Part shown: positions 1 to 64,000 of the stretch, piece after piece
Position numbering within the stretch: the first letter of the stretch is position 1
How the letters are laid out: the number at the start of each line of letters is the position of its first letter
Source of the DNA: Candidatus Scatonaster coprocaballi
Lineage (GTDB): Bacteria; Bacillota; Clostridia; Saccharofermentanales; Saccharofermentanaceae
Direction: 5' to 3'
Assembly (NCBI GenBank): GCA_018064475.1
Contig: JAGHVD010000064.1
Location: forward strand, 1-64,000
Length of the DNA stretch: 64,000 bases
Translations under genes and position numbers: made by a program
The notes under the pieces: generated by a model
Seen by the model: the letters and a program-made list of their open reading frames with translations, nothing else
What the model was told of the DNA's origin: nothing
The model's database searches: none

Positions 1-100
1 ACTTTTAAACTCCTTTTTCAATTTGTATTTATTTTTCTATACCCACAACTTCCGTGAAGAACCATTTTAGTGAACTACATTATACCTGTCAAATAGGGGA

Positions 101-399
101 GAAAGTCAATCAGAAGTCAACGAAACCGCCCATTCTGTTGACTTTTTGTTGACTATTGGCACCAAGCGGGTCACTAAAGGGAGAAAGTCAATCAGGAGTC
201 AATGAAACAGCTTATTCTGTTGACTTTTTGTTGACTATTGGCACCAAGGGGGTTGCTAAAGGGTGAAAGTCAATCAGAAGTCAATGAAACAGCTTATTCT
301 GTTGATTTTCTGTTGACTATTGGCACCAAGCGGGTCGCTAAAGGGAGAAAGTCAATCAGGAGTCAACGAAACCGCTTATTCTGTTGACTTTTTGTTGAC
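101..399. repeat. 82-bp tandem palindromic repeat, 3.6 copies
   Basis: Units begin at 101, 183, 265 and 347, so the period is exactly 82 bp; the last unit is cut after about 53 bp. Each unit has a left arm with two AGTCAA words 11 bp apart and a right arm (GTTGACTTTTTGTTGAC in three of the four units) that is roughly its reverse complement. Each unit can therefore fold into a long imperfect hairpin or act as a paired binding site. Units differ at only a few positions, including C/T swaps in the AGTCAA words. No coding frame with a ribosome site is seen. The array lies just beyond the gdhA terminator; its function is unknown. Confidence 0.9.
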
Positions 400-425
400 C
401 ATGCAATGCAGAATGCTGAAATAGA

Positions 426-462
426 AAAGAGGCCGCTTCCCACCAAGGGGAGACGACCTCTT
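426..462 (-). terminator. Rho-independent terminator of gdhA
   Basis: On the minus strand an imperfect stem (AGAGG...CCTCT with inner pairs around a CTTGG loop) is followed by TTTTCTAT. It lies about 30 bp past the gdhA stop codon. Confidence 0.7.
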
Positions 463-492
463 CGAGTTTTCCGAAACTAGGATCGCTGACGA

Positions 493-1859
<1,367 letters not shown>

Positions 1860-1953
1860 TTAATCTAAATCAACGTCGCCGGAAACACTTCGTAGCCATC
1901 CTTCGATTTGGGAAAAACATTTGCCTTAAGCATACTCCAGCTCAATCTTTGTA

Positions 1954-1982
1954 ATTATACAACCTCATTATAGATTTGAAAA
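1954..1982 (-). promoter_or_regulatory. Probable sigma-A promoter of gdhA
   Basis: Minus strand TTTTCA, 17-bp spacer, TATAAT, about 115 bp upstream of the gdhA start. The -10 is perfect and the -35 is weak. The rest of the 1839-2168 gap holds no convincing gene. Confidence 0.5.
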
Positions 1983-2088
1983 TAGGCACAGCCCCGATTT
2001 TGCAAGAGGATAAGAAACCGTTGCAAAAACAGTGCGTTTTTTACGCGTACGACTTCTCGGATTGTCTTCCTATATTCGCGAGAAGCAC

Positions 2089-2117
2089 CGAAGCCCCGAA
2101 TGATTTCGAGGCTTCGA
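2089..2117 (-). terminator. Hairpin downstream of the TlpA-like gene
   Basis: CGAAGCC(C/T)CGAA arms around a short loop give a stem of about 11 bp, some 50 bp past the stop of the minus-strand lipoprotein gene. No clear T tract follows on either strand, so its use as a terminator is only probable. Confidence 0.4.
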
Positions 2118-2168
2118 TTTGTCATTCATATTTGAAAGTCAGAATGAGAAATGTTGCAGAAATAGCGA

Positions 2169-2882
2169 TTACTTGAGCAACTTCTCAACAATCTGAGACC
2201 ACTGATCGTAGGAGTTCGATCCGACAAGTACATTGTCACCGTAACCATTCTCCATAGAAATAACATGTCCTTGCTGATCGACAAAGATAGTCGTCGGGAC
2301 ATAACCTGTCTGGAAGGGGTCGAAAGCCGAATCGTATTCTGCAATCGGGTAGGTGAGCCCATTCGTGGAGATGATGTCTTTCACCTCTTCGTCCTGTCCG
2401 ATTGTGGAGTATACACCGATGATGTAGAATCCTTGCTCCTTATAGTTCTCGTAGAGCTTCTCCAAGTCCGGAATCTCTCCCACGCATGGTCCACACCAAG
2501 GTTCCCAGAAGTTGATCATGGTAATCTTATGCTCAGCGAAGACCTGCTCCGTGAGGGTGTTTCCATTTGTTGTGGAAATGGAGAAGGTAATATCCGGAGA
2601 GAAGTTTTCGGAAGTACCATCCCCAGTACTTCCTTCTGTTGGCTCGTCCGCAGAAGACGATGACTTACCGATCGACAGGTCGGTCTCCTCGTCAATATAG
2701 CTCTGAACATGGTGGGAGATATCTGTCGCTTCGTCGATGTAGCTCTCGATATCTTTGGACACATCAGAGATCTCGTTGTCGATCTTATCTTTGACACTCT
2801 CTTTGGCTTCGTCGACCTGCTTGCATCCTGCCAAAGACAGGGCTACCGTGATGGTTACTATTGAGATTAGTTTCTTCTTCAT
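2169..2882 (-). CDS. TlpA/ResA-like thioredoxin-fold lipoprotein
   Basis: A 237-residue extracytoplasmic thiol-disulfide oxidoreductase. The start MKKKLIS is set by AAGGAGG 6-7 bp upstream. Residues 1-20 form a lipoprotein signal ending in LSLAGC (Cys 20). A charged, helical and then Ser/Gly-rich spacer (21-95) contains a doubled motif, SYIDEATDIS and SYIDEETDLS. The thioredoxin domain has WEPWCGPC (Cys 130, Cys 133) and a cis-Pro in GYVPTT (Pro 196). This family usually reduces disulfides in exported proteins or in cytochrome c maturation. No cytochrome genes lie nearby, so the substrate is unknown. It stands alone between gdhA and a glycosyltransferase. Confidence 0.88.
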   Translation of the reverse strand: MKKKLISIVTITVALSLAGCKQVDEAKESVKDKIDNEISDVSKDIESYIDEATDISHHVQSYIDEETDLSIGKSSSSADEPTEGSTGDGTSENFSPDITFSISTTNGNTLTEQVFAEHKITMINFWEPWCGPCVGEIPDLEKLYENYKEQGFYIIGVYSTIGQDEEVKDIISTNGLTYPIAEYDSAFDPFQTGYVPTTIFVDQQGHVISMENGYGDNVLVGSNSYDQWSQIVEKLLK

Positions 2883-3036
2883 ATATGCCTCCTTCAAGAA
2901 AGAGGGATGCCTCTTCCATAAGTATGAATGACTAAAATATACTGCAATTGTAATCGCAATGCTTGTTTCTATCAACTACAGAAATGGGTAAATCGTGTGG
3001 GGTAGATCGATGCACGTGTACTGGAGAAAGAGTCGC

Positions 3037-4365
3037 CTATTTCCACTTGCGACTAATGCCGAAGAATTCCTGACAATAACCCCAGAAGCACACTGGTGAC
3101 AGAATCAGCGAATAGAGGAATGTGAAGCAGATGAGCCCCAAGAAATTCTTACGGACCTTAAGCCCAAAGAGGTTGAACACACGGCGCTTCTCTGACAAGA
3201 ACATAATGAGGTAAATCAGGATCGTAATCGGGAAGAGCAATAGCGTCATCGGTCCGACAACGAGGAAGTTGTGCCAGAATAGGCAAGCGATCAGACCCGG
3301 AATGTAGAAGAAGGTGACACTGGTATCAATGAAAAACAGGAAAAGATCGGCAAAGATATAGAATTTGGCATAGCGGTTCTTGCACTTCTTGAAGCTGAAG
3401 TGACGAAATCCCTCAATCATGCCTCGAGCCCAGCGGGCTCGCTGACGGCAGAATACGCGGAGTTTCGTGGGCACGTCGGTGAAAGCAATGGCGTCATCAC
3501 AATAGTAGGTCTTGTTTCCTTCAGAAAGTAATTCCCATGTAAGTACGATATCTTCGCCGATAGAATCTTTCCAGCCACCGATATTCTTCAGTTTTGCCGT
3601 GTCGTAGATGCTGAATGCACCTTGTGCGACGAGTGTTGATTGGAAAAGCCCTTGCGCACGTTTGATCCCGGCAATGGAGAGGAAGTACTCCCACTCCTGC
3701 ATGGCAGCCAGCACATTGTCGCGGGAATTGCGTACCAGTACGGTTCCAGCAATTGCCGCAACTTGTTTGTTGCGGTTCTCAGAGATCATGGCATAACAGA
3801 TTCTTTTCAGCGCTTCGCGATAGAGATATGTGTCTGCATCGATGGTGATGACAAAACGAGTCTTGGTCAGGGTGAGTCCGTGGTTGAGCGCAGAAAATTT
3901 ACCTTTGGTACTCTCGAAGAGATACTCTACGGAGATGTTGGTGAGTGTTTGCTGTGCGCGCAGGATCTCGGCTTTGGTACCATCCGTGGAATTGTTGTCA
4001 ATTACTTTGACTGTGATATGTTTACTGTATTCTTGGTCGGCAATTGACTTGAGCGTACGGAAGATTCCATGTTCCTCGTTATAGGCGGCAATCAAGATCG
4101 TGATATCTTCCAATTCATCGTCATGGATCTCACGACGGCGTGGCTTGTCAAGAATAATACCGGTGAGGTTCAGACTGACCATGATACCTGGGAAGAAAGC
4201 CAGACCGATAATGATGATGGTGGCCCATACTGGATTCAGTGCGGCACTAAGGGACTTCCACCATGCAATCTCAATCATGGAACACACCGTTGTAAAGAGT
4301 GCAACGATGACACATGTTAGGATGAACTTTTTCTTTACCGATATATACACAATGCTACCCTGCAC
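3037..4365 (-). CDS. Processive GT2 glycosyltransferase (PgaC/IcaA-like), membrane bound
   Basis: A 442-residue membrane glycosyltransferase. Two transmembrane helices (about 13-70) precede the GT-A domain, which has AAYNEE, the metal-binding DAD (176-178), GED (270-272) and QRARW (308-312). Three or four more helices follow (about 335-430). This is the layout of synthases that polymerise and extrude beta-linked polysaccharides such as poly-N-acetylglucosamine, hyaluronan or cellulose; the sugar cannot be read from sequence. The likely start is GTG at 4365 behind TTGGAG, but a GTG 12 bp further in is also possible. No deacetylase (PgaB/IcaB) lies next to it. The gene stands apart from the Wzx/Wzy locus upstream but fits a role in matrix or capsule formation. 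Confidence 0.85.
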   Translation of the reverse strand: MQGSIVYISVKKKFILTCVIVALFTTVCSMIEIAWWKSLSAALNPVWATIIIIGLAFFPGIMVSLNLTGIILDKPRRREIHDDELEDITILIAAYNEEHGIFRTLKSIADQEYSKHITVKVIDNNSTDGTKAEILRAQQTLTNISVEYLFESTKGKFSALNHGLTLTKTRFVITIDADTYLYREALKRICYAMISENRNKQVAAIAGTVLVRNSRDNVLAAMQEWEYFLSIAGIKRAQGLFQSTLVAQGAFSIYDTAKLKNIGGWKDSIGEDIVLTWELLSEGNKTYYCDDAIAFTDVPTKLRVFCRQRARWARGMIEGFRHFSFKKCKNRYAKFYIFADLFLFFIDTSVTFFYIPGLIACLFWHNFLVVGPMTLLLFPITILIYLIMFLSEKRRVFNLFGLKVRKNFLGLICFTFLYSLILSPVCFWGYCQEFFGISRKWK

Positions 4366-4479
4366 CCATCTCCAATAATATGGTAATTGGAATTATACAG
4401 GATTTTGATATTTTATCTAATGAAAATCACATTGTGTAAAGTAGCGATATTCTAAGTAACAATCGCTGTTTTGTAAGAC

Positions 4480-4514
4480 AAAGTCCCCATATTCGTCAAG
4501 AATATGGGGACTTT
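4480..4514 (-). terminator. Perfect 15-bp hairpin after the nitroreductase gene
   Basis: AAAGTCCCCATATTC and its exact reverse complement flank a 5-nt loop, 21 bp past the nitroreductase stop. The T-rich tail is weak (TTTGTCTT on the minus strand), but the stem is perfect. Confidence 0.7.
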
Positions 4515-4534
4515 AGAAGTTGAAATAATGAAAT

Positions 4535-5056
4535 TTATTTGATAATGTAAACATAATCATTCTTTCTTGGCGCCGGTGCTTGGACCGGTGACGCAGCATA
4601 ACCAAGAATGACATGTCCAATTCCTTCGTAATCGCCCTCAATGCCCAGACTCTTGAGGATTTCTTTGCCTTCCGGAGATTCGAATTCTTCTTTCGCTCTA
4701 TGGATCCAGCAACTGCTGACACCTAAGTCTGCGGCTGCATTCATGAGGTTGCCCATGACCAGACTGCCATCGTAAAGGTAGGTAGGGATGGACTTGTTAG
4801 CCAACACGATGAGTAACTCCGGCGCACCGTAGAAAGGATCGGAATTTGCGCCCATGATAGCTGCATTCATCTTCGAAAGACGGTCACGCATCTCCTTATT
4901 CGTGACAGCGATAATGATGGGAGACTGTCTGCCCATACCTGTCGCCGCATAGGTACCGGCTTTGATGATAGCTTGAAGCTTCTCGTCCTCAATCAGCTCC
5001 GGTTTGTACGCACGGCAGCTACGACGTGTTTCCAGTATTTGTAATGTCTCGCCCAT
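4535..5056 (-). CDS. Nitroreductase-family flavoprotein
   Basis: A 173-residue FMN-dependent oxidoreductase of the NfsA/FRP-type fold. It opens with the family hallmark ILETRRSCRAYKPE, an FMN-phosphate binding stretch, and later has GMGRQSP, SLVMGNLMNAAADLGVSSC and GHVILGYA, all typical of small single-domain nitroreductases. The start follows AGGAGGATCCGTGTT. The substrate is unknown: these enzymes reduce quinones, flavins or nitro compounds with NAD(P)H. It lies 32 bp downstream of the LicD gene and may share its transcript, but a link to polysaccharide synthesis is not implied. Confidence 0.88.
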   Translation of the reverse strand: MGETLQILETRRSCRAYKPELIEDEKLQAIIKAGTYAATGMGRQSPIIIAVTNKEMRDRLSKMNAAIMGANSDPFYGAPELLIVLANKSIPTYLYDGSLVMGNLMNAAADLGVSSCWIHRAKEEFESPEGKEILKSLGIEGDYEGIGHVILGYAASPVQAPAPRKNDYVYIIK

Positions 5057-5088
5057 AACACGGATCCTCCTCTTTTTGGATATTTCCT

Positions 5089-6015
5089 TTATTTCTTATA
5101 CTCCCTAACTACACGGTCACTATCATATGGTTTATCCGTATCGAATATTACATGCCCATGATAAGAAGGATTCTTCACTGGTGTCATATAATTCGGACCG
5201 TACATATTCGTCAAGACGTTATTGTACCCCGCGGGAATCGTTATATTAAACATCTCGAACGGAACGATGATTGAATCGGTGTACCATTCGGAATGAATAT
5301 AACGTAATTTGCTTTTCACGCCTTCTCTGAAGGCAAACGCTTCCATCAAGCAGTCTTGTAATCCGCTATATTTCTTACAATACTTCTCATATCTTTCAAA
5401 AGATGCCACACGCTTAGGAATCAGCACTGACAGAACGTGGGAGGCGAACCGCATAAACTTGTGATTATTACTGAAGAAATGATACTTGAGTCTTCGTAAC
5501 ATACTAAGTATAAATGTGTGACGCATGTATTTATTTAGCGCCTTGGTGTTATCAGGAACGACATCCAACGGAAAGATATCGATAAAGATACCTTGGTTAA
5601 AGTTATAGCATCCCACTTCGTCTGATAAGACAGCCGTGGTAGTTATATTGCGAATCTGGACATGTGATCTAGGGTAATTAGACATGTGATAAGGAGATTG
5701 AAATTCATAAGGAGCCTTGAACTCGTCGGAAGCAATTTGCAATAACTTATCGTAGTCTTCTCTTGGCATAACGATATCGATATCGTCGTCCCAAGGGATA
5801 TACCCCTTATGCCTTATAGCCCCAAGCAAAGAGCCCCCGTCCAGATAAAAACGCAAGTTGTATTGGTCACATACTCGGATAAAGTCTCTAAGTAAGTCCA
5901 GTTCAACAGCCCAAATCTTTTTGAGTTCCTTACTCACGACATAACCATCTCTATTCTCTTCATCAAAGAAATGCATAGATTGTAGTTGTTTCTCGAATTC
6001 TTGATCTATAACCAT
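5089..6015 (-). CDS. LicD-family phosphotransferase
   Basis: A 308-residue LicD-type enzyme, related to nucleotidyltransferases that move phosphocholine or phosphoribitol-type groups onto surface glycans. The core is intact: LDGGSLLGAIRHKGYIPWDD runs into DIDIVMPREDYDKL (about 58-90), with the metal-binding aspartates in WDDDIDI (75-81). The start MVIDQEF follows AGGAGAAAAACG. No LicA choline kinase, LicB importer or LicC cytidylyltransferase lies in the window, so the donor is uncertain. It follows the flippase gene in the same direction but appears to have its own promoter. Confidence 0.85.
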   Translation of the reverse strand: MVIDQEFEKQLQSMHFFDEENRDGYVVSKELKKIWAVELDLLRDFIRVCDQYNLRFYLDGGSLLGAIRHKGYIPWDDDIDIVMPREDYDKLLQIASDEFKAPYEFQSPYHMSNYPRSHVQIRNITTTAVLSDEVGCYNFNQGIFIDIFPLDVVPDNTKALNKYMRHTFILSMLRRLKYHFFSNNHKFMRFASHVLSVLIPKRVASFERYEKYCKKYSGLQDCLMEAFAFREGVKSKLRYIHSEWYTDSIIVPFEMFNITIPAGYNNVLTNMYGPNYMTPVKNPSYHGHVIFDTDKPYDSDRVVREYKK

Positions 6016-6085
6016 CGTTTTTCTCCTATAGATGAAGTTTTGTGAAATGCAATCATTTATGTAGAGCCGATTCACTTATAACGAG

Positions 6086-6115
6086 ATTATATTATAAAAC
6101 GGAAATGAACGACAA
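6086..6115 (-). promoter_or_regulatory. Probable promoter of the LicD gene
   Basis: Minus strand TTGTCG, 18-bp spacer, TATAAT (a second, overlapping TATAAT lies 5 bp upstream). It sits between the wzx stop and the licD-like start. Confidence 0.5.
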
Positions 6116-6119
6116 CGGA

Positions 6120-7583
6120 CTACGACTTGGCTTTGCTACAATGTTTGCGATACATGGCCTGTAGATAGTTATTCACAGTTTGAATAATGGGATCTCTCAT
6201 GAGTGTCAGCAACGCTATATAGATCGTTGCGCCGCCTACGATCTGACAACAGATCACCACATACTGATTTGCGTTCCAAAGTCCAATTGCTAGCACTGCC
6301 AAAAGCATGATTCCACCGGCAATCAATTTTCGATATATGAGTAGGATCAACTGCTTGAAAGAGAAGAATTTATCGCAGAAACAGAGATATAAAGTGGAAA
6401 TGACTGATTCAGCAATGATTGTACCGACTGTTGCCCCAGCGGCTCCATATTGAGGAATCAGAATGAGGTTGCAGAGCAGATTCGTCAGCGCACCGATTAT
6501 GATGAAACCGGCACTTGTCTTTCTCTTACCAACCGGATTGTAATACAGGGACCCCAGGCAGTTGCTGATGCCGATAATTGCAATGAGCGGTGTCATCAGC
6601 TTGAGCAGGGGAATGGCCCCTGTGAAATCCCCACCGAGTAATACCGGAACAAACGAGTCTGCTACACCAAGAATTCCGAAACCGAACCCAATGGCCAGGA
6701 ACATGATATAGTTCATGGTCAATTCGATTTTTTCTTTCACTTCTCCGAACTTATTATTTGCAAACAGATATGATGTGCGTGCACCCATAACAAAACCGAT
6801 CGAAACATATACTAATGATTTCACACCGCCGATAATCTGCGTGGCATTGTCATAGAAACCATTTTGGGCGGTTTCGTGCGTGATCAGTCCAATCAATGTT
6901 TTGTCTAACACATTATAGATGGAAATAGCAATCGTCGGAATGAAGAAAATCAGCGTTTCTTTCAGATGACGGAAAATACGCAGTGTTCTGAACGGAACTC
7001 GAACGAGGAATTTCCTTGTAAACATCCACATGGAGAGATTACTGAGAAATTGAACGAGTACATTGATCAGGAAGTACTTGAATAAGTCATCGGGTGATTT
7101 TACGAAAACAAAGATACTAATCGCGCCAAGAATTTTCACGAAAACGCTTACACAGGCCATATACCCGATTTGCTCAAGTCCGGTAAAGAACCAAGATATG
7201 TCGAGCAAAGAGGAGACGATTAGTATCGAGAGTATCAAGTAGAAAGATTTATACTCTTCGACTAAAAGGAAGAATATAAAGAAACCGAGTAAAGAGACAA
7301 TGGAGGAGACGACCGTAAGAATCTCAATTTCCCAGAATAACTTGGAATACTCTTCTTTCTTATCTCGATTTCGAGAGATTGTGCGTATACCGTATCCGCT
7401 TGTTCCTAACGCGGCGAAAAGAACAAAATATGTTACATTTGCATGGGTAAAACTGTAGACGCCACATCCGTCAGGGCCTAACACACGTGTGACATAGGGC
7501 ATCGTGATGAAAGGAAGAATGACTGACATTACGTCATATAGCAATCGAAATATAAAGTTTGTCTTTAGATTAGTGCGCCCCAC
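6120..7583 (-). CDS. Wzx-type polysaccharide flippase
   Basis: A 487-residue integral membrane protein of the MOP/PST superfamily with about 14 predicted helices. It opens with the typical NFIFRLLYDVMSVILPFITMP segment (split here: NFIFRLLYDVM, then SVILPFITMP) and YVTRVLGPDGCGVYSF. Such proteins flip undecaprenyl-linked repeat units across the membrane. The start is probably GTG at 7583, 19 bp after the DUF4422 gene, without a strong ribosome site, which suggests translational coupling. It belongs to the capsule/EPS locus together with the Wzy-like polymerase at 10884-12140. Confidence 0.9.
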   Translation of the reverse strand: MGRTNLKTNFIFRLLYDVMSVILPFITMPYVTRVLGPDGCGVYSFTHANVTYFVLFAALGTSGYGIRTISRNRDKKEEYSKLFWEIEILTVVSSIVSLLGFFIFFLLVEEYKSFYLILSILIVSSLLDISWFFTGLEQIGYMACVSVFVKILGAISIFVFVKSPDDLFKYFLINVLVQFLSNLSMWMFTRKFLVRVPFRTLRIFRHLKETLIFFIPTIAISIYNVLDKTLIGLITHETAQNGFYDNATQIIGGVKSLVYVSIGFVMGARTSYLFANNKFGEVKEKIELTMNYIMFLAIGFGFGILGVADSFVPVLLGGDFTGAIPLLKLMTPLIAIIGISNCLGSLYYNPVGKRKTSAGFIIIGALTNLLCNLILIPQYGAAGATVGTIIAESVISTLYLCFCDKFFSFKQLILLIYRKLIAGGIMLLAVLAIGLWNANQYVVICCQIVGGATIYIALLTLMRDPIIQTVNNYLQAMYRKHCSKAKS

Positions 7584-7602
7584 TTCTGGCTAGATTACCT
7601 TG

Positions 7603-8406
7603 TTAACAACTCTTTTCCGGCTTTTTTCCAACGAATTTAGCCTTTAGGAAAGTGAGCCCTTTCTTGAATTTGTTGATTTTCTCCATGTAGAGGAAGGGGA
7701 TTTCCTTCACTTGAGTCTTCTTGATTTCACCGTGATCTAACTTATATGTAAGCCATACGTTGAAGAGACGTTCACTGACTCTTCCTGGAAATCTAGCTTC
7801 GAAAGCCGTCTGATCCTTCTTGGTGAGACGTCTATTCAACTCGAACAGAATATCGAAGATCCAGTTACAGTATTCATCCAGTAAGTCAGCACGGAGAACC
7901 ATCATGTTGAACATATATCCCCAAGTCCGATGGAGTGCTTTCTGATAAGCATCTTCATACTGTGGATATTTCTCTTTCAGAATTTGTTCGGCCGTGTCGA
8001 GTTCGTCAATATGGTGGTTGTGCTGGTAATGCTGGTAGAGTGTCTCAATGTAATAGCGACGTTTCTTCGGAACAATAATCGGACAGTTCACGAGGAACGG
8101 TTCGATTTCCTCACGCGTCAAAATCTGGTTGAAGGGATCCTTGTCTTTCCGCTTCCCGCGAAATACTCTTCGATAATGAACGAGACCAATATATTCGGCA
8201 TCAAGATTCTTCCATGCCCAATAAAGTCCAGTCAGCTCACAGAACTGAGGATTAAGTAAAGAGATATTCTCCCCTTCGTTATCTTTCTGATAACCGAGTT
8301 GGAGATCCTTGCCCTCTGCACCGACGTGAACGGGAAGATACATCTTATCTTCCGGCATGCGGTAAGCTTTATGTGTAGCAACGATGATTTTGACTTTCTC
8401 AGACAT
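7603..8406 (-). CDS. DUF4422 family, putative capsular glycosyltransferase
   Basis: A 267-residue protein with the DUF4422 signature: an N-terminal VKIIVATHKAY, then LNPQFCELTGLYWAWKN, YIGLVHYRRVF and WGYMFNMMVLR. Members occur in capsule and EPS clusters and are thought to transfer a sugar, but the reaction is not established. No transmembrane segment is seen, so it is likely a cytosolic or peripheral enzyme. Only 2 bp separate it from the epimerase gene upstream, and 19 bp from wzx downstream, so it is inside one operon. Confidence 0.82.
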   Translation of the reverse strand: MSEKVKIIVATHKAYRMPEDKMYLPVHVGAEGKDLQLGYQKDNEGENISLLNPQFCELTGLYWAWKNLDAEYIGLVHYRRVFRGKRKDKDPFNQILTREEIEPFLVNCPIIVPKKRRYYIETLYQHYQHNHHIDELDTAEQILKEKYPQYEDAYQKALHRTWGYMFNMMVLRADLLDEYCNWIFDILFELNRRLTKKDQTAFEARFPGRVSERLFNVWLTYKLDHGEIKKTQVKEIPFLYMEKINKFKKGLTFLKAKFVGKKPEKSC

Positions 8407-8408
8407 AA

Positions 8409-9413
8409 TCAGAACAACCCTTCTCGATTACAATCGTTGTACCAGTCTTCCAAAGACTCTTTGAATGTGTAATGGAATGAATAGTCGGATTCGGCAAGCT
8501 TCTTGCCACTTATATTGGTGGACACCATAAGTTTCTTCACACGGGCGGGATGAAGTCCTAGTTTCTTCCCACCGAAGGGCATGAGTATAACGGCGGCTGT
8601 TTTAAGAAGCCAACCTGGCATGCGGAATACATGGTGTTTGGTGTCCGTGACTTCCATGATGGCATTACAGATCTGCTCGATGTTATAGGCCGGTTCGAAA
8701 GTGCAATTGTAGGTGTCGACGCCTGGAAAAGAATGGTCGATCATACGATACTTCATAAAGCGCACCAGTTCTTCTACATAGACAGCGGCTTTGATCGTGT
8801 CTTTGCGACCGGTGTAGAAGAAGTATTTCTTCTTCAATCCTTTATAAAGTCGGGTGAAATTCCCGTGTTCGCCTTTTCCGTACACGACACCGGGCCGGAG
8901 AATGGTGAGTGATCGAGCGGAATCCTTGGCCTGCCAAGTTTTATGAATCTGTTCGGCTACTAGTTTGCTGATGCCGTAAGGTGTGTTCGGGGTGGGAAGT
9001 GTATCTTCACTCTTCAAATCTTCCGAGGCACCATATGGTGCAATGGAACTGGTGAAAAGAATCTTCTGGATTCCGACGCTTTCAGCATATTCAGTAACAT
9101 TGGTAGCACCGAGAATGTTCGTCTCAAAATATGCGTAGTCTGGATGACCTGGTGTTCTATGGACGGCAGCAAAGTTGAAAATAACGTCTTTACTTGTTGC
9201 GGGGATATCGAGTTGAATCTTCTTTCTGATGTCATAACGGATATACTCGACATCATCGAATTTTTCCACGACACCGGGGACAACGCCTTCTTCTCCAGGC
9301 ATAACAATATCTATATCGTAAATTCGGTCTTCCGAATGAACAACTTCGTTCTTCAAGTATCTGATGAGGTGTGTGCCTATGAAACCAGAACCACCGAATA
9401 TGATGTAATTCAC
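8409..9413 (-). CDS. NAD-dependent sugar epimerase/dehydratase
   Basis: A 334-residue extended short-chain dehydrogenase acting on nucleotide sugars. The Rossmann motif GGSGFIGTHL (7-16) is at the very N terminus, followed by RYDIRKK, FNFAAVHRTPGHP and the active-site TPYGISKLVAEQ (YxxxK). The start is GTG, chosen because AAGGAGG lies 9 bp upstream and the Rossmann strand begins right there; a longer frame upstream has no homology. It probably prepares the activated sugar for the repeat unit made by the neighbouring genes. The specific sugar cannot be named. Confidence 0.85.
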   Translation of the reverse strand: MNYIIFGGSGFIGTHLIRYLKNEVVHSEDRIYDIDIVMPGEEGVVPGVVEKFDDVEYIRYDIRKKIQLDIPATSKDVIFNFAAVHRTPGHPDYAYFETNILGATNVTEYAESVGIQKILFTSSIAPYGASEDLKSEDTLPTPNTPYGISKLVAEQIHKTWQAKDSARSLTILRPGVVYGKGEHGNFTRLYKGLKKKYFFYTGRKDTIKAAVYVEELVRFMKYRMIDHSFPGVDTYNCTFEPAYNIEQICNAIMEVTDTKHHVFRMPGWLLKTAAVILMPFGGKKLGLHPARVKKLMVSTNISGKKLAESDYSFHYTFKESLEDWYNDCNREGLF

Positions 9414-9522
9414 CTCTTGATACCTCCTTATCCCTTCGCCAACTGGCAAGAAAACTTTGATTTCCACACCAGCACGCATGCACCTTTGAAGACTATTGTA
9501 CCATACGGATTCGGTAAGGAGA

Positions 9523-10887
9523 CTATACTGCTCCCTTATGTGTGAAGACCACAAGTATGGTTCGTATCATGATGCGCAAATCTTCTGTGAGTGAGAAATT
9601 ACGGATGTATTCTCGGTCGAGATCTACGACATCTTCAAAGTCTGTAATATTCGAACGGCCGGAGATCTGCCACAGTCCCGTGATGCCCGGCTTAATGGAC
9701 AGACGGCTAGCGTGGTAGAGGGTGTACTTCTCGTATTCATCCAGTGTAGGGGGACGAGTACCTACCAGACTCATATCACCCTTGAGCACATTCCAGAACT
9801 GCGGAAATTCGTCGAGACTGGTTCTCCGGAGGAAACGGCCAATCGGAATGATGCGGGGGTCATTATCCATCTTAAACATCAGGCCGTTCATCTTATTCTG
9901 TTCCATGAGTGCTTGCTTGCGGGCTTCGGCATCCGGATACATGGATCTGAACTTATAGAAATTGAAAATTCGACCGTTCTTGCCGACTCGTTTCTGTTTG
10001 AAAATGATGTGTCCAGGACTCTGGATGAAAATAATCGGGGCGAAGATAATGAAGAGAATCGCAGTAAAGACCAGACCGATGACAGCTCCAACGATGTCAA
10101 TACAACGCTTAATGAAGGCCTGACGGAATGTAATGGGGTTGACGGCCGCGGTGATTACAGAGCGTTCGTTGATGTTGTTTACACGAGCGTTTGGTGCCTC
10201 GTTGATAAATTGACCGATATCGATGTGTACGGTGAGCCCAATGTCGAGTAGCGATTCAATGAGCGGTCCACGGGTTGCTTCGTCCGAAAGACACACGAGC
10301 ACTTCGTCTACGACATTTTCCTTGATTGCTTTGAGATAAGAAGAGGAGTCGGCGGTACCGATGAGATCATATCCGCTATATGCTTTCGGTGCAAGTTGTG
10401 ACTGGAGCGCTTCAAGTCGTTCTGGTTCCGTGATAATCAGCAGGTGCCTGTTGTGACTAGTTGAGGAAGCCTTCAGCAGATGCTTCTTCCAGATCTGTCT
10501 ACAAACAGTCATGCATAGTGTATTTAAGCAGAAGAAGATGGCAAGCACCATACGGGAGTAAGTGGCTGACTCTTTCAGAAAGAATAGTACGAAAAGAATC
10601 GTGCCCAGAAGTTTCATGTTGTGCCAGACGATCACACGTGATTCCTCGAAGAAATTCCGGCGCAGAACGTCTGAATAGCACTCCCCAGAGAATGCATAGA
10701 ACAGGTGAGTCAGAAATATGAGCGCGATGACGATGCGGTAGGCCCCATCGTATATGTCGAAACTGGGAAAAGCACCGTCTTTCAAATACAGATATCCGTA
10801 GAAAGATCCAAAGAACGTGCCCAGTACACAGAGCAGATCCAACAAGATAAAACCAAGATTCTTGTATGCTTTCTCGCCTAGAGTCAT
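9523..10887 (-). CDS. Initiating sugar-phosphate transferase (WbaP/WcaJ-like)
   Basis: A 454-residue polyprenyl-phosphate hexose-1-phosphate transferase. Four to five N-terminal helices (about 10-130) and a Rossmann-like middle domain ([14 protein letters not shown]...) come before the catalytic Bac_transf domain from about 265. That domain carries [48 protein letters not shown] (split as [11 protein letters not shown] / [16 protein letters not shown]) and GLWQISGRS. It loads the first sugar onto undecaprenyl phosphate and so starts each repeat unit. The start codon overlaps the stop of the polymerase gene (ATGA). Confidence 0.93.
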
Positions 10888-12140
10888 GATTCGCCTTTCT
10901 CACTCGATGTGGAGAACGAAAGTTTCTTCTTCGGAAGGATAGAAGTCAGTGGTGTTCCTTCAGAGTATTCAGGCTTCTTGGCCAGAATGACCAGCCAGAA
11001 TGGATTATAAGCCATCTCTGCGAAGTGATGGGCAACGATGCAGTTCAGTGAGATGAATGCGACGACTAAGACGAGATGCAGATCCTTGCGGTTGTGAAAT
11101 GCGATGTATGCGAATACGCCAATAGCAATCAAAGCTGCGAAGATACCAAAAGTGAACAGGATGTTCAGGTATGAACAGTCGACGAAGTTGTAACCTTCCG
11201 GAACTTGATCATTGGAAACATTACCCATGCCGATCCAAGTAACATCCTGTCCGAAAAGACTCATTCCAATCTCTGAGAATGCACGGTGTCCAAGTCTCAA
11301 TCTTCCAGAGAGTGTGTCATTCAGTTTCTGAAGGATGGAGATCGATGGTGAATAAGCAAGAGTCAGTCCTGTCATGATGATGGCAGCAATTGGCGTGAAT
11401 AGCGGAGCGAGCCTCTCCAGAAGTTTCTGCCAGAACACTTTCAACTTAGAAGATGTCGCTTGCTTCTGTAGTTGTTCATGGAAGAAGAAAACTGCCAATG
11501 CCAACATCATGCAGATGAAATCCAATTTTCCAAAAGTGAAATAGAAAACAACGGAAGAGAGTGCAACCAGTCCAATCCAGTGGAACCATCCCATCTTCTT
11601 GCTATATAGGTAAAGGCAGATCAGCAACATGAAGAAAAACTTAGCAGAATAGTCTGTACACCAGATGCTTCCGAATGCATAACGGGTCATGCCGTGCTGA
11701 TGATTGATGATGTTTGGGATGACGCCGACGATTGCAAGCGTTGTATACATGCAGACAAGCAGGACAGATTCGATAAGGTACACACGTAGTATCTTGCGGA
11801 AATCTATGCCATATGCGGCCACAATACAGAGGACAGTCAAATAAAGATCAGGGTTCCAGACGACGTTGAAGAACTGGAAACCGAATATACACATGATGAG
11901 AAGAAGAAGTGTCTTATAGGTGAGTTCCATCTTATCGAACAGGAGAAGTTTGATACTTACAAGACCAAACGGGAAGAAATACATGAGAAGAAGCCACAAC
12001 GTATCCAGATGACAGAGGCATTCTCCGTAAAGTGTCGTCTCGGCCAAGATGATGCAGGCGATCCATGGAATGAATAGGGCAAAGAATAGGATCTCCCCGT
12101 AGTTATGTTGTTTGTCACCCAAGTGCTCTACTTTATTCAT
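10884..12140 (-). CDS. Wzy-like O-antigen/EPS polymerase, membrane protein
   Basis: A 418-residue polytopic protein with roughly 10-11 hydrophobic helices and a larger loop (about 285-345, containing SGRLRLGHRAF and WIGMGNVS), the layout of Wzy/O-antigen ligase family polymerases. Sequence similarity within this family is low, so the call rests on topology, the loop motif and its position as first gene of the capsule/EPS operon. The start MNKVEH follows CGGAGGTAGC. It overlaps the next gene by 4 bp. Confidence 0.72.
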   Translation of the reverse strand: MNKVEHLGDKQHNYGEILFFALFIPWIACIILAETTLYGECLCHLDTLWLLLMYFFPFGLVSIKLLLFDKMELTYKTLLLLIMCIFGFQFFNVVWNPDLYLTVLCIVAAYGIDFRKILRVYLIESVLLVCMYTTLAIVGVIPNIINHQHGMTRYAFGSIWCTDYSAKFFFMLLICLYLYSKKMGWFHWIGLVALSSVVFYFTFGKLDFICMMLALAVFFFHEQLQKQATSSKLKVFWQKLLERLAPLFTPIAAIIMTGLTLAYSPSISILQKLNDTLSGRLRLGHRAFSEIGMSLFGQDVTWIGMGNVSNDQVPEGYNFVDCSYLNILFTFGIFAALIAIGVFAYIAFHNRKDLHLVLVVAFISLNCIVAHHFAEMAYNPFWLVILAKKPEYSEGTPLTSILPKKKLSFSTSSEKGES

Positions 12141-12179
12141 GCTACCTCCGAAAGACGATTCCACATTCTATATATGACC

Positions 12180-12185
12180 ATTATA
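12180..12185 (-). promoter_or_regulatory. Possible -10 element for the polysaccharide operon
   Basis: A perfect TATAAT on the minus strand, 40 bp upstream of the polymerase start. No good -35 is found at 16-18 bp, so an activator may be needed. Confidence 0.35.
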
Positions 12186-12269
12186 CATAAATCACGGCAA
12201 AGTACCACGAGAAACCTAGGAAAGTTACAAGGCATGTAGGAAAATGTACGTATACGGCATAAGCTATTC

Positions 12270-12298
12270 TTGCACTCCTGCGTTGAAGCGGTTAAAAT
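12270..12298 (+). promoter_or_regulatory. Promoter of cysK
   Basis: TTGCAC, 17-bp spacer, TAAAAT, about 58 bp upstream of the cysK start. A short GGAG...CTCC inverted repeat lies between promoter and gene. No T-box or SAM riboswitch is visible in this short leader. Confidence 0.55.
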
Positions 12299-12355
12299 GT
12301 TTAGTCAGTAATATAGAATTCTTCCGGAGATTTGCTCCGCGGAAAGCAGGAAAAT

Positions 12356-13285
12356 ATGGTTTACAACAATGTCTTAGAAGCTGTTGGTCATACACCGATG
12401 ATTCAGTTGTCCTCTCGCATGGTTGGCGAGGACTGCGCTCGCGTATTGGTCAAGTATGAGGGCTTGAATGTGGGCGGTTCGATTAAGACACGAACTGCGC
12501 TGAACATGATTGAACAGGCAGAACATGACGGCATTATCACGAAGAACACAATTATTGTTGAGCCAACTTCCGGTAATCAGGGAATCGGACTTGCGCTGGT
12601 CGGCGCGGTTCGTGGATACAAGACGATTATCATTATGCCGGATTCCGTCTCCTGCGAACGTCGTTACTTAGTTGAGCACTATGGTGCAGAAGTGAAGTTG
12701 ATTCACGATGATGGTGATATTGGTAAGGCCATTGATGAGTGCCTGAAGCTTGCCATGAAGATGCAGGAAGAAGATCCGAATGTATATGTTCCGCAGCAGT
12801 TCACAAATCCGGCGAATCCGATGGTTCATCGCCATCACACAGGAATTGAGATCCTGGAACAGGTTGCAGGTCCAATCGACGGCTTCTGCGCAGGAATCGG
12901 TACCGGCGGTACACTATCCGGCATTGGTGAAGTGCTGAAGGCACAGAATCCGAACATCAAGATCTGGGCGGTTGAACCTGAGAATGCAGCTATCCTTGCT
13001 GGTGGAAATATCGGTTCTCACTTACAGATGGGTATCGGCGATGGCTTGATCCCGGATAATCTGAATACAGAGATTTTCGAAGATGTATACGTAGTGACCG
13101 ATGATGAGGCGATTGGTACGGCGAAAGACTTGGCTAGAAAAGAAGGCCTGATGTGCGGAATCTCCTCTGGCTCCAATGTCGCAGCCGCGCTTGCTTTGGC
13201 CAAAAAGCTTGGTAAAGGTAAGACTGTCGTGACTGTTATTCCGGATACTGCGGAGAGATACTTCAGCACACCACTTTTCGGCTGA
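12356..13285 (+). CDS. cysK: Cysteine synthase family (O-acetylserine sulfhydrylase)
   Basis: A 309-residue PLP fold-type II enzyme that makes cysteine from O-acetylserine and sulfide in the cytosol. The N terminus VYNNVLEAVGHTPM is typical. The PLP lysine is in GGSIKTR (Lys 44, usually GGSVKDR), the phosphate loop is GTGGTLSG, and the C terminus has DTAERYFSTPLF. The substrate loop reads TSGNQG (71-76) where cysteine synthases almost always have TSGNTG, so the substrate preference could differ. The start MVYNN follows GCAGG and matches family length. The 3' end overlaps the convergent maf gene by 23 bp. Confidence 0.88.
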   Translation: MVYNNVLEAVGHTPMIQLSSRMVGEDCARVLVKYEGLNVGGSIKTRTALNMIEQAEHDGIITKNTIIVEPTSGNQGIGLALVGAVRGYKTIIIMPDSVSCERRYLVEHYGAEVKLIHDDGDIGKAIDECLKLAMKMQEEDPNVYVPQQFTNPANPMVHRHHTGIEILEQVAGPIDGFCAGIGTGGTLSGIGEVLKAQNPNIKIWAVEPENAAILAGGNIGSHLQMGIGDGLIPDNLNTEIFEDVYVVTDDEAIGTAKDLARKEGLMCGISSGSNVAAALALAKKLGKGKTVVTVIPDTAERYFSTPLFG

Positions 13286-13970
13286 GTACGTGATACAAAC
13301 GTGAGATCGGCAAACCGACGACAGCGTAGTAGTCGCCGCTGATGGAGTCGATCAGTAGCGCACCCTCGTCCTGGATACCATATGCACCGGCTTTGTCCAT
13401 AGGTGATCCGCCAGCTACATATCTATCGATGAGCATTTCTTGTGTCTGATCCAGTTCGTGGAAGGTTACGTCTGCGTACGAGACGAAAGTTTCGGCGCCG
13501 TCTTGAGAAAGAACGGTGACGCCGGTATACACGCGGTGTGTCTGCCCACTTAACGTAATCAACATCTCTTTGGCATCTTCCGCATCCTTTGGTTTTCCCA
13601 GAATCTGCTGTGTACACACGACGATCGTGTCCGAACCGATGACCACTACATCCTTATTTTCCTCAGCATCTGTTTCCTGTAACGGGTTATAAATTGCAGA
13701 AGCCTTGGCCAGCGCAAGTGCTTGGACGATTTCTTCAGCAGTGCGGTACATAAGCGGCACCGCATTTTGAATATTCGGTACGTCCAATGGGCCTGCGCCC
13801 ATAGGATTCAGCCCTGGCTGCGCACCACCCATGCCGAGATTCCTGATCAGGATGCTCTCACTGATGGCTGATTCATCCACCTTGGCTTCGGCGATTTCGA
13901 AAGAGAAACCCATACGTCCGAGTAATTCAGCACGTCGGGGAGATTTGCTGGCTAGGATCAATTTGGTCAT
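13263..13970 (-). CDS. maf: Maf-like nucleotide pyrophosphatase with an insertion
   Basis: A 235-residue member of the Maf/Ham1-type house-cleaning nucleotide pyrophosphatases, which hydrolyse modified or non-canonical dTTP/UTP-type nucleotides. It shows LILASKSPRRAELL, VDES, VVIGSDTIVV, GKPKDAEDAKEML, SGQTHRVYTGV and DKAGAYGIQD, all diagnostic. About 30 extra residues, rich in Gly, Pro and Asn (about 40-70), are inserted between VDES and the helix ending LAKASA, making it longer than the usual 190-200. The start follows GGAGGCGTAATCT. Confidence 0.9.
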   Translation of the reverse strand: MTKLILASKSPRRAELLGRMGFSFEIAEAKVDESAISESILIRNLGMGGAQPGLNPMGAGPLDVPNIQNAVPLMYRTAEEIVQALALAKASAIYNPLQETDAEENKDVVVIGSDTIVVCTQQILGKPKDAEDAKEMLITLSGQTHRVYTGVTVLSQDGAETFVSYADVTFHELDQTQEMLIDRYVAGGSPMDKAGAYGIQDEGALLIDSISGDYYAVVGLPISRLYHVLSRKVVC

Positions 13971-14023
13971 AGATTACGCCTCCAAGGTTCATTCTGGGGA
14001 AATTCTATCACGCGTGCGAACAA

Positions 14024-14052
14024 GTGACAAGGGAAGGTTGAAGCGGTATAAT
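14024..14052 (+). promoter_or_regulatory. Promoter of the 14094 membrane-protein operon
   Basis: GTGACA, 17-bp spacer, TATAAT, about 40 bp upstream of the start codon. Confidence 0.65.
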
Positions 14053-14093
14053 ACCCTTACTTATGTACACAGAATGGGAGGTAAGAAGCGAAA

Positions 14094-15113
14094 ATGAAAC
14101 GTGATATCATCGTGGATGTTTTTCTCGGCGCATTATTGCTCTCCATCCTGTTTGTGTTCTCATTTCCGGTTTTCTTTGCCTTTGATGCCAATATTGTGCG
14201 TAATATCAGTCTGATTGAACGTTTGATGAGCGTATGCTTCCTTCTTGCTTTCATTTTGACGGGAATCTGGGCATGCTGGAAGAAGAAAATCTGGGTGGCA
14301 ATCGGTCTTGCGACTTATGCTATTCTCCCGTATATTCCCAAGTGGTTCCTGCCGAAGGTAGAGACAAGTATTGCGCAGAATGGCCGAAATATAGGAAAAT
14401 CCATGCTGTCCATGTTCCTTCATCGAATCTACGAGGTGACGCATGCACCTTTTACGGGCCTCATTGGCATGGTGTCTGAGAAATCAGCAGAACGAATGGC
14501 CTATAAATTGTTGCCTAGTATTATTATTGGCTATATTCTGGCACAGATCATACATTTCTACTACAAAGCCTATATGACAGAGAAGAAGCAGAAGCACGAT
14601 TTCGCTCACTTCCGTCGGGCACAGGCGCATCAGACACCAGCATTTGCAGGCGCTGCACCGGTCGTATCGGAACCCCTGGGTACCGTGATCAAGGATGAGA
14701 ATGATGAGATTGCGAAAGAGACATATTCCGTAAAACCTGAACAGGCGCCAACGACTGAGCTTCGCCGTGAAGAACCAACTTCGCCGACGATCGAAGCAAC
14801 AACGGTAGTGCCTGCGATCGAGGCGACATCTAGTGATACCCAAGTGATTGCACTGGCCGCAACAGCCCCGACCTCCAAGTCGAAAGAAGAGACACAGGTC
14901 ATCTCACTGGCTGCGACGGCCCCCTCTTCACGACCATCCGAAGAGAAGACGCAAGTCATCTCCCTGTCGGCAGTTGCGCCGACTTCGAATGTTGAAGAGA
15001 AGAAAGAAGACGTAGAAGAAACCGAAGAGAAGAAAGAGAACAAGGAATTAGATTTTCCGGATGTCCATGGAGAAGCGGAGAAAATCGATGTTTTTGGCGA
15101 TAGTGAGCCGTAA
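14094..15113 (+). CDS. Unknown membrane protein with a repetitive cytoplasmic tail
   Basis: A 339-residue protein I cannot place in a family. Residues 1-100 hold about three hydrophobic helices, and another (about 140-160) follows; the remainder is a low-complexity hydrophilic tail. The tail contains three copies of a motif, TQVIALAATAPTS, TQVISLAATAPSS and TQVISLSAVAPTS, spaced by 20-22 residues and linked by Glu/Ser/Thr-rich stretches, then a Glu/Lys-rich run. The repeats look like short peptide docking motifs, but no partner is known. It lies 12 bp upstream of the hemolysin III gene, so the two are probably co-transcribed. The ribosome site GGGAGG is 12 bp from the ATG. Confidence 0.7.
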   Translation: MKRDIIVDVFLGALLLSILFVFSFPVFFAFDANIVRNISLIERLMSVCFLLAFILTGIWACWKKKIWVAIGLATYAILPYIPKWFLPKVETSIAQNGRNIGKSMLSMFLHRIYEVTHAPFTGLIGMVSEKSAERMAYKLLPSIIIGYILAQIIHFYYKAYMTEKKQKHDFAHFRRAQAHQTPAFAGAAPVVSEPLGTVIKDENDEIAKETYSVKPEQAPTTELRREEPTSPTIEATTVVPAIEATSSDTQVIALAATAPTSKSKEETQVISLAATAPSSRPSEEKTQVISLSAVAPTSNVEEKKEDVEETEEKKENKELDFPDVHGEAEKIDVFGDSEP

Positions 15114-15125
15114 GGAGGAATTGGG

Positions 15126-15917
15126 ATGTCTACGAACAAAGCATTCTGGCGAAATTGGTTAGAAAGTGAGAAAAATCACAAAGAGAATAGTGAATCAACT
15201 GCCGCCGATTCACTCGAAGAAGGTCTGAAGGAACTGGACTGGGCTGAAGGCGAAACAGCGAAGAAAGCCAAGAAAGAAGAAACTTTCGGCGAAGAGATCG
15301 GTAATTCTACGACCCACGGTGTCATGGCACTTTTTATGCTGGGCATCATTCCATATGCAGCGGTACACGCATATCTCAACAGTACAACCGGTCATCCAAT
15401 CTTGGATACTGTTGCCATTTCGATTTTCTGTATCTGCACATTTCTGATGTTCTTGATGTCGACAATTGATCATACGATGAAACACGGTACGATCCAGAAG
15501 GCCATCTTCAATCGACTGGATCACATTATGATCTTCTATGCCATTGCAGGTGCCTATACACCGATCTGCTTGAGTACGATCGGCGGAAAATGGGGACTGG
15601 GTCTTTGCATCGCACAATGGTGCGTGGTAATCGGCGGAACTTTGGTGAAAGCAATCGCATTCTCTAAGACTGCCTTCTCCTATGTATTCTCGTCACTTCT
15701 TTACCTGCTTATGGGTTGGATGATCGTGTTATGCTTTCCAATCCTGTACGCACAGGCCTCCCATGTAACATTCTGGCTACTGGTGGCAGGTGGACTTTGC
15801 TACACCACCAGCGTGATCTTATTCTTCATGCGATTTAAGTTCGCACACATGACATTCCACATTTTGGTTGATTTCGGCGCAATCTGTCATGTCATTGCAC
15901 TTTGCTTCTTTAGTTGA
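15126..15917 (+). CDS. Hemolysin III / PAQR-family membrane protein
   Basis: A 263-residue protein with a hydrophilic N-terminal extension (about 1-55, Glu/Lys rich) and seven predicted helices. Family marks are EEIGNSTTHG in helix 1, STIDHTMKHG, FNRLDHIMIFYAIAGAYTP and the last-helix histidines in FHILVDFGAICHVIAL, which match the metal-binding positions of the PAQR superfamily. Related bacterial proteins are called YqfA/TrhA and influence membrane lipid homeostasis; haemolysin activity is not implied. The start follows AGGAGGAATTGGG. The N-terminal extension is unusual for the family. Confidence 0.88.
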   Translation: MSTNKAFWRNWLESEKNHKENSESTAADSLEEGLKELDWAEGETAKKAKKEETFGEEIGNSTTHGVMALFMLGIIPYAAVHAYLNSTTGHPILDTVAISIFCICTFLMFLMSTIDHTMKHGTIQKAIFNRLDHIMIFYAIAGAYTPICLSTIGGKWGLGLCIAQWCVVIGGTLVKAIAFSKTAFSYVFSSLLYLLMGWMIVLCFPILYAQASHVTFWLLVAGGLCYTTSVILFFMRFKFAHMTFHILVDFGAICHVIALCFFS

Positions 15918-16034
15918 GACGTTTTTCTGATTCGTCTCGTCTACATTACGAAACCGTCACATATACCTTGACACTCACTCGTATAATGGTGAAGGTATTC
16001 AAGATACTTATTTCGAAAATTGAGGAGATAGAAA

Positions 16035-17720
16035 ATGAAGAAACAAACGAGAGCGATTGCTTCCACGCTGATTTTTGCCATGTTACTTGGCGTGACAGCT
16101 TGTTCGAAGAAGAACTCCAATAAGTCAAAGAAGAAATTCTCGGTTGCCACGCAGGCAGAAACGACCGAGGCGCCATCCGAGACGACTGAATCAACAACCG
16201 AGTCGACGACGGAGACAACGACGGAAACCACTACGGAAGCGACTTCCAATCCTTTAGGCCTGAAGATCGATGTTCCGCAGGAGAACTGTGAGATTCAGTT
16301 CTTGCCGGAGGAGGAGCGTTTCAAGTATGACATGGTGTTGGAATTGAACGAGGCAGACCATACAGTCGGCGGTCACGTTGTCGTGAACTTCTATAACAAT
16401 TCCAGCGAAGAATGGAATCAGCTTTGCATGCGCGACTATTCCAGCCTTTTCAAAGAAGCACATCACGATGGGTTCCAGGAGATTGAAGTGAAGGAAGGTG
16501 CACTGACAGAGGTGACGAACGTGATGAATGAGACAACATCACAAGCGTTGACCTGTAATCGTGATGCCGATGTATCGGTACTCTGGATCCCGCTTGATCA
16601 GAACCTGAAGCCGGGTGAACATATGACACTGTCCTACGATTTCAAGGCAACGATCCCGCTTGTTGCAGATCGATATGGTTTGAGTGACGGTGTGTACAAC
16701 GTGACGAACTTCTATCCGATTCTTGCAGTCTACGAAGATGGCAAGGGTTTCTCTCATGAAGCATACTATAACTTCGGTGAGTGCTTCTATTCTGAAATCT
16801 CCAACTATCACGTAACACTTACTCTTCCTGAGAAGATGAAGTTGCTCTCCACAGGCGTGGAGAATACGCCTGCCAATGCAGACGGCAAAAACACTTACAC
16901 CATTGAAGCACCGTGCGTACGTGACTTCGTCTTCTGTGCCAGTGAGAACTTCAAGTTCTTCGAAGATGACTACGATGGCATTCACATTCGTCTGGTATAC
17001 GATGAGGCACATCCGTGCGGAGATACAATGGATGCATGCGCGGAGGCTTCGCTCCAAGCAGCCAAGGATTCTTTCGCGGCTTTCAACAAGGCATTTGGTA
17101 AATATCCATATCCTGAAGTGGACATTGTTCTGGCACCGATCGATGCCGGTGGTATGGAGTATCCGAACCTGATCATCTGCACGGTTGATGCAATGTACTG
17201 CTTAACAAACTCTTATGAATCGTTCCCGTACGAGCAGATGGCTATCGTTGTGGCGCACGAACTGGGACACCAGTGGTTCATGGGAATCGTTGGTAACAAT
17301 TCCGGTATGGAGCCGTGGTTGGATGAATCGTTTGCTTCCTATACTGAATTTGTCTTCTATGAGTATCTTGGCGTGGAAGATGAGATGGAATTGTATTCTA
17401 GGGAGACTTTTGATTTAACCAAAGAACCATGGTTGACCTCGATGCAGGCCAACGGCATTCTGCCTATCAATCGTTCGTTCTATGATTTTGAGGATGCAGA
17501 CAGTTACATCCTGGCGGCCTATTCCTACGGTAAGATTGCGCTTTATCAGATGGAGGAAATCCTCGGACGTGAGGCGTTCCACGGAATCTTGCGTGAATAC
17601 GTGCACCGCAATGCTTTTACCAACTCTACATCGAGCCGCTTCTTCGGGGTCCTTCTTGAATGTGCAGGGCAAGACAATGCGGACTTGAACAAACTGATCG
17701 AAGTGTTGTTCGATATCTGA
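16035..17720 (+). CDS. M1-family metallopeptidase lipoprotein
   Basis: A 561-residue exported zinc peptidase. A signal peptide ends in a lipobox with Cys 23 (GVTAC), followed by a Lys-rich then Thr/Glu/Ser-rich linker (about 40-72). The rest resembles M1 aminopeptidases: a beta-rich N domain, GGMEYPNL in place of GAMEN, and HELGHQWF (His 408, Glu 409, His 412) with the third zinc ligand Glu 431 in WLDESFASY, the exact HEXXH-18-E spacing. The changed GxMEN motif leaves exo- versus endopeptidase activity open. It should act outside the cell, anchored by lipid. The start follows GAGGAGATAGAAA. Confidence 0.88.
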   Translation: MKKQTRAIASTLIFAMLLGVTACSKKNSNKSKKKFSVATQAETTEAPSETTESTTESTTETTTETTTEATSNPLGLKIDVPQENCEIQFLPEEERFKYDMVLELNEADHTVGGHVVVNFYNNSSEEWNQLCMRDYSSLFKEAHHDGFQEIEVKEGALTEVTNVMNETTSQALTCNRDADVSVLWIPLDQNLKPGEHMTLSYDFKATIPLVADRYGLSDGVYNVTNFYPILAVYEDGKGFSHEAYYNFGECFYSEISNYHVTLTLPEKMKLLSTGVENTPANADGKNTYTIEAPCVRDFVFCASENFKFFEDDYDGIHIRLVYDEAHPCGDTMDACAEASLQAAKDSFAAFNKAFGKYPYPEVDIVLAPIDAGGMEYPNLIICTVDAMYCLTNSYESFPYEQMAIVVAHELGHQWFMGIVGNNSGMEPWLDESFASYTEFVFYEYLGVEDEMELYSRETFDLTKEPWLTSMQANGILPINRSFYDFEDADSYILAAYSYGKIALYQMEEILGREAFHGILREYVHRNAFTNSTSSRFFGVLLECAGQDNADLNKLIEVLFDI

Positions 17721-17755
17721 ACCGGAAAAAGCATTCGAAACAAGTTGAGAAAAAC

Positions 17756-17800
17756 ATGGAGATACGTGGCATTACGCGATGTATCTCCATTTCTATTCTT
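17756..17800 (+). terminator. Terminator of the M1 peptidase gene
   Basis: ATGGAGATAC pairs exactly with GTATCTCCAT across a 15-nt loop, followed by TTCTATTCTT. It overlaps the start of the next promoter. Confidence 0.75.
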
Positions 17801-17827
17801 GCATTATCGGTGTTCCCGAATTATAAT
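17799..17827 (+). promoter_or_regulatory. Promoter of the foldase gene
   Basis: TTGCAT, 17-bp spacer, TATAAT, about 47 bp upstream of the ATG at 17874. Confidence 0.7.
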
Positions 17828-17873
17828 GAGGCGTGCTGATTATTTTAAGTATTAGAGAAGGAAGGGCATAAAT

Positions 17874-19448
17874 ATGTCTAAGACAGATAAATCTTCTAAA
17901 GCGAAGACGAAGAAACATATGAAGGTCTCGAAGAAGAATAAGATCATTATCGCCGTATCCATTGTGCTTGCGGTGTTGATCTGCTTCTCTTATGTGGCGA
18001 TGCAGATCGGTCTGCCGGCTAAGGTGCTGACCGGTGCGAAGATCGTCAAGACAACAGATGGTAAAGAGAAGACCGTGAAGCGTATTCCAATCGTTGAGAT
18101 GAACTATTACTTCACAATTGCTGCGAATCAGCTGATGGCATACGGTAGTGGAATCGATGCTTCTCAGTTGGATGAGGTTTGTGATCCGAATACAGGTAAG
18201 ACATACCGTGATGTGCTTTGGGAAGAGGCAGCAAGCTCTGCACAGGGTGACTACCTTCTCTACGAAGAAGCGATGAATTCCGGCTTCAAGCCTTCTTGCA
18301 CAGACCGCTATGTTGAGCTCCAGGTAGACTCTGTTCGCCAGACTTGCGATTACATGAACGCACTTCGTGGTACGAACATGACAGCAGACCAGTATTTGCA
18401 GAGTACATACGGTACAGGTATGACCATGCAGATTTATCGTAGAATCATGAGACGTACAGCTGTCATTGAAGAGTTCAGTGCTTATTTGCAGCAGACCACG
18501 ATGGTTCCAAATCAGGAGACAGTTCAGAAGAAGTTTGATGAGTCTCCGGAGACTTATACTTTCGTCAACTATCAACTCTACTTCGTAAGCGCAGAGCTTC
18601 CGGAGGAAACGACTGAGGAAGAGAAGACAAAACTGCTGGCTGAAGCTGAGAAGAAAGCCCACAAGATTGCAGATAACTGCAAGGATGTGGAAGAGTTCCA
18701 GAAGCGTGCATTGGAATTCTCTTCTGATGATTACAAGGAGCGTTTCGAAAAAGGTGAGGTAACGATGGCGAAGACCGGCGGTACCAAGGCGAATCTGACC
18801 AATGCTTCTCCGGAGTTTGCTGAAATGTGCTTCAATCCAGAGGCCAAGCCGCTTACGACGATGGTTTTCAAGGATTCTGAAGATCAGGGCTATTTCGCTG
18901 CAATGTTTGAGGAAGCTTATATCAAAGAAGATCCAACAGCTTCTTACCGTGTGATTGTTCTGAGAAATGGTGCACTTTCTGATATGACTGCTTCAGAGGA
19001 AGAGAAGGCTGCGGCGATTCAGGAAGCACACAAGGACGCTGAGGAACTCATGGCGAAGGCTACTTCTGAAGATGAGTTCATCAAATTGGCCAAAGAGAAT
19101 TCTGAGGATATGAACTCTTTCACCAGAGGCGGTTACTACGAAGGCGTTACACAGAACAGTTTCTCACCGGTTGATCCGGGTGACGGAAGTGAGCCGAAGC
19201 TTTCTGATGCAGATCAGAAACTGGTTGACTGGCTCTTCGATTCTTCTCGTAAAGCAGGTGACATGATCATCATTGACAGTGGTTCAAGTGTAAACCTCTA
19301 CTACTTCCACGATACAGCACCGGCTTGGATGGCTAGCCTGCGCGCACAGATGGCAAGTGAGAATTACACCACTTGGGCGAACGGCATCGTTTCGAATCCA
19401 ATCTACTCCGTGATCGTCAACCACGGTCTGATCGATTTCTTCTCTTGA
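17874..19448 (+). CDS. Membrane-anchored parvulin-like foldase (PrsA/SurA-like)
   Basis: A 524-residue extracytoplasmic chaperone/peptidyl-prolyl isomerase candidate. After a Lys-rich cytoplasmic start (1-25) comes one transmembrane anchor (about 26-46) with no lipobox. A SurA-like helical N domain (70-230) is followed by two weakly parvulin-like regions. The second one (about 350-485) has the clearer features: EDEFIKLAKENSED, GGYYEGV, VDWLFDSSRKAGD and NLYYFHD. It would help exported proteins fold at the membrane surface. It lies directly upstream of rpoB but has its own terminator, so the two are not linked in transcription. Confidence 0.8.
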   Translation: MSKTDKSSKAKTKKHMKVSKKNKIIIAVSIVLAVLICFSYVAMQIGLPAKVLTGAKIVKTTDGKEKTVKRIPIVEMNYYFTIAANQLMAYGSGIDASQLDEVCDPNTGKTYRDVLWEEAASSAQGDYLLYEEAMNSGFKPSCTDRYVELQVDSVRQTCDYMNALRGTNMTADQYLQSTYGTGMTMQIYRRIMRRTAVIEEFSAYLQQTTMVPNQETVQKKFDESPETYTFVNYQLYFVSAELPEETTEEEKTKLLAEAEKKAHKIADNCKDVEEFQKRALEFSSDDYKERFEKGEVTMAKTGGTKANLTNASPEFAEMCFNPEAKPLTTMVFKDSEDQGYFAAMFEEAYIKEDPTASYRVIVLRNGALSDMTASEEEKAAAIQEAHKDAEELMAKATSEDEFIKLAKENSEDMNSFTRGGYYEGVTQNSFSPVDPGDGSEPKLSDADQKLVDWLFDSSRKAGDMIIIDSGSSVNLYYFHDTAPAWMASLRAQMASENYTTWANGIVSNPIYSVIVNHGLIDFFS

Positions 19449-19503
19449 TGAGACGGGCTCCACGCCACAAGATCTTGTGAAGAAAACTTAAAGAAAAACC
19501 AGG

Positions 19504-19540
19504 AGGCTGTCTCAACCCAATGAGGCGGCCTTTTGTTTTC
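19504..19540 (+). terminator. Terminator between the foldase gene and rpoB
   Basis: AGGCTGTCTCA and TGAGGCGGCCT form an 11-bp stem with G-U pairs around a 6-nt loop, followed by TTTTGTTTT. Confidence 0.8.
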
Positions 19541-19618
19541 ACCCTTCTCAGATCGCTTTGCCGGTTTAGCTGTATCATGTGGGAAATAGAGGATATTTTC
19601 TGCTTTTGAAAAATTACG

Positions 19619-19647
19619 TTGACACCTGTATTTTTTCGTGGTACTAT
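19619..19647 (+). promoter_or_regulatory. Strong sigma-A promoter of rpoBC
   Basis: TTGACA, 17-bp spacer, TACTAT. It is followed by a leader of about 155 nt before rpoB that contains a small ATGGGTA...TGCCCAT hairpin (19662-19686) ending in TTTTG. That hairpin could attenuate, but this is speculative. Confidence 0.8.
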
Positions 19648-19807
19648 TCTATATTGCGTTACAATGGGTAGGGGAATTCTGCCCATTTTGACGACGGATA
19701 TTTTCCCTCTTTCGAGCGGAACATGTCTGAGAACATATAGGATCGTGCGCGACAAACGTCTGCGTACACGCAAATGAGCCATTTGCGAAGTCGTGAGGTG
19801 ATGTGTA

Positions 19808-23581
<3,774 letters not shown>

Positions 23582-23604
23582 GTTGGGAAGGAGATAGCAA
23601 GTAT

Positions 23605-26600
23605 ATGTTTGAAATGAATCATTTCGAATCAATCGGTATTCGCCTGGCATCTCCGGAGACCATCAAGAGTTGGTCTCATGGTGAGGTAAAAAAGCCGGAA
23701 ACGATTAATTATCGTACGCTGAAGCCGGAACGTGACGGCCTTTTCTGCGAGCGTATCTTCGGACCACAGAAAGACTGGGAATGTCACTGCGGTAAGTATA
23801 AGAAGATCCGTTATAAGGGCATCATCTGCGATCGTTGCGGTGTTGAAGTTACACGTTCCAAGGTACGTCGTGAGCGTCTGGGTCACATTGAGTTGGCGGC
23901 TCCGGTATCTCATATCTGGTATTTCCGTGGAACACCGTCTCGTATGAGCCTTCTTCTGGATGTATCGCCGAAGCAGCTCGAGAGAGTGCTGTATTTCGGT
24001 GCTTATATCGTAGTAGATCCAGGTACGACAGGCTTGGCTAAGTGCGGCATCATTGACGAACTGGAATACCAGGAGAATGTGAAGAAGTATGGTAAGACTG
24101 CATTCAAGGCTATGATGGGTGCAGAAGCTGTCAAGATCCTTCTCCAGGAACTGGATATCGAAGGTCTGGCTGCTCAGCTCCACGAAGACTATCAGTCTGC
24201 AAGTGGTCAGAAGAAAGCTCGTATCATCAAGAGACTCGAGGTACTTGAGTCCTTCAAGAAGTCTGGCAACAAGCCGGAGTGGATGATCCTGGATGTACTG
24301 CCGGTACTTCCTCCGGAACTCCGTCCTATGGTACAGCTCGATGGCGGTCGTTTTGCCACATCTGACTTGAATGATCTGTATCGTCGTGTAATCAACAGAA
24401 ACAACCGTCTGTCCAAGCTCCTGCAGCTCGGTGCACCGGAAATCATTATCAGAAACGAGAAGAGAATGCTTCAGGAAGCGGTTGACGCCCTGATCGATAA
24501 CGGCCGCCGTGGTCGTCCGGTAACAGGTGCTTCCTCTCGTGCACTGAAGTCTCTGTCCGATATGCTCAAAGGTAAGCAGGGTCGTTTCCGTCAGAACCTC
24601 CTCGGTAAGCGTGTTGACTATTCCGGTCGTTCCGTTATCGTTGTAGGTCCGGAACTTCGTATGCACCAGTGCGGTCTCCCGAAGGAAATGGCACTGGAGC
24701 TCTTCAAGCCTTTCGTTATGAAGAGACTTGTTCTTGAGGGCCATGCACAGCACATCAAGACCGCAAAGCGTATGGTTGAGCGTGCTGCAGATGTTGTATG
24801 GGATATCCTCGAGGATGTTATCAAGGATCATCCGGTTATGTTGAACCGTGCACCTACGCTCCATAGACTTGGTATTCAGGCATTCGAGCCGGTACTGGTT
24901 GAAGGTCGTGCCATTAAGCTTCACCCACTCGTTTGTACCGCGTTCAACGCTGACTTCGATGGTGACCAGATGGCTGTACACGTTCCGCTCTCTGCAGAGG
25001 CTCAGGCTGAGGCAAGATTCCTCATGCTTTCTACCAACAACCTGTTGAAGCCTCAGGATGGTAACCCGGTTACCGTTCCGACACAGGATATGATCCTTGG
25101 TTGCTACTACCTGACTATTACAAAGCCGAATGAGAAGGGTGAAGGCATGGTCTTCTCTTCCATCGATGAGGCGATCATGGCTTATGGTGATCATCACCTC
25201 GAGCTCCATGCGCCAATCGGCATTCGTGTTACACGTGAGTTCAATGGTGCGCCGTTGACCAGAATCGTAAAGTCCACACTGGGTCGTTTCATCTTCAATG
25301 AGATCATCCCGCAGGATCTGGGCTATGTTGATCGTACGAAGGAAGGCAACGAGCTCGTTCTCGAGTGCGACTTCGTAGTTGGTAAGAAGCAGTTGGCTGA
25401 TGTGATCTCCCGTTCCATCCGTGTACACGGTATCGGTGATACGGCAAAACTTCTCGATAACATCAAGGCAATGGGTTATAAGTATTCTACCCGTGGTGGT
25501 ATCTCCATCGGTATCGAAGACATGATCGTGCCGGATGTTAAGGAGAAGATGGTTCACGAAGCAGAAGATAAGGTTGAGTACATTAACAAGATGTATAAGA
25601 GAGGTCTTCTCGATGAGGATGGTCGTTATACAGCAGTCGTTAAGATCTGGTCTTCGACTACAGATGCAATCACAAAGGCGTTGATCGATTCTCTTGGTGA
25701 GTACAACCCAATCAAGATGATGGCAGACTCCGGTGCCCGTGGTTCCTCTCAGCAGATCAAGCAGCTCGCTGGTATGCGTGGTAACATGGCGGATACATCC
25801 GGTAAGACAATCGAAATCCCGATCAAGTCTAACCTCCGTGAAGGCATGAACGTGTTGGAGTTCTTCATCTCTTCCCACGGTGCTCGTAAGGCGCTGTCCG
25901 ATACAGCTCTGAAGACCGCTGACTCTGGTTACCTCACACGTCGTCTCGTCGATGTTGCACAGGACGTTATCGTTACAGAAGAAGACTGCGGTACGGATGA
26001 TTTTACTTGGGTCAAGGAAATCGCTACGGTTGCAGGTACGAAGAAGGATGTTGTTAAGTCTATCAGTGATCGTCTCACCGGACGTTATGCTGCAGAAGAC
26101 ATCTACGATCTGAATGATAAGAACAACCTGATCGTTGCTAGAAATGATCTGATTACAGCTGATCTGGCAAAGAAGATTGAAGCTTGTGGTTATGAGAAGG
26201 TGAAGATTCGTTCCGTATTTGACTGCCGTGCTCGTCATGGCGTCTGCAGCAAGTGCTACGGTTTGAACTTGGCTTCCGGCCAGCCGACAATCGGTGGTGA
26301 AGCAGTTGGTATCATGGCTGCACAGTCCATCGGTGAGCCTGGTACACAGCTGACCATGCGTACGTTCCATACCGGTGGTATTGCTTCCGGCGACGATATT
26401 ACACAGGGTCTCCCTCGTGTTGAGGAGCTTTTCGAAGCTCGTAAGCCGAAGGGACAGGCTACGATCTCTGAAATCGATGGTATCGTATCCATCACAGAGG
26501 ATCAGAAGCACAAGAAGGTAATCGTTGTAACCCCTGCAACACCGGAAGGCGAAGCAATTACAGTGAACCCGAACCCGGATAGCGAGATCGAGATCGAAGA

Positions 26601-27237
26601 GAAGCGCTACGCAATTCCGTATTCCGCAACCCTCAAGGTAAAGGAAGGCGAGTTCGTAGAGGCTGGCGATTTGCTGACAGATGGTACAGTCAGCCCGCAG
26701 GAGATCATGAAGATCAAGGGCGTACGTGGCGTACAGAAGTACATCGTATCCGAAGTTATCAAGGTTTATAAGAGCGGTGGTGTTACCATCAACGATAAGC
26801 ATATCGAAGTTATCACACGTCAGATGATGCGTAAGATCAGAATTGATGATCCGGGTGATACAGATCTCATGACTGGTTCTACCGTCGACATGTTCGATTT
26901 CGAGGATGCTAATGTGAAGGCTGAAGCTGAGGGCAAGGAGCCGGCAAAGGGTAAGCGTATCCTGCTCGGTATCACCAAGGCTTCCCTCGCTACAGACTCC
27001 TTCCTGTCTGCTGCTTCCTTCCAGGAGACAACTCGTGTCCTGACCGATGCTGCAGTAAAGGGTAAGATCGACCCGCTCTACGGTCTCAAGGAGAACGTTA
27101 TCATCGGTAAGCTCATCCCGGCAGGTACCGGTATGGTCAAGTATAGAAACCTGACCGCTGTTCCGGCACTTCCTGAGAACAACGAGTTGCTCGGCAAGGA
27201 TCCGGTTGTGATCCCGAGCGTGATCGGTGAACAGTAA
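23605..27237 (+). CDS. rpoC: RNA polymerase beta-prime subunit
   Basis: 1210 residues. The start [14 protein letters not shown] is chosen because it matches the family N terminus and lies behind AAGGAG; an in-frame start 27 bp upstream is less likely. The N-terminal zinc ribbon is CHCGKYK...CDRCG. The catalytic magnesium loop is [14 protein letters not shown]. The second zinc site is formed by CGTDD and [13 protein letters not shown], and the trigger-loop region has [21 protein letters not shown]. Expressed with rpoB from the promoter at 19619. Confidence 0.98.
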
Positions 27238-27286
27238 TCGTCGCATCGCTTGAGTTCCAAGCGACCGAAATGACAATGATTTCAGA

Positions 27287-27318
27287 AGACTGCCTCGCAC
27301 ATGCGGGGCAGTCTTTTT
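27287..27318 (+). terminator. Terminator of rpoBC
   Basis: AGACTGCCTCGC and GCGGGGCAGTCT form a 12-bp stem with a 4-nt loop, then TTTTTAC. Confidence 0.92.
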
Positions 27319-27406
27319 ACTATATAGAAAGGGAAAAACCATGGAAAATCGGACGCTGAATCGACAGGCGACACAAGAATGTAAAATAAGAGAAATGTCA
27401 CTTTTT

Positions 27407-27435
27407 TTGACTTTGATATAGGGGGCAAGTAAAAT
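27407..27435 (+). promoter_or_regulatory. Promoter of the SH3b-NlpC/P60 gene
   Basis: TTGACT, 17-bp spacer, TAAAAT, 28 bp before the start codon at 27464. Confidence 0.65.
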
Positions 27436-27463
27436 AGATGATGAAGAATAATGGAGGTGGAAT

Positions 27464-28867
27464 ATGCGTCAGCGTCGAAAAGATCGTACGAACAGACTGG
27501 CAATCGTTTCGATTGTGATCTGTCTAATGATTACTTTTCCGGTCATGTTGATTCCGGTGGGACTTCGTGAGAGTACACCAGCCGGAGTTGTAGTTGCGCG
27601 CGCCTACGCAGATACCTATCCATATGATGATCAGGAAGAAGTCCTTCTTGAAGACTGGGCAATCAGTGCTGCGACCACGACAACAGAGACGACGGTCGAG
27701 CCGGATGTGACGGGCGATCCAGACGCTCCACAAGTGACGATCGATCCGGACAACCCGGAAGGACTGGAGGAACCGCCTCTGGATCCGAATGCCGGGAGCA
27801 ATCAGGATGATGGCTTGATGCATATCGGTGAAGGTCAGCTGATCGCGGCGACCTATTTTGACGATGCCAGCCGTAACGAAGCGAAGTATAAGAACATCAT
27901 GACCGCGCAGATCGTGCAGACCTACGACTCTTCTGACCTGCCGATCGAGATGTTGGACACCACTGCTTTTGTCCCGACAAACGAGGACTACTATATTAAG
28001 ACCACGAATACGATCTTGAAGAAGACACCGAATATGGATTCTGAGACAGTGGCGGAGATCGACCGTTCTACACGTGTCACGCAGATCTCACAAGGTGATA
28101 CATGGTCACGCATTGTGACAAAAGAGGGCGTAGAAGGATATGTTCTGACCGCTTCGCTCTCCTATAACATGGTTTTTAATGAGATCGACCGTACAGTATG
28201 GGTCGATGCGGATGGACTGAAACTTCGTGCCCAGGCGAGTACGGAGTCTGATGTCATTAAGGAAATGTCCCGTTACACAAGACTCCATTGTTCGGGTGTA
28301 GCCAATAATCAGTGGTATCACGTTACATTGGATGATGGTACGGAAGGTTATGTATATGTTTCCTATACAACGACCAAAGCTCCGCCGACACCTACGCCGA
28401 AGCCAACGCCGAAACCGAGCAATTCCGGTAGCGGAAAGAAGAGTGGCAGTAAGAAGAGTAGTGGCGGAGGAAATGGTAATCCGCCGCCGAAGATTACCGG
28501 TGTAAACGGTGAGAGTATCATCAACATTGCGAAGTCCATGCTGGGTGTAGATTACGTATGGTGTGGAGAGAGTTCCGGTGGTGTGGACTGTTCGGGTCTG
28601 GTCGTATATTGTTACCGACAGGTTGGCGTCTCGGTTCCGCACCAGTCTAACTCCATCCGATATGTCGGTATGGGTGTCAGCCGTTCGGATATTGCCGTGG
28701 GCGATGTTATTGTATATGACTTAAAAGGCGGCGACGGTGTGGCCGATCACGTAGCCATCTATGCCGGCGGCGGACAGGTCATTCACGCGTCCTCCAGCCG
28801 AGATGCAGTCGTCTGGGGAAGTTTGGACATGGGTACGATTTTGACGATTCGTCGATTCATCGGTTAA
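27464..28867 (+). CDS. Secreted SH3b-NlpC/P60 peptidoglycan endopeptidase
   Basis: A 467-residue exported cell-wall hydrolase. An N-terminal signal/anchor helix (about 10-45) is followed by an acidic, Thr/Pro-rich stretch. Two bacterial SH3 domains (about 170-225 and 238-305) come next, then a PTPTPKPTPKP linker and a Gly/Ser/Lys spacer. The C-terminal NlpC/P60 domain (about 350-467) has the catalytic Cys in GVDCSGLV (Cys 376), His in VADHVAIYAGG and a third polar residue in VIHASS. The family cleaves D-Glu-meso-DAP or related stem-peptide bonds, in cell separation or turnover. The start follows ATGGAGGTGGAAT. Confidence 0.93.
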   Translation: MRQRRKDRTNRLAIVSIVICLMITFPVMLIPVGLRESTPAGVVVARAYADTYPYDDQEEVLLEDWAISAATTTTETTVEPDVTGDPDAPQVTIDPDNPEGLEEPPLDPNAGSNQDDGLMHIGEGQLIAATYFDDASRNEAKYKNIMTAQIVQTYDSSDLPIEMLDTTAFVPTNEDYYIKTTNTILKKTPNMDSETVAEIDRSTRVTQISQGDTWSRIVTKEGVEGYVLTASLSYNMVFNEIDRTVWVDADGLKLRAQASTESDVIKEMSRYTRLHCSGVANNQWYHVTLDDGTEGYVYVSYTTTKAPPTPTPKPTPKPSNSGSGKKSGSKKSSGGGNGNPPPKITGVNGESIINIAKSMLGVDYVWCGESSGGVDCSGLVVYCYRQVGVSVPHQSNSIRYVGMGVSRSDIAVGDVIVYDLKGGDGVADHVAIYAGGGQVIHASSSRDAVVWGSLDMGTILTIRRFIG

Positions 28868-28894
28868 TGTAGAATTGTTTACTAAATGTATAAA

Positions 28895-28921
28895 TTTACT
28901 TCTTCAGGGTGGTGCTATACT
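28895..28921 (+). promoter_or_regulatory. Probable extended -10 promoter of the GlsB-like gene
   Basis: TGCTATACT (extended -10) with a weak TTTACT 15 bp upstream, 34 bp before the ATG. Confidence 0.5.
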
Positions 28922-28954
28922 TAAAATATCATCAAACGTGAGGAGGAGATTATT

Positions 28955-29206
28955 ATGGATTTTATCATTGGCTTACTGATTGATATCGTTGTGGGTGGTG
29001 CTGCTGGTTTTGTAGCAAGTAAGCTCATGAAGAAGAGCAATGGTATCATCATGGACATTATCCTTGGTATTGTCGGTGGTATCGTAGCGGGTGTCATCTT
29101 CGGTATTCTTGGACTTGGCGCAACAGGTTTCATCGGTGGATTCATCGTATCTGTAATCGGTGCAGTTGCATTGATCTTCGTATACGACAAGTTCATCAAG
29201 AAGTAA
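28955..29206 (+). CDS. GlsB/YeaQ/YmgE-family small membrane protein
   Basis: An 83-residue, Gly-rich protein with three hydrophobic helices, of the family named transglycosylase-associated protein. The pattern is MDFIIGLLIDIVVGGAAGF followed by a short basic loop (SKLMKKS) and two more helices (GIVGGIVAGVIFGILG, IGGFIVSVIGAVALIFV). Members are often induced by envelope or general stress and next to Asp23-type proteins, none of which is present here. The start follows GTGAGGAGGAGATT. The exact role is unknown. Confidence 0.9.
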   Translation: MDFIIGLLIDIVVGGAAGFVASKLMKKSNGIIMDIILGIVGGIVAGVIFGILGLGATGFIGGFIVSVIGAVALIFVYDKFIKK

Positions 29207-29250
29207 GATACGATTTCAGTTAGTAAATCGCTTTGCTAAGACAAGTACAG

Positions 29251-29291
29251 AAGCTCCCTTCGACGGCATGACGTCGAGGGGAGCTTTTTCT
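29251..29291 (+). terminator. Terminator of the GlsB-like gene (copy A of a repeated terminator)
   Basis: AAGCTCCCTTCGACG and CGTCGAGGGGAGCTT form a 15-bp stem with one mismatch around a 6-nt loop, followed by TTTC. Positions 29254-29299 are identical to 32660-32705. Confidence 0.9.
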
Positions 29292-29299
29292 GTATTAGA
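29254..29299 (+). repeat. 46-bp direct repeat, copy A (left edge of the AT-rich island)
   Basis: It is identical, base for base, to 32660-32705. The repeat covers the terminator hairpin, its T tract and about 10 bp beyond. The two copies are 3406 bp apart and flank exactly the two-gene AT-rich insertion. Confidence 0.92.
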
Positions 29300-29478
29300 G
29301 ATGTGAACCTGTTGAGTACGCGAAGTGGGCGAAACAAAAGACTTCGCAGAGACGTTCTTGTGAAAGACACCCCTGATAACTGCAAGGCTAATGTGATATT
29401 CTCAGAATGACAACAATGAACGCATTGATAGTATAGAAATGTATGAATGCTAAATTTTCACGACTGCATTAAAAAATG

Positions 29479-29509
29479 TTGACAATATATATATATATAT
29501 ATATATAAT
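29479..29509 (+). promoter_or_regulatory. Promoter with an (AT)11 spacer, candidate phase-variable switch
   Basis: TTGACA at 29479-29484 and TATAAT at 29504-29509 are separated by 19 bp made only of alternating AT, part of an (AT)11 tract at 29485-29506. Loss of one unit would give the ideal 17-bp spacing. It is 49 bp upstream of the start of the secreted papain-like gene. The 29300-29478 stretch holds no recognisable gene. Confidence 0.75.
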
Positions 29510-29557
29510 ACCACTTGCGGAAAATGCGGTAATACTGCACAATCAAGGAGGTATTAG

Positions 29558-30352
29558 ATGAAGAAAATAGTTGCCAAACTTATGTTAACAGTTATGATTG
29601 TTTCTGCTATGGTAGGGCTGATGGGAAGACAAATTGTTATGACTGATTCACATGTTCAGGCGTCGGCTCCGACTGCAGCGGAACGTGACCGAGCGGTACA
29701 AGAATTAAATAGAATGGCTGACATCAAGTGGAAAACGTCTAGTACTTTGTACATTTACAATCATACATATACTACGTCAACAACATATACAGGCATGCCT
29801 TATACACAGACGTATAACAATACATATGATGAATTTGTCAGAAGTGGAGCATACAACGGGAAGCAATTAACATACAAGGGCAATGCAAAAATGGGAAATG
29901 ACTGTTCTACGGTGCCTGCATTAGCTTGGAAGTTTAAATACTCTTCGATTCAATATGCAGATATTTGGACAGGTGATTACCTCACTTGTGCTCAAAATGG
30001 GACAAACTCGAGTTATCATTTAGCAACCGTGGGCGGTTATAAAATGGGATCGAAAGACACGAAGCAATTTGCAACGGGCAAAGGTTTGGATAGTATGTCT
30101 AAATACTATAAGGAACTGAAAAAAGGAGATTGTTGTTTCTATCGATGGTATGATGACACAAGTGCTGATGAAAAGGATTGGAAATGGAGAGGACATGTTG
30201 TTGTGGTAGTAGGCACATATGCAGACGGGGTATACATTACGGATCAAATTGGCTGGAGTTCTGGCGATTCTTTTTCAACATGGAGACATATCTACAAGTT
30301 ATCGTACAGTGCTTTGTATAAAAAATACTATGTGCCAGTGAAATTTGTTTAA
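29558..30352 (+). CDS. Secreted papain-fold (NlpC/P60-like) protein
   Basis: A 264-residue exported protein. A signal peptide (about 1-36, ending VQASA) is followed by a domain that resembles NlpC/P60 or amidase-type papain folds. It has TTYTGMPYTQTYNNTYDEF, then GNDCSTVPALAW with the likely nucleophile Cys 116 at a helix start, KKGDCCFYRW (the conserved GD turn before the core sheet), GHVVVVVGTY with His 213, and ITDQIG with Asp 229. Base composition is visibly more AT rich than the neighbours. The ribosome site AAGGAGG is strong. The next gene begins 14 bp downstream. The substrate is unknown: cell-wall peptide or a secreted protein are both possible. Confidence 0.75.
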   Translation: MKKIVAKLMLTVMIVSAMVGLMGRQIVMTDSHVQASAPTAAERDRAVQELNRMADIKWKTSSTLYIYNHTYTTSTTYTGMPYTQTYNNTYDEFVRSGAYNGKQLTYKGNAKMGNDCSTVPALAWKFKYSSIQYADIWTGDYLTCAQNGTNSSYHLATVGGYKMGSKDTKQFATGKGLDSMSKYYKELKKGDCCFYRWYDDTSADEKDWKWRGHVVVVVGTYADGVYITDQIGWSSGDSFSTWRHIYKLSYSALYKKYYVPVKFV

Positions 30353-30366
30353 AAGAGGTGGAGCAA

Positions 30367-32628
30367 ATGAGCAAGGTGAACAGGGGTGTTTCAAGTCTTT
30401 TGAGTATAGTAACTGTGCTTACTATGATGACAGCATGCTGTTCGTCCTCAGTAACGAATACTGTCGCTTCTTCACATAATAATGAAGAAGCGACAGTATT
30501 TTCTCATAGTATTGGAGAAACCCCATACTTTGGGTGTACAGTTTTTGACACAGTGACTGAAACAAGTCTGTCCGGTCACCAAGTGTGTTGTGGCGTAGCA
30601 ACAGACACTGAAGTATGGATACTTACTCTCGATTGGGACAATCTGAAAAATTATTCGAATTATTCGATGGAAAAGTTTAGTTTTCAAGGAGAACTATTGG
30701 AGAGTTATCCTGTACCGTGTTCATTGAATGGAACGATTGATTCTTCTGTGTTCATACAGGACGATTCATTAGTGATTACGGCTAAGGATTTTTTGTCGTT
30801 GACAGTTTACAAATTTGATATGACTACTCACGATGTTTCTGTTATGCTCAATATTCCTTCAAGTGATGGAGCGCAATTCTGCGATGTTTTTGCTCTGAAA
30901 GATAATGCTATATATGTATCTACTTGGGAAGATGAGGGATATTCGTTCCGTGGGTACAATCTTTCTGATGGAAGTCTGAAAGTGAAACCAGAAGGAGTAG
31001 TTTCAACGGAGGGTGGTTTCTTCTGGTGTGACAATCGGATGTATGCTTTAGGTATTGAGACGGGCAGATTCGAGTATGAACTTCTTTACTTAAACGAGGA
31101 TAACAAGTATGAACAGTGTGGTTTGATTCAACTTCCTGCCTATGCATCAAAAATGCGAAATATAGATAGCCAGCAATATATGAACTCTAGCGAAGGTCTT
31201 TGGAGACTTGATTCGGTTACTGGCACTTGGCAGGAGATGGTACACTGGGACAACACGGATTTGCACCTTGTATTTCCAGATGGATATTCAGTATCTAAAG
31301 ATGGGACTTCTTTGGTAGTTTGGGAGAAAGATACACAATATGCAGGATTTTTATACCCTGATAGTAATCCTTCCGAAGGGAAGACGACGTTCACAGTAGT
31401 TGGGAATTGGATTACTCAAAATGAGAAGTATCAGTGGGCAGTTTCAAAGTTTAATAAGACAAATGAGAAGTATGCGGTTAAATTGCTTGATTATGAAGAT
31501 ATCCTAGATCCCAATGAATACCTAGATTCAGAGGGAAATGTAGATTACGATGCATATTGGAAAGCATTCAATGATTACATCTGGAAAGAATCAGTTAATG
31601 GAGAGGGTCCAGATCTTTTTATCAAAGACAACACATGGAAGTATTTCGAGTATGGCGGGCTCTTTGTAGATTTAAAAACGAAGTATGATGGAATGGGAGA
31701 AGAATGGAAAAGTCAGTACTTCACCAATGTGATTGAGACCATGATGAATCAGGAACATCTATATGCGATCCCCATTGAATATAATTTGAACGTTGCTGAA
31801 TTAATGACAGAGTGTGATATAAGTATGGATGCGACATTTGTTGAATGGGAGGCGTACATGAATAGACAAGCCGAGGGACGTGTGCTATTCAATGATGTGG
31901 GCATAGACTTACTAAATGATGTTTTGAAATACGACATGAGTTCCTTTGTTGATGGTTCAACAGGAAAGACTTCTTTTGATTCTCAGGAGTTTCGGTCACT
32001 GCTTCATTTAGCTAAGGATTATTGCGTTACGCAGCAAGAGTATGATAATTGCATCTACAGAGACAGTGTGCTGAACAGAACTTATTATAATCCAGAAGAA
32101 GTTCATTTAGCAGTTTCGACTCAAAGGGCTGATAAAAGGTATGGATGCCTATCGGCTACGGGTCCTTCTTTGGTGCTTTGTCCTCAATTGGCCTATGTAT
32201 CTTCTAGTTGCGATGATGTAGACGGAGCGTGGGAATTCATATGCTTCCTTCTTTCTGAAGAGATACAAGAGTATGATCTGAAAAATGCGAAGTCTTATCT
32301 TGGAGATTATCCAGTTCGTAGGGATGCACTAGAGTATATGCTTGATTTCCTGAAACATCCGGAAGAACACGAGAATTTCTGGCGTGAGCGTAATGCGGAA
32401 GATCCGGATTGGAAAATAGACGATGAAGTGCCGCTGACAGATGAGGAAAGCCGAAAGTTTGTTGAATTGGTTGAATCATTACACCTCGTTGAATACCCCG
32501 ATACTGAAATTATTGACATCATTATGGAAGAAACGGGACCTTACTTTGCTGGACAGAAAAGTGAAGAAGAGGTCATTTCAATCATAACTAATCGAGTACG
32601 GATAATCCTGGAGGAACGAGAAACGTAA
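30367..32628 (+). CDS. Large lipoprotein with solute-binding-type C-terminal half
   Basis: A 753-residue lipoprotein (lipobox around Cys 24, LTMMTAC). The N-terminal half (about 45-335) is rich in short beta strands with repeated Trp/Tyr/Gly turns and could be a beta-propeller. The C-terminal half (about 340-740) looks like an ABC-type extracellular solute-binding protein: WAVSKFNKTNEKYAVKLLDY, GPDLFIKDNTWKYFEYGG, LYAIPIEYNLNVAEL and WEFICFLLSEEIQEY. No permease or ATPase genes follow, so it may act as a binding or sensing protein rather than a transporter part. Start: ATG at 30367 behind GAGGTGG, preferred over an in-frame GTG at 30358. It pairs with the papain-like gene upstream in one AT-rich transcript. 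Confidence 0.72.
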   Translation: MSKVNRGVSSLLSIVTVLTMMTACCSSSVTNTVASSHNNEEATVFSHSIGETPYFGCTVFDTVTETSLSGHQVCCGVATDTEVWILTLDWDNLKNYSNYSMEKFSFQGELLESYPVPCSLNGTIDSSVFIQDDSLVITAKDFLSLTVYKFDMTTHDVSVMLNIPSSDGAQFCDVFALKDNAIYVSTWEDEGYSFRGYNLSDGSLKVKPEGVVSTEGGFFWCDNRMYALGIETGRFEYELLYLNEDNKYEQCGLIQLPAYASKMRNIDSQQYMNSSEGLWRLDSVTGTWQEMVHWDNTDLHLVFPDGYSVSKDGTSLVVWEKDTQYAGFLYPDSNPSEGKTTFTVVGNWITQNEKYQWAVSKFNKTNEKYAVKLLDYEDILDPNEYLDSEGNVDYDAYWKAFNDYIWKESVNGEGPDLFIKDNTWKYFEYGGLFVDLKTKYDGMGEEWKSQYFTNVIETMMNQEHLYAIPIEYNLNVAELMTECDISMDATFVEWEAYMNRQAEGRVLFNDVGIDLLNDVLKYDMSSFVDGSTGKTSFDSQEFRSLLHLAKDYCVTQQEYDNCIYRDSVLNRTYYNPEEVHLAVSTQRADKRYGCLSATGPSLVLCPQLAYVSSSCDDVDGAWEFICFLLSEEIQEYDLKNAKSYLGDYPVRRDALEYMLDFLKHPEEHENFWRERNAEDPDWKIDDEVPLTDEESRKFVELVESLHLVEYPDTEIIDIIMEETGPYFAGQKSEEEVISIITNRVRIILEERET

Positions 32629-32659
32629 GTAACACAACAACACAGTAAACAGTTCAAAT

Positions 32660-32705
32660 CTCCCTTCGACGGCATGACGTCGAGGGGAGCTTTTTCTGTA
32701 TTAGA
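32660..32705 (+). repeat. 46-bp direct repeat, copy B; also terminator of the two-gene island
   Basis: It is identical to 29254-29299. The stem CTCCCTTCGACG / CGTCGAGGGGAG followed by CTTTTTC should terminate the lipoprotein transcript. It forms the right boundary of the AT-rich island. Confidence 0.9.
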
Positions 32706-32814
32706 AAAGTGCGACGAATTGAATATATCCAATCTGTTTTTTCAAAAATGTGTAGCACTTCTTTCATTTGGTTCGTATAAATAGATGAAAACAAACTGAA
32801 AGGAAGAAAGAATT

Positions 32815-32886
32815 ATGTGTGTAGGTACTGCAATTGTTCTAGGTCTTATCGCTTTAGGTGATATTGCTTGTATTCTTATTTTTTAA
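32815..32886 (+). CDS. 23-residue hydrophobic peptide
   Basis: ATG at 32815 to TAA at 32886 encodes 23 residues beginning MCVGTAIVLG and ending in ACILIF: one helix long enough to span a membrane, with a single Asp and two Cys. AAAGGAAGAAAGAATT provides a good ribosome site, and a strong terminator follows 35 bp later. An AT-rich stretch with TATAAA at 32776 could be its -10. The tight fit of ribosome site, frame and terminator argues for a real small gene. Its role is unknown: membrane regulator, toxin-like peptide or signal are possible. Confidence 0.55.
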   Translation: MCVGTAIVLGLIALGDIACILIF

Positions 32887-32920
32887 ATCTGGAATCGATG
32901 GCTATGAATCGATGACTAGG

Positions 32921-32965
32921 GAAGTGCGCTGATTCGTATGGGAAGCAGCGCGCTTCTGTTTTTTT
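32921..32965 (+). terminator. Terminator of the 23-codon gene
   Basis: GAAGTGCGCTG and CAGCGCGCTTC form an 11-bp stem with a 14-nt loop, then TGTTTTTTTC. Confidence 0.88.
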
Positions 32966-33047
32966 CGGTTGAATGGGAATTGATGCAACGGAGTTTCCAT
33001 ATAATTTCCACGGTTTGACTGTTCCATGGAAAAAATATGGAAATGTG

Positions 33048-33104
33048 TTGACAAGGGAAATGGTCGCGGTATAATGAATTTAGTCAAAGATAGTCAAAGT
33101 CAAA
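33048..33104 (+). promoter_or_regulatory. ctsR operon promoter and CtsR operator
   Basis: TTGACA, 16-bp spacer, TATAAT (33070-33075). Directly downstream lie CtsR heptads AGTCAAA (33082-33088) and AGTCAAA (33092-33098) with the canonical 3-nt gap, followed without gap by a further GTCAAA (33099-33104). This is the known CtsR site, placed so that bound repressor blocks the start point: heat or protein stress should release it and the repressor controls its own operon. Confidence 0.92.
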
Positions 33105-33217
33105 TATCAAAGAAGAGACTTGATGGACGTGACGGAAGGTGAGCGAGGTCGACGCTGGACAATGAAGCGACGAAGAAGTGCGCGCTTACACGAATTGATA
33201 AGAAAGAAGGGAATCGT

Positions 33218-33679
33218 ATGGCAAGACTGGTCGATGTGATTGAAATGATGATCAAAGAAATGCTGGATGAGAACGATGGTGCGGCGGTCATTAACCGAAG
33301 CGATCTGGCTGAACGTGTGAACTGTGTGCCGTCCCAGATTACATATGTGATTTCTACACGATTTACCAATGGACAGGGATATATCGTAGAGAGCCGTCGT
33401 GGCGGTGGTGGACAGATCCGCATCTCCCGTGTGCAGAGTCTGGCGGGTACGAATTATCTTATGCATACCATCAACTCGTTGGGCGATACACTGTCTCAGC
33501 AGCAGGCGGAGATCTACTTACTGAATTTTATTGACTATGAGGTCATGGATAATAAGACGGCGAGACTGATTAAGGCGGCCATTTCTGACCGTGCGCTGTC
33601 GGGTATCGATCCGGATAAGAAGGCGATGGTACGCATGGATATTTTCAAGAACATGCTGATCAGCTTGATTACGAAGTAA
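33218..33679 (+). CDS. ctsR: Transcriptional repressor CtsR
   Basis: A 153-residue class III heat-shock repressor. The winged-helix domain includes LAERVNCVPSQITYVISTRF and the beta-wing glycines RRGGGGQIRISR, the temperature-sensing loop of the family. The C-terminal dimer domain (about 85-150) follows. It represses clpC-type operons and is removed under stress by the McsB/ClpCP system encoded downstream. The start follows AAGAAGGGAATCGT; it has a 110-nt leader after the operator. Confidence 0.95.
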   Translation: MARLVDVIEMMIKEMLDENDGAAVINRSDLAERVNCVPSQITYVISTRFTNGQGYIVESRRGGGGQIRISRVQSLAGTNYLMHTINSLGDTLSQQQAEIYLLNFIDYEVMDNKTARLIKAAISDRALSGIDPDKKAMVRMDIFKNMLISLITK

Positions 33680-33709
33680 GGATAGGAAGAAGAGAAGAGG
33701 TGGCATGAT

Positions 33710-34381
33710 ATGAAATGTCAACGTTGTAAAGATAGAGAAGCAAATGTGAAGATCATGAAGCAAGTGCAGGGCAAAGCCCCGCAGATGCTTATGCTTTGTG
33801 ATGAGTGTGCGCGTGAGATGGGTATCTCCATCCCGGGAACACTGAAGAATGGACTGCTAGGTGCAGGATTACCTGGCGCGCTGGATGAAGGGTTCGGCAA
33901 CATGACCAGCCCGCTTGATATATTGGCCAGTGCTTTTGCCGCGCCATTCGGATTAGGATTCGAAGGACTGTCCGGTGATGCGGGAAATAACGTGACCTGC
34001 CCGACTTGCGGCATTACGCAAAGTCAATTTACGAAGAGCGGTTTCTTGGGATGCCCGGATTGTTATCAGGTGTTCTCCAAGTGGATCGATCCGATGTTCC
34101 AGCGTACGCAGATGGGTAGTAAGCATCTGGGCAGAACGCCTGGAAATGCGGGCGGAATCGAGCTGCATGACGAGGACGGCAAGGACGAGCCGGAGATTCG
34201 ACAGGTGGAGACGGAAGCCGATGTGCTGGTCGGTCTGTCACCGGAAGAGAAAGAGAAGAAACAACTGATCATGGAGAAAGAACGTGCGCTCCAGGAGGCC
34301 ATTAAGAAGGAAGATTACCTCGAAGCGGCGAAGCTTCGTGACGAGATCAAGGCCATCAAGGGAGAGGAGGGCGAACAATGA
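33710..34381 (+). CDS. mcsA: McsA, zinc-finger activator of McsB
   Basis: A 223-residue UVR-domain protein. Two pairs of CXXC zinc motifs are present: CQRC and CDEC near the N terminus, CPTC and CPDC near 98 and 115. A Gly/Pro-rich stretch separates them. The C-terminal UVR motif reads AIKKEDYLEAAKLRDEIK. In Bacillus, McsA activates the arginine kinase McsB and delivers substrates to ClpC. The final codons overlap the mcsB start (ATGA). Confidence 0.93.
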   Translation: MKCQRCKDREANVKIMKQVQGKAPQMLMLCDECAREMGISIPGTLKNGLLGAGLPGALDEGFGNMTSPLDILASAFAAPFGLGFEGLSGDAGNNVTCPTCGITQSQFTKSGFLGCPDCYQVFSKWIDPMFQRTQMGSKHLGRTPGNAGGIELHDEDGKDEPEIRQVETEADVLVGLSPEEKEKKQLIMEKERALQEAIKKEDYLEAAKLRDEIKAIKGEEGEQ

Positions 34382-35427
34382 GTTGGTATTTAGAAGCCGG
34401 AAACGACAGTGACATTGTACTTTCTAGCCGAATCAGACTGGCAAGAAATATCAAGGGCGTTGCTTTTCCCAATAAGATGACGGAAGAAACAAGAGCGCGG
34501 GTGCTGGAGCAGGTATCGGACGTGTTGCTGAAGATGCCGGGAAATGCCCTCATGAGAATGGACATTGCACCGCTTCCGCAGATCGACCGCAAGGCCCTCA
34601 TTGAGAAACACCTGATCTCCGAAGAACTGGCCAAAGGACAGGTCGGGCAGAGTGCTTTTATATCCAGAGATGAGAATTTCAGTGTGATGGTCAATGAAGA
34701 AGACCACATTCGTATTCAGGTCATGGCGCCGGGATTTGCGATGGAGAACATCTATAAGCAGGCCGAGGATCTGGCGATCTATCTGGAGCAGAATCTGGAT
34801 ATTGCATTCTCAGAGAAGTACGGATTCCTGACGGCCTACCCAAGTAACACGGGTACCGGACTTCGCGCTTCGGTAATGGTGCATCTGCCGGTGATCACTG
34901 CAATCGGAAGGATCTCGGCATTGACCAATTCACTGGAGAAGGCCGGCTATACGGTGCGCGGCGCGTATGGTGAGAAGAGCAGACCTTCCGGAAATATCTA
35001 TCAGATTTCGAATACGATCACCTTAGGTATTTCGGAGAAGAAGACGATTGCGAATTTTGCCAGAATGATCAACGAGGTCATCCAGTTGGAGCGACAGTTG
35101 CGGAAGGAGTATTATGAGAAGAACCAGGTTCGCTTGGAAGATAAGATCTATCGTTCGATGGGCGAGCTGACTTATGCAAGACTCCTGCCGGAGGGCGAGG
35201 CGATGAATCGTCTGAGTGATCTTCGATTAGGCGTGGCCTGTGGTTTTGTAAAAGAAATTAACGAACGACAGCTGATGATGCTGCTCAACACGATCGGTAG
35301 TGCTTCGGTCATGAAGCGTTGTGGGGAGGGTCTCCTTCCGAAAGATTGTGATCGGAAAAGAGCAGAGTTTGTCAGAGAAGTACTACTGAATAAGAAAGAT
35401 GAGAAACAAGGAGGTTCAGATCTATGA
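34378..35427 (+). CDS. mcsB: Protein-arginine kinase McsB, active-site cysteine replaced
   Basis: A 349-residue phosphagen-kinase-fold protein arginine kinase that tags proteins with phosphoarginine for ClpCP. Family blocks are SSRIRLARNI, NEEDHIRIQ, GTGLRASVMVHLP and QISNTITLG. The loop that normally reads LT(S/A)CPTNxGTG, with a near-universal cysteine, reads LTAYPSNTGTG here (codon TAC at 34837-34839), a Cys-to-Tyr change one base away from TGC. Other nucleotide-binding arginines look intact. Activity could be lowered or the mechanism may not need the Cys. Overlaps mcsA and clpC by 4 bp each. Confidence 0.93.
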   Translation: MSWYLEAGNDSDIVLSSRIRLARNIKGVAFPNKMTEETRARVLEQVSDVLLKMPGNALMRMDIAPLPQIDRKALIEKHLISEELAKGQVGQSAFISRDENFSVMVNEEDHIRIQVMAPGFAMENIYKQAEDLAIYLEQNLDIAFSEKYGFLTAYPSNTGTGLRASVMVHLPVITAIGRISALTNSLEKAGYTVRGAYGEKSRPSGNIYQISNTITLGISEKKTIANFARMINEVIQLERQLRKEYYEKNQVRLEDKIYRSMGELTYARLLPEGEAMNRLSDLRLGVACGFVKEINERQLMMLLNTIGSASVMKRCGEGLLPKDCDRKRAEFVREVLLNKKDEKQGGSDL

Positions 35428-38093
35428 ATATTTCTAGAAGAACAATGGAAATGCTCTCTCGTGCGCAGATGTATTCGAATTCACTGTGCATGGAGTACAT
35501 CGGCACAGAACATGTGCTGCTGGCGCTCTCTGATACACAGATGACGCCGGTCAATGAGATTATGGAGAAATATGGTGTCAGCCATCAGGATGTTGTCGAC
35601 GAAGTCGTGAAGATCTCCGGTCGTGACATGGGCTCGACATCAGAACGTGAAGCGGATCCGAATGAGATCTTCGCACATTGTACGAACCGTACCAAGAGAT
35701 TGCTGTATCTGGCGGAGTTCCTGACGAAGAAAACCGGCAAGAACGTAGTCGAACCGGAGCATGTCTTACTGGCAATCCTCCGTGAGGGTCAGTGCACGGC
35801 TTATAGAATTCTGGCTTATCACGATTTCGAGGCGAAGGAAGCAGCAGCAGATATCATCTCGCTCCTGCATGAACGTTCACCGTTCGAAGAGGATGAGGTG
35901 GAAAGAGACGGCGAAGAGTCGGAGCGCGAGGAGTCAGACGACAATGAAGAGGGTGCGCCGTCAGACCTCGAGGGTCTCCTGCGTGCACGTGCCCGTGGCA
36001 ATCGAAACGGTATCAAAGACGAGAACGATGAGGAAAAGGGCGGCAAGAAGGGCAGCAAGACGAAGACACTGGACAAGTTCTGTAAGGACCTGACAGAAGA
36101 AGCCCGTGCGGGTCGTATCGATCCGGTCATTGGCCGTGAAGATGAGATTTCTCGTGTCATGCAGATCTTGGTGCGTCGTACGAAGAATGACCCGTGCCTG
36201 ATCGGTGAACCGGGTGTAGGTAAGACCGCCATTGCAGAAGGCCTTGCACTGAAGATCGTGAATAACGATGTGCCGGATCTTCTGGCCGGAAAGCGCGTAC
36301 TTTCTTTGGACCTTGCTTCTATGCTGGCCGGTACACGTTATCGTGGTGACTTCGAAGAGCGCTTCAAGAAAGGCTTGGAGGAGGCAACCAAGGCCGGTGA
36401 CGTAATCCTCTTCATCGATGAGCTGCATACGATCATGGGTGCCGGTAATTCCGAAGGCTCGATGGATGCGGCCAATATGCTGAAGCCGATGTTGGCTCGT
36501 GGCGAACTGAATGTGATCGGTGCGACCACGCTGGATGAATATAGAAAACATATTGAGAAAGACTCTGCGCTGGAGCGTCGTTTCCAGCAGGTACTGGTCA
36601 AGGAACCGAGTACCACGGATGCGATCCTTATTCTGAAGGGCATTCGTAGCAAATTCGAAGAGCATCACAAGATCAAGATTCCGGACGAGGCCATCGATGC
36701 AGCCGTTATCTTGAGTAGCCGATACATTACCGACCGTTTCTTGCCGGATAAGGCAATCGACTTGATCGATGAGGCGGCTTCCCGTCTGCGCATCAAGATG
36801 TCGACAGAACCGGAGGAGACGAAGAAGATCGGTGAGCGTATCAATGAGATCATGCGTCTGAAGCAGGATGCGGTAGCGAATCAGGACTTCGAGACGGCAC
36901 AGAAACTTCGTGATGAAGAAGTGCTTCTGGAGGAGCGTCTGAGTACGCTTCGTCAGCAGGTCGTCAGCTCCAAGGGCGATCAGGAACTGTCATTGACGCC
37001 GGACGACATCGCGGATATTGTTGCGAACTGGACGGGTATCCCGGTCAAGAAGATCACAGAAAGCGATGCGGAACGTCTGAAGACACTGGAAGAAGAGTTG
37101 AAGAAACGTGTCATCGGACAGGATGAGGCGGTGACTGCGATTGCCAAGGCGATCCGCCGAAGCCGACTCGGACTCAAGGATCCGAAGCGTCCATCCGGTT
37201 CTTTCATCTTCCTCGGTACGACCGGTGTAGGTAAGACAGAATTGGCAAAAGCACTTGCAGAAGTGATGTTTGGTAACGAGAATGCGTTGATCCGTGTAGA
37301 CATGTCTGAGTATATGGAGAAGCACGATGTCAGCAAGATCATCGGTTCGCCGCCGGGCTATGTGGGTTACGATGAAGGTGGACAGCTCACAGAGAAAGTA
37401 CGCCGCCAACCCTATTCGGTAGTGCTTTTCGACGAGATTGAGAAAGCACATCCGGAGATCTTCAACTCCATGTTGCAGATCTTGGATGATGGCCGTCTGA
37501 CTGATGGTCAGGGTCGAATCGTAGACTTCAAGAATACGATCATCATCATGACCTCCAATATCGGTGCGCGTATGCTGACAACTTCTGCCGGCCGTCATAT
37601 CGGATTCTCGATTCCGACCGAGAAGAAGGATGATCCATTCGTGGATGAGGCAGATGTAGGTAAGCTCTATGGCGGCAAGTCCTATAGCGAAGCCAAGGAC
37701 ATGGTGATGGAGGAATTGAAGAAGGCCTTCAACCCTGAGTTCATCAACCGTGTGGACGAGATCATCTTCTTCAAGATGCTGGGCAAGCAGTCGATCCTCA
37801 AGATCGTCGATCTTCTGACGGAGAGCCTGTCCAAGCGTGTCAAGGAACTGGGCATCGAGATCGAGCTCACCGATGCGGCACGTGAACTTCTGGCGAAGAA
37901 GGGCTACGATCCGCAATATGGTGCAAGACCGCTGAAACGTGTCATCCAGTCTATGGTCGAGGATAAGTTCTCCGAGGCATTACTCGATCGTACTGTAGAA
38001 GCTGGATCGACTGCACTGGTCGATGCACAGGACGAGGAGATCGTCATCAAGAAGAAAGAAACCAAGATTGCAGCATTGCAGGAGAATGAGTGA
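35424..38093 (+). CDS. clpC: ATP-dependent Clp protease ATPase ClpC
   Basis: An 889-residue Hsp100 unfoldase. A double Clp-N domain (1-145) is followed by an acidic, charged linker (about 150-215). The first AAA+ module has GEPGVGKTAIAEGLA and FIDELHTIMGAG. A UVR-containing middle domain (QDFETAQKLRDEE) comes next, and a second AAA+ module has GTTGVGKTELAKALAE and VLFDEIEKAHPEIFN. It unfolds substrates for ClpP, including phosphoarginine-tagged proteins made by McsB. The long acidic linker after the N domain is larger than in Bacillus. clpP is not in the window. Confidence 0.97.
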   Translation: MNISRRTMEMLSRAQMYSNSLCMEYIGTEHVLLALSDTQMTPVNEIMEKYGVSHQDVVDEVVKISGRDMGSTSEREADPNEIFAHCTNRTKRLLYLAEFLTKKTGKNVVEPEHVLLAILREGQCTAYRILAYHDFEAKEAAADIISLLHERSPFEEDEVERDGEESEREESDDNEEGAPSDLEGLLRARARGNRNGIKDENDEEKGGKKGSKTKTLDKFCKDLTEEARAGRIDPVIGREDEISRVMQILVRRTKNDPCLIGEPGVGKTAIAEGLALKIVNNDVPDLLAGKRVLSLDLASMLAGTRYRGDFEERFKKGLEEATKAGDVILFIDELHTIMGAGNSEGSMDAANMLKPMLARGELNVIGATTLDEYRKHIEKDSALERRFQQVLVKEPSTTDAILILKGIRSKFEEHHKIKIPDEAIDAAVILSSRYITDRFLPDKAIDLIDEAASRLRIKMSTEPEETKKIGERINEIMRLKQDAVANQDFETAQKLRDEEVLLEERLSTLRQQVVSSKGDQELSLTPDDIADIVANWTGIPVKKITESDAERLKTLEEELKKRVIGQDEAVTAIAKAIRRSRLGLKDPKRPSGSFIFLGTTGVGKTELAKALAEVMFGNENALIRVDMSEYMEKHDVSKIIGSPPGYVGYDEGGQLTEKVRRQPYSVVLFDEIEKAHPEIFNSMLQILDDGRLTDGQGRIVDFKNTIIIMTSNIGARMLTTSAGRHIGFSIPTEKKDDPFVDEADVGKLYGGKSYSEAKDMVMEELKKAFNPEFINRVDEIIFFKMLGKQSILKIVDLLTESLSKRVKELGIEIELTDAARELLAKKGYDPQYGARPLKRVIQSMVEDKFSEALLDRTVEAGSTALVDAQDEEIVIKKKETKIAALQENE

Positions 38094-38095
38094 GT

Positions 38096-39238
38096 ATGAA
38101 ATACAGAGATCTAGGTAGAACCGGACTAAAGGTGAGTGAGATCGGCTTCGGCGGTGAGTGGCTGGAACGTCACGACGAGAAGGATTCAATCGAACTGATC
38201 CGCTATGCGGGGGAGAAAGGAATCAATATCATTGACTGCTGGATGGCCGATCCGAAGTCCCGTGACATTATCGGTCCAGCCATCGCAGGGAATCGAAGCC
38301 ACTGGATCGGGCAGGGCCACATCGGCTCGACTTATCAGAACGGGCAGTATGTGCGCACACGTGATATGAACTTCGTGAAGCCGGCCTTCGAGGATTTGCT
38401 GACCCGCCTTCGTACGGACTACGTAGATCTTGGCATGATTCACTATGTGGACGATGAGAAAGACTGGCAGAACTGTCTGGAATCGGATTTCATCAAGTAT
38501 GTGATGGAACTCAAAGAAAGCGGGAAGATCAAACATATCGGTCTTTCTACCCACAATCCGCGAATCGGCAAACTGGCAGCAGAATCTGGATTGGTCGAGA
38601 TGATCATGTTCTCGATCAATCCGGCATTCGATATGCATCCGGCAACGGAGGATCTGGATTCCATGTTCGGTGCATACGAGGAGAACTTGTCCGGCATTGA
38701 CCCAGAGCGTGCAGCGTTCTACCGTCTTTGTGAAGAGAAGGAGATTGGTCTGACGGCGATGAAACCGTACTTCGGCGGAAACCTCTTCGATGACAAGAAG
38801 TCCCCGTTTGGAGTGGTTTTCACACCGACACAGTGCATCCATTATGTGCTGACACGTCCGGCTGTTGCGTCTGCGTTGTGTGGATACGATACCAAAGAGC
38901 AGGTCGATCAGGCGGTGGCCTATGAGACTGCTTCGGATGAAGAGAAAGATTACGCATCGGTCATTGCCAATTCACCGGCTCATTCCTACAAGGGGATGTG
39001 CATATACTGTGGGCATTGTAAGCCGTGTCCGATGGACATCGATATTGCGATGGTCAGTAAGTTCTACGATCTGGCCAGAAGTCAGGAGAAAGTACCGGAA
39101 AGTATTCAGTCTCACTATGAGGCATTAGGCGTTACGGCTTCTTCCTGCATCGGTTGTCAGAGCTGCGAGAGCCGTTGCCCATTCGAGGTGAAGATTGCGG
39201 AGCGTATGGCCCAGGCGGCAGAACTCTTCGGATGTTAA
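38096..39238 (+). CDS. Aldo/keto reductase with C-terminal 4Fe-4S ferredoxin domain
   Basis: About 380 residues. The TIM-barrel opens MKYRDLGRTGLKVSEIGFGG, and has the catalytic-type segments YVDLGMIHYVDD and GLSTHNP. The C-terminal region carries two cluster motifs, CIYCGHCKPCP and CIGCQSCESRCP, for two 4Fe-4S clusters. Such fused oxidoreductases are common in anaerobes; the substrate is unknown. The stop of clpC overlaps an alternative GTG start at 38090; ATG 38096 fits the family N terminus. It may be read through from the clpC operon, but no functional link is known. Confidence 0.88.
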   Translation: MKYRDLGRTGLKVSEIGFGGEWLERHDEKDSIELIRYAGEKGINIIDCWMADPKSRDIIGPAIAGNRSHWIGQGHIGSTYQNGQYVRTRDMNFVKPAFEDLLTRLRTDYVDLGMIHYVDDEKDWQNCLESDFIKYVMELKESGKIKHIGLSTHNPRIGKLAAESGLVEMIMFSINPAFDMHPATEDLDSMFGAYEENLSGIDPERAAFYRLCEEKEIGLTAMKPYFGGNLFDDKKSPFGVVFTPTQCIHYVLTRPAVASALCGYDTKEQVDQAVAYETASDEEKDYASVIANSPAHSYKGMCIYCGHCKPCPMDIDIAMVSKFYDLARSQEKVPESIQSHYEALGVTASSCIGCQSCESRCPFEVKIAERMAQAAELFGC

Positions 39239-39268
39239 GTGGTTTTACCGAATATGAGGTGAAAGATT

Positions 39269-40090
39269 CTGATTGCAGATTATTTCCAAAACTCGAAAGA
39301 CTATGATGGATACGTTCAGGGAGAACTGGGCGTATTCATTCCTGTCCGTTCGGATCGTTGTGAGTTGTCGAAGGAGTACAGTTACCCGTGTTATGAAGTG
39401 ATCATCGACTTCAATGATTCCCAAGCGAATGCCCATTCCTACCAGGCGCACATTACGTCGCCGAATGTGGTCCATCCGCGACGGGGATGCCAGCATTGCT
39501 ATATCGTGCTGATTGGACGGGAATTCTTCGAAAAGAGATATCTAATGTATGCGCCTTCCATTCCTGTGTTCAAGGAGCAAGCATTTGATTTCTGTTCTGA
39601 CATTCTCAAGGCGCTGAATACATTCGTGTTCGAAGTCAGTAAGCACATGATGAACTCGGACATTACCTTGGCCGCGCAGGCGGAGATCATTACGCACTGG
39701 ACGATCCGCTCGCTGATGGGCGAGACACTGGATATGCGTGCGGTATCTTCCAATTATTCCATTGCGCGCGCCCAACACTACATCGAGCAGCACTACGCAG
39801 AACATATTACACTCACGACACTGGCCGAAGTGGGCCATATGTCAGTGACGTCTTTCAATCGTAATTTCAAGAAAGAACTTGGTATTACGCCGATCGATTA
39901 TCTGATCGAAGTTCGGATCAAGACGGCAAAACTTCTTCTGAAGAGGAAAGAACTGTCGATTACGGAAGTGGCGATGCGAAGTGGATTCGGGAGCGCTTCA
40001 CATTTCTCTTCTTGCTTCCTGACCCGTGTTGGTACGACGCCACAGGAGTATCGCAAAAGATATACGGAGCCGGAGGCTTTTCCTGGTTAG
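39269..40090 (+). CDS. AraC-family transcriptional regulator
   Basis: About 273 residues if translation starts at the CTG at 39269, which lies 6 bp after GAGGTGA. The first ordinary start codon is TTG at 39365 (241 residues) but that has no ribosome site and would cut the N-terminal sensor domain. The C terminus holds the two HTH motifs: ITLTTLAEVGHMSVTSFNRN followed by FKKELGITPIDYLIEVRI, and ITEVAMRSGFGSASHFSSCF. The N-terminal part is probably a cupin-type ligand domain. Targets unknown; the adjacent oxidoreductase genes are candidates. Confidence 0.82.
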   Translation: MIADYFQNSKDYDGYVQGELGVFIPVRSDRCELSKEYSYPCYEVIIDFNDSQANAHSYQAHITSPNVVHPRRGCQHCYIVLIGREFFEKRYLMYAPSIPVFKEQAFDFCSDILKALNTFVFEVSKHMMNSDITLAAQAEIITHWTIRSLMGETLDMRAVSSNYSIARAQHYIEQHYAEHITLTTLAEVGHMSVTSFNRNFKKELGITPIDYLIEVRIKTAKLLLKRKELSITEVAMRSGFGSASHFSSCFLTRVGTTPQEYRKRYTEPEAFPG

Positions 40091-40187
40091 ATTTTGAAAA
40101 ACTTTGGTTATTTCCTGATATTCATCGGCGGAGCCATAGCGTACAATCTCCATCAATAAGTTGTTAAAAACGATGGGAGGAATGTAT

Positions 40188-40625
40188 ATGACGAAGGATG
40201 AAATGTATGCGCTGATGAATGCAAACTTAGGATTCCATCTTGCTACAGTTGAAGGAGATCAGCCACGTGTCAGAGGGATGATGCTTTTCCGTGCGGATGA
40301 CCGTGGAATCATCTTTCATACTGCTTCTACCAAAGATGTATTCAAGCAGATCATGGAGAATCCGAAAGCGGAACTGTGCTTCAATGGAAACGGTACGCAG
40401 ATTCGTGTGACCGGCAAACTCGAGGTCGTTGACGATCCGAAATTAAGAGAAGAAATCTTCAATCATCCGACGCGTAAATTCCTCCAGGCATGGAAAGCTA
40501 ACGGCATTGATCATTTGCTGCAGGTTCTTGTCATGAGAAACGGTGAGGCCGTTACTTGGACGATGGAGACGAACTTCGCACCGAAGGAGAAAGTGATGCT
40601 CTGTGAGGGCGAAGGGAAAGCCTGA
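40188..40625 (+). CDS. Pyridoxamine 5'-phosphate oxidase-like flavoprotein
   Basis: A 145-residue split-barrel protein of the PNPOx-like superfamily: LGFHLATVEGDQPRVRGMML, FHTASTKDVFKQI and AELCFNGNGTQIRVTGKLEV are typical. These small proteins bind FMN or F420/haem and are mostly uncharacterised oxidoreductases; pyridoxamine oxidation is not implied. The start follows GGGAGG with 7-bp spacing. A terminator follows, so it is a single gene, possibly controlled by the AraC regulator upstream. Confidence 0.87.
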   Translation: MTKDEMYALMNANLGFHLATVEGDQPRVRGMMLFRADDRGIIFHTASTKDVFKQIMENPKAELCFNGNGTQIRVTGKLEVVDDPKLREEIFNHPTRKFLQAWKANGIDHLLQVLVMRNGEAVTWTMETNFAPKEKVMLCEGEGKA

Positions 40626-40670
40626 ACGATACTGAATCAACGCTTTTATCTAGGTATATAGGGCGATAAC

Positions 40671-40709
40671 CAGCCTGCACGATTGTTTTACGTGCGGGCT
40701 GATTTTTTC
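40671..40709 (+). terminator. Terminator of the PNPOx-like gene
   Basis: CAGCCTGCACG and CGTGCGGGCTG form an 11-bp stem, 9-nt loop, then ATTTTTTC. Confidence 0.9.
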
Positions 40710-40721
40710 TAAATTTGGATA

Positions 40722-40751
40722 TTGACAGAAACAAACGTTCGGCATTATAAT
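40722..40751 (+). promoter_or_regulatory. Promoter of the DUF4130 gene
   Basis: TTGACA, 18-bp spacer, TATAAT, 57 bp before the ATG at 40809. Confidence 0.8.
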
Positions 40752-40808
40752 GACGCCATACCTACAAAAACGAACATAAATTCGTAAAGAAACAAGGAGG
40801 CGTTGCAT

Positions 40809-41576
40809 ATGTCGGATGAACTGGAATATATTTACGATGGTACGTTTGAAGGCTTTCTGTGTTGTGTGTACGCGAGTTTTGTTCGAAGAGAAGTACCACG
40901 ACATATCTATGTAGAAGATGGTGTGCCACTTCTCGGCGAGACTGCTACATGGATCGCGACAGATTGGGACCAGGCCCAGCGTGTATATGTTTCGCTGAGC
41001 AGGAAGATCGGTATGGAAGCACAGGATGTGGTGAAAGAAGTCTTCCTAACGAATATGCCCAACAAAGAGATGATCCTCTTCCACTATATCTGCTTAGGTT
41101 ATCGGTTGGGCAGAATGGTGATCACGCAGGAGGAATGGCAAGCGGAGACGCGCACCTCCAAGATGCAGCCGAATGCGAATGAACGGCGGCTGATTCAAGT
41201 TGTGCTGGATGCGATGCAGATCTATCGGGCAGAAGTGAGAAACGTAAGTGGCTCGATGCGATTTCGTTCCTATACCGATGTGATGATCTCCTGCATTGCG
41301 CCGAAGAATCGGATCATGCCTGCACTGGCAGATTTCTTCGAACGAAGATTCGCGCGGAACAATTTCCTTCTCTATGATAAGACGCACCAGATGGCTGCGA
41401 TTCATCGGCAAGAGGGAACGATGGTCACCCGCATGAAGTGTACGAATCTGCCCGTCCTTTACGACGAGAACAATGTATATGAGTATCTCTGGAAATCGTG
41501 GTACGACCGGATTCAGATCGAACTTCCGAGGAATCCGAAATATGACATGAATGAGATGAAGGGGCGACTCTGGTGA
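40809..41576 (+). CDS. DUF4130/TIGR03915 putative DNA metabolism protein
   Basis: A 255-residue protein of the family that is normally found beside a radical-SAM partner annotated as a putative DNA repair/modification enzyme. Recognisable parts are YDGTFEGFLCCVYASF at the N terminus, SGSMRFR, RFARNNFLLYDKTHQMA and the C-terminal YLWKSWYDRIQIE. No radical-SAM gene lies within the window on either side, so the gene is an orphan here. The start follows AAGGAGG with 8-bp spacing. Confidence 0.8.
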   Translation: MSDELEYIYDGTFEGFLCCVYASFVRREVPRHIYVEDGVPLLGETATWIATDWDQAQRVYVSLSRKIGMEAQDVVKEVFLTNMPNKEMILFHYICLGYRLGRMVITQEEWQAETRTSKMQPNANERRLIQVVLDAMQIYRAEVRNVSGSMRFRSYTDVMISCIAPKNRIMPALADFFERRFARNNFLLYDKTHQMAAIHRQEGTMVTRMKCTNLPVLYDENNVYEYLWKSWYDRIQIELPRNPKYDMNEMKGRLW

Positions 41577-41633
41577 GATGTTACGGGGAACAGCGCATGA
41601 GGCGAAAACACGGGAACGTAGGAATGAAGAGAA

Positions 41634-43037
41634 TCAAACCTGTTCGGGTGCTTCTTCTGAATCTTCCTGTTTGCTGTTGCGGAGCATCTTGTTGAGCTTG
41701 ACCAGGAACTGAATCGCAAACGGTACGCTGAGCAGACAGGACAGTAGGTCGCAAACTGGATAGAGTGCCTCGAGTCCTCGAATACCGAAGAGACTTGGGA
41801 GAATAAATACGAGTGGAATGAAGAAGAGTCCTTGACGAAGGCAGGAGAGGAACGATGCCTTGAAGCGTTCGCCGATGGACTGGAAGGTCATGTTACACAT
41901 TACATTGACGGTCAGTAGCGGGAGGATAAAGGCTTCCAAGCGAAGGGCACGGGCACCAATGGCAATTACCTCCTGGTCATCAATGAAGAATGGCATCAGA
42001 TCTTCTGCGAAGAAGAACAACGGTACGGCAAATACCAACATGACGGCGGAACCAAATATCCAAGTAAAAGTGAAGGCTGTCTTCATACGATCGTATTTCT
42101 TCGCGCCGGAATTGAAACCGATGACCGGCTGAAATCCCTGGCCGATGCCTAGGAGGATACAGAAGATCAACATGGTGACCTTGGAATAGATACCCATGGC
42201 CGAGAGGGCGGCGTCGCCGGAGATCGCACGACCTTGCTGGTTGAGGAAGATCGAGGAGATGCTGGCCAGACCTTGACGAAGAAGAGAAGGAAGACCGGTG
42301 ATCCAGATATTCGCGTGAATGGCGGGATTCTTCGAAAAGTTTGAAAGTTTCAGTTCAGAGATGTTCTTCTTCAGAATGACAGGAACGAGAAGAAGAATAA
42401 AGGAGATGATCTGGCTGATCAAGGTAGCAATGGCTGCACCGGCCACACCCATATCAAGGAAGCTAATGAAGAATGGGTCGAGGAAGATATTGAGTACGCC
42501 GCCAAGACCAATGCCGATCATGGAGAAGAAGGCTTTACCTTCCCAACGCCAGAGGTTATTTAATACATAGGTGCCCATCATGATCGGTGCACCAAAGAGA
42601 ATGTAGCGAGCATATTCTTTCGCATAAGGAAGTGCTGTCTCGGTAGAACCCAGAACGTTCATGATAGGCTCAATGAAGATGAGACCAAGAACAGTCATGA
42701 CGCAGCCGACTACCAATGAGGAGATGAAACCGGTGGAAAATGTCTTGCTGGCCGTGTCACGGTCCTGCGCGCCAAGTGATCGGGAGATGATACTTCCGGA
42801 ACCCATACCAAGGGTGAAGCCGACGGCCTGAATCAATGCCATCAGAGAGAATACGACACTTACGGCTGCGGACTGGCTGGTGCCGAGTTGGGATACAAAA
42901 TAGGTGTCTGCAGTATTGTAAATACCGGTCACCAACATACTGACAACAGTAGGTGCTGCCAGCTTCATGATCAATGGACGAACCGGGTAAGTGGTCATTT
43001 TCTGAAATTGCTTCTGGTTAAAATCTGTCTTAGCCAT
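41634..43037 (-). CDS. MATE-family multidrug/cation antiporter
   Basis: A 467-residue protein with about 12 helices in two homologous halves. Family marks are IMKLAAPTVVSMLVTGIYNT, DTYFVSQLGT, LGMGSGSIISRSLGAQD and GQGFQPVIGFNSGAKKYDR. It exports drugs or cationic metabolites in exchange for Na+ or H+. The start MAKTDF follows AGGAGC. It is convergent with the DUF4130 gene, with no strong terminator between them. Confidence 0.93.
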   Translation of the reverse strand: MAKTDFNQKQFQKMTTYPVRPLIMKLAAPTVVSMLVTGIYNTADTYFVSQLGTSQSAAVSVVFSLMALIQAVGFTLGMGSGSIISRSLGAQDRDTASKTFSTGFISSLVVGCVMTVLGLIFIEPIMNVLGSTETALPYAKEYARYILFGAPIMMGTYVLNNLWRWEGKAFFSMIGIGLGGVLNIFLDPFFISFLDMGVAGAAIATLISQIISFILLLVPVILKKNISELKLSNFSKNPAIHANIWITGLPSLLRQGLASISSIFLNQQGRAISGDAALSAMGIYSKVTMLIFCILLGIGQGFQPVIGFNSGAKKYDRMKTAFTFTWIFGSAVMLVFAVPLFFFAEDLMPFFIDDQEVIAIGARALRLEAFILPLLTVNVMCNMTFQSIGERFKASFLSCLRQGLFFIPLVFILPSLFGIRGLEALYPVCDLLSCLLSVPFAIQFLVKLNKMLRNSKQEDSEEAPEQV

Positions 43038-43174
43038 CTCACGAGCTCCTCTCATTCATATCGCATGGTGAACATTATAACAAAGTAGAGACGTATAAAG
43101 ACCATGCGCCGCAGTAGCATTTTCACGATTTTTGGAAGGATTTACGGATTTCAACTGTGTTTTGTATGGAGAAT

Positions 43175-43183
43175 TGATATACT
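43175..43183 (+). promoter_or_regulatory. Extended -10 element before the kinase-like gene
   Basis: TGATATACT (TGn + TATACT), 37 bp upstream of the start at 43220; no good -35. Confidence 0.4.
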
Positions 43184-43219
43184 GGTAGTAGAAAGACTTG
43201 AAGAAAGGGGGAAGCGGCC

Positions 43220-43786
43220 TTGGAAAAGATGATCGTGTTGGTGGGTATGCCGGGTTGTGGGAAGACCACCATTGGACGAATCCTTGCGCGCGAATTGAAT
43301 GTCCCCTTTATCGATACGGATCGTCTGATTGCGGAAGCAGAAGGAATGTCACTCTCACAGATTCAGAAGGAGAAAGGTATGCAGTATTTCCTTGAGGCGG
43401 AAGAGCGTGCATTGCTTTCTTTGGATGACTCACTGAAAGTAGTTGCGACCGGAGGCAGTGCAATCTTCAGTTCAGATGGTATGATGTATCTGTCTTCCAT
43501 TGCGACCATGGTGTATCTGGACGTGGATCTCGGTATGCTGAAACTGCGTATGGGGGATCCGAAAGCCCGTGGCGTGGTGCTGGCGCCAAATCAGACCATT
43601 GCCGGTGTGTATCGGCAACGTCGACCGTTATATCTGCGCTACGCGGATATCCGTATTCGGACGCACAATACCAGACCGAGAAATGTTGCCTTGCAGATTC
43701 TAAGTAAGTTGAATGAGCCGCAGGGAAATGATGAGCAGAATGGTCAGAAAACGGAAGACAAGGAACAGAAAGGGGACAACCTATGA
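43220..43786 (+). CDS. Shikimate-kinase-like P-loop protein, degenerate substrate site
   Basis: A 188-residue AroK-like protein. The Walker A motif GMPGCGKTTIGR and FIDTD (the shikimate-binding Asp) are intact. The Arg in the usual E-x-x-FR-x-x-E segment is Leu (QYFLEAEERAL), the GGG loop is ATGGSAI, and the lid RPLL is replaced by ARGVVL. A canonical shikimate kinase sits in the AroE fusion at 49045-50388, so this copy probably phosphorylates something else or has a regulatory role. TTG at 43220 is used because GGGGGAA lies 8 bp upstream; ATG at 43229 is the alternative. It overlaps the ArsR gene by 4 bp. Residues after about 165 are a charged tail. Confidence 0.75.
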   Translation: MEKMIVLVGMPGCGKTTIGRILARELNVPFIDTDRLIAEAEGMSLSQIQKEKGMQYFLEAEERALLSLDDSLKVVATGGSAIFSSDGMMYLSSIATMVYLDVDLGMLKLRMGDPKARGVVLAPNQTIAGVYRQRRPLYLRYADIRIRTHNTRPRNVALQILSKLNEPQGNDEQNGQKTEDKEQKGDNL

Positions 43787-44109
43787 AGAATACGGAGAAG
43801 AAAACAGAAGTGAAGCAGGATATACACATGGAAGCTGTTCTGTATGATCTGGCAGACCTATTCAAAGTGTTCGGAGATTCGACCCGAATTCGTATTCTTT
43901 GTACACTGATGGAAGGACCAAAGTGTGTGGGCGATATTGCGACTGCACTTGAGATGAATCAGTCAGCGGTGTCCCATCAGCTGAAAGTCCTGAAGCAGAA
44001 TAAACTTGTGAAGAGTACCCGTGCCGGAAAAGCCATCCACTATGAACTGGCAGATGAGCATGTGAAGGCCATTCTCGAACTTGGCCGGGAACACATCGAA
44101 GAACTATAA
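43783..44109 (+). CDS. ArsR/SmtB-family metal-responsive repressor
   Basis: A 108-residue winged-helix regulator. The HTH is VGDIATALEMNQSAVSHQLK followed by VLKQNKLVK. The last helix carries Asp 91, His 93, His 104 and Glu 107, with the same spacing (0, +2, +13, +16) as the alpha-5 zinc ligands of SmtB (Asp 104, His 106, His 117, Glu 120). No alpha-3 CxC site is present. It should sense Zn(II) or a similar ion. It shares an operon with the kinase-like gene upstream (ATGA overlap); no metal transporter is adjacent. Confidence 0.88.
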   Translation: MKNTEKKTEVKQDIHMEAVLYDLADLFKVFGDSTRIRILCTLMEGPKCVGDIATALEMNQSAVSHQLKVLKQNKLVKSTRAGKAIHYELADEHVKAILELGREHIEEL

Positions 44110-44155
44110 GTGATGTTTCCTCTCTTAAGAAGAAACAGGAAAGTCAGGTAGAAAT

Positions 44156-44731
44156 ATGGACGGACGTCCTTCTTTCAGCGCACTGGACATAATTTCAAAA
44201 GTGATCCGAGAACATGTTGTGCCCGGTGATCTATGTATTGATGCAACCGCAGGACGAGGCAACGATACTGCATTCTTAAGTGAACTGGTCGGAGAAACCG
44301 GACATGTCATCGCTTTCGATATTCAAGAAGATGCAATTCGAAGTACAAGAGAACTGCTGGAGAAACGTAACTTAGCATCCCGTGCGGAATTGCACTTAGA
44401 AAGTCATAGTGAGATGGGTAAATATGCGGAGCCGGAAACGGTGTCCTGTATTACCTTCAATTTTGGTTGGTTGCCGAAGGGTGACCACAATATTTTCACG
44501 AAGAAAGAGACCAGCATTCCAGCCATTGAAGAGGGGTTGAAGCTTCTGAAGGATGGCGGCCTAATGACCTTGATTCTATACTACGGACGTGAGACAGGAT
44601 TCGAAGAGAAGGATGCATTACTTGAGTTCCTGCCCACGATCGATAGCGCGAAATATACAGTCATAGAGATGCCCTTCGTGAATCGTAGCAATTGCCCACC
44701 GATCCCGATTCTGATCTTCAAAGGGAAATAA
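44156..44731 (+). CDS. Class I SAM methyltransferase, MnmM/YtqB-like
   Basis: A 191-residue methyltransferase of the rRNA_methylase (YtqB) family. The SAM motif is CIDATAGRGNDTAFL, followed by VIAFDIQEDAI; the catalytic-site region is FNFGWLPKGDHNIFTKKETS and the C terminus NRSNCPPIPILIFKGK is typical. B. subtilis YtqB (MnmM) methylates the wobble uridine nm5s2U of certain tRNAs, and that function is the best guess. The gene is followed within 10 bp by the CXXC peptide gene. Confidence 0.85.
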   Translation: MDGRPSFSALDIISKVIREHVVPGDLCIDATAGRGNDTAFLSELVGETGHVIAFDIQEDAIRSTRELLEKRNLASRAELHLESHSEMGKYAEPETVSCITFNFGWLPKGDHNIFTKKETSIPAIEEGLKLLKDGGLMTLILYYGRETGFEEKDALLEFLPTIDSAKYTVIEMPFVNRSNCPPIPILIFKGK

Positions 44732-44739
44732 GATCAGAC

Positions 44740-44922
44740 ATGGCAGAAATGGGAAGTGGGACACACATGAAATTCAGATTGGAAAAGAGAAAATGGGCTG
44801 TTACAGTTGCCTTGCTTGTTATAGGTCTGATTCTCATAGCCATTGGCATTGATAAGAAACAGGAAAAATCTGTAATGGCGAAGGCTGTACGTATCTGTAT
44901 GGAGTGTGTGGGAATTGGATAG
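44740..44922 (+). CDS. CD1871A-type CXXC small membrane protein
   Basis: A 60-residue protein with one transmembrane helix (AVTVALLVIGLILIAIGI) followed by a conserved C-terminal CMECVGIG carrying a CXXC pair. This matches the small CD1871A-type family of clostridia, usually encoded directly before a membrane 4Fe-4S protein, exactly as here. ATG at 44767 (MKFRLEK, 51 residues) is an alternative start. Its role is unknown; a redox or cluster partner of the next gene product is plausible. It overlaps the next gene by 8-17 bp. Confidence 0.78.
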   Translation: MAEMGSGTHMKFRLEKRKWAVTVALLVIGLILIAIGIDKKQEKSVMAKAVRICMECVGIG

Positions 44923-45784
44923 TCAAGTCAAGTCGAGAAAATCCAATCGAAGACGCAAGGGCCTGCATCTAGGCATACAGGGTGTGGCGACACTACTTCA
45001 GAATGCGAATTTCAAGGGCTTTTTCACAGGTAAGATCTATACGGGTGCAGGGAAGAAAGTATGCGTGCCGGGACTCAATTGCTATAGCTGTCCGGGTGCG
45101 GTGGGCGCATGCCCGATTGGATCTTTGCAGAATTCACTCGGTGGAATGAAATTTCGCTTCCCCTACTACGTGCTGGGACTTCTGATCTTCTTCGGTGCAC
45201 TTCTCGGACGTGCTGTCTGTGGTTTTCTGTGCCCGTTGGGCTTCCTGCAAGATCTGATTTACATGATTCCATTCGTGAAGCGAAACAAATTTAAGCTGGA
45301 CCGATATCTACGTTATTTCAAGTATGCGGTATTACTGGGCCTGGTGATCATTCTGCCACTTTCTATTCCGTTGACACCGGCTTTCTGTAAGTATGTGTGT
45401 CCGTCCGGTACCATTGCCGGATGTATGCAAGCTGCGTCCAATAAATTGGTGCGTGGACAACTTGGTATGCTATTCAACTGGAAATTGATTGTGCTTCTGA
45501 TTATTATTGTATCCGCACTGATCGTATGGAGACCATTCTGTAAATATCTGTGCCCACTGGGTGCTTGGTACGGTTTCTTCAATAAAGTGGCGCTCTATCG
45601 GATGCATCTGGATCCAGAGAAATGCACGCATTGTCATGCATGTGAGAATGTGTGTAAAATGAATATCGATCCGTCGAAGAATCCGAACAGTATGGAATGT
45701 GTCCGCTGTGGAGATTGTGTGCGGAATTGCCCGACGCAGGCATTGACTGCAGGCATTGGTGGCAAGAAAGAGGGGAAAAACTAA
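44915..45784 (+). CDS. NapH/RnfB-like membrane 4Fe-4S polyferredoxin
   Basis: About 289 residues with four or more helices and many cysteines: CVPGLNCYSCPGAVGACPIG near residue 50, CGFLCPLGFLQD, CKYVCPSGTIAGC, CKYLCPLGAWYG, then a C-terminal ferredoxin pair CTHCHACENVCKMN and CVRCGDCVRNCP. This is the NapH/MauN-type membrane ferredoxin layout, likely moving electrons between the membrane and soluble partners. The start is uncertain: TTG at 44915 has GGAG 10 bp upstream, GTG at 44906 is too close to it. It is translationally coupled to the CXXC peptide gene. Confidence 0.87.
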   Translation: MDSQVKSRKSNRRRKGLHLGIQGVATLLQNANFKGFFTGKIYTGAGKKVCVPGLNCYSCPGAVGACPIGSLQNSLGGMKFRFPYYVLGLLIFFGALLGRAVCGFLCPLGFLQDLIYMIPFVKRNKFKLDRYLRYFKYAVLLGLVIILPLSIPLTPAFCKYVCPSGTIAGCMQAASNKLVRGQLGMLFNWKLIVLLIIIVSALIVWRPFCKYLCPLGAWYGFFNKVALYRMHLDPEKCTHCHACENVCKMNIDPSKNPNSMECVRCGDCVRNCPTQALTAGIGGKKEGKN

Positions 45785-46969
45785 ATGCTGTGGGGCTTAC
45801 TGATCGTAGGTATAGTTATCGTGCTGGGACTTGGGATGTTCTATATGTATCTCCAGTTCCGGGCTGTACTAATGAATGGAAGAAAACCGAAAGATTTCCC
45901 ACCTAAGACGCGACGTCACAAATCGTGTATCGCTGCAATACCGGTTGCGGTGCTGGTTTTGCTGTGTGTGATTCGACCTTATTTCTGGGTCGTACCGGTC
46001 CTGCATCTACTTGTGGGCTGGACGATCCTACGAGTGATCGTTGAAATTGTGGAGAAAGTCCTAACAAAACGTGACCAGAAGAAGAATCTGATAGAGGAAA
46101 GTGAGCCAACCGAAGGGAAAGACAAGGAAACGCGTGCGCCGAGAAGACATATCCCACTTTGGATTCCGTGCGTGTTGGCACTGGCCATGACCATCGTGTA
46201 TATGAGTATTGCCTACTATCTGGCGATGCATGTGTGCCAGACGAACTATCAGGTTGCCACCAATAAGGATGTGTCGGATCTGCGGATTGCGCTGATTGCA
46301 GATTCGCATGTGGGTGTTTGCTTCGACGGAGATGGTTTTGCCATACATCTGGAGACGATTCAGGCGCAGAATCCAGACCTGCTTGTGATCTGCGGAGATT
46401 TCGTGGATGATGACAGTATACGGGAGGACATGCTGGCGGCCTGCGAGGCTCTCGGGAAATTCCAATCTACCTATGGCGTATTCTATGTTCCCGGTAACCA
46501 TGATCGAGGATATGGTAACTCGCGTGATTTTACATACGACGAATTGACGGCGAGCTTGGAGCAAAATGGTGTAACAGTACTGGAAGATGAGATTGTTCCC
46601 ATCGGCGAGGATTACTACCTGGTCGGACGGAAAGACCGCTCGATGAAACGTATGCCGATTGAGAAATTGATTTCACCGTTGGATCCTTCGCGATACACCA
46701 TCGTGTTGAACCATCAGCCGAACGATTACGATGCGGAGGCAGATGCGGGTTGTGATCTGGTGTTAAGCGGCCATACCCATGGCGGACAGTTGATCCCAAT
46801 AGGTGTGATGGGTGAACTAATCGGCGCCAATGATGCGACCTACGGTAAAGAACGAAGAAAGAATACGACATTCATCATCACATCCGGTATTGCCGATTGG
46901 GCAATCCCGTATAAGAGCGGAACCATCTCGGAATACTGTATCATCGATATTTCGAACGAAGAGACGTAA
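45785..46969 (+). CDS. Membrane-anchored calcineurin-type metallophosphoesterase
   Basis: A 394-residue protein. Three or four helices (about 3-25, 48-68, 70-85, 125-150) precede the catalytic domain (about 165-394), which has the full metal set: IADSHVG, ICGDFVDD, PGNHDRG, LNHQPND and SGHTHGGQ. It resembles YkuE/YaeI-type phosphoesterases, some of which act on phospholipid precursors; the substrate here is unknown. It begins right after the polyferredoxin stop. Confidence 0.88.
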   Translation: MLWGLLIVGIVIVLGLGMFYMYLQFRAVLMNGRKPKDFPPKTRRHKSCIAAIPVAVLVLLCVIRPYFWVVPVLHLLVGWTILRVIVEIVEKVLTKRDQKKNLIEESEPTEGKDKETRAPRRHIPLWIPCVLALAMTIVYMSIAYYLAMHVCQTNYQVATNKDVSDLRIALIADSHVGVCFDGDGFAIHLETIQAQNPDLLVICGDFVDDDSIREDMLAACEALGKFQSTYGVFYVPGNHDRGYGNSRDFTYDELTASLEQNGVTVLEDEIVPIGEDYYLVGRKDRSMKRMPIEKLISPLDPSRYTIVLNHQPNDYDAEADAGCDLVLSGHTHGGQLIPIGVMGELIGANDATYGKERRKNTTFIITSGIADWAIPYKSGTISEYCIIDISNEET

Positions 46970-46995
46970 CGACCAAAGTGTCGAATGAATCGATT

Positions 46996-47047
46996 GGGTC
47001 GCCTGGATCTTGACGCTTCCAAAGTGTCGCCTGAAGGGCGACCTTTT
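46996..47047 (+). terminator. Branched terminator after the phosphoesterase gene
   Basis: GGTCGCC pairs with GGGCGACC, and the enclosed loop has a second stem GACGCTT / AAAGTGTC. TTTTGT follows. Confidence 0.65.
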
Positions 47048-47118
47048 GTATGTGGAAATCCTGTTTAATGTACTTGTACAGAAGAGAAACGAAAGTACTG
47101 AAACAGGAGGAATTCAAT

Positions 47119-47877
47119 ATGAAAAACATCATGAATATGTGGAAACACGAGGCAGTTAAAGAAAACAAGATGCAGGTGGCCCCGAAGGATATTGACGCGG
47201 AACTGGACGAGGCGACCGAGAAGAAAGTGGAGGGAAACAAGGATATTACGGAGGTCGTCTTTATCCTAGACCGAAGCGGCTCAATGAGCGGTCTGGAATC
47301 AGATACGATCGGTGGGTTCAACTCCATGATTGAGAAGCAGAAGAAGGAAACAGGTTCCTGCTATGTGACCACGGTGTTGTTTGACTCGGAAGTTGAGACG
47401 ATCCATGATCGTGTAGAACTCTCGAAGATCAAGAAGATGACGGACAAGGAGTACTTCGTGCGTGGATGTACAGCCTTGCTGGACGCCATCGGTCAGACGG
47501 TCCATCACATTTCTCATATCCACAAGTACGCGCGTCCGGAGGATGTGCCGGCCCACACGATCTTTGTGATAACTACAGATGGTATGGAGAATGCAAGTCA
47601 CGAGTTTACGGCGGAGAAGGTCAAGAAGATGATCAAGAAGAAGCAGGAGATCGGATGGGAATTCCTGTTCTTGGGCGCGAATATCGATGCGGTCAGCACA
47701 GCAAAATCCTTCGGTATCCGTGAAGATAATGCGGTGAACTACTGCTGCGATGAGGCAGGTACTGCGTTGAATTATGATTGTGTCAGCGAGGCAATCTGCA
47801 GTGTGAGAAAGAAAGGCAAGATGAATCGTGCGTGGCATGAGTCCATTGACCGCGATTATGAGATGAGAGGAAAGTGA
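47119..47877 (+). CDS. von Willebrand factor A domain protein
   Basis: A 252-residue cytosolic protein without signal peptide. The VWA domain begins at about residue 43 with VVFILDRSGSMSG, where Asp 51, Ser 53 and Ser 55 form the DxSxS of a MIDAS metal site; the Thr (GCTALLDAIG) and Asp (TTDGMEN) ligands are also present. The C-terminal part (GWEFLFLGANIDAVSTAKSFG) is typical of stand-alone bacterial VWA proteins. No MoxR ATPase or other partner lies nearby. The start MKNIMNMW follows CAGGAGGAATTCAAT. Confidence 0.85.
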   Translation: MKNIMNMWKHEAVKENKMQVAPKDIDAELDEATEKKVEGNKDITEVVFILDRSGSMSGLESDTIGGFNSMIEKQKKETGSCYVTTVLFDSEVETIHDRVELSKIKKMTDKEYFVRGCTALLDAIGQTVHHISHIHKYARPEDVPAHTIFVITTDGMENASHEFTAEKVKKMIKKKQEIGWEFLFLGANIDAVSTAKSFGIREDNAVNYCCDEAGTALNYDCVSEAICSVRKKGKMNRAWHESIDRDYEMRGK

Positions 47878-47910
47878 TTCAGTCGGAAAATCGCCTTCGC
47901 CACGTCATCA

Positions 47911-47919
47911 TGGTATAAT
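47911..47919 (+). promoter_or_regulatory. Extended -10 promoter of the aromatic operon
   Basis: TGGTATAAT, 32 bp upstream of tyrA; no clear -35. No T-box or other leader structure fits in this short space. Confidence 0.6.
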
Positions 47920-47951
47920 AGACTTTACTTGGAAAAGCGAGGTATACTGCG

Positions 47952-49058
47952 ATGAGCGAAGAGTCGAAGCCCTTGGGCATCAACAGAGTTGGTATCGTCG
48001 GGCTGGGCCTGATTGGTGGGTCTTTAGCGAAGGCGATTCATGGACGCACGGAGGTGGCCGAGATCGTGGCGGTGGATCCAGATGCGAAAGCAGGTGAAAT
48101 GGCTTGCGCAGAGGGTGTCATTTCTGAATTCCGTACGGGCGAGGGCGACGATGATTTATCGATCCTGAATGGTTGTGATCTGGTGATCCTTTGTGCACCG
48201 ATCGATGCCATTGCGAAGATGGAGCCCAAGTTGGCGACCTTGGATATCGGTCTCATCACAGACGTAGCTTCGGTCAAACGGCCGGTGATGCGAACCATCA
48301 CGTTGCCGAATTTTGTGGGTGGCCACCCGATGGCCGGTTCCGAACGTCATGGATACGCCTGCGGTAGTGAGACGCTATTTGAGAATGCGTTGTATGTACT
48401 CTGCCTGCAGGAGAATGCTTCCATTCCGGTTCAGAAACTGAAAGATTTGGAAGAACTGATTCGAAGGATCGGTGCAGTGCCGATGTACATGACACCGGAA
48501 GAACATGATGTTCGTGTGGCCTCGGTATCCCATCTCCCACATGTTGTAGCAAGTAGCCTCTCCCTTCTACTTGCGCAGAAAGATGACGGCGTGCTCGGAC
48601 GAATGGCGGCGGGTGGTTTTCGCGACATTACACGTATTGCCTCGTCGGATGCGAAGCTCTGGGCGGGCATCACGGAGAACTCTCGCGAGGCACTTCTTCC
48701 TATCCTCGATGACTATATTGAACTGCTGACGAAGTGGAAAGAAGCGTTGGCTCAAGATGATGCAAAAGAACTCGAAACCTTGTTCGCGCAGGGGTCTTGC
48801 TATCGGAATCATCTGGACAGCAATCTGCGTGGTGCTCTGGAAGCCTCTGCAACGTTGACCGTCTATGTAGACGATAAACCAGGTGAATTGGCCCGTATCA
48901 CGGCGATCCTGGGACAGGGCAATATCAATATCCGAAATATTAATATTCGGAACTTCCGTACTTATGAAGGCGGCCAGGTGAGCCTGCTGCTTGGTACGGC
49001 CAAAGAAGCAGTAGAAGCATATGCGCTCCTCAAGGAGGCGGGATATGAGTGTGATTAA
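47952..49058 (+). CDS. tyrA: Prephenate dehydrogenase with ACT domain
   Basis: 368 residues. The NAD-binding start GIVGLGLIGGSLAKAI is followed by the family marks VASVKRPV, GGHPMAGSERHG and HLPHVVASSLSLL. The C-terminal ACT domain (about 295-368) reads LTVYVDDKPGELARITAILG and suits feedback inhibition by tyrosine. It converts prephenate to 4-hydroxyphenylpyruvate in tyrosine synthesis. First gene of the operon; it overlaps the next gene by 14 bp. Confidence 0.93.
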   Translation: MSEESKPLGINRVGIVGLGLIGGSLAKAIHGRTEVAEIVAVDPDAKAGEMACAEGVISEFRTGEGDDDLSILNGCDLVILCAPIDAIAKMEPKLATLDIGLITDVASVKRPVMRTITLPNFVGGHPMAGSERHGYACGSETLFENALYVLCLQENASIPVQKLKDLEELIRRIGAVPMYMTPEEHDVRVASVSHLPHVVASSLSLLLAQKDDGVLGRMAAGGFRDITRIASSDAKLWAGITENSREALLPILDDYIELLTKWKEALAQDDAKELETLFAQGSCYRNHLDSNLRGALEASATLTVYVDDKPGELARITAILGQGNINIRNINIRNFRTYEGGQVSLLLGTAKEAVEAYALLKEAGYECD

Positions 49059-50388
49059 GGCGGGCCTGATCGGCTACCCTCTGGGGCATTCCATGTCTCC
49101 TTATATCCATGAACGGATCATGGAGGCTTCCGGCATTGCCGGCAAATACGAACTATACGAGATCTCACCGGAAGAACTTCCGAAATATGCGCCGATCCTG
49201 CTTCGGGAACTGACTGGATTTAACGTGACGATTCCCCACAAGGTTTCGATTCTGCCGCTCCTCGAAGAGACGACACCTGCGGTCAAAGAATATGGTGCGG
49301 CAAATACGATCTGTGGCCGAGTGGGCTACAACACAGATGTGGACGGTTTTCTCTCCTGCGACATTCCGCTGGATGGACGCGTTCTGCTTCTTGGCGCCGG
49401 CGGTGTCTCCCACATGATGGCAATCGAGTCCCTGAAATCCGGTGCAGATCTTCACATCTGGGCGAGATCCCAAGAGAAAGCAGAAGCGCTGGCCGGTGAG
49501 TGCCGTGCGAAGGGTTATGACAAAGTAACCGCTTGGACATTCTCGGAATCGGGTGAATTCGATACCATTCTGAACGGCACACCATGTGGCATGTGGCCCA
49601 ACGTGCATCAGGCAGCGCCAGAGTTAGAGACGTCTTTGCGCGCGCTCCTTAAGCCTGATGGTACATATTTCGATACAGTCTATAATCCTTGCCCGACGAA
49701 GTCCTGTATGCTGGTTCGTGCGCAAGGAATTCGTGCGGTTTCTGGCCTGAAGATGCTGCTTAACCAGGCGATCTCTGCCGAGAAGATCTGGGCGCCGGAG
49801 GCGCATTTTGACGAGGAAAGACTTCAGGCGATCCTACCTGACCTTCGCAAGAAACTGTGGGAGAAAAACCCGATGAAGGTGGTTTTTACAGGATTTATGG
49901 GTGCCGGGAAGAGTACGATCGGTCGGATGACCGCGCAAGAGATGAATCTTCCGTTTATCGACTTGGACGAAGAAATCGTAAGAGTGGCCGGATGCCCGAT
50001 CACGGAGATTTTTGCTAGAGATGGCGAAGAAGTCTTCCGGAGGATGGAACGGGATATCTTGAAAGAAGTCCTTCAGCGCGCGGGTTCGGCTGTCATCTCT
50101 CTGGGCGGTGGTGTCCTGATGTCAGAGGAGAATCGTAATATCTTAAGTCAAGCCAATACTATGGTCATCTATCTGAAAGTGGATGCCGATACGATCTGGT
50201 CCCGAGTAAAGGGCGATCAGAGTCGTCCACTCCTTCAGGCCGACGACCCGGATACGGCATACAAGAAGATGTGTGCAAGATTGGCTTCTCGAGAAGAAGC
50301 GTATGAAGCGGGATCCGATGTGGTAATCTCGGCTTCAGAAAATACAGAGAACGTGTTCGACAGGGTGAAGAAACTACTCCTGCCGTGA
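49045..50388 (+). CDS. aroE/aroK: Shikimate dehydrogenase - shikimate kinase fusion
   Basis: 447 residues. Residues 1-270 are shikimate dehydrogenase: YPLGHSMSPYIHE, GFNVTIPHK (catalytic Lys 66), NTDVDGF and LLLGAGGVSHM for NADP. Residues 277-447 are shikimate kinase: GFMGAGKSTIGR, FIDLDEE, EEVFRRMERDIL (shikimate-binding Arg present), ISLGGGV, SRPLL and ASREEAY. The two enzymes perform consecutive steps (3-dehydroshikimate to shikimate to shikimate-3-phosphate), so the fusion makes biochemical sense. The junction is short (about 270-277). The start follows AAGGAGGCGGGAT. Confidence 0.93.
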   Translation: MSVIKAGLIGYPLGHSMSPYIHERIMEASGIAGKYELYEISPEELPKYAPILLRELTGFNVTIPHKVSILPLLEETTPAVKEYGAANTICGRVGYNTDVDGFLSCDIPLDGRVLLLGAGGVSHMMAIESLKSGADLHIWARSQEKAEALAGECRAKGYDKVTAWTFSESGEFDTILNGTPCGMWPNVHQAAPELETSLRALLKPDGTYFDTVYNPCPTKSCMLVRAQGIRAVSGLKMLLNQAISAEKIWAPEAHFDEERLQAILPDLRKKLWEKNPMKVVFTGFMGAGKSTIGRMTAQEMNLPFIDLDEEIVRVAGCPITEIFARDGEEVFRRMERDILKEVLQRAGSAVISLGGGVLMSEENRNILSQANTMVIYLKVDADTIWSRVKGDQSRPLLQADDPDTAYKKMCARLASREEAYEAGSDVVISASENTENVFDRVKKLLLP

Positions 50389-50432
50389 TAAAATAGATAC
50401 ATTGAACAGTTTACATTCATGGAGGTGATCGT

Positions 50433-51473
50433 ATGCCAGAAATCATGGCCAATACCAATCACGGAAAACATCCGATTCTGATCCGCACCGGTGCGATTGC
50501 ACAGCTGGGCGAGGTTGCAGCACGTACCGTCCGTACGCACAAAGCGTTCATCGTGACCGATTCCATTGTGGAAGGTCTCTATCTTCAGACGGCGAAGGAC
50601 GCACTGGCGAAAGCTGATTTCGAGGTGGCTTCGTATACCATCCCGAGCGGCGAGTCCAGCAAGTGCGAGAAATATCTCTTTGAAATCTACCAGGCTTTGC
50701 ACGATTTCGGTATGACACGTTCCGATCTTGTGATCGCGCTGGGTGGCGGCGTCGTCGGTGACTTGACCGGTTTTGCCGCGGCGACCTATATGCGTGGCTG
50801 TCACCTGATGCAGGTACCGACCACCCTTCTTGCTCAGGTCGACTCCGCTATCGGCGGAAAGACCGGTATTGATATGCCATTTGGCAAGAACCTGGTAGGC
50901 GCTTTCTATCAGCCGAACGCAGTGGTGATCGATCCGGGTCTTCTGAAGTCCCTGTCCCGTTCCCGTATGGCAGAAGGCATGGCAGAAGTCATCAAGTACG
51001 GATGCATCCGTGATGCGATGCTCTTCGAGGCGATTGAGAAAGGCCAGGCGGACATGGAGTGGATGTTGGAGCGTTGCGTACGCATCAAGACCACTGTGGT
51101 ACAGAACGACGAGTATGACACAGGAGAGAGAATGCTCCTGAATTTCGGTCACACCTACGGACATGCTATTGAGAAGGTGTCCGGATACACGAAGTATACA
51201 CACGGTGAAGCCGTGGCGATCGGTATGCTGAAGGCTTGCGAGATCGGCCAGAAATTGGGCGTGACACCGGACGGAACGAAGGAAAGAATTCAGGCGGTTC
51301 TGGAGAAATGGCATCTGCCGACCACTACCGATCTGCCGATGGAAGAATTGTATCAGACGATGTTGTCGGATAAGAAGAAGCTCAACGGCAAGGTGTATTT
51401 TGTCGTACTGAAGGAAATCGGCGATGCGAAGACCTGTCCGCTTTCTGAACAGGAGCTGAAGGATCTGCTCTGA
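50433..51473 (+). CDS. aroB: 3-dehydroquinate synthase
   Basis: 346 residues, normal length. It converts DAHP to 3-dehydroquinate using NAD and a metal ion. Marks are IALGGGVVGDLTGFAAATYM, QVPTTLLAQVDSAIGGKTGI, KNLVGAFYQP, the metal histidines in LNFGHTYGHAIE and HGEAVAIGM. The start follows ATGGAGGTGATCGT. It lies 44 bp after the fusion gene. Confidence 0.95.
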   Translation: MPEIMANTNHGKHPILIRTGAIAQLGEVAARTVRTHKAFIVTDSIVEGLYLQTAKDALAKADFEVASYTIPSGESSKCEKYLFEIYQALHDFGMTRSDLVIALGGGVVGDLTGFAAATYMRGCHLMQVPTTLLAQVDSAIGGKTGIDMPFGKNLVGAFYQPNAVVIDPGLLKSLSRSRMAEGMAEVIKYGCIRDAMLFEAIEKGQADMEWMLERCVRIKTTVVQNDEYDTGERMLLNFGHTYGHAIEKVSGYTKYTHGEAVAIGMLKACEIGQKLGVTPDGTKERIQAVLEKWHLPTTTDLPMEELYQTMLSDKKKLNGKVYFVVLKEIGDAKTCPLSEQELKDLL

Positions 51474-51513
51474 TATTTCAAAGTGAGAAAGAACGACAGC
51501 AGAAGGTGAACAA

Positions 51514-52830
51514 TTGGAACAATCATCGCTAACACAGAATATTCAAGACTGCTTTGCGGCGGGCAAACTTGGCATTGAGCCAGGCTCGCTTTCTGGTACC
51601 GTTCGGGTACCGCAATCCAAGAGCATGGCCCACCGGGCATTGATCATGGCATTCCTTAGCGGGGATCTCTCCCTTGCGCGTATCGATGCCTGCAATGTGT
51701 CGGACGATATCGCCGCCACGCGTGCAGCGCTGGAACAACTCCAAGCGGTGATGAACCGATCTGTATCGGAAGAGGCAGAACCTGTGATCATTGACTGTAA
51801 GGAGTCAGGTTCTACATTGAGATTTCTGATTCCGCTTGTGGCGGTCCTAGGCATACCGACACGGTTTATCGGGCGCGGCCGTCTGCCGAGACGCCCGATT
51901 CGTGAGTATGAACAGGTGTTTGCCGGAAGCGGTGCGCAGATGATCTATCTGGACGAGACAGGTCTTTCCCTCCCGCTGGAAATCCGTGGAAAAATGACTT
52001 GCGGAGATTATGAACTTCCGGGTAACGTGAGTTCGCAGTATATTTCGGGGCTTCTGATGGCATTGTCTGCAGCGGAAGGACCTTCTACGCTACGATTGAC
52101 GACGGTCCTGGAATCGAAACCTTATGTGGATATGACCTGCCAGGTGATGGAGGAATTTGGTGTCCAGGTGGAATCAATTGAAGCCGGGTACACATTACCA
52201 GGAGGCGGGAAGCCACACCGCGAAGCGGGTGCTTTTGCCGTGGAAAGAGATTACTCTCAGGCGGCATTCTGGCTGGTCGCGAATTATCTGGGCGCCGACA
52301 TTGTCTTGGAGGATCTCCCAGAGGGAACGCGCCAGGGCGACCGCGCGATCGTGAAGCTTCTTGAAGGACTTCGGGCTACCGAAGAACAGGCGGACGAAAC
52401 AGGCGAACGTGCGGTCTTTGAGATGGATGCGCGGGACGTCCCGGACCTCGTGCCGGTCTTTGCAGTGGCTGCTTCTGCGACGGGATGTGAGACCCGGATC
52501 ATTCACGGTGAAAGACTGCGGCTCAAAGAGTCCGACCGCATCGCCTCGACGGCTGATCTGCTGTCTGCACTGGGTGCGGATGTGACGATTACGGCGGACG
52601 GACTTCAGATCCGCGGACGCAGCATAAGAAAAGAGAAGAAAGTTTTCCAAGGCGGAAGCGTAAATAGTTACGCAGATCACCGCCTGGTCATGGCGGCGGC
52701 CATCGCCGCATTGGGCGCAGAGGGACCGATCTGGATTTCGGCTCCGGGCGCTGTGGAGAAATCCTACCCGGGATTTTTCGAAGAGTATTGCAATCTTGGA
52801 GGAGAAATATATGGGATCAACGTGGGGTAA
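51514..52830 (+). CDS. aroA: EPSP synthase (3-phosphoshikimate 1-carboxyvinyltransferase)
   Basis: 438 residues beginning at TTG behind AAGGTGAACAA. It condenses shikimate-3-phosphate with PEP. Marks are VRVPQSKSMAHRALIMAFL, KESGSTLRFLIPL (the PEP/glyphosate loop), LPGNVSSQYISGLLMA, LKESDRIAS and SYADHRLVMA. The N-terminal 25 residues before the first family strand are longer than usual, so a later start cannot be excluded. It overlaps aroC by 20 bp. Confidence 0.94.
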   Translation: MEQSSLTQNIQDCFAAGKLGIEPGSLSGTVRVPQSKSMAHRALIMAFLSGDLSLARIDACNVSDDIAATRAALEQLQAVMNRSVSEEAEPVIIDCKESGSTLRFLIPLVAVLGIPTRFIGRGRLPRRPIREYEQVFAGSGAQMIYLDETGLSLPLEIRGKMTCGDYELPGNVSSQYISGLLMALSAAEGPSTLRLTTVLESKPYVDMTCQVMEEFGVQVESIEAGYTLPGGGKPHREAGAFAVERDYSQAAFWLVANYLGADIVLEDLPEGTRQGDRAIVKLLEGLRATEEQADETGERAVFEMDARDVPDLVPVFAVAASATGCETRIIHGERLRLKESDRIASTADLLSALGADVTITADGLQIRGRSIRKEKKVFQGGSVNSYADHRLVMAAAIAALGAEGPIWISAPGAVEKSYPGFFEEYCNLGGEIYGINVG

Positions 52831-53896
52831 CCGCTTGAGAATCAGCGTGTACGGAGAGTCGCACGGACCTGCGATCGGTGTGCTGATCGATGGGCTTCCG
52901 GCCGGCATCGCAATCGATGAGGACCGAATCATCAAGGAGATGAAGCGCCGTGCACCGGGCAGTCAGGCAGGCTCGACGAGCCGCAAGGAGCCGGATCTTC
53001 CGACCGTGTTATCCGGACTTTTCAATGGTAAAACCACCGGCACGCCGTTGGCCGTGGAGATCCTGAACACGAATCAGCATTCTTCTGACTACGATGGATT
53101 TACCGTGACGCCGCGTCCGGGACATGCGGATTATGCGGCACGTCTTCGCTATAAGATGAATAACGATCCCCGTGGAAGCGGACATTTCTCCGGACGTCTG
53201 ACCGCACCGGTCCTGTTTGCCGGCGCGATTGCCAAGCAGGTACTCCGTGCGTGCTGTGGCGCAGAAGTGTATGGGCATATTATTCAGATCGGCCGAGTGA
53301 CCGGCACGAGTTGGGATGAAGTGGAGACACCGGTGATCCCGAAGGAGGGTGCTTTTGCCTACGAGAATACATCGGTGGCGGCACGTATGGAGGCTGAGAT
53401 TGAAGCGGCGCGTGCCGATCAGGATTCAGTCGGCGGTGTGGTCGAGGTGATGGGAAATGGATTCCCAGGCGGCATTGGCTCCCCGATGTGGGACACGGTC
53501 GAGAGTGCTTTTGCCCAGCTGATGTTTGGCGTTCCGGCGGTCAAAGGTGTTTCCTTCGGAAGTGGTTTTGCCGTCGCTTCGAGAAGAGGATCGCAGAACA
53601 ATGACCATCTGGCTTTCCAGGATGGAAAACTGCGCATGACCACCAATCACGGAGGCGGATTCGAGGGCGGTATCAGTAACGGTATGCCGATCTTGGCTCA
53701 GGTGGCCTTCAAGCCGACACCGTCAATCGGTAAGGAACAGGATACGGTCAACTTAGAGACGAAAGAGAATGTTAAGATCGAGATTCAAGGCCGACACGAC
53801 GCGTGCATCGTTCCGCGTGCGTTGCCGGTGGCCGAGGCATGTCTGGCACTTGCGATGCTGGACGCGTATCTGGGAAAAGGAGGAAATCACGCATGA
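52811..53896 (+). CDS. aroC: Chorismate synthase
   Basis: 361 residues, an FMN-dependent enzyme that makes chorismate from EPSP. Marks are SVYGESHGPAIGVLIDG, RRAPGS, RPGHADYAARLRY, RGSGHFSGR, GSQNNDHLAF and RHDACIVPRALPVAEA. The start follows GGAGGAGAAATAT, inside the end of aroA. Confidence 0.96.
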   Translation: MGSTWGNRLRISVYGESHGPAIGVLIDGLPAGIAIDEDRIIKEMKRRAPGSQAGSTSRKEPDLPTVLSGLFNGKTTGTPLAVEILNTNQHSSDYDGFTVTPRPGHADYAARLRYKMNNDPRGSGHFSGRLTAPVLFAGAIAKQVLRACCGAEVYGHIIQIGRVTGTSWDEVETPVIPKEGAFAYENTSVAARMEAEIEAARADQDSVGGVVEVMGNGFPGGIGSPMWDTVESAFAQLMFGVPAVKGVSFGSGFAVASRRGSQNNDHLAFQDGKLRMTTNHGGGFEGGISNGMPILAQVAFKPTPSIGKEQDTVNLETKENVKIEIQGRHDACIVPRALPVAEACLALAMLDAYLGKGGNHA

Positions 53897-54627
53897 AGAC
53901 GATCCTGATTATGAATGGACCTAATTTGTCGATGCTGGGAAAACGTGATCCGAAGCATTATGGAAGCGGCACGCTCCAAGACTTGGAACAGGCCTGCATC
54001 TGTAAGGGAATCGAATTAGGTGTCGAGGTACAGTGCTTCCAGTCTGAATCCGAATCTGCCATTGTTTCAAAACTTCATAGATCCATGGGCAAGATCGGCG
54101 GTATCGTCTTAAATGCCGGCGCATATACCCACTATAGTATTGCGATTCGCGACGCCATTGAGCTGATCCATATTCCAGTCATGGAAGTCCACTTGTCGGA
54201 TATTCATAATCGAGAATCTTTCCGCAATCAATCCGTCATTGAGGCGGTCTGCGCCCGTCAGTACTGTGGCATGGGCGTGAAGGGATACCTTCTGGCTATG
54301 GAGGATCTAGTGAAAGAATACTTCAAAGAAGATGCCGATACCGTCGCTGCGCCAGCCGATGAGCTCTCGGTGGAAAGAGCAGCGATCGACGAGATCGACA
54401 GACAGATGATAAGACTCTTTGAACAGCGAATGAAGCATGCGGACAGAATTGCCCGCATCAAGGCAAAGTCCGGTACGGCGATCCTGGCGACGAATCGCGA
54501 ACAGGAGATCCTCGAGAAAGCAGGAGGATCCGTTGATGAAGAATATGCGGAATATGCACGACAGTGGATGCAGGAGACCATGCGCCTCTCTCGAGAGAGA
54601 CAGAGCGAAGTCAATACAAAGGAGTGA
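53893..54627 (+). CDS. aroQ: Type II 3-dehydroquinase - chorismate mutase fusion
   Basis: 244 residues in two domains. Residues 1-148 are a type II dehydroquinase: IMNGPNLSMLGKRDPKHYG (Tyr 23), NAGAYTHYSIAIRDAI (usual NPGAYTHTS) and EVHLSDIHNRESFR (catalytic His 100). Residues 158-244 are an AroQ-class chorismate mutase: AIDEIDRQMIRLFEQRMKHA, RIKAKSG and NREQEILE. The enzymes act at steps 3 and 8 of the route, so they do not pass an intermediate directly. The linker is rich in Ala/Asp/Glu. The start overlaps the aroC stop (ATGA). Confidence 0.9.
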   Translation: MKTILIMNGPNLSMLGKRDPKHYGSGTLQDLEQACICKGIELGVEVQCFQSESESAIVSKLHRSMGKIGGIVLNAGAYTHYSIAIRDAIELIHIPVMEVHLSDIHNRESFRNQSVIEAVCARQYCGMGVKGYLLAMEDLVKEYFKEDADTVAAPADELSVERAAIDEIDRQMIRLFEQRMKHADRIARIKAKSGTAILATNREQEILEKAGGSVDEEYAEYARQWMQETMRLSRERQSEVNTKE

Positions 54628-54634
54628 ACACGAT

Positions 54635-56998
54635 ATGGGCAAGCACGTTTGGAAGTATTTTACGAGCGTCCTGCTCGTACTGATGTTGATCTTTACACCA
54701 TTTGGCATGTTACATGCGGCAGATGGCGTGAGTGCAGATGTGAGTATCAATAGTGGAAATGTGAACGTAGTTTCAATTACGAACAATAGTGATCAGAAAG
54801 TCATCGGGTGGACAATAACGATCAAAGGTGTTCCTGCTGGTGCGACCCTTGGAAGTACATGGTGTGCAAATGTTTCACTCAATGGAGATACATTGACCAT
54901 TAAGTCTTCTTCTGAAAACGCTTGGAACAATGTAATCGAAGCAAAAAGTACAAACACTAATATTAGTGCCGGATGTTACCTATCTGGTGCAGAGGACTGG
55001 CAGAATTGGCAGGTTAGCATTTCACCTGTTTTTGAAAAAACAGAACCGAAACCGACGCCTACGCCTGTGCCAACACCGGCGCCAACTGCAACACCGGCGC
55101 CAACTGCAACACCGGCTCCGACTGCGACGCCAACACCGGCACCTGCCAATACGCCAACACCGGTGCCGACCAAGGCTCCAAATGAGACCCCGACACCTGT
55201 GCCGACAGCTACGCCAACAACGACGCCTACCCAGTCGTCGACGACAGCCAATACATCGGAAACCACGACACTGGAACCAACTTCTTCCACAACGGAAGGG
55301 ATCGTGGAACCGGTCAATGGGGACGACTGGCTGACTACGGATGGCAATAAGATCGTAGATATGAATGGTACACAGGTATGGCTGACCGGTATCAACTGGT
55401 TCGGCTATAACACGGGGACGAATATCTTCGATGGTTGCTGGAACTGCAACATGGAAAGTGCGATCAAGGCGATTGCAGATCACGGGTTCAATCTACTGCG
55501 TATTCCAATCTCCGCAGAACTTCTTCTGAATTGGAAGAATGGTGTGTATCCGGATGCAAATTTCAATCAGGCTTCGAACCCGGAACTTGTAGGGAAGAAC
55601 AGCTTGCAGATCTTTGACTATGCGATTTCTCTTTGTAGAAAGTATGGTCTGAAGGTCATGCTGGATATTCATAGTGCGAATACAGATGCGGCCGGACACA
55701 ATGCGAATCTGTGGTATACGGACAAAGTCTCTTCCTCCGACTACTTGGATGCAATTGCATATCTGGCCGACCGCTATAAAGATAACGATACGGTCATCGC
55801 CTACGATCTGAAGAACGAACCTCATGGAAAACCAGGCGAGGAGAAAGCGATTTGGAATGATTCCGAGGCGGAGAATAACTGGAAGTATGTGGCACAGAAG
55901 GCCGGAAATATTGTGCTAGACAGTAATCCACATGCTTTGATCGTCATCGAAGGAATCGAGATCTACCCGAAGGATATTGCTGCGAACGGTGATTTTTCCA
56001 GCGGGGAGAGCGACGATTACTACTTCAACTGGTGGGGCGCCAACTTACGTGGCGTGAAGGATTATCCGATTGATTTCGGTTCGGAAGAGCGAAATCGTCA
56101 GATCGTCTATTCGCCACATGACTATGGTCCGGCTGTCTTCCAACAACCGTGGTTCCAGGGTGAATACACCTATGAATCGCTGAAAGAAGACTGCTGGAAT
56201 GACAACTGGCTTTATATTCACGAAGAGAATATTGCCCCCATCCTGATTGGTGAATGGGGCGGATTCATGACCGAACCGAATCTGACCTGGATGACAGATC
56301 TGCGTCAGTTGATCGGTGAACAGCACCTGAATTTCACGTTCTGGTGCTTCAATGCCAACTCGGGGGACACCGGTGGATTGGTACTCGACGATTTTACGAC
56401 TTGGGATGAAGAGAAGTACGCATTCGTGAATGAAGTGCTCTGGCAGGACGAAGGAAAATTTGTCGGACTGGATCACAAGGTGCCGCTCGGCGACTATGGA
56501 ATGGCGTTATCCGAGTACACGGGTACCATTCAGAATGCCGTGACGGAAGTTCCGGAAACCTCTGCGACAACGGAGACGACCACCGTCCCATCGGAGACGG
56601 TTGCACCTTCTGAAACTTCAACACCGACGCCGGTGCCAGTCGCTGCGACGACTGCAAAGAAGAAGGGAATCTCGTTCTGGACAGTCGTGAAATATATCCT
56701 TCTGGCCTTGCTGGTCCTGGTGATTGCAGGTGGTGTTTTCCTCTTCTTCAAACGTCCGAGAACATGGAACCAGATCATCGACAAGTTCTATCTGCCTGAG
56801 AAGCTCAAGCGCGTGATTCCAGGTGAGATCTGGTCAGAAAATGTAGAAGCCAGACGCTTCCGCTTTGATGATGAGACCATCAGCAAGAACAATGAATTTG
56901 CCGGCCGTTATCGCCCTGTCGCAAAGCCGAACGCCAATACTAATCCTACAAAGAAAGCAGAATCCGTAGATCCGAATGAACCAGACAACAAGAAATAA
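54635..56998 (+). CDS. Membrane-anchored GH5 endoglucanase with CBM and cytoplasmic tail
   Basis: 787 residues. Signal peptide 1-29; a CBM2-like beta domain (30-137); a PT/PA-rich linker (138-220) with near-perfect PAPTAT repeats; a GH5 catalytic domain (about 227-590, subfamily GH5_1-like: GINWFGYNT, LRIPIS, DLKNEPHG with acid/base Glu 395, YSPHDYG, GEWGG with nucleophile Glu 540). A second Thr/Pro linker is followed by a transmembrane helix (about 682-706) and an 80-residue basic tail that would be cytoplasmic. It should hydrolyse beta-1,4-glucan at the cell surface. It has no dockerin or LPXTG. Start: AAGGAG lies 11 bp upstream. Confidence 0.92.
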   Translation: MGKHVWKYFTSVLLVLMLIFTPFGMLHAADGVSADVSINSGNVNVVSITNNSDQKVIGWTITIKGVPAGATLGSTWCANVSLNGDTLTIKSSSENAWNNVIEAKSTNTNISAGCYLSGAEDWQNWQVSISPVFEKTEPKPTPTPVPTPAPTATPAPTATPAPTATPTPAPANTPTPVPTKAPNETPTPVPTATPTTTPTQSSTTANTSETTTLEPTSSTTEGIVEPVNGDDWLTTDGNKIVDMNGTQVWLTGINWFGYNTGTNIFDGCWNCNMESAIKAIADHGFNLLRIPISAELLLNWKNGVYPDANFNQASNPELVGKNSLQIFDYAISLCRKYGLKVMLDIHSANTDAAGHNANLWYTDKVSSSDYLDAIAYLADRYKDNDTVIAYDLKNEPHGKPGEEKAIWNDSEAENNWKYVAQKAGNIVLDSNPHALIVIEGIEIYPKDIAANGDFSSGESDDYYFNWWGANLRGVKDYPIDFGSEERNRQIVYSPHDYGPAVFQQPWFQGEYTYESLKEDCWNDNWLYIHEENIAPILIGEWGGFMTEPNLTWMTDLRQLIGEQHLNFTFWCFNANSGDTGGLVLDDFTTWDEEKYAFVNEVLWQDEGKFVGLDHKVPLGDYGMALSEYTGTIQNAVTEVPETSATTETTTVPSETVAPSETSTPTPVPVAATTAKKKGISFWTVVKYILLALLVLVIAGGVFLFFKRPRTWNQIIDKFYLPEKLKRVIPGEIWSENVEARRFRFDDETISKNNEFAGRYRPVAKPNANTNPTKKAESVDPNEPDNKK

Positions 56999-57866
56999 GT
57001 GCCATCGCACTAGGCTGAAGAATCATCCGTGGATGGTAGCACTATTCTTCGTGCTTGGACTTGCTATCCATCCTTTCTGTATCGAATGGAGTGAACATTT
57101 CCTTTCACCGGCCCAGGAGGTATTTCTTCTTCTGACATCCGGACTTCTGACGCTCTTTATGTTCCTTCTGGCGAAGAGCCATTATCTCTGCTCTTTGCTC
57201 CAGGCAGGCGGACTACTCAGTAATGTAGTGGTGTATATTATTGACCATTCTGAACTGGGGTGGGACAGACTGCTCAAGAAACCAGACTATGAGTGGTGTT
57301 TCCGCATTATTCTGATGTGGTGCAGTGGCGTGGCCATCACGATGCTGATCCGCCTTTTTGCCAAGCATAAATGGAATGCACCGCATATTCGCAGGAGTTT
57401 CCGTAAGGGATTCATGTGCTCGAGTATTGTATTCTCGATCCTGTATATCATTCTTCTGCTTGCACTATTTATCTTCCAGCGGACGCCGACGGAGAAGGCA
57501 AGAAGCCTGAATCTGATCCCGTTTCACGGTGCTTTTTCCTTATATTGGCCTCATATCAAGGCCGGACGATTCCAGGACGGGATATTCGTTCAGTTCTTCG
57601 GAAATCTTCTGATCTTCACGCCACTTGGATTCTACCTTGGTCTGTGGTGGCGGAGAAGAAAGCATAAATGGGTGATGTTCCTGCTTCCGGTCCTGCTTTC
57701 CGGCACCATTGAAGCATGTCAGTATCTCTTCCACACGGGTGAGAGTGACATTGATGACCTTTGGATGAACGTAATAGGTTTTCTACTTGGCGTACTGATG
57801 GTGAAGGTGATGGATGCCATCCGAAGTGCAGTGACGAAGGGCAAAGAAAAGACGATCTTCTCATGA
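56976..57866 (+). CDS. VanZ-family membrane protein
   Basis: 296 residues with about seven helices. The C-terminal half is a VanZ-like domain: LNLIPFHGAF, FFGNLLIFTPLGFYLG and the conserved SGTIEACQYLF then GESDIDDLWMNVIGFLLG. VanZ domains are linked to teicoplanin resistance in one operon, but in most genomes the function is unknown. The first 140 residues are a family-variable membrane part. It overlaps the cellulase gene by 23 bp, with a weak ribosome site. Confidence 0.85.
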   Translation: MNQTTRNKCHRTRLKNHPWMVALFFVLGLAIHPFCIEWSEHFLSPAQEVFLLLTSGLLTLFMFLLAKSHYLCSLLQAGGLLSNVVVYIIDHSELGWDRLLKKPDYEWCFRIILMWCSGVAITMLIRLFAKHKWNAPHIRRSFRKGFMCSSIVFSILYIILLLALFIFQRTPTEKARSLNLIPFHGAFSLYWPHIKAGRFQDGIFVQFFGNLLIFTPLGFYLGLWWRRRKHKWVMFLLPVLLSGTIEACQYLFHTGESDIDDLWMNVIGFLLGVLMVKVMDAIRSAVTKGKEKTIFS

Positions 57867-57875
57867 AGACCGTCT
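57846..57875 (-). terminator. Terminator of the short-chain dehydrogenase gene
   Basis: On the minus strand AGACGGTCTTC and GAAGATCGTCT (one mismatch) flank a 4-nt loop, then TTTTCTTT. The hairpin overlaps the end of the VanZ gene. Confidence 0.7.
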
Positions 57876-57883
57876 GGATTCAG

Positions 57884-58696
57884 TTATAGCATTTTACTTT
57901 CAAAGAATAGGATCCAACGCGTCGGGAGGATCTTCGAAGCCAGGTGCAGACATTTCTGACCGAATCCGAAGACCAGCATACTCTTACACTTGCCGGCCGC
58001 ACGAAGTGAGGCGGGAATGAGCTTATCCACAGAGGTTACAAATTTAGCTTTAAATCCGGTAAAAGCAGCGTCCGGGTCGTTCTTGGAGACCTTGATGAAG
58101 TTGGTATCGCAAGGACCGGGACACACACAGGTGACGGAGATATGCTTGGACTTGAGCTCAGCGTGCAGGGCTCGGGAGAAGGAAATGACGAAGGATTTTG
58201 TCGCAGCATAGATGGCAAATCCAGGTTGCGGAAGGAATCCGGCCGAAGAGGCAATGTTAATGATCCTTGGACCTTGTTTCTTCCCGACGGATTCTCCATA
58301 TGAAATCATGTAAGGAAGACAGATCTGCGTAACGGTGGAGAGGGCAGAACAGTTCAGTGAGATGGCCTGTTGCGTGTCGGTCACCTTCTGCTCGGCAAAA
58401 ACACCGTTCTTTCCCATACCCGCGGAGTTGATGAGCAGGCGGATCGTTGGCTTCGTCTCGGAAAGTAGGCCCGCAAATCGCTCAATAGAAGAAGGATCCG
58501 TCAGATCCAGTGGGACGGTACGCACCTTATCCGGTCCGATTTCTGTCTTGATTTTGGAAAGTTTGTCTTCAGATCTTGCAATCAGCCAAATCTCATCGAA
58601 AGGTGCACCTAGCAGCGCATACTGATTGGAAACGAGCTGTCTTGCAAATTCTTCGCCCATACCGGAAGAAGCACCGGTTACGATTGCAATATTCAT
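57884..58696 (-). CDS. Short-chain dehydrogenase/reductase
   Basis: 270 residues, classical SDR. TGASSGMGEEFAR binds NAD(P), LINSAGMG replaces NAG, and the catalytic set is Ser (INIASSAGF), Tyr and Lys (YAATKSFV), with CPGPCDTNF after it. A stretch of hydrophobic residues near the C terminus (about 245-268) suggests membrane association. The substrate is unknown. It is the last gene of a minus-strand series. Confidence 0.88.
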   Translation of the reverse strand: MNIAIVTGASSGMGEEFARQLVSNQYALLGAPFDEIWLIARSEDKLSKIKTEIGPDKVRTVPLDLTDPSSIERFAGLLSETKPTIRLLINSAGMGKNGVFAEQKVTDTQQAISLNCSALSTVTQICLPYMISYGESVGKKQGPRIINIASSAGFLPQPGFAIYAATKSFVISFSRALHAELKSKHISVTCVCPGPCDTNFIKVSKNDPDAAFTGFKAKFVTSVDKLIPASLRAAGKCKSMLVFGFGQKCLHLASKILPTRWILFFESKML

Positions 58697-58725
58697 ACAG
58701 GATCCCCCTATTCGGTCAAGAGGCC

Positions 58726-59919
58726 TCAGGAACCGGAAACCTCTTTGAAATATGCTTCGATCGCATCGCCGAGGGAGACTGCTGTCTGCTGAAGCTTGGT
58801 GTCATCGCCCAAGAAAGCACGATCGGTCGGATCAGACAGGAAACCTGCTTCAAAGAGCACGCCTGAAAGACCTACCTCACGAATGACTGCCCACCCGCTA
58901 CTGTCTACCGGTACATTCATCGGTGAACGCATATCCGGGAACTCCCCAACAAAATAATCATACATCATCTGGGCGAGTTTTGCATTCTGTTCATTATCAC
59001 GTCCGTGATACTCATCACGAATCGGGAAGTCTGGGCTCTGATAATCTGCGGTGTTCATCTGACGCTTCTCATAAGCAATGATGGAATCGTCGGTAACGTA
59101 GTAGGATTCACAACCACGGTGTGCCGCATCGTCGTAGTCTGCGTTCAAGTGAAGGGCGATGAAGATGACGTGATCCATCTCATGTTCCATCTTAAAGAGA
59201 TCCAGAAGATCAGGACCGACACCGGAACCGACCATGATACCCATACCGCCGGAACTTAAGGAGTCATCGTTGATATCAACGCTCTTCTGAAGTTTGCCGC
59301 GAAGCTCCTGTGCACGATCCGAAGAGAAGGGGAGTGTGCCCTCTTTCTCCGCGATATCCAGACAGATCAAGTGAGCCTGGGCAATTCGGTTATAAAGCGA
59401 CACATAATCGTTTGTCTCACGAGTCATGTAGACGGTCGCACCACGGGAACGAAGATCTTCAGCCATGAAATTAGCCATCTTCAGGACAACGGTCTCTTCT
59501 TCGATTTCTGAACTATTGATTGGATAGCCACAACCACGGTCATAACCACCATGGCCTGGATCCAGAATGACATAGTAACCGGTCAGGTCATCAGGAAGTG
59601 TGGTCTCCGTAGGGGTGGTCTCGGTCACAGCGGGTGCCGTAGTATCAGAAGGATCCACGGTCGCGTTTGTGAGAGAAGATAGTACAACTTCCGTTGGGGA
59701 AGCTGTTTTTTTCGAGAAAATGCCCGAGCGACAGAGAAGAAACACGACGCCACCAAGCACGAGCAACATACCAGCTACAAGAATACACTTCGCCAGAAAG
59801 ACTCGACGGGCTATCTCGGATTTAGATCGGGTTGGGCGCTTAGTTTGGGAATAGGTTCGGGTTGGATTGGGTTTGGATGCGCCTCGTTGGGGTACCCGAT
59901 TAGGTTGATTGTTATTCAT
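58726..59919 (-). CDS. N-acetylmuramoyl-L-alanine amidase (Amidase_3), paralogue 1
   Basis: 397 residues. A basic N terminus, one membrane anchor (about 45-70) and a Thr-rich spacer lead to a zinc amidase domain: YYVILDPGHGGYDRG (His), EIEEETVVLKM (Glu), IALHLNAD (His) and LFEAGFLSD (catalytic Glu). The insert carrying YYVTDDSIIAYEKRQM is shared with the neighbouring paralogue. It cuts the amide bond between MurNAc and the stem peptide outside the membrane. The start follows GAGAGGAATGTT. Confidence 0.9.
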   Translation of the reverse strand: MNNNQPNRVPQRGASKPNPTRTYSQTKRPTRSKSEIARRVFLAKCILVAGMLLVLGGVVFLLCRSGIFSKKTASPTEVVLSSLTNATVDPSDTTAPAVTETTPTETTLPDDLTGYYVILDPGHGGYDRGCGYPINSSEIEEETVVLKMANFMAEDLRSRGATVYMTRETNDYVSLYNRIAQAHLICLDIAEKEGTLPFSSDRAQELRGKLQKSVDINDDSLSSGGMGIMVGSGVGPDLLDLFKMEHEMDHVIFIALHLNADYDDAAHRGCESYYVTDDSIIAYEKRQMNTADYQSPDFPIRDEYHGRDNEQNAKLAQMMYDYFVGEFPDMRSPMNVPVDSSGWAVIREVGLSGVLFEAGFLSDPTDRAFLGDDTKLQQTAVSLGDAIEAYFKEVSGS

Positions 59920-60050
59920 AACATTCCTCTCTTTTACGTGTATATTCAGTATAGACTATTAATTAGATTTGTACATGACAAAACACTTATTATCCAGTGA
60001 GAAGATATGCGTGAAAACGAAGAATATTTTGTTGAATTCATGCAATTTTC

Positions 60051-61232
60051 TTATGGGATATCCTTCTCATGGAAATAGATTACCACACCATCGCCGATCG
60101 AGACGGAAATTTGTTCCACATTTTCTTCTTCTTCCAGTAGCGAACGGTCTCGATCGTCGCTTAGATAAGCTACCTCGATCAGGACACCGGTCAGGCCATG
60201 TTCGCGAAGCACAGCGTAGTTATCCGCGTTGACCGGATTCGCGTTCGTCTGTAGTTCTGGCAGATTACCGACAATGTTATCGTACATACAATGGGCAAGC
60301 AGTTCGTTATCCTCGTTATGACGACCGTAATACTCCTCACGGATCGGGAAGTCCGAACGCTTGAAGTCCGAATTGGTGCGCATCTGGTTGCGCTCGCTCT
60401 CGATGACAGACTCATCGGTCACATAGTAGAGCTGTGTACCATGTAGCGTGCGTCGCTCACTGGAATTCAGATGAATAGACAGGAAAATCACTTGATCCAG
60501 TTGGTATTCCATCTCGAAGAGGTCTTCTAGATCTTCTCCGACCCCGGAACCTACCATCGGTCCCATTCCACCGAGTCCAACAGCATCTTCATTGATGGCT
60601 ACAGTTCCTTCCAACATGACCCGAAGCTCGTCCGCTCGTTCGGATGAGAAAGGGAGTTTGCCTTCCCGTTCAGCAATATCCAGGCAGATAAGGTGTGTCA
60701 TGGCGATACGAGCGTAGAGCGATATCCACGAATCGTCCGTGCGGAGCATATACACTTCCGCGCCGCGTGAAGATAGTTCCGCTGCGACTTGTTCCGCGAT
60801 ATGTAGATTGAAGTCACATTCGTGGTAGGTAGGATTGGAGAAAGGGTATACGGCGCCGGTATCCCGGCCACCATGTCCTGCATCCAGAATGATGACATAT
60901 CCGGAAAGCTCGCCTTCGATTTCCGACTCGGTCGTTTCAGTCGACTCGGTCGGCGTGCTTGTCTGTTCGGGGATCATCGAAGAAGTGGTTGGTTCTTCCG
61001 AAGTCGTCGGTGTAGAAGGTTCAGATGCGATTCGATAGTACTTACCTTTGGAATCTTCTGTGGAATGTTGACTGCGATATTTGTATGGTTCCAGTTTCCC
61101 TTTCTGATCGAGAAAGAAAAGTGATGCGGTCAACGCAGAGAGTGCCAATGCACTACAAAGAAGAAGGATCAGAATATTCCGAACGAAGTGACTCTTCTTG
61201 ACGGGTTGTGGATTACCTTGATTCATAGACAT
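60051..61232 (-). CDS. N-acetylmuramoyl-L-alanine amidase (Amidase_3), paralogue 2
   Basis: 393 residues with the same plan as paralogue 1: basic N terminus, anchor (about 13-35), Ser/Thr/Pro-rich linker and a domain with VIILDAGHGGRDTG, YHECDFNLHIAEQ, FLSIHLNSS and LIEVAYLSDD. All four zinc and catalytic positions are kept. The two genes lie in tandem, 131 bp apart, and share even the long insert, so they come from a local duplication. ATG at 61226 is an alternative start with better ribosome-site spacing. Confidence 0.9.
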   Translation of the reverse strand: MSMNQGNPQPVKKSHFVRNILILLLCSALALSALTASLFFLDQKGKLEPYKYRSQHSTEDSKGKYYRIASEPSTPTTSEEPTTSSMIPEQTSTPTESTETTESEIEGELSGYVIILDAGHGGRDTGAVYPFSNPTYHECDFNLHIAEQVAAELSSRGAEVYMLRTDDSWISLYARIAMTHLICLDIAEREGKLPFSSERADELRVMLEGTVAINEDAVGLGGMGPMVGSGVGEDLEDLFEMEYQLDQVIFLSIHLNSSERRTLHGTQLYYVTDESVIESERNQMRTNSDFKRSDFPIREEYYGRHNEDNELLAHCMYDNIVGNLPELQTNANPVNADNYAVLREHGLTGVLIEVAYLSDDRDRSLLEEEENVEQISVSIGDGVVIYFHEKDIP

Positions 61233-61252
61233 ATCTCTTCTTTAAGTAGGGA

Positions 61253-61996
61253 TCACTTGATCTGGGAGAAGATCTCGCCAAGTCCTTCGTGGAAGACGAT
61301 CTCCGCGTCGTGATCCTGGTCAGTTGAATCTCGATTAATGATGATCAGGTGTGGCCCACGGAAGTAACGCGTCAACGTATTGGCCGGATAGACGCGAAGC
61401 GATGTACCGCCGATGATGAATACATCTGCCTTGGCAATCGCGAGGATCGCGTTCTCCCAGGCTTCTTCCGGAAGACTCTCCTCATAGAGGGTCACATCCG
61501 GACGGAGCATACCGCCGCACTTGCAGTGGGGAATGGCTTCAGGAGAAGTGAAGAGAATATCATAGGGATATTCTTTCCGACAACGATCACAGTATACGCG
61601 CTGCGTCGTGCCATGCACTTCATAGACTTTCTTGCTACCGGCTTTCTGGTGGAGACCATCGATGTTCTGGGTAATGACACAGGACAATTTTCCCGAAGCT
61701 TCCATCTCGGCCAGTTTCTTATGCGTGATATTGGGTTCGATCTCTCGACAGTCCATCTTCTGACGGTAGTATTCGAAGAAGACCTTCGGCTGATCGTAGA
61801 GACAACTATGGCTCAGGAGGTACTCCGGAGGATATTGATCGAACTGGACGTCGTGTTGGTTATAAAGACCGTCTTTACTACGGAAATCCGGGATGCCACT
61901 ATCGGTCGAGACACCGGCACCACCGAAGAAGACGACAGACTTTGCATCGTCAAGGATCTGCTGGAAATGTTGTAAACGAGATTCGAATGACTCCAT
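61253..61996 (-). CDS. cobB: Sir2-family NAD-dependent protein deacylase
   Basis: 247 residues, a cytosolic sirtuin. GAGVSTDSGIPDFRS, ITQNIDGLHQKAG and the catalytic His in EVHGTTQ are intact. The zinc site is formed by CDRC and CKCG. GTSLRVYPA and IINRDSTDQD bind NAD. It removes acyl groups from lysines, often of metabolic enzymes. The start follows AAGGAGGGCCAAGATT. It lies 20 bp upstream of the amidase 2 gene. Confidence 0.92.
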   Translation of the reverse strand: MESFESRLQHFQQILDDAKSVVFFGGAGVSTDSGIPDFRSKDGLYNQHDVQFDQYPPEYLLSHSCLYDQPKVFFEYYRQKMDCREIEPNITHKKLAEMEASGKLSCVITQNIDGLHQKAGSKKVYEVHGTTQRVYCDRCRKEYPYDILFTSPEAIPHCKCGGMLRPDVTLYEESLPEEAWENAILAIAKADVFIIGGTSLRVYPANTLTRYFRGPHLIIINRDSTDQDHDAEIVFHEGLGEIFSQIK

Positions 61997-62021
61997 AATC
62001 TTGGCCCTCCTTACGGATCGA

Positions 62022-62999
62022 TCAACGCATAATGGCCAGCGTCATATGTGCCGAGTAGAGCAATAACATCACAAGACCTTCCCAGCGGGTAAGCTTCTTC
62101 TTCTGTACGACAAAGAGGAAGGCGATGAGGCTTACGAAGAATAGAATGACAAAATCCTGAAGCGAAGCGTAATTCACACCAATCGGGTGAATCGATGTGG
62201 AGACACCCAGAATGAGGAGAATATTAAAGATATTCGAACCAATGACATTGCCGACGGCCATCTCGGTCTCGCCTTTCCTCGACGCAACAATGGACGTAAC
62301 GAGTTCAGGAAGGGAAGTGCCAAGGGCCACCACGGTAAGTCCGATGAGCGTCTCAGACATGCCGGCTTCTCTTGCGATATTTCTGGAACTATATACGACA
62401 GCCTGTCCGCCTGCGACAACCATCGCCAGTCCGATGATGATAAATAAGATACACTTACTTAATTTGATCTGCTTCGTTTCTTCTTCTTCGGTAGGATGTT
62501 TCTTCGCATCGAAAATCAGAAGGAAGATGTAGATACAGAAGACGACAAGTAGAATGATTCCGCCGAATCTTGGGAAAACAGCGGCTTCCTCCGCGGCCTT
62601 GACAGTAAGTGGATTACCGGAGGAGAAGAGATACCATCCACCGCCCAGGAAGAAGGCGAGAACGGTGATACCTAACGAGAAAGGAAAATCGCGCTTCACG
62701 ATGTCGCTACTTGTCGGGATCGGCTTGATGAGGGCACAGATACCCAGTACGACCAGCAGGTTGAATACGTTGGAGCCGATGACGTTACTTAATGCAATCT
62801 CATTGGAGCCTTGAATGGCGGCGGTCGTACTCACTGCGAGTTCCGGTGCACTGGTACCCATCGCCACGATCGTCAGTCCGATGATCAATCCGGAAACCTT
62901 ACAAAGACGAGCGAGTGAAGCACTTCCATCTACGAAAACATCAGCACCCTTGACCAATGCAGCAAAACCTACTATCAGAATACATATGTATAAGAACAT
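62022..62999 (-). CDS. Na+/Ca2+ exchanger family (YrbG/CaxA-like)
   Basis: 325 residues, ten helices in two inverted halves. Both alpha repeats are present: GTSAPELAVSTTAAIQG with SNVIGSNVFNLLVVLG, and GTSLPELVTSIVASRKG with VIGSNIFNILLILG. They form the cation-binding centre. It exchanges Na+ or H+ for Ca2+. The start follows GGAGGCGATAAG. Confidence 0.93.
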   Translation of the reverse strand: MFLYICILIVGFAALVKGADVFVDGSASLARLCKVSGLIIGLTIVAMGTSAPELAVSTTAAIQGSNEIALSNVIGSNVFNLLVVLGICALIKPIPTSSDIVKRDFPFSLGITVLAFFLGGGWYLFSSGNPLTVKAAEEAAVFPRFGGIILLVVFCIYIFLLIFDAKKHPTEEEETKQIKLSKCILFIIIGLAMVVAGGQAVVYSSRNIAREAGMSETLIGLTVVALGTSLPELVTSIVASRKGETEMAVGNVIGSNIFNILLILGVSTSIHPIGVNYASLQDFVILFFVSLIAFLFVVQKKKLTRWEGLVMLLLYSAHMTLAIMR

Positions 63000-63040
63000 C
63001 TTATCGCCTCCAGCTTTAGTTATTATATGTGAAAAGAACT

Positions 63041-63073
63041 AAAAAAAGAAGTCCTGAGAAATCAAGACTTCTT
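63041..63073 (-). terminator. Terminator of tRNA-Thr
   Basis: On the minus strand a 9-bp stem AAGAAGTCT/AGGACTTCTT-type hairpin is followed by TTTTTTT, starting 8 bp after the tRNA 3' end. Confidence 0.88.
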
Positions 63074-63080
63074 CATGCTC

Positions 63081-63156
63081 TGGAGCCTTTAACCAGGATC
63101 GAACTGGTGACCTCATCCTTACCATGGATGCGCTCTACCTACTGAGCTATAAAGGC
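63081..63156 (-). tRNA. tRNA-Thr, anticodon GGU
   Basis: 76 nt with encoded CCA. The acceptor GCCTTTA pairs with TAAAGGC; the D arm has GCTCAGTAGGTAGAGC, the anticodon stem CATCC/GGATG encloses ATGGTAA with anticodon GGT, and the T loop is GTTCGATCC. It reads ACC and ACU codons. Confidence 0.96.
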
Positions 63157-63271
63157 AATTGGTATATGCGTTCAAGCACGAAATACAGTTTGCCATCTAC
63201 GACGAAAAAAGTCAAGAAGAAAGATGCGTATGCAAGTGTTTTTGCCAAGGAAAAATAGAGAAACGACGAGA

Positions 63272-63817
63272 TTACAGAAAGAGTATCGTGATCAACTCTT
63301 TCAGATAGTCCCGAATCGTATCCAGCGAGTAAGAAATTTCATTTCTATAGTACTTGACGAGTAGGGAGAACGTGCCGCTGATATAGAAGTGAATGTTGAT
63401 CTCCTGTTCCTCATTCTTGGCTGCGATAATCTCGGAGAACACATGGGAGAACTTCTTGCTCAATCGGTTGATAAACATGATGGGGTCGTTGGACTGCATC
63501 AGCTTGCGGTAGAGTTCCTCGTTGTCTTTCAGATAATTGAACATTAAGTCGATGAAATCATACATATCGTTCATGGAGGATACCTTCTTGATATTGGAGA
63601 ATGCAATCTCCTGAAGGTCGCTCTCAATTTCCTGGGCGACGTCGTAGATGCTGTCATAATGAGAATAGAACGCACCTCTTGTGAGGTCCGCGCGCTTGAC
63701 CAGTTCCGTGACGGTGATGTTGTTGATCGCACCCTTCTCCTCCAATAATTCGGCAAAAGCATGCTTGATCGCGTGGATCGTTTTCTTCGAACTGTTGTTG
63801 ATTCCTTTCAGCTTCAT
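63272..63817 (-). CDS. TetR-family regulator
   Basis: 181 residues. The HTH is ITVTELVKRADLTRGAFYSH and YDSIYDVAQEIE, near residues 33-65, with a TetR_C-type helical ligand domain behind it (DFIDLMFNYLKDNEELYRKL). It is divergent from the gene starting at 63958, with 140 bp between them, the usual place for its operator. That gene is the likely target. Confidence 0.88.
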   Translation of the reverse strand: MKLKGINNSSKKTIHAIKHAFAELLEEKGAINNITVTELVKRADLTRGAFYSHYDSIYDVAQEIESDLQEIAFSNIKKVSSMNDMYDFIDLMFNYLKDNEELYRKLMQSNDPIMFINRLSKKFSHVFSEIIAAKNEEQEINIHFYISGTFSLLVKYYRNEISYSLDTIRDYLKELITILFL

Positions 63818-63957
63818 GATTCGCCCGCCCTTCCTTCTATTTTTACTATATTTTATACAAAAACATCAACATTGTCTAAATTTTAACATAGTTCACGAAA
63901 GTGTTGTTTCCATTTAAAAAGAAGAAGGTATACTTCAAAATGTTTGGAGGGACTGAT

Positions 63958-64000
63958 ATGAGAAAAGTAGTCAACTTTGTAATCGACAAGAAGTATGTCA
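63958..64000 (+). CDS. Start of a divergent gene, cut by the window end
   Basis: ATG at 63958 behind GGAGGGACTGAT opens MRKVVNFVIDKKYV and runs off the window. The short amphipathic start followed by what would be a first membrane helix is typical of MMPL/RND-type exporters, which often sit opposite a TetR regulator. Only 14 residues are visible, so the product is a guess. Confidence 0.45.
   Translation, partial: MRKVVNFVIDKKYV

Follow-up and report, generated by a model that had tools for sequence, protein, structure and literature searches.

A putative slippage-prone promoter spacer upstream of an exported-protein operon in Candidatus Scatonaster coprocaballi

The window analysed here (64,000 nucleotides of the contig JAGHVD010000064.1) contains a promoter of the housekeeping-sigma type whose spacer would be a microsatellite prone to slippage. 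Comparison of sequences makes it quite likely that length changes of this spacer reversibly reset the transcription of an exported-protein operon of two genes in individual cells. Replication slippage would shift the distance between the -35 and -10 boxes by steps of 2 bp (15, 17, 19, 21 ...). The sequenced state of 19 bp would correspond to an intermediate expression, the loss of one AT unit would give the optimal spacer of 17 bp and the gain of one unit a weak promoter of 21 bp. The predicted grading is high for 17 bp, intermediate for 19 bp and low for 21 and 13 bp, and the benefit would be the heterogeneity of a surface function. For the locus of the window, we infer the use of the promoter, the slippage, the effect on expression and this benefit. 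The promoter and the operon are composed of the following features:

29479-29484, + strand: -35 box TTGACA, 6/6 consensus (read from the sequence)
29485-29507, + strand: (AT)11.5 microsatellite, the promoter spacer being its 19 bp 29485-29503
29504-29509, + strand: -10 box TATAAT, 6/6 consensus (read from the sequence)
29545-29551, + strand: ribosome-binding site AAGGAGG, 6 nt 5' of the start codon (29558; read from the sequence)
29558-30352, + strand: exported papain-like protein, 264 aa, with a signal peptide; assigned by motif, without Pfam/NCBIfam family
30367-32628, + strand: lipoprotein, 753 aa, lipobox ...MTAC; the C-terminal half matches CbpC
29249-29288, + strand: terminator of the preceding gene, within copy 1 of a 55-bp direct repeat (29251-29305)
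32657-32711, + strand: copy 2 of the 55-bp direct repeat, terminator of the operon, 95% identical to copy 1

The interval 29479-29509 reads TTGACA-ATATATATATATATATATA-TATAAT, where the 19-bp spacer is composed only of AT and the two boxes together match the consensus at 12 of 12 positions. Tandem Repeats Finder delimits the run at 29485-29507 (period 2, 11.5 copies, 100% match, 23 nt), the final 4 nt being part of the -10 box. The preliminary description of this DNA had reported TTGACA and TATAAT boxes with a pure AT spacer of 19 bp, one AT unit above the 17-bp optimum, and the direct reading of the boxes and of the spacer agrees with it on both points. Its count of (AT)11 is correct for the purity of the run but slightly low for its length, which is of 11.5 units, because the last 4 nt belong to the -10 box. 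The site was not listed by the promoter scanner, since this program accepts only spacers of 16-18 bp.

The AT run of the window is the longest of the 2.23-Mb genome (whole-genome search), and the only other AT run of at least 12 nt is a 12-mer on another contig (C68). Markov models of order 3 to 5, trained on 308 kb of the same genome, put the expected number of such runs at only 3e-7 to 2e-8 per genome, and the run is therefore not a product of chance. The background repeat counts were taken from pattern searches and from sampled stretches, AT runs and A/T homopolymers being counted genome-wide and the other types of repeats in the sampled stretches only. None of 111 other genomes of the family contains an AT run of at least 18 nt, and the search for TTGACA-(AT)n-TATAAT sites was likewise negative in 114 others; AT spacers were thus rejected as a general feature of the family.

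The genome holds one other copy of the operon, located on the contig C77 and also composed of a papain-like protein and a lipoprotein. Its promoter displays a weak -35 box (3/6) and an A12 tract that abuts the -10 box TAGAAT. A genome-wide search reveals that this A12 is the only A/T homopolymer of at least 11 nt, so that the longest dinucleotide tract detected and the only long A/T homopolymer of the genome are both included in the promoters of the two operon copies. By our own estimate, the chance that one such tract falls within 100 bp upstream of a given gene is about 5e-5 genome-wide, and 5e-4 if the tracts are confined to an assumed tenth of the genome.

A profile search of 112 genomes of the family detected 12 members. 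Repeat spacers are present in five of them: the window (AT), C77 (A12) and the operons of G027 (A12), G028 (A11) and G029 (T10), which are distant homologues from another genus. Concerning the homologues of the same genus, those without repeat have a spacer of 17 bp (G005, G006, G011 and G022) or 16 bp (G016). A second copy in G005 has neither a clear promoter nor a repeat, and no repeat precedes a second copy in G028, which looks broken (one internal TAG). The promoter of G028 is TTGACA-A10-CATATTA-TATTAT and that of G027 contains one A more, which sets the spacers at 17 bp and 18 bp, respectively; the promoter of G029 has a T10 spacer. The alignment of the G027 and G028 loci covers 4950 bp with 25 mismatches (99.4% identity), and the two loci differ in length only in the promoter A tract, barring an offsetting pair of gaps in the misaligned first 30 bp. 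A variation of the repeat number would be represented by A11 versus A12 between these two near-identical homologous loci. No more direct indication of length mutability was obtained than this difference, which amounts to a single base between assemblies and may reflect an error in the homopolymer length. In the tree of the protein family, which is modestly supported and leaves the position of C77 uncertain, members with and without repeats are found side by side, a topology consistent with more than one gain of repeat spacers. Judged from their composition, what the (AT)n, A12, A11 and T10 spacers have in common is a predicted mutability in length, and not a DNA structure.

The pattern TTGACA-(TA)6+-TATAAT was searched in 391 genomes of the class and recovered 8 sites in 6 genomes (including the window), whereas the reversed control pattern recovered 0 sites in the same 391 genomes. 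The spacers of these sites are of 13, 13, 15, 17, 19, 19, 19 and 19 bp. Each of the eight lies about 40-250 bp ahead of the start of a gene in the same orientation, whose product has a signal peptide or a lipobox. The products, named from reading of the sequences, are a matrixin-like protein, small secreted proteins, a lipoprotein, a copper amine oxidase N-domain-like protein, two large surface-type proteins and the protein of the window. Among background genes, 67 of 570 pass the same secretion heuristic (12%; 24% in the highest genome), and the probability that the seven sites outside the window all precede secreted products would be 0.12^7, about 3e-7, or about 5e-5 at 24%, values that rest on a rough heuristic and on sampled stretches. 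In these stretches, every AT run of at least 15 nt is one of these promoter spacers. A T14 homopolymer was also observed at positions 8367-8380 of the locus L128 (genome G434), adjoining a possible ribosome site, and the gene is a further candidate for regulation by a repeat.

A scan of viral contigs served as an outside control; the 8 sites that it recovered show no evident association with secreted proteins, and their number is too small for statistics. Three related viral contigs (L164, L168 and L171, with 93-99.5% identity over the main aligned blocks) carry an AT-spacer promoter of constant length (13 bp), followed in two of them by an ORF of 91 aa. Since these three phage contigs keep the same 13-bp spacer, AT runs are not always unstable.

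Four independent results favour, at the level of sequence, a promoter mutable by slippage over a chance arrangement: the A12 tract in the only paralogue of the genome, the A11, A12 and T10 spacers of the distant homologues, the plain spacers of the close homologues and the secreted-gene sites of the class. The first two, together with the one-base difference between the G027 and G028 tracts, lend support to the phase variation proposed in the preliminary description. This description had also cited the on, medium or off expression of the Haemophilus influenzae hif promoters and regarded the products as of a type that benefits from on/off switching. In Escherichia coli libraries, expression peaks at a spacer of 17 bp, is high between 15 and 19 bp and drops outside this range (PMC8695583). 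An expression that would vary with repeat number is retained, but the strict on/off is not: a graded control is likelier, because spacers of 15-19 bp are all substantially active in E. coli, and the switch may be shallow, since a 19-bp spacer is still active in this species (PMC8695583). For the Clostridia in general, we lean towards a scattered class of contingency promoters reserved for exported proteins, the spacers being AT or poly-A/T repeats; one operon family, with the papain-like protein and the solute-binding-type lipoprotein, would have gained mutable spacers of different units more than once.

The alternative of a static promoter, in which a fixed AT-rich spacer is repetitive by accident, changes of its length seldom occur or are removed by selection, and no switching takes place, seems unlikely. 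It would agree with the constancy of the AT spacer among the three phage contigs and with the presence of a MutS gene (mutS1) in the genome. MutS lowers dinucleotide slippage, which should therefore be slower here than in a mismatch-repair mutant; loss of mismatch repair was rejected as a cause, mutS1 being present. The activity of 19-bp spacers in E. coli (PMC8695583) would suit a static promoter as well. This alternative leaves unexplained, however, why the operon, which has only two copies in the genome, has both exceptional tracts in its promoters, and why the G027 and G028 loci differ in length in the tract only. An artefact of assembly or sequencing in the repeat length is hardly probable: the genome is a draft of 105 contigs and counts of homopolymers or dinucleotides can be off by one unit, but the run of 23 nt is far below the read length with unique flanks, the promoter boxes frame it exactly and the same arrangement is found in independent genomes.

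Two other readings attribute a role to the spacer without slippage. Alternating AT melts or extrudes easily, and the promoter might respond to supercoiling and not to the repeat number, in line with the effect of the GC content of the spacer on supercoiling sensitivity in E. coli (PMC8695583). We regard this as very improbable, as the promoters of the paralogue and of the homologues have poly-A or poly-T instead, which differs in structure from alternating AT and is unable to form a cruciform; a shared trait of mutability, and not of DNA structure, argues against a supercoiling or cruciform sensor. In promoters of the MerR type, a regulator twists the DNA to align the boxes and a length of 19 bp would be deliberate. 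Spacers of 19 bp are described for such promoters (PMC11049809), and the AT run of the window is self-complementary. Nevertheless, no MerR-like gene is adjacent to the operon among the neighbours as read here, a part of which were searched against families, and the homologous promoters have spacers of 16-18 bp and no dyad, which leaves this explanation with very little probability.

The slippage of a promoter spacer is a known mechanism, described for the pilus genes hifA/hifB of Haemophilus influenzae, whose promoters contain (TA)9-11 repeats (PMC2651432, PMC13192263) that yield three expression levels (PMC13192263). The preliminary description had assigned the promoter of the window to this arrangement, and the resemblance holds for the TA dinucleotide repeat, located between recognisable -35 and -10 boxes and setting the spacer length by its number. 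As expected for a contingency locus of the hif type, the repeat is far above chance length in its own genome and the products are exported or surface proteins (signal peptide, lipobox). The resemblance does not hold for the organisation of the locus: the hif promoters, which serve pilin and chaperone, are overlapping and divergent, whereas the promoter of the window has a single direction, with neither a divergent gene nor a pilin. The phylum is also different, a papain-like protein and a lipoprotein replace the pili, and the switching proven in hif is inferred for the window. In the strain F3031 of H. influenzae, hifA loci with TA repeats coexist with others that carry A12 or A17 upstream (PMC2651432); TA and poly-A units are likewise mixed here, between two copies of one operon. 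The copy on C77, with A12 beside the -10 box of a lipoprotein operon, has another parallel. In Mycoplasma hyorhinis, the promoters of the vlp surface lipoproteins have a poly-A spacer next to the -10 box. The G027 and G028 promoters have poly-A spacers too, but beside the -35 box. No relationship is known between the vlp products and the operon proteins, and the likeness considered here is that of the promoter layout.

In a clostridial lineage, promoter phase variation is represented by Clostridioides difficile, where it proceeds by site-specific inversion (PMC11868660) and not by repeat slippage as proposed here. Full-text searches of open-licence papers yielded no description of promoters varying by repeat slippage in Clostridia, and the clostridial phase variation described in these papers proceeds by inversion. 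The negative search fits the earlier remark that the mechanism is rarely reported in this class, yet the sequence arrangement itself recurs in its genomes, and this recurrent use of spacer repeats appears to be so far unreported. For gut Clostridia, most of what is known of phase variation concerns invertible DNA; the slippage of a promoter spacer escapes the tools that find inversions, yet metagenomic reads would reveal it directly. A ready test is offered by the two operons of this genome, with different repeat units for one gene family in one cell, and the scan of the class adds seven candidate loci from five other genomes. With these, it could be seen whether exported proteins of the group are commonly subject to graded bet-hedging.

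The operon itself corresponds to the description given beforehand, an exported papain-like protein followed by a large lipoprotein, since the promoter precedes genes with a signal peptide and a lipobox, respectively. The first protein gave no named family in profile searches of Pfam, NCBIfam or PDB. The motif GNDC (C116), His213 and Gln230 are invariant across 7 homologues, and the protein is therefore named papain-like, by motif. Its AlphaFold model, built from a two-row alignment, had a pLDDT of 40 and was left out of the fold search. The C-terminal half of the lipoprotein matches the solute-binding-type protein CbpC (PDB 7x0o) with an E-value of 6e-16 (family profile). Conservation of the gene pair extends to other genomes of the genus and to a second genus.

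The neighbours of the operon in the window are rpoC, an NlpC/P60 gene, the gene of a Transgly_assoc protein, ctsR and mcsA/mcsB/clpC-like genes. In all of the 17 relatives examined, the Transgly_assoc gene is directly followed by ctsR; an ancestral position of the operon at this site was rejected, and the gene order indicates that it is a lineage-specific insertion. The operon is flanked by the two 55-bp direct repeats, a pair found nowhere else in the genome. Recombination between these copies (29251-29305 and 32657-32711) would delete the whole 3.4-kb operon.

Other repeats were observed in the window. A perfect inverted repeat of 18 bp with a loop of 8 nt (30457-30500, fold z-score -7.2) sits about 30 codons into the lipoprotein gene, with a T-rich stretch after it, and might serve as a terminator within the gene; the C77 copy has no such hairpin. 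An imperfect inverted repeat of 20 nt (32994-33043) is located just 5' of the ctsR promoter (TTGACA-16-TATAAT at 33048). Tandem Repeats Finder detected an array at 97-399, composed of 3.7 copies of an 82-bp unit (90% match), and tandem repeats of 18 and 24 bp with the core CAACACCGGC at 55051-55173, which are probably coding.
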